Assembly: GCA_026389735.1 (NCBI GenBank)
Contig: JAPLHH010000002.1
Coordinates: 1 to 16,734 of the forward strand
Reading direction: 5' to 3'
Source of the DNA: Chloroflexota bacterium
GTDB taxonomy: Bacteria > Chloroflexota > Dehalococcoidia > GIF9 > UBA5620
Length of the DNA: 16,734 bases
The notes beneath the pieces were generated by a model. It searched no databases. It was given only the letters and a program-made list of their open reading frames with translations, and was not told the DNA's origin. Position numbers and translations under genes: made by a program. Shown here piece by piece: positions 1-16,734 of this stretch (position 1 is the stretch's first letter; each line of letters starts with the position of its first letter).

Positions 1-162
1 ATGTTCCTCCGCCCAGCACTCAGTGCAGTAAAGGTACGGTGGATGGTCAATTGTGCCACACTTACTGCATCTCTTAAAAAGTAACTTGTGTTGCCTCTTG
101 CCATCCCAAAATGGTTGGGACCACTTTGAAGGCACCGGTAATGGCTTTGTGTAACTACTCAT
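1..162 (-). CDS. DUF35 Zn-ribbon/OB-fold protein (3' end outside window)
   Basis: Only the first 54 residues are in the window, starting MSSYTKPLPVPSKW. Visible are the PFWDG element and a zinc ribbon with Cys32, Cys35, Cys46 and Cys49 in a CSKCG...CTEC arrangement, which is the N-terminal half of DUF35/OB-fold proteins. The acyl-CoA-binding OB domain would lie beyond base 1. The ATG at 162 is fixed by AAGGAG at 177-172, nine bases upstream. The upstream thiolase-like gene stops 16 bp away, so the two are probably co-translated. Known relatives (BbsA with thiolase BbsB, ChsH2 DUF35 domain with aldolase Ltp2, the archaeal thiolase-DUF35-HMGCS complex) act as partner subunits of thiolase-fold enzymes. 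I infer the same role here, with the 179-1360 product as partner. Confidence 0.85.
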   Translation of the reverse strand, partial: MSSYTKPLPVPSKWSQPFWDGKRQHKLLFKRCSKCGTIDHPPYLYCTECWAEEH

Positions 163-178
163 ATCCTGTTTCTCCTTC

Positions 179-1360
179 TTACGGTACTTCATTGCCAAAC
201 ACGGTGAAGTGCGCATCCATGAATGCACCACCCCCACAATTTTCGATGAGGAACCTAGCTCCGGGCACTTGCGCCTTTCCAGCTTTGCCCTGAAGCTGCC
301 GGATGCTCTCAACAAGAATGGCTACCCCTACTCCGGTACCGGTATGGCCGAAAGACATCGCCTCTCCGTTTGTCGACATTGGCAGCTTTCTCCCAGGCCA
401 AGTGTTTCCTCCCAGGACAAAACGCCCCGCCTCGCCCCTCTTGCAAAAACCCATCTGCTCTAAGAAAATCAACGCCATCACCGGATAGGCTCCGTAAATC
501 TCCGCAATATCCATATCTTTGGGACCCAACCCAGCCTCATGGTATGCTTTACCAGCGACATCTCCCCAGTCAAATCTGGTGTAATCTCGACAAACCGTCA
601 TGTTGCGGTGGGAAAAACCGGACGCTTCACCCAAAATATACACGGGTTTTTTCACCAGCTTTTTCGCTCGCTCCGCCGTTGTCATGATGAAGGCACTGCC
701 GCCATCCGCCAGCACGTTGCACATAAAAGCCGTAAGCGGAGCCGAAACGATTTTTGAGTTAAGGACATCTTCTATCGTCAGGTCCTTCTTGCTGAACATG
801 GCATTTTCCTGCAACATAGCCCACTTGCGGGCAGAAACGCAGACCGAGGCCACCTCTTCTAACGTTGTCCCGGTCTCATACATGTATCTCTGGGTAACCA
901 TAGCTGCCAGGGAGTTGAAGCCGATGCCGAATGGAATCTCCCACTCCGGGTCGGCTCCTGCCTTGGCAAAAAATTCAGCTTGCTCCATGGGAGTGTAAGC
1001 AGTAAATCTCTGGGCGTGTACCACCAGGACTATCTCCGCCTCTCCCGTGGTCAGCAGCCCTGCTGCAGTCTGAATGAGGGCATGGCTAGACCCGCCACCG
1101 GAAACGCTGACCGCAGTCACTTTGGTATTCTTTCGCATACCAAAAGCCTCAGGCAGCCGGCCGAAGAACAGTTCGGTGTTGTAATCGTTATCCATGATAG
1201 CCAAGGCGGACAAGACCGCATCGATGTCGGTCTTTTTTATGCCCGCGTCTTCAATAGCCAATTTCGCTACCCTAGAAGCGATTTCCAATGGGGATCTTTC
1301 CGGATACCTGCCACAAGGCACCTCCCCCGTTCCAATGAAGGCAAATTGACCTTTGCTCAT
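179..1360 (-). CDS. Thiolase-like protein lacking the nucleophilic Cys (SCP-x/Ltp2-type)
   Basis: 393-residue thiolase-fold protein of the SCP-x/SCP2-thiolase type. The frame has two possible ATGs. GGAGG at 1372-1368 is only 1 base from the one at 1366 but 7 bases from the one at 1360, so 1360 is chosen. The position of the nucleophilic Cys (ENLCASG in the thiolase at 8827-10038) reads SVSGGGSS here, putting Gly88 where Cys should be. The HDCFS motif is replaced by IYGAYP (Tyr289, Tyr292). His339 (FGHTGTG) and Cys375 (ENCGGG) are kept. Classical Claisen thiolysis through an acyl-Cys is therefore unlikely. In the steroid side-chain enzyme Ltp2, a Cys-less thiolase homologue works as a retro-aldolase with a DUF35 partner. 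The adjacent DUF35 gene makes a retro-aldol/aldol role on a CoA thioester a reasonable inference. Confidence 0.85.
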   Translation of the reverse strand: MSKGQFAFIGTGEVPCGRYPERSPLEIASRVAKLAIEDAGIKKTDIDAVLSALAIMDNDYNTELFFGRLPEAFGMRKNTKVTAVSVSGGGSSHALIQTAAGLLTTGEAEIVLVVHAQRFTAYTPMEQAEFFAKAGADPEWEIPFGIGFNSLAAMVTQRYMYETGTTLEEVASVCVSARKWAMLQENAMFSKKDLTIEDVLNSKIVSAPLTAFMCNVLADGGSAFIMTTAERAKKLVKKPVYILGEASGFSHRNMTVCRDYTRFDWGDVAGKAYHEAGLGPKDMDIAEIYGAYPVMALIFLEQMGFCKRGEAGRFVLGGNTWPGRKLPMSTNGEAMSFGHTGTGVGVAILVESIRQLQGKAGKAQVPGARFLIENCGGGAFMDAHFTVFGNEVP

Positions 1361-1387
1361 ATGCATCCCTCCTTTTTCAAAATCAAT

Positions 1388-2941
1388 TCAGCTTATTAAC
1401 CTGTCCCTGCTCTTCCAGTATTCCTTTCTAATCTGCGACCTGGCTATTTTCCCTGCCCCAGTTTTTGGAAGAGAATCTCCGAAATCAACGGATTTGGGGC
1501 ACTTATAGCTGGCCAGCCGGGATTTGACAAATTTGATAATCTCATCTCCATCCGCTTTCATCCCCTTTTTAAGCACAACCACCGCCTTCACAGCCTCGCC
1601 CCACTTGTCATCGGGAACACCAACCACTGCCACCTCCATAATTGCCGGGTGCTCGTGCAAAACATCTTCAACCTCGCGGGGATATACGTTTTCACCACCG
1701 GTAATAATCATGTCGTGCTTGCGGTCCACAAGGTAAATATACCCGTCCTCGTCAACAGTCCCCATGTCTCCTGTGTGCAGCCAGCCGTCTTTGAGAGCTT
1801 CCGCGGTTTTATCTGGCATCTTCCAGTACCCCAGCATAATGTTTTTGCCCCGGCCAACGATTTCTCCCACCTCTCCCGGCGCTACCTCACTACCATCTTC
1901 CCGTACCACTCGTACCGTAGGTGAATAATGCTCCCGGCCAACCGACTTCAGGCGCCGCACCTTTTCCGGCGGACCCTCGACTACATGGTCCTCCGGCCGC
2001 AGGACTGTAAGCACAGGCGACGCTTCAGTCAGCCCGTAGGCTTGCCAGAAAATATTGCCGAATTTCTGTATCATCTTTTTAAGCAATACCGGTGCAATGG
2101 GGGACCCCCCATAAGACATTTTTTTAAGGCTGCTCAGGTCAAACTTGTCTAGGCCTGGATGTTCCATGAGCCAATTGTATATTGTCGGAACGGCGACGAT
2201 ATGGGTGCATTTTTCTTTTTCCAGTAGTTCCAGTATTTTGTCCAGCTCGGGCCTTCTCAGTATTGCCGCCTTCCCACCGACAATAAGCACACAAAATACG
2301 GGCCACACCGCAGCGTGGAACATAGGAAGGATGATACAGGTAGTGTCATTCTTATCAAACATGTAAGTTAAGGTCAGATCCAGCATAGCGGTCATAAAGC
2401 TACGGTGGCTCAGCATAACGCCCTTGGGCCTGCCAGTGGTGCCGCCGGTGTACATCAGAATGGACATCTGGTTTTCATCCACAGCTATTTCCGGGTCGGT
2501 TGCGGGGAAGTTTGCCAGCAATTCTTCATAGTTGAGGCAGCCCTCCTCTGGAGCCTCAATGCTGACCAGGATGCCTATGCCCACCTCCCGGGCGACTTCC
2601 CCGGCAGTATCTGCATAGCCCTGACCGAAGAAAAGCACCTTCGCCTCGGCATCTTTCAATATAGGTATCAGTTCATTCCTGGCCAGCCTGAAGTTAAGCG
2701 GCACCGTCACGCATCCGGCCTTGGCCGCTGCGAAGTATATCTCCACATACTGAGGGCAGTTCTCGGCCAATACGGCGATATGCTTGAAACCGTCAAGTTC
2801 CAGGGATAAGAGGTAGTTCGCCAGCCTGTTTACCCTATCATCAAGCTCTTTATAAGTCAGGCGACTTCCCTCAAAAACAATGCACTCCCTGTCCCCGTGC
2901 AGTCTGGCTCCTTTTCTGGGGATATCTCCAAGCACTTGCAT
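1388..2941 (-). CDS. Acyl-CoA synthetase (AMP-forming, ANL superfamily)
   Basis: 517 residues, normal for medium/long-chain or aromatic acyl-CoA ligases. It activates a carboxylic acid with ATP and CoA through an acyl-adenylate. ANL motifs appear in order: P-loop YTGGTTGRPKG (164-174), YGLTEASP (302-309), WLHTGD (387-392), the hinge region LVDRKHDMI with GGENVYP (404-421), and PKTGAGK (492-498), where Lys498 is the adenylation lysine. There is no signal peptide or membrane segment, so it is cytoplasmic. The start ATG has GGAG eight bases upstream. The preceding acyl-CoA dehydrogenase ends 46 bp before it and the thiolase-like gene starts 27 bp after its stop, so it sits inside the operon. Chain length or ring preference cannot be read from the motifs. 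It probably supplies the CoA thioester used by its neighbours. Confidence 0.93.
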   Translation of the reverse strand: MQVLGDIPRKGARLHGDRECIVFEGSRLTYKELDDRVNRLANYLLSLELDGFKHIAVLAENCPQYVEIYFAAAKAGCVTVPLNFRLARNELIPILKDAEAKVLFFGQGYADTAGEVAREVGIGILVSIEAPEEGCLNYEELLANFPATDPEIAVDENQMSILMYTGGTTGRPKGVMLSHRSFMTAMLDLTLTYMFDKNDTTCIILPMFHAAVWPVFCVLIVGGKAAILRRPELDKILELLEKEKCTHIVAVPTIYNWLMEHPGLDKFDLSSLKKMSYGGSPIAPVLLKKMIQKFGNIFWQAYGLTEASPVLTVLRPEDHVVEGPPEKVRRLKSVGREHYSPTVRVVREDGSEVAPGEVGEIVGRGKNIMLGYWKMPDKTAEALKDGWLHTGDMGTVDEDGYIYLVDRKHDMIITGGENVYPREVEDVLHEHPAIMEVAVVGVPDDKWGEAVKAVVVLKKGMKADGDEIIKFVKSRLASYKCPKSVDFGDSLPKTGAGKIARSQIRKEYWKSRDRLIS

Positions 2942-2987
2942 AATAATAGCTCCCTATAAATTGCCTTTTTCGCCGGCTTGAGTTCTG

Positions 2988-4151
2988 TTAGAACGACCGG
3001 GGTAGCCCCATCCATTCCCCGAGCATGTTCTTTGCCATTTCATCGGCGATAGGGGCAAAAATCATTTGCTTATAGTCCCTGAAGTAACGCTGTATGTCAT
3101 ATTCCATTGTATAGCCCCATCCTCCAAATATTTCCAGACCTTTGATTGCGGCTATTTCCGATGCATAACCCGCCACAATCTTCGACATGGTGCTTTCTAC
3201 ATGCACGGGCTTTCCCTGCTCATAGAGCCAGCAACATTTATATATTAGATTCTTGGCGTTCTCTATGGCGATGGCCATATCCACCAGGTAATGCTGAATA
3301 ATCTGGAACTGGCCGATGGGCTTCCCAAAGGCGTATCTTTGTAGGGAATAGTCCATGGCATCCTGGAACGCAGCCTTGGCAACGCCCAGGGAGAAAACTG
3401 ATGTGATTATCCTTTCCGGATTAAGTATTTCCAATAAATGGCTCCACCCTTTGTTCAATTCTCCCAGCACATTTTCTTCAGGTACGCTGACGTTGTCCAG
3501 AAAAATCTCGTTGGCCCCGCAGGCATGTATGCCAAGCTTTCTGATCGGTACCACGGTAATCCCCGGCGTTTTGGCGTCAACGATGAAGATGGATAGCGCC
3601 CTTGAGCGCTTTGCCGCCTTCAGATCTGTAATGGCAATAACCAGTATGTAGTCCGCTACATGGGCACCGGTTATAAAAACCTTCTGTCCATTCAGGATAA
3701 AGCTGTCACCCTGTTTTATGGCGGTAGTCTTGAGCGCCCCTAGAATATCCGTCCCACCGGCGGGTTCTGTCAGGGCCAAACAGAATTTAAGCTGACCGGC
3801 GGCAATCCTCGGCAGTAAATCTTTTTTTTGCTCACTGGTGCCAAGTCGGCTGATAATGTCGCCCCCAAAATCCTGGCTTAATCCGGCGCAAAAAGCCACC
3901 GCCGTGGAAGCAGTGGCAAGCTCCTCACAGGCTACAATGTAGTCGGTAAAGGTCATACCGGCACCACCATATTCCTTCGGGATTCTAATGCCGAAATACC
4001 CCAGTTCAGCTATCTTATCCCAAAGCTCTTGGGGTATAAAGCTGACATTTTCATCAAGCCAGCGAACATATTGCTTCGTCAGTTCTTTTTTACAAAAATT
4101 CCTGATTGTGTCCCTTAAAAGCAGCTGCTCTTCAGTAAAGTTGAAGTCCAT
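2988..4151 (-). CDS. Acyl-CoA dehydrogenase
   Basis: 387-residue FAD-dependent acyl-CoA dehydrogenase. It oxidises an acyl-CoA to the 2-enoyl-CoA and passes electrons to an electron-transfer protein, none of which is encoded in this window. Family motifs: CLALTEPAGGTD (about 124-135), FITGA (about 159-163), RYAFGKPIGQFQ (about 272-283) and GGWGYTMEY (343-351) followed by RD. The usual C-terminal catalytic IYEGT reads IFAPI (Ala366), while Glu246 in LNPER of helix G is present, so the base is probably in the isovaleryl-/long-chain-type position. A TTG at 4157 would extend the frame, but GGAGG at 4163-4159 is 7 bases from the ATG at 4151 and only 1 from the TTG. It is the first gene after the promoter at 4243-4271. 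Confidence 0.93.
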   Translation of the reverse strand: MDFNFTEEQLLLRDTIRNFCKKELTKQYVRWLDENVSFIPQELWDKIAELGYFGIRIPKEYGGAGMTFTDYIVACEELATASTAVAFCAGLSQDFGGDIISRLGTSEQKKDLLPRIAAGQLKFCLALTEPAGGTDILGALKTTAIKQGDSFILNGQKVFITGAHVADYILVIAITDLKAAKRSRALSIFIVDAKTPGITVVPIRKLGIHACGANEIFLDNVSVPEENVLGELNKGWSHLLEILNPERIITSVFSLGVAKAAFQDAMDYSLQRYAFGKPIGQFQIIQHYLVDMAIAIENAKNLIYKCCWLYEQGKPVHVESTMSKIVAGYASEIAAIKGLEIFGGWGYTMEYDIQRYFRDYKQMIFAPIADEMAKNMLGEWMGLPRSF

Positions 4152-4242
4152 AGACAATCCTCCACGTTTTGCGTATTAAAGACATGAAAAGCTTGGTAGT
4201 GTGTCAAAGAGCTGAGATTTCTCCAGACAGCTCAAGCGGATA

Positions 4243-4271
4243 AGTATATTTACCCTTCCGAACACTGTCAA
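4243..4271 (-). promoter_or_regulatory. Sigma-70-type promoter for the acyl-CoA dehydrogenase operon
   Basis: On the minus strand TTGACA (4271-4266) is followed after exactly 17 bp by TATACT (4248-4243), giving a predicted start near 4236. The 5' leader would be about 85 nt. It begins with a 6-bp stem, GAGCTG paired with CAGCTC (4209-4214 and 4228-4233), at the very 5' end. Its place between the long flavoenzyme and the dehydrogenase suggests that the genes 4151-1 can be transcribed separately from those upstream. No U-tract terminator is visible after the flavoenzyme stop, so read-through is also possible. Confidence 0.7.
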
Positions 4272-4315
4272 GACGTTGTACTCGTCCAGTAGATTAGTGA
4301 AACATTGCCTCCTTA

Positions 4316-6403
4316 CTAAATAATGCGACCAATACGTGAACCATCAGCGATAGCATCATACATGTAGCCAGGCTCCCTGTAATCGCCAATTCGATGGACC
4401 TCAGGAACCTTCCCCTCCAGGCTTTTCATGAGTTCGGCACCTGGCTGCAAGGGCAAGGCAGTTATTATGGTATCAGCTTCAAGGATCTGCCTCACACCAT
4501 CCTTGGTGGTGATGACCAGCCCCTCATCTGTTATTTCCTCGTACTTGACCTGAGCCAGCATAGTCGCCCCCTTTTTGTTCAGCCACTTAAAAAGGCGATC
4601 TGGATCGTCGGACAGCATCCCCTCTCCCAGTTTCTCAGCGGTATCCACAATGGTTACCTTTCTGCCCCGCTTAACTAGAAACTCAGCCAGCTGACAGCCC
4701 TGCAGGGCACCACCTATAATAACTACCCTCTTTCCGACAGGCATCCACAATTTCGTCAGCCGCTCCAGAGTCTTCGGTCCGAAAAACCTTAGATAGGACT
4801 TCAGTGTGCGGTGAAGCTTAGCGTTATCGACTACCTTGCGGCGGTTGATCCCAGGTATGGCTAAAATGGTAGGAGCGCCACCAGCAGCCAGTATGAGCAC
4901 ATCCGGCTTAATCTCCTCAATAATGTAGAGATTAACCTCTTCACCTAACCTTATGGTTACTCCCAGCTTGGTAAGCTGGGTTCTGAAGTAGCGAATTATG
5001 TCCAGGATACTTTCAAGTTCAACATCCTTTACCATAGCCGCCAAACGCATTAATCCGCCCAATTTAGTCTCTTTCTCATAGAGTATCACTTCATGTCCTC
5101 TTAAGGCAGTCACCCTGGCTGCTTCCATTCCTGCCGGCCCACCCCCAGCTATCAACACTTTTTTCTTCTTCTCAGCTGGTTTGATTTCGTACTCTCGCTC
5201 TCTCCCCAGAGCGGCATTAATCCGGCACCGAAGAGGCGAGTCTACGAAGGCGCGTATGTGCCAGCAGTAGTTACAGCCCGAGCATGGTGCGATGTCCTCT
5301 AGTCTCCCAGCAGCAACCTTGTTGGGCAACTCCGGGTCGGCAAACAGTCGTCTGGTCATACCGATAAAGTCCAGCTTACCCTGTCGCAGAATCTCCTCAC
5401 CGAGTTTAGGGTCAAGCCTGCAAGCAAGATAAACCGGTACCGAGACTACCTCCTTGACCGCTGCGCCGAGAGGCACTGTAATACCTTTTCCCTTACGGCT
5501 CCAGTCAAACTCTTTTACCATCAGTTCCTTTGGAAGTTCGGGGTAGAAGAACCGGTCGGGATGGAGCATACCTGCAAATTCACCGTAGCCAGCGGCTCTT
5601 ACCTGAATTGCGTCGGCACCGGCCTCTTGCAGTAGCTGCGCGAACCTTTTAGCCTCCTCAAGGGTTGTACCGTTTTCAATACCGTACTCGACGGCGTTAA
5701 AAAGGGCAGTAACCGGATAGTCTTTCCCGCAACGCCTTTTGACCTCACGTACGATATTGCACATAAACCGGGCTCTGTTCTCCAGGCTGTCACAGCCATA
5801 GGCGTCATGGCGTCTGTTCCAGAAGCGGGAAAGGAAAGCATTGATAAGGTGGTAGTGGGAACCATTTATATCCACACCGTCAAACCCAGCCTTTTGAGCC
5901 CGTTCCGCCGCCTTGGCGAACGTATCTATCAGCTCTTCCACCTCAGCAGTTAACAATTCTCTCGTCGGGGTAAATAATCCCGGCGGCAACTCATCTTTGG
6001 TAAATGCCGAAGGAGCTATCCGGTCACCCGGTCCATCAGACCACATATTTGATTGATACCAGGGTCCTGAGTGCATCAGCTGCATAAAAAACGGGCAGCC
6101 GCGCTTGTGGACCACCTTGACCAATTCACCGTAGCTGGGAATAAACTTATCATCGCTGAGATGTGCCGCGTACCACTGACGCAACGTTCCTCTGGGATAT
6201 TCAACAGAGCAGTATTCAAAAATGAGTAGGCCGACCCCGCCTTTGGCCATTGTTTCGTAGAAACCTTTCATTGTCTCACCGACAGTACCGTCCTTCTCAA
6301 TTAAGCCTGTACCCGCGGCGGTCTTTATTATCCGATTCTTTGTACGTACTCGGCCTATGTAACCCGGTTCCATTAGTTTCTCAAATCTGGCGCTACTAGC
6401 CAT
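4316..6403 (-). CDS. OYE-family 2,4-dienoyl-CoA-reductase-like flavoenzyme (FMN / Fe-S / FAD-NAD)
   Basis: 695 residues with the three-part build of FadH/BaiCD/trimethylamine-dehydrogenase relatives. It has an FMN TIM barrel (about 5-370), an Fe-S cysteine set (Cys374, Cys377, Cys380, Cys393, the last before INAALGRE), then an FAD-binding GGGPAG (420-425) and a second nucleotide site GGALQG (564-569). Such enzymes reduce C=C bonds of enoyl or dienoyl compounds with NAD(P)H. Two deviations stand out. The first cysteines are CxxCxxC rather than the common CxxCxxxC. The HGAHGYL-type catalytic segment reads NGSHYHL (180-186), with His185 where the proton-donating Tyr is expected. The start ATG has AAGGGGG seven bases upstream. 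The upstream 405-bp gap holds the structured element at 6472-6704. Exact substrate unknown. Confidence 0.9.
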   Translation of the reverse strand: MASSARFEKLMEPGYIGRVRTKNRIIKTAAGTGLIEKDGTVGETMKGFYETMAKGGVGLLIFEYCSVEYPRGTLRQWYAAHLSDDKFIPSYGELVKVVHKRGCPFFMQLMHSGPWYQSNMWSDGPGDRIAPSAFTKDELPPGLFTPTRELLTAEVEELIDTFAKAAERAQKAGFDGVDINGSHYHLINAFLSRFWNRRHDAYGCDSLENRARFMCNIVREVKRRCGKDYPVTALFNAVEYGIENGTTLEEAKRFAQLLQEAGADAIQVRAAGYGEFAGMLHPDRFFYPELPKELMVKEFDWSRKGKGITVPLGAAVKEVVSVPVYLACRLDPKLGEEILRQGKLDFIGMTRRLFADPELPNKVAAGRLEDIAPCSGCNYCWHIRAFVDSPLRCRINAALGREREYEIKPAEKKKKVLIAGGGPAGMEAARVTALRGHEVILYEKETKLGGLMRLAAMVKDVELESILDIIRYFRTQLTKLGVTIRLGEEVNLYIIEEIKPDVLILAAGGAPTILAIPGINRRKVVDNAKLHRTLKSYLRFFGPKTLERLTKLWMPVGKRVVIIGGALQGCQLAEFLVKRGRKVTIVDTAEKLGEGMLSDDPDRLFKWLNKKGATMLAQVKYEEITDEGLVITTKDGVRQILEADTIITALPLQPGAELMKSLEGKVPEVHRIGDYREPGYMYDAIADGSRIGRII

Positions 6404-6470
6404 TTATATGCCCCCTTCTTGATATGTCCGATGACGTCGACAGGTATTCATAGGGTTGAAACAGGCATAT

Positions 6471-6479
6471 TGATATAAT
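6471..6479 (+). promoter_or_regulatory. Extended -10 promoter candidate for the structured element
   Basis: TGATATAAT is a perfect extended -10 (TGn followed by TATAAT). There is no good -35 at 16-18 bp; TTGAAA at 6455-6460 is too close. A start 6-7 bases downstream falls at 6485-6486, exactly where the perfect 15-bp arm begins, so the RNA 5' end would pair with its 3' end. Because the hexamer lies in the outer arm of the inverted repeat, it may instead be part of the repeat. Confidence 0.45.
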
Positions 6480-6535
6480 GGTAATGCTAAGATGGGGTAT
6501 TTAGGGTTACCATGAGTTGGGGAGGTTAGGCATAG

Positions 6536-6571
6536 GTTGCAAGTGGCGGTTTGCCACCAAGGAGGAGCAAC
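6536..6571 (+). promoter_or_regulatory. Hairpin holding the Shine-Dalgarno of the 25-codon frame
   Basis: GTTGC (6536-6540) pairs with GCAAC (6567-6571) and inside it GTGGC (6543-6547) pairs with GCCAC (6553-6557). AAGGAGGAG (6559-6567) lies in the bulge between the two helices and touches the outer one. The start codon at 6576 follows directly. The fold could limit or time ribosome access (inference). Confidence 0.45.
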
Positions 6572-6575
6572 AATA

Positions 6576-6653
6576 ATGAAAGACCTAATCCTACTACTCA
6601 TAGTCCCCATAATATTCTGGATAATCCTACTCATTATTCAGAATACACCCTAA
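6576..6653 (+). CDS. 25-residue hydrophobic membrane peptide (putative)
   Basis: A frame too short for ordinary gene calling: M-K-D, then about 18 almost purely hydrophobic residues (LILLLIVPIIFWIILLII), then QNTP and TAA. This is one transmembrane helix with a charged N-terminus. The Shine-Dalgarno AAGGAGGAG (6559-6567) is strong and 8-10 bases from the ATG. The frame runs opposite to its neighbours and lies wholly inside the nested inverted-repeat element, whose helices include part of its coding bases and its stop codon. ATA and CTA codons dominate, unlike the flanking genes. In size and character it resembles type I toxin peptides such as Ibs or Fst, without recognisable homology. The alternative is that the hydrophobic reading is a by-product of RNA pairing, so coding is plausible rather than certain. 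Confidence 0.45.
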   Translation: MKDLILLLIVPIIFWIILLIIQNTP

Positions 6654-6690
6654 TAGAATGGCACCCTTGGAGTACCCCATCTTAGCAGTA

Positions 6691-6719
6691 TTTATCATTA
6701 TATCCTTACTTGCTGTCAG
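6691..6719 (-). promoter_or_regulatory. Possible antisense promoter into the element
   Basis: On the minus strand CTGACA (6719-6714) precedes GATAAA (6696-6691) with 17 bp between them, and a start near 6684 would fall inside the right arm. TATAAT of the right arm (6702-6697) is an alternative -10. Transcription from here would run antisense through the 25-codon frame and on towards the flavoenzyme gene at 6403. Both hexamers are imperfect. Confidence 0.3.
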
Positions 6720-6808
6720 CTGAAGATTTACACTTATCAGCGCAAAGGCACTTTCAGCATGACACTATAGCCATACCCTAAATCCTAGGCTTCGTTCTTC
6801 CCAGGCAC

Positions 6809-8062
6809 TTATTTGTATACGCCATATTCCCTGGTGAAGTCGACCATAGCCCTGACATTTTCAGGTTTTGCCTCGTCAGGTATACCTATATCGCCATTTA
6901 GTATATAGCCGCCACCCTTACCGACCACATCTATAAGACGTTTGCAATAATCCCTGACATCCTGCGGGCTGCCGATACACATTACTGCGGAAGGCATAAG
7001 CCCCATGATGCATACCTTGCCGTCCAGAACCTCCTTGGCCCGGTGCATATCAGTACGCTCAAACCAGTATATTGCCTTTCCCTTCGGTATGTCGGCGATA
7101 GTCTCCAAACGTGAAGTGCAATCCCCTTCCCACAGCACAATAGGTACAATGTTCTGGTCAATCAGCGCCAGTATCAACTTTTTCAAAGTGGGCCAGTAGA
7201 ATGTATCGAACTGCTTGGGGGACATGAACCCATCAATCCCCTTATGCAGGGGTATAAAGCACCTGGGTATGCCTAACATCTGTGCCGTCCCTATGGCAGT
7301 ATTGATTATGGCTGGCGTTATCTTATCCATGGCTTCAAGGATTTTATCAGGACGCTGGTACATATCAAGCATGACGCCTCTGGTGCCTCTTAATAAGTCC
7401 CCTATGTAGTCAAAAGGAGCCCAACCAAAGGCGCTGAACATAGGTGGAAAGCCTAGCCCGGCCATTTCTTTGTCAAACGCTGCGCCTCTGGAAATCATCT
7501 TGAAGCTCTCTTGACCAGCCCTGGCCAGCGTTTCTAGAGCCTGGGTAACTTGCGGATTGGCAAACGCCATTGGTAAAATAGCATCCATCGTCAAATAGAA
7601 AAGTCCGGGTATATAAGGCAGCATTTTCAACGGCTCCAGTGCTCCCAACACCCTTGGTATATGCGTTCTTAACATATAGTCGGTAGGGTCGGCAATGAAG
7701 GCATCGTATTCATCCGCTGTCATATACTCTCCCTCGACATACTGGTAGGTGCTGTTGGCAGAGACTCCGTGGCCAGGCCACTTAAACCGTCTATCGCCGA
7801 GCATTTCCAGCAGAGGTCCCGTAGAGACGATGGGGAAGGGGCTCAAGTACACATCAGGGTCAAAATCCACTACTGCTTTTCGGGTGGCTTCTGCCAGCTT
7901 ATCATAATCATACATGGCTTCCTGACAGGTGAGCCCAGCGTATTTGGCTGCGAAGAAGGTGCAAAATAGTGCTATGGGAACCCTGTCCGGCACCTTCAAC
8001 TGGACGGCATCATTGAATCTCTTTTCTCTTTCCTGGTAAAGCTCCTCAGGTGTTTTCGCCAT
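6809..8062 (-). CDS. UroD-family (MtaA/MtvB-like) corrinoid-linked methyltransferase
   Basis: 417 residues of the uroporphyrinogen-decarboxylase fold family, which includes methylcobamide:CoM methyltransferases and O-demethylase MTI subunits. It starts 2 bp after the stop of the corrinoid protein, and its GGAGG (8076-8072) lies inside that gene's 3' end, so translation is probably coupled. That pairing argues for methyl transfer to or from the corrinoid rather than haem synthesis. Family features are the GAP-rich middle and the C-terminal GGGYILNGDIGIP / PENVRAM segment (383-406). The zinc ligands of MtaA are not clearly conserved: the HxC segment aligns with LWEGDC (310-315) and the usual SPGCG Cys with NGDIG (389-393). 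It may use Cys315 with acidic ligands, or bind its substrate differently. A methoxylated compound is a plausible methyl donor, but this is inference. Confidence 0.85.
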   Translation of the reverse strand: MAKTPEELYQEREKRFNDAVQLKVPDRVPIALFCTFFAAKYAGLTCQEAMYDYDKLAEATRKAVVDFDPDVYLSPFPIVSTGPLLEMLGDRRFKWPGHGVSANSTYQYVEGEYMTADEYDAFIADPTDYMLRTHIPRVLGALEPLKMLPYIPGLFYLTMDAILPMAFANPQVTQALETLARAGQESFKMISRGAAFDKEMAGLGFPPMFSAFGWAPFDYIGDLLRGTRGVMLDMYQRPDKILEAMDKITPAIINTAIGTAQMLGIPRCFIPLHKGIDGFMSPKQFDTFYWPTLKKLILALIDQNIVPIVLWEGDCTSRLETIADIPKGKAIYWFERTDMHRAKEVLDGKVCIMGLMPSAVMCIGSPQDVRDYCKRLIDVVGKGGGYILNGDIGIPDEAKPENVRAMVDFTREYGVYK

Positions 8063-8064
8063 TT

Positions 8065-8697
8065 TTATTTACCTCCTATCCACTGTTTAGCCAGAGATAC
8101 CGCCGTCATGGCATCCCGGCCGAAGGCATCAGCGCCTGCATACTGTTTTATCTGTTCGTCAATCTGGCTACCACCAATCATGACCTTTACCTTGTCTCGT
8201 AAGCCAGCAGCTTTTATGGCTTCTATGGTCTGTTTCATGGAATCGAAAGCCAGCGTCAAAAACCCGCTTAAGCCAACGATAGGGGCACCACTCTCCTTTA
8301 TCTTTTCCACGAACTTCTGTGCCGGGACATCCACTCCCAGGTCATAAACCTCGAAGCCATTGACATCGAGCATGAAGACGACAATGTCCTTGCCGATGTC
8401 ATGTATATCACCGGCAACAGTGCCGAAGACAACCTTACCCACACGCTTAATTTTCCCTGCCTTGCTCATCTTCGGCTTAACCATATCGGTTATTTCCTTC
8501 AGTATCTCACCGGAGTATATCAGGTCAGGCATGAAATACTCGCTGCTAGCGAAGCGCTTGCCCACGACCTCCATAGCCTTCCTGGCATCTTCCAGAATTT
8601 TGAGTGGCTCTTCACCGGCCTTCAGTCTGTCTTCAGCAATCTTAAGCGCCTCTTTTTCCTTCAAATCAGCTAACGCGCTAACTAGGTCTTTAGCCAT
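8065..8697 (-). CDS. Corrinoid (cobalamin-binding) methyltransferase subunit
   Basis: 210 residues, the standard size of MtaC/MtvC-type corrinoid proteins. The first about 85 residues form the helical cap domain of methionine-synthase-type B12 modules. The rest is the Rossmann-like B12 domain, with DIHDIG (97-102) whose His99 is the lower cobalt ligand, SGFLT (144-148) and IGG (174-176). It carries the methyl group between the UroD-family enzyme encoded 2 bp downstream and an acceptor enzyme. No acceptor methyltransferase and no reductive activator (RACE/RamA type) are encoded in this window, so they must lie elsewhere. AAGGAGG lies ten bases before the start. The 129 bp between this gene and the thiolase show no convincing promoter. 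Confidence 0.93.
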   Translation of the reverse strand: MAKDLVSALADLKEKEALKIAEDRLKAGEEPLKILEDARKAMEVVGKRFASSEYFMPDLIYSGEILKEITDMVKPKMSKAGKIKRVGKVVFGTVAGDIHDIGKDIVVFMLDVNGFEVYDLGVDVPAQKFVEKIKESGAPIVGLSGFLTLAFDSMKQTIEAIKAAGLRDKVKVMIGGSQIDEQIKQYAGADAFGRDAMTAVSLAKQWIGGK

Positions 8698-8826
8698 GTT
8701 TCTTTAACCTCCTTAACCTATATTGAGCTTTCTAGCCTGCCAGCGTTGCAATATATTTACCTCGGCGGGCACCTCCCTTGATTTTAATTTTTCTCAATCT
8801 TCTTGACCTAAAATAGTGTGAATAGA

Positions 8827-10038
8827 CTAATTGCCAACGATACAGATACTGCATACACTTTGGGGTGGCTGGCCGCCCAGGTTGTGGGTGAGTCCCAACG
8901 TTGGGTTCTTTATCTGTCTCGGCCCGGCCTTGCCTTGAAGCTGTTTGTACATCTCATATACCATCCGCAGCCCTGAGGCACCGATAGGGTGGCCAAAGCA
9001 CTTTAGTCCGCCATCAGGTTGGCAGGGAATCTTCCCATCAAGCTCAAAGAACCCAGCATCAATATCGTCCTTTGCCTTCCCTCTGGGAGATATCATCAGG
9101 TCTTCATAAGTAACAAGCTCAGTTATGGAGAAACAGTCATGAACCTCCATCATGCTTATCTCTTGCCGTGGATTCTCTATTCCTGCCTCTTGGTAAGCCT
9201 TAATAGCGGCGCGATAGGTTGTCTCCACGTGGGTATAATCGTAACCCGTGTACATCAGACTTTCTCCGGAGTCGGCAGCGACCTGGAGTGCTTTGATATA
9301 GACTGGATCAGGCCTGAAGCTTTCTGCTATATCGGCCCGCACCAAAATGGCTGCTGCCGCCCCATCACTTACACCACAGCTATCAAACAAACCGAGAGGC
9401 ATAGCAATCATGGGGGCATTGAGCACATCTTCCACAGTGATTTCCCTGCGGAGGTGTGCCTTAGGGTTCAAGGCCCCATTATGATGGCTTTTCACAGATA
9501 TCTTGGCCAGTGTTTTTTTGCCTTCTTCAATGCTGAGCCCATACCGCTTAAAGTATCTGATAGCCATCATGGCAAACATTCCCGGGTTAGGGTTAACCCA
9601 GCTCGGGAAAATGACTCTCCCCCTGGTTCCAAGGGACACTATATCTTCGTTGGCCCTTGGGAGACCTCCGAAGCCCAAATCTTTAACCTTCTCTACCCCA
9701 AGCGCCAAAGCAATGTCGCAGGCGCCTGAGGCAACAGCGTAGCAGGCACCTCTAATGGCCTCCGTACCACTGGCGCACAGGTTCTCAACACGGGTTACGG
9801 GGATAAAGGGTAACTTTAGCGTAGTAGCTAAGGGGAGGGCACTATGGCCTATATTGACCTCGGTGAATTGGTTACCCTGCCAGGCTGCTTGGATATCTTT
9901 CTTTTCTATGCCGGCATCCTCAAGAGCCTCTTGAAATGCTTCAACCATTAAGTCCTCAGCACTCTTATCCCACAGCTCTCCAAACTTGGTACACCCCATG
10001 CCTATGATGGCAACCTTGTCCTTTATTCCCTCTGGCAT
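8827..10038 (-). CDS. Thiolase (acetyl-CoA acetyltransferase, SCP2-thiolase type)
   Basis: 403 residues from the ATG at 10038. A GTG at 10047 would overlap the ribosome site GAGG (10050-10047), which is 8 bases from the ATG. The active site is complete: nucleophile Cys88 in ENLCASG, VHDCFS (299-304), and GHPIGASG with His350. The C-terminal segment is HNLGGQ rather than CxGGG, as in SCP2-type enzymes. It should cleave a 3-oxoacyl-CoA with CoA, or run the Claisen condensation in reverse. It lies 22 bp after the HMGCS-like/DUF35 fusion gene, whose C-terminal Zn-ribbon/OB domain is a candidate partner. It contrasts with the Cys-less paralogue at 179-1360, so the cluster has one competent and one altered thiolase. 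Confidence 0.93.
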   Translation of the reverse strand: MPEGIKDKVAIIGMGCTKFGELWDKSAEDLMVEAFQEALEDAGIEKKDIQAAWQGNQFTEVNIGHSALPLATTLKLPFIPVTRVENLCASGTEAIRGACYAVASGACDIALALGVEKVKDLGFGGLPRANEDIVSLGTRGRVIFPSWVNPNPGMFAMMAIRYFKRYGLSIEEGKKTLAKISVKSHHNGALNPKAHLRREITVEDVLNAPMIAMPLGLFDSCGVSDGAAAAILVRADIAESFRPDPVYIKALQVAADSGESLMYTGYDYTHVETTYRAAIKAYQEAGIENPRQEISMMEVHDCFSITELVTYEDLMISPRGKAKDDIDAGFFELDGKIPCQPDGGLKCFGHPIGASGLRMVYEMYKQLQGKAGPRQIKNPTLGLTHNLGGQPPQSVCSICIVGN

Positions 10039-10060
10039 TTTTACCACCTCTTATGATTTA

Positions 10061-11500
10061 TCACTCTATTATCGGTATTGCCTTCCAGAAATAGCCATGG
10101 ATACCGCGAGGTTCGTCGGAATATTTCCTCCGCAAACTCATCTCCACACGCATATCGATATCAATTGCATCCGGCTCACAATCGGTAAACTCAAATACAA
10201 ATCTTCCTCCGCCGTCGAAGTCTATCATGCCGTATATTAGTGGCGGATTGACAGAAGAGGCCGTGTGATCTGCGGTATAACTGAAAAGAACAGCCCTTTT
10301 ATCAGAGAAGCAGTAATCTTCCTTCTCATCAACAGCCCCGCAGTCAGGGTTGACGCAAATCCTTTGTGGTGGATATTGGGGAGTGCCGCAATGCTTGCAC
10401 CGGGAGCCATAAAGTGCCAATATCGTCCTGCGCTCTCTCCATGTTAAAGGTAACTCTGTTTTAGCAGTTTCCTCGTCATACCCTGTATCTACGGGAAGCA
10501 AGTTACGGAAGACCAGATATTTTTCATAGATATCAAGTTCTGCCCTCCGGTCCAAGTATTTCTTAAGCCACCGCCTGTCTTTAACCTTGGTTATCTCATC
10601 AGTCACTTTGAAGAACAAAGCCTCGGCACCATTGCCATAGCTGGCTACGAGAAGATTATCTCCTGGCTTTGCCTCTTCCAGCATCGCAATAAGTAAAATT
10701 AGTGGAGAAGCCGCTCCCGTCTCCCCTATTGAACCTATCAAAGGTTGCTGAATTTGATTTGGTTGAAATCCCAAGTTTTTACATATTGTTGAGTACTGTC
10801 TTGCATCAAGGCAAGGGAAAGCCACCCTGGCGAAATCCTTAGCCTCCAGCCCATATTTTTTCATCAAACCGGAAATAGCTTCAGGGATAAATTTGGCATA
10901 ACCTTCTTCCCTAACGAATCTATTCTCTATAGTCCGTACAAACTTATCATGTTCTGCCCTGCGAAAATCAGGAAAATCACAAGTTATTGAATACGAACCC
11001 TCTAAACCAGCAATTACTCCCTTATTGCTCAAAATGAACGCAGCGGCACCGTCACCGAACGTTATTTCCTGAGCGCTACCTGGCTTGCCCAGGCGGCAGT
11101 CAGCCCCACATAATAATATATTGTCCGCACTTCTAGCTTTAACGGAGTCACAAGCAGAGAGAAGGGCAACAGTCCCAGACTTGAGGGAATCGGAAAAATC
11201 AGCGGTGCGGATGTTCTGACGAAGGTCAAGGGACGTAGCAATTATTGCCGCGGTCTCTCTCTCTCGATATGCTGCCGTGGTTGTGGCAAAATAGACACCG
11301 CCTACCTTTGCCCGATTGAATCCCTTCAGTGAATTTATAGCTGCAGCTGCAGCCATGGTGAGACTGTCTTCATCAAAATTGGCTACCGCCTTCTCTCCGG
11401 GTAGACTTGCGCTGCTTAGCCAGCCTAGAGCGTTTGAAATGGCTTTACGGTTCAATCGATACCTAGGTAGATATGCTCCACGAGCGGATATGCCTACCAT
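10061..11500 (-). CDS. HMG-CoA-synthase-like domain fused to DUF35 Zn-ribbon/OB-fold
   Basis: 479 residues. The first about 300 have the thiolase-superfamily fold of HMG-CoA synthase/KAS III: the MVGISARGAYLPRYRL start, FGDGAAAF (148-155) and SYGNGAEALFF (287-297). The C-terminus is a DUF35 module with zinc-ribbon Cys368, Cys371, Cys382 and Cys387 followed by an OB-like segment. The HMGCS catalytic triad seems absent: the Glu position is Thr74 (FATTT), the Cys position is Leu106 (SLKSGT) and the His position is Pro229 (AFPCLD). A classical acyl-Cys condensation is therefore unlikely, and the domain may scaffold or bind acyl-CoA for the thiolase encoded 22 bp downstream. In archaea separate HMGCS, DUF35 and thiolase proteins form one complex; here two of them are fused. 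The alignment is by eye. Confidence 0.85.
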   Translation of the reverse strand: MVGISARGAYLPRYRLNRKAISNALGWLSSASLPGEKAVANFDEDSLTMAAAAAINSLKGFNRAKVGGVYFATTTAAYRERETAAIIATSLDLRQNIRTADFSDSLKSGTVALLSACDSVKARSADNILLCGADCRLGKPGSAQEITFGDGAAAFILSNKGVIAGLEGSYSITCDFPDFRRAEHDKFVRTIENRFVREEGYAKFIPEAISGLMKKYGLEAKDFARVAFPCLDARQYSTICKNLGFQPNQIQQPLIGSIGETGAASPLILLIAMLEEAKPGDNLLVASYGNGAEALFFKVTDEITKVKDRRWLKKYLDRRAELDIYEKYLVFRNLLPVDTGYDEETAKTELPLTWRERRTILALYGSRCKHCGTPQYPPQRICVNPDCGAVDEKEDYCFSDKRAVLFSYTADHTASSVNPPLIYGMIDFDGGGRFVFEFTDCEPDAIDIDMRVEMSLRRKYSDEPRGIHGYFWKAIPIIE

Positions 11501-11540
11501 CCTTTTACTACCATGCTTTTACTCCCATATTATTTCCTCC
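11494..11540 (-). promoter_or_regulatory. Tandem 14-bp repeat with two 6-codon mini-ORFs at the start of the HMGCS/DUF35 gene
   Basis: GGAGG (11540-11536) is 7 bases from the ATG at 11528, but that frame reads MGVKAW and stops at 11508. A second ATG at 11514 reads MVVKGW and stops at 11494. The third ATG, at 11500, opens the real gene and has only AAAAGG directly touching it. The spacing is exactly 14 bases because ATGG(G/T)AGTAAAAG(C/G) is repeated. Each ATGGTAG places a stop four bases into the next start, a layout suited to termination-reinitiation. Confidence 0.65.
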
Positions 11541-11558
11541 CCATTGATCTTGAATTCT

Positions 11559-12572
11559 TTATGTCTTGACTCTTCTTACCGAGGGGTCAATCCCCAGCAG
11601 CCTAGCCAGATTACCGCCAAATATATTCCTGCGGTCCTCCTTGGTAATCTCCGGGTATCCGTAATCTTTTTGCATGTCTTCCGGGATCTGAAACTCGCGG
11701 AAGCCCAGTACCGAGAATTTTATCTGGAAGCCAAACCCCGGGTAATCCGTCCCCCAGATAATTCTGTCCGGCCCTACCCACCGCATGGCTTCACCCAGGA
11801 TGGTGGCAAACTTCCGCGGGGCACTAAGCGCCCACGGAATCAAAAGGGTGAGGCTAACATGAACGTTCGGATGGCCCATGGCCACCATATTCAGGTCGTC
11901 GCAGTAAGGATAGCCCATGTGAAAGGCGACAATTTTCAATTCCGGAAAGTCCCTGGCTACGTCATCCAATTGAATCGGCAGGCTGTGCTTGCTTTTCCCC
12001 GGCGGCACCCAGCAGAAACCGGTGTGAATATCAAGGACAATTCCCAGTTCCTGAGCTTTCGCATAAAAAGGCCAAAGGTCGGGGTCGTTTATATACGTGT
12101 CCTCGGGCGGGTAAATCTTGAAAATCTTGGCACCTTTTTCCTTGACCCAATACTCTAGTTCCCAGATGGCACCATGTACTCCTCTGTGCTTGATAGGAGA
12201 GAGATTGGGCTGGTACATAAAGCGGTCAGGATGTTTTTCCACCGCTTTAGCCATCTCACCGTTTGAGCACCAGCGGCTAGTGTAGCCAGTGGTGTCCATC
12301 ATAGATTCCGGAAGCAGGCAGGCAATGTCCACCCCGTATTTATCCATGTACTTCAGCAGAAACTCCGGGTCTTTCTGCTTAACCTTCTCATCGGGCTCAA
12401 GCCCCTCCATGACATATGATGGCATTCCATAGCCCAGCGCCCTGTCGATATGTTTAATCGCTCCCCACCACATCTTAACCCCCGGAAAGTGATCGATGTG
12501 CTCCATGTCTCCGATAAGGTGAGCTTCAGGGTCGATCTTGAAATAATCGTCTTTTTTGAACGTTTTATCCAT
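11559..12572 (-). CDS. Amidohydrolase-2 family protein (ACMSD / resorcylate-decarboxylase-like)
   Basis: 337 residues from the ATG at 12572. GAGG at 12584-12581 is 8 bases from it and 5 from the ATG at 12575, while the GTG at 12581 overlaps the ribosome site. It is a TIM-barrel amidohydrolase with ligand candidates Glu16 and His18 (PEAHL), His183 (DIHTG), His218 (AFHMG) and Asp276 (WGTDYP). The E-x-H start instead of H-x-H matches the Glu/His/His/Asp set of gamma-resorcylate decarboxylase and relatives, which are metal-dependent non-oxidative decarboxylases. Hydrolases and hydratases of the same superfamily remain possible. It lies between the short OYE-type gene and the HMGCS/DUF35 gene, consistent with removing a carboxyl group or opening a ring in the pathway (inference). 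Confidence 0.85.
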   Translation of the reverse strand: MDKTFKKDDYFKIDPEAHLIGDMEHIDHFPGVKMWWGAIKHIDRALGYGMPSYVMEGLEPDEKVKQKDPEFLLKYMDKYGVDIACLLPESMMDTTGYTSRWCSNGEMAKAVEKHPDRFMYQPNLSPIKHRGVHGAIWELEYWVKEKGAKIFKIYPPEDTYINDPDLWPFYAKAQELGIVLDIHTGFCWVPPGKSKHSLPIQLDDVARDFPELKIVAFHMGYPYCDDLNMVAMGHPNVHVSLTLLIPWALSAPRKFATILGEAMRWVGPDRIIWGTDYPGFGFQIKFSVLGFREFQIPEDMQKDYGYPEITKEDRRNIFGGNLARLLGIDPSVRRVKT

Positions 12573-12611
12573 CATAACCACCTCGATTTTGTTGGTTTAT
12601 TTGACATATGT

Positions 12612-12644
12612 TTTGGTCACGGGTTTCTTAAACCCGTGACCAAA
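12612..12644. repeat. Perfect 15-bp inverted repeat between the OYE-type and amidohydrolase genes
   Basis: TTTGGTCACGGGTTT pairs without mismatch with 12630-12644 around the 3-base loop CTT. On the minus strand it begins 10 bases after the stop of the gene ending at 12655. Neither side carries the U-run of an intrinsic terminator: after the stem the minus strand reads ACATATG. It is therefore better explained as an mRNA stability or processing hairpin, or as a weak terminator setting the ratio between the two genes. A protein operator is also possible. Confidence 0.75.
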
Positions 12645-12654
12645 GCGTTAACCA

Positions 12655-14019
12655 TTAATAAGGGCCGGGTCCCCTAAAAGGAATAACACTCTTTTCCGGC
12701 AACGGGACCTCTTTCTTCCACCACGGTTTGTCCAAAGCGGGAAGTCCAGCCAGACCCCGTGGGAATATGGGCTCGTCTTTCCGACGAGGGCCTATTTTGT
12801 ACTCGTCCATGGCCCACTCCCTGCCCAAGTTGGGATTATAGGGACACGCAGGGGTTATTAGAGCCAGACAGCGCATCACACATATATAATCACGCTTGCA
12901 GCGTACGATATCCTGAGGACAATTTTCAGCCACCTTGTTGGGCCACTCGGGGTCACAGAAAAGCTGCCTGCCCAGGCCGATAATATCGGCCTTACCCTCG
13001 GCCAACACGCTTTCAGCCAGTACAGGGTCATGGATCGAGGCACAGATGACCGGAATTTTCAGCGCCCGCTTAAAATCAGCAGCTGCGTCTGGCCAGTGCT
13101 TGACTCGCTCCTCATCGGGTGAGAGATGTCCCTCCTCCGGATAGCCGCCACCATCGGACAAGTTAATATAGTCAATGCCCCGCACCTCCAAATCCTGGGC
13201 GACTTCAATCATCTCCGCCCGGGTTAGTCCGCCCTCCCAGTGTTCCTCGGCACTGATGCGGCACCCAACAGCCACACCATCGCCTGCAGCATAACGTACC
13301 TGTTCGGCGACCTCCAGAAGGAACCGCTTTCGGTTATTCCACGTCCCTCCATACATATCGGTTCTTTTATTCGTAATGGGAGAAAGGAACTCGTGCTCCA
13401 GATAGCCGTGTGGGCCGTGTATCTCAATCGCATCAAAACCGGCAGAAACCGCCAGCTGGATGCTACGGGCAAACTCCTTCTCCTCGCTACGTATTTCATC
13501 GATGGACATCTCCCGGGTCATCTGCCCAAACATAAATAGACGGGCACGCTCGCTCTTCCGCCTCTGGGCCACCAGAGGGGCGGGTACCTTGTCAGCATAT
13601 ATTTCATAAGGCAATCCGCCAGTGGGTGCCGGGACAAGTTCGTTATGGTCGTCGGTGTGTCCCATCCGGCCGAAGCCTATACTCATCTGCGCCGCTATCT
13701 GAGCGCCAAAGTAGTGAACCCTTTCCGTGAGCTGATAAAGGCCCTGCAAATGGCCAGGCCTGAAGCAGTACAGGTTCCGCCCCCAGACGCCCTTAGATGC
13801 CATCTTGGTACCTAATATAGCACCGCTGATAATTAGCCCGGCGCCCCCTTTGGCCCGTGCGGCATAATAGGCCAGCAGTTGCTCCGTCGCCTCGCCGTTT
13901 GCGCCCGACATGGTCTCATTCATGGGCGATAGGGCAATGCAATTTTTAAGTTCCACGGGACCTATCTTGATCGGTGAAAGTAGGTGTTTAAACGGATGTT
14001 TTTTTGTAGTGTCAGCCAT
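12655..14019 (-). CDS. OYE-family NADH:flavin oxidoreductase, no C-terminal FAD/NAD domain
   Basis: 454 residues. The FMN TIM barrel spans about 10-365, with the catalytic segment HGPHGYLEHEFLSPITNKR (201-219), where Tyr206 is retained. A cysteine set follows (Cys374, Cys380, Cys384, Cys392, then YNPNLGRE), as in the Fe-S linker of 2,4-dienoyl-CoA reductases, but the first gap is CxxxxxC rather than CxxC. The protein then ends in a Pro-rich tail of about 50 residues where relatives have FAD/NAD domains. It would need an external electron donor, perhaps the 695-residue paralogue. The end looks natural because a hairpin follows 10 bp on. The nearest G-rich ribosome site (AGGGGG) is about 13 bases from the ATG, hence weak. 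It is the first gene of the leftward set, facing the IclR gene. Confidence 0.88.
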   Translation of the reverse strand: MADTTKKHPFKHLLSPIKIGPVELKNCIALSPMNETMSGANGEATEQLLAYYAARAKGGAGLIISGAILGTKMASKGVWGRNLYCFRPGHLQGLYQLTERVHYFGAQIAAQMSIGFGRMGHTDDHNELVPAPTGGLPYEIYADKVPAPLVAQRRKSERARLFMFGQMTREMSIDEIRSEEKEFARSIQLAVSAGFDAIEIHGPHGYLEHEFLSPITNKRTDMYGGTWNNRKRFLLEVAEQVRYAAGDGVAVGCRISAEEHWEGGLTRAEMIEVAQDLEVRGIDYINLSDGGGYPEEGHLSPDEERVKHWPDAAADFKRALKIPVICASIHDPVLAESVLAEGKADIIGLGRQLFCDPEWPNKVAENCPQDIVRCKRDYICVMRCLALITPACPYNPNLGREWAMDEYKIGPRRKDEPIFPRGLAGLPALDKPWWKKEVPLPEKSVIPFRGPGPY

Positions 14020-14085
14020 TTAATTTATATTTCCCCCTTATTAATAGTAATGAGTACAACTAGATTTCTGCCAATGCCAATCCTA

Positions 14086-14106
14086 TTATTTTGCTGCCTT
14101 TTTCAT
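14086..14106 (-). promoter_or_regulatory. Possible 6-codon leader ORF upstream of the OYE-type gene
   Basis: ATG at 14106 opens MKKAAK and a TAA, with AGGAG (14119-14115) eight bases upstream. This is a better ribosome site than that of the real gene 67 bases further on. It lies inside the predicted 5' leader from the promoter at 14191-14218. It may be a leader peptide or chance. Confidence 0.25.
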
Positions 14107-14190
14107 CTTTTCTTCTCCTCTCACTTTCTAGCATTTTCGTAGTTTCTTATTTCGAATTATGCACCTATGTTTCTCTATATGATTCATTCT

Positions 14191-14218
14191 TTTATCACAT
14201 ACTCCTATAAAATGTCAA
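14191..14218 (-). promoter_or_regulatory. Promoter candidate for the leftward catabolic genes
   Basis: On the minus strand TTGACA (14218-14213), a 16-bp spacer ending TGT, then GATAAA (14196-14191), making an extended -10 (TGn). The start would be near 14184, with a leader of about 165 nt. A short inverted repeat CAAG-N5-CTTG (14216-14228) overlaps the -35. The remaining divergent region, 14020-14362, shows no other gene. Confidence 0.5.
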
Positions 14219-14312
14219 GCCTAACTTGGACTGCACCCCTATAAGAAGTATGCAGCTTCAAGGATGACTACAAATTTTCACCGCCGCTTAAAAATATTTG
14301 AAATAAAAGCAC

Positions 14313-14341
14313 TTGACACATGTCAGTAAATATGGTATTAA
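14313..14341 (+). promoter_or_regulatory. Promoter of the IclR-type regulator
   Basis: TTGACA (14313-14318), 17 bp, TATTAA (14336-14341), with TGG just before the -10 giving an extended -10. The predicted start is near 14348, leaving a leader of about 15 nt that holds AGGA 6 bases from the ATG at 14363. Confidence 0.7.
14314..14325. promoter_or_regulatory. Candidate operator, TGACA-N2-TGTCA
   Basis: A 5-bp inverted repeat with a 2-base centre sits on the -35 of the regulator promoter. This is where an autorepressing IclR protein would bind. The same sequence is not repeated at the leftward promoter, so joint control is not shown. It is short enough to be chance. Confidence 0.35.
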
Positions 14342-14362
14342 GTAGCCAAATAAGGAACATAT

Positions 14363-15154
14363 ATGCAAGATTCGAAACAAGAAACGATGAAATCACTTAC
14401 AAAGGCATTAGATATTCTAGATTTGTTTTTAGATAACCAAGGTGAGATGGCTCTATCTGGAATTGCCAAATTGTCAGGGCTAAATAAAACTACTGTTAGC
14501 CGGATTGTCTCGACATTAGTAAAGCATGGCTATTTAAAACAGAGAGAAAAAAGAGGTAAATATTCACTCGGGACAATATATCTAAGTTTTAGTGGGGTTG
14601 TCAAAAGCAAACTGCAACTCAGAAGCATAGTCATTCCTTATTTAACTAAACTAAGCCAGCAGACACATGAGTCAGTCCTTATCGCTTATGGGAATGGAAG
14701 TGAAGAAGTATTCACTGAAACATTCCAAGACACATCCCAATCAAACAGTGAAAGTATGTTAAGAATAGTCCCTGTGGAAGGAACCAGAATGCCTCTACAT
14801 AGCCCCTCCACGGGGAAAATATTACTGGCCTATATGTCTGATGAAGAATTGGAGAGATATTTTAGCAACAAGCCTCTCAAGCGCTATACACCTAACACAA
14901 TTATGAATATAAACGATATGAGAAATCATCTGATAATCGTTAAACAAGAAGGAGTAGCTTTCGATGATGAGGAATTCGCTCTTGGTATAAGGGGCGTGGC
15001 GGCAGGACTAAGAGATAGTAACGACAAGATAGTTGGCTCTATTGCCGTGGTAGCCCCTTCAGTTCGCCTGACACGTGCCAAAATGCGAGAGCTGGCACCC
15101 GATGTTAAAAGTTGCGCCGAGGAAATCTCTGGAGAGCTAGGATTCAGAGGTTAA
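14363..15154 (+). CDS. IclR-family transcriptional regulator
   Basis: 263 residues. The N-terminal winged helix-turn-helix spans about 8-72 (SLTKALDILDLF, then LSGIAKLSGLNKTTVSRIV as recognition region). The C-terminal IclR effector domain covers about 85-260, with HSPSTGKILLAY, GVAFDDEEF and GIRGVAAGLRD segments. Regulators of this family often control catabolism of aromatic and other organic acids and frequently repress themselves. It is divergent from the leftward catabolic genes and 191 bp upstream of the binding-protein gene, so both are likely targets. Its coding sequence is visibly more AT-rich than the enzyme genes, especially in the first half, which may mean a different origin. The effector is unknown. 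Confidence 0.93.
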   Translation: MQDSKQETMKSLTKALDILDLFLDNQGEMALSGIAKLSGLNKTTVSRIVSTLVKHGYLKQREKRGKYSLGTIYLSFSGVVKSKLQLRSIVIPYLTKLSQQTHESVLIAYGNGSEEVFTETFQDTSQSNSESMLRIVPVEGTRMPLHSPSTGKILLAYMSDEELERYFSNKPLKRYTPNTIMNINDMRNHLIIVKQEGVAFDDEEFALGIRGVAAGLRDSNDKIVGSIAVVAPSVRLTRAKMRELAPDVKSCAEEISGELGFRG

Positions 15155-15271
15155 CATCCGTGGAATGACCTGAACCTGCACTGGAGCGTGCCCAAAGAGG
15201 CAAGAAACATAAAGAAGGTGACGAATACCAAGACAAAAACATAAATCACTAATAAATGAGGAAAGACTAAA

Positions 15272-15294
15272 AAGGAGGTTTTGAGATGTAGTAG
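15272..15294 (+). promoter_or_regulatory. Start-stop site: Shine-Dalgarno followed by ATG-TAG-TAG
   Basis: AAGGAGG (15272-15278) stands exactly 7 bases before ATG (15286-15288), which is followed at once by TAG and TAG. The ribosome site is as good as any real one here but allows no peptide beyond Met. It lies in the 191-bp gap between the regulator and the binding-protein gene, 52 bases before the latter's own AAGGAGG. No convincing promoter or terminator is visible elsewhere in the gap (15155-15345). It could be a relic of a lost gene or a ribosome-loading or stalling site. Confidence 0.45.
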
Positions 15295-15345
15295 AATACA
15301 ATACCTGGGGGGAAGGCAACAAATCATTTTTAAAAGGAGGATGCA

Positions 15346-16566
15346 ATGAAAAGCAAGAGAATCATTACGGTCGGCAGTTTATGTCTTATACTAATGCTTG
15401 TGGCAATATCTGCGGTCATGGCCTGCGCGCCTTCACCACCGCCAGAAGCAAAGACGCTAAAGATAGGCGCCATTTATTCATTAACTGGCCTTGGTTCCGA
15501 AATAGAAACCATCTGTTTGAACGGGAGCGAGCTATGTAAAGATTGGATCAACGAGAAGGGCGGGATAACCATCAACGGGGAGAAGTATCTTATTGACCTG
15601 ATTGTTGAGGACCAAAAAGGTGTTGTCGATGGGGCGGTGGCGGCAGCCATCAAGCTGGTTGAGCAGGACCAGGTGAAGTTTATTGTTGGTCAGGTTGTGC
15701 CAGACGTGGTCATAGCGGCAGCTTCAGTCACCGAGCCGGCGAAGGTGCTACGTTCTATAGTTTGGGGAGGTGGCATACCAGGCACACTGAATCCGGATAC
15801 ACCTTACAGTTTCAGACCCGTCGTGTGCGGTGCTGAGGTGATCCCAGTTAATTACGATTATCTGGTCGATACCTACCCGAATGTAAAAACTGTAGCTCTT
15901 ACGAATCCAGACGAACCTGGCGGGCAGTTTTTCATGCATATATCGCGGGACGTGGAGGCTCCGAAACATGGCCTTACAGTAGTGGCTGCCGAGTTCCACG
16001 ATCCTCAAGAGCAACAGGATTTCTATCCGGTATTGACCAAGCTACTAGCCGCCAAGCCGGATGCCTTGGATATTGGCACAGGGTTTCCAATACCCTATGG
16101 ACTTATGTTGAAACAGGCGCGTGAGCTGGGCTTCACCGGCCCGGTTTTCGGTTGCGCACCAGTGGAACTCTACACAATTTTAGATATAGCCGGCAAAGAA
16201 TATTGCTATGACTACTTTAACGGCTCTATGGACATCGAGAGTCCTAACGTGCCCCCTATGATAAAAGAGGAGAAACAGCGCTGGGAAGCCAAATACGGAA
16301 CAAGATATATGTTTGAATCTTTCCAGGGTTGGGATGCCTTGTGGTGTCTGACACAGGCTATTGAGAAAGCACAGAGCCTTGACCCCACCGCGGTGAAGAC
16401 AGCCTGGGAGAACATGTCCAGCATCGAAACAAGCTATGGAACCGGGCACATGGGAGGTTTGCAGACCTATGGGGTAAACCACCTGGTAGTCAGGCAGTGC
16501 CCTATCAGCGAGTTTGTGAATGGGGAAGTGAAACTCATTAAGTGGTATGTGCCGGAAATTCCGTAA
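15346..16566 (+). CDS. ABC transporter substrate-binding lipoprotein (branched-chain amino acid/organic acid type)
   Basis: 406 residues. The lipoprotein signal peptide has positive KSKR, a hydrophobic core (about 7-24) and lipobox VMAC, with Cys27 as lipidated residue, followed by a PSPPPE linker. The mature part is a Peripla_BP_6/LivJ-like type I binding protein (KIGAIYSLTG at 39-48, INEKGGI). It captures a small molecule outside the membrane for a LivFGHM-type permease, whose genes are not in the window and may follow. Members of this family also bind aromatic and other carboxylic acids, which fits the catabolic genes opposite. GGAGG (15336-15340) is 5 bases from the chosen ATG. Another ATG at 15341 directly touches the site and stops after two codons (ATG CAA TGA). 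Confidence 0.93.
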   Translation: MKSKRIITVGSLCLILMLVAISAVMACAPSPPPEAKTLKIGAIYSLTGLGSEIETICLNGSELCKDWINEKGGITINGEKYLIDLIVEDQKGVVDGAVAAAIKLVEQDQVKFIVGQVVPDVVIAAASVTEPAKVLRSIVWGGGIPGTLNPDTPYSFRPVVCGAEVIPVNYDYLVDTYPNVKTVALTNPDEPGGQFFMHISRDVEAPKHGLTVVAAEFHDPQEQQDFYPVLTKLLAAKPDALDIGTGFPIPYGLMLKQARELGFTGPVFGCAPVELYTILDIAGKEYCYDYFNGSMDIESPNVPPMIKEEKQRWEAKYGTRYMFESFQGWDALWCLTQAIEKAQSLDPTAVKTAWENMSSIETSYGTGHMGGLQTYGVNHLVVRQCPISEFVNGEVKLIKWYVPEIP

Positions 16567-16629
16567 ACAGCGGCTAGTGTAAAGGCTTGTTCAAACCCGG
16601 AAGCTGAGTGAAAGCTTGACAGGAAAATT

Positions 16630-16680
16630 AAAGGCAAACGGGAGAGGAGGGTTTGCTTTAGGTGCGTTGCTTCCTCTCCC
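16630..16680 (+). terminator. Alternative hairpins after the binding-protein gene (attenuator- or terminator-like)
   Basis: GGGAGAGGA (16640-16648) pairs with TCCTCTCCC (16672-16680). Overlapping it, GCAAAC (16634-16639) pairs with GTTTGC (16651-16656), extended by AAA/TTT. The loop of the second contains an arm of the first, so they compete or form a pseudoknot. A T-rich run (16691-16698) starts about 10 bases after the stem, too far for a classical terminator. Partial termination after a binding-protein gene is common in transport operons. Confidence 0.35.
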
Positions 16681-16726
16681 ATGTGAGGGTTTGTTTTTGG
16701 TTATTCACTAAGAACAACGCTGTAGC

Positions 16727-16732
16727 GAGGAG
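16727..16732 (+). promoter_or_regulatory. Possible ribosome site for a gene starting just past the window
   Basis: GAGGAG lies at the extreme right end with no start codon yet in range. It suggests that another rightward gene, perhaps a transport permease, begins within about ten bases beyond the window. Confidence 0.3.
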
Positions 16733-16734
16733 CA

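Follow-up and report, generated by a model that had tools for sequence, protein, structure and literature searches.

Two minus-strand genes (4316-6403 and 6809-8062) of a genome that probably belongs to Chloroflexota flank a 405-nt gap with an inverted-repeat unit spanning about 225-233 bp, which we tentatively read, with a probability of roughly 0.4, as a small membrane-peptide gene inside a MITE-like unit bounded by terminal inverted repeats. All positions refer to the window, i.e. the whole stretch of 16,734 nucleotides that was analysed (Table 1). The likely content of the gap, as judged from the sequence, is the membrane-peptide gene, ORF1, which together with its Shine-Dalgarno sequence was absent from the earlier note on this DNA. 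In that note, the gap had been described as a compact plus-strand structured RNA or foldback element.

From the sequence features we infer transcription, translation and membrane insertion of the peptide, past mobility of the unit, and protection of the mRNA. Transcription would begin near position 6486, driven by an extended -10 element in the left repeat arm. With AAGGAGGA as the point of ribosome entry, translation would yield a single, very hydrophobic helix that becomes embedded in the cell membrane. The repeat itself would signify a MITE-like DNA unit, and the hairpin formed in the transcript would be a by-product, which may protect the short mRNA via pairing of its 5' and 3' ends. The likeliest putative activity of such a peptide would be growth arrest, as with a toxin, or modulation of the membrane, and either is possible.

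Table 1. Positions of the repeat unit, of the candidate genes and signals within it, and of the adjacent genes
Feature	Position	Strand	Remarks
FadH/OYE-type oxidoreductase gene	4316-6403	minus	best NCBIfam matches, under family cut-offs
Extended -10 TGATATAAT	6471-6479	plus	predicted start ~6486
Left arm of terminal inverted repeat	6472-6499	none	GATATAATGGTAATGCTAAGATGGGGTA; pairs with 6673-6704
TA, left end, possible target duplication	6474-6475	none	read off sequence; weak
Shine-Dalgarno AAGGAGGA	6559-6566	plus	7-base match to AAGGAGGTGA
ORF1, 25 aa, very hydrophobic, MKDLILLLIVPIIFWIILLIIQNTP	6576-6653	plus	Kyte-Doolittle 18-residue mean 3.52
13-bp hairpin within ORF1	6613-6645	plus	mean pair probability 0.97
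Second mini-ORF, 21 aa, hydrophobic, MAPLEYPILAVFIIISLLAVS	6658-6723	plus	Kyte-Doolittle 2.22; tentative
Right arm of terminal inverted repeat	6673-6704	none	4 additional bases 6688-6691
TATAAT, inward-facing, opposite end	6697-6702	minus	no TG before it
TA, right end, partner of 6474-6475	6701-6702	none	read off sequence; weak
Uroporphyrinogen-decarboxylase/methyltransferase family gene	6809-8062	minus	NCBIfam scan

Genomic context

The unit is located upstream of the oxidoreductase gene, which is transcribed away from it on the minus strand. Family scans of the window's 12 long genes (NCBIfam on 7, Pfam on 6) revealed neither a recombinase nor a reverse transcriptase, and a retron-like RNA was dropped as a candidate because of the latter result. 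The named relatives of the decarboxylase-family neighbour (best 120 of 7,508 relatives) belong to Chloroflexota or Dehalococcoidia in four of eight cases and to Desulfatiglandales, Thermodesulfobacteriota, Deltaproteobacteria, and Desulfobacteraceae in the other four, with a top identity of 62%. For an HMG-CoA-synthase-like neighbour (best 120 of 3,385 relatives), all five named relatives are Chloroflexota or Dehalococcoidia and the top identity is 71%. With 9 of 13 named relatives in these listings from Chloroflexota or Dehalococcoidia, Chloroflexota is the probable phylum of the host. The decarboxylase-family protein had no match in viral contigs.

The HMG-CoA-synthase-like protein (10061-11500, minus strand) appears to be fused to an OB-fold domain, as deduced from the Pfam domains of its relatives. 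Among the matches listed, its metagenome relatives include one with 99% and three with 85-88% identity, and the contigs that encode them reach 179,694 bases. A metagenome relative of the decarboxylase-family protein shares 96% identity with it and is encoded on a contig of 13,022 bases.

The terminal inverted repeat and its promoter-like elements

The terminal inverted repeat is real and beyond chance. Its arms form 27 Watson-Crick pairs and one G-T pair, interrupted by one 4-base bulge or indel. The outer segment (6472-6484/6692-6704) consists of 13 pairs including the G-T pair, and the inner segment (6485-6502/6670-6687) of 18 pairs, in which the 15 perfect ones are extended with two G-U pairs included. 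The arms align with a score of 40, whereas the best of 2,000 dinucleotide shuffles scored 32; the outer helix described earlier (13 bp, 4-base bulge, 15 perfect bp) thus surpasses 2,000/2,000 shuffles and stands. When the window was divided into 252 overlapping segments of 390 nt, a score of at least 40 was reached only by this repeat and by one at 14.1-14.4 kb.

The latter is a long imperfect inverted repeat with one gap (14135-14181/14347-14392), whose arm score of 42 was reached by none of 2,000 shuffles and which folds with z values of -5.8 on the plus strand and -4.0 on the minus strand. Its left arm lies in a divergent intergenic gap, and its right arm overlaps the start of an IclR-type regulator gene (14363-15154). 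It has no notable similarity to the unit described here (best local alignment score 19) and shows that such repeats arise in this window in another setting too.

A scan for direct repeats of 4-12 bases at the ends of the unit yielded only TATA/ATAT, which has 4 bases and is self-complementary. Were TA the target duplication, the empty site would have the sequence GATATC. Yet TA is self-complementary and turns up again in every inverted repeat that includes it, so this duplication does not independently prove an insertion. Within the 16.7-kb window there is no second copy of the unit. The arm motif has two further matches in the window, both within genes and with 3 mismatches each, and a reading of the arms as shared operators was dropped because no other promoter in the window carries the motif.

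The extended -10 element reported earlier was confirmed, with the predicted start at the base of the 15-bp helix. TGNTATAAT occurs once in the window with both strands counted, namely within this element, and a two-hexamer scan of 6380-6820 detected no sigma-70 site. The minus-strand TATAAT at the opposite end is the mirror image of the left-arm -10 box and has neither a preceding TG nor a -35 match. As the -10 box is located inside the outer repeat, an RNA from this promoter cannot include the left outer arm or explain the outer 13 pairs. A longer RNA starting upstream could contain these pairs; there is no sign of one. The position of the box inside the repeat suggests a DNA-level feature, since a repeat at the DNA level, which could be a MITE-like unit or stem from local inverted duplication, accounts for both the outer pairs and the mirrored TATAAT.

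A candidate membrane-peptide gene

Judged by Kyte-Doolittle hydropathy, the product of ORF1 is probably a single-pass membrane peptide. In shuffle tests, which were post hoc as the ORF had been spotted before testing, its hydrophobicity was equalled in 0/5,000 shuffles of 6472-6740, and a membrane-like mini-ORF (mean of at least 2.0) together with a Shine-Dalgarno match of at least 6 was found in 3/5,000. When the Shine-Dalgarno sequence and the ATG were kept fixed and 6579-6653 was permuted, 6,576 of 20,000 local shuffles were open for at least 18 codons; a hydropathy mean of at least 3.5 was reached by none of the 20,000 and a mean of at least 2.0 by 24. The distribution of T over codon positions 1, 2 and 3 (2/16/3) was equally extreme in 2/20,000 shuffles.

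The Shine-Dalgarno sequence is predicted to be unpaired (0.3 kcal/mol to open), and the predicted cost of opening the ribosome site, 7.4 kcal/mol, lies within the range of 5.5-10.9 kcal/mol spanned by the window's 12 long genes. Removal of the 3' arm raises the predicted cost from 7.4 to 10.2-11.8 kcal/mol. The second mini-ORF begins 4 bases past the stop of ORF1, spans the right repeat arm, and has no Shine-Dalgarno sequence. It may be due to chance; some membrane-like mini-ORF is present in 2.2% of shuffles.

RNA folding

The whole 233-nt segment 6472-6704 folds with -90.4 kcal/mol (z -6.8) on the plus strand and with -82.4 kcal/mol (z -5.6) on the minus strand. Both strands are far better than shuffled controls (0/200 as good for each), with the plus strand being the stronger one. 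Among 552 tiled 233-nt segments from both strands (mean -62.3, sd 12.1), the raw energy was exceeded once, by the minus-strand segment at 2521 with -91.2, and the most stable of these segments fall within genes. For the interior without the outer helix, folded as 6503-6667, 6508-6657, 6516-6654, and 6523-6647, z ranged from -1.1 to -1.8 on the plus strand (11-44/300 shuffles as good) and from -0.5 to -1.3 on the minus strand (31-89/300). The interior is thus near chance, and the fold signal originates mainly from the terminal repeat. Some RNA structure may be present within the plus-strand interior, where 6503-6667 is slightly more stable than shuffles (11/300 as good). A terminal inverted repeat alone can mimic an elaborate structured RNA.

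Accordingly, the compact structured RNA proposed in the earlier note was not borne out, while its alternative of a foldback element holds for the repeat, and its assignment to the plus strand for the ORF and the ribosome site. The 13-bp hairpin at 6613-6645 is present in the fold, and an equally long one occurred in 1/1,000 shuffles of 6503-6669. From the nested helices, 6536/6571, 6543/6557, and part of 6524/6590 were recovered, the last being partly formed with mean pair probabilities of 0.43-0.68 at 6523-6533. The bases of 6501/6653 and 6512/6601 pair elsewhere in the minimum-energy fold, and with these two of five nested helices missing the suggested three-way-junction layout was not confirmed.

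The suggestion that G-U pairs identify the plus strand as the folding one is weak, as it concerns three positions, two of which lie outside the inverted repeat in helices selected on that very strand. The pair given as 6481/6595 should read 6481/6695. A loose alignment of the arms gives 8 plus-strand G-T against 3 A-C mismatches and extends through unrelated sequence, and the G-U strand evidence was dropped. A codon choice tuned to the fold was likewise discarded because synonymously recoded variants of the ORF fold about equally well (133/500 and 102/500 at least as stable). Rfam gave no match in the whole window at the gathering threshold and none at E up to 5 in the region 6400-6800. This agrees with the earlier statement that no known RNA class is recognisable and is equally compatible with there being no RNA at all.

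Searches for homologues

The exact two-ended repeat pattern had no match in genome contigs or viral contigs, and the one-ended pattern had none in viral contigs. Blastn searches with the unit gave no match in phages and only one 35-base match (E 0.2) in plasmids, and tblastn with the ORF1 peptide gave none in plasmids and phages. A protein search with a 45-residue in-frame stretch returned one candidate and none at E up to 10. The peptide had no match in NCBIfam, three weak matches in Pfam and two weak matches in the PDB (best E 0.15 in both); the Pfam family of YxzE-like putative bacteriocins matched at E 0.7, which is within noise.

A search with a single-sequence covariance model, as had been proposed for related genomes, found nothing in 296 genomes, and the DNA of the unit had no match at E up to 0.001 in 297 genomes; without a known positive genome, both results are uninformative. 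At E up to 0.01, matches were obtained in 8/395 and 4/396 genomes, compared with about four expected per search, so that the first count is somewhat above and the second equal to expectation. The covariance-model search (296 genomes) and the DNA search of 396 genomes covered the same phylum. The 12 DNA matches are 19-37 bases long, and half of them lie on 6529-6568, which comprises the small hairpin and the Shine-Dalgarno sequence. Two cover the same part of apparently one gene, present in two genomes, and another coincides with the ribosome site of a different gene. Rescoring with the covariance model gave weak partial matches for two of the 12 loci (9.8 and 11.3 bits). None of the 12 continues past the short match, and all were ascribed to chance.

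The genome searches sampled the phyla to which three MAGs, titled Acidobacteria, Desulfobacteraceae, and Actinobacteria, belong. In the samples of the Acidobacteria- and Actinobacteria-titled MAG phyla, proteins matching the neighbours reached at most 52% identity, which indicates that these two sampled phyla are not close kin of the host. No homologue of the unit or of the peptide was found in these searches; as the host's own group lies outside the genomes covered, the absence means little.

Alternative explanations

The same terminal repeat, which is beyond chance, would also be expected of a MITE-like or snapback DNA element in which the ORF is incidental and which was moved by a transposase encoded elsewhere in the genome, with duplication of TA. 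A precedent exists in repeat units known from enterobacteria (PMC2759123, available in part), which measure 103-168 bp and have stem-loops, TA at their ends, and short ORFs. This explanation is unlikely, as the signal of ORF1 is too strong for an accident, the unit is present as a single copy in 16.7 kb and was not found in the genomes and contigs searched, and the TA duplication adds no independent support. A decayed inverted duplication that arose by local template switching, and that would be neither a mobile element nor a selected RNA, could be invoked in view of the second long repeat in the window (14135-14181/14347-14392), which is unlike this unit. However, 15 consecutive perfect pairs and a -10 box at the extreme end are neat for a product of chance and ORF1 would be left unexplained, which makes such an origin unlikely. 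The size and hydrophobicity of ORF1 fit the membrane-associated toxins of type I toxin-antitoxin loci (PMC8309996, available in part), in which case the minus-strand TATAAT at the right end (6702-6697) would act as an inward-facing promoter for an antisense antitoxin. The predicted RNA also has 5' and 3' ends that pair. Yet the ribosome site is predicted to be open and becomes less accessible without the 3' arm, which is the reverse of AapA as far as the available part of PMC6733600 describes it. Together with the missing cationic C-terminus of ORF1, the missing TG and -35 match of the minus-strand TATAAT, and the lack of any protein-family match of weight, this renders a type I locus decidedly unlikely. 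Highly improbable is the combination of both ideas, a mobile type I toxin-antitoxin cassette in Chloroflexota, in which promoter-bearing repeats would drive a toxin mRNA and a full-length antisense antitoxin from opposite sides, with one repeat serving transposition, promoter, and mRNA folding.

For the structured non-coding RNA of the earlier note speak the z value of -6.8 for the whole fold, the slight lead of the plus over the minus strand in every fold, and the unusual 13-bp hairpin. These observations have to be set against an interior with z values of merely -1.1 to -1.8, the two nested helices that were not predicted, the location of the -10 box within the outer helix, the coding signal of ORF1, and the lack of an Rfam match, and such an RNA is therefore very unlikely. 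The least probable reading is a control region of the oxidoreductase gene, comprising a promoter and a 5' leader or a repeat-flanked invertible promoter. The unit does lie in the gap upstream of this gene, it carries a minus-strand TATAAT at its far end, and the minus strand folds too (z -5.6); but the arm motif is not found at other promoters of the window, the arms differ by a 4-base indel, and a recombinase was not detected among the long genes. The preferred reading of a membrane-peptide gene inside a MITE-like unit has its own weak points. No homologue was found in the searches and no other copy in the window, only a TA/TATA duplication fits and mobility has no independent support, and the 13-bp hairpin within ORF1 is left unexplained. 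If ORF1 is expressed, its product would be a membrane peptide too short for the length cut-offs that gene finders commonly apply. To our knowledge, such tiny membrane-peptide genes have been little studied in this lineage.

Comparison with known systems

The unit resembles two known kinds of elements, namely miniature inverted-repeat elements with short ORFs and genes for tiny type I toxin-like membrane peptides. According to the available part of PMC8309996, membrane-associated type I toxins have fewer than 60 amino acids and one helix, and a cationic C-terminus is general among them. Like the type I toxins covered there and those of AapA/IsoA (PMC6733600) and of MsoT1 from Microcystis (PMC12390103), both also available in part, ORF1 would encode a tiny hydrophobic peptide with a strong ribosome site, and its predicted mRNA would be short with pairing 5' and 3' ends. 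Unlike these toxins, ORF1 has no cationic C-terminus, no sequence relation was found, and the minus-strand TATAAT is the one indication of an antisense RNA. In AapA (PMC6733600, same excerpt), the ribosome site is hidden by pairing of the 5' and 3' ends and becomes accessible once the 3' end is trimmed, whereas that of this unit is predicted to be open, in contrast to the Hok/AapA type. According to the accessible text of PMC12390103, Proteobacteria, Firmicutes, and Tenericutes were the only groups with known type I systems until the cyanobacterial one was described. A partial literature search retrieved no report of type I toxins in Chloroflexi or Dehalococcoid and nothing on point for MITEs in Chloroflexi or Dehalococcoidia.

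With invertons, as far as they are portrayed in the available portion of PMC11892184, the unit shares an intergenic segment and a promoter-like motif between inverted repeats; it differs in that its arms are distinguished by an indel and that the window contains no recombinase. A further parallel is offered by the enterobacterial repeat units RU-1, RU-2, and RU-3 in the part of PMC2759123 at hand. Like this unit, they are intergenic, have a size of about 100-250 bp, and combine terminal inverted repeats with a stable stem-loop, TA ends, and a short internal ORF. They are multicopy with TA duplications at their insertion sites, whereas one copy was seen here, and unlike them, this unit carries with ORF1 a reading frame that has a Shine-Dalgarno sequence and a very strong hydrophobic signal.
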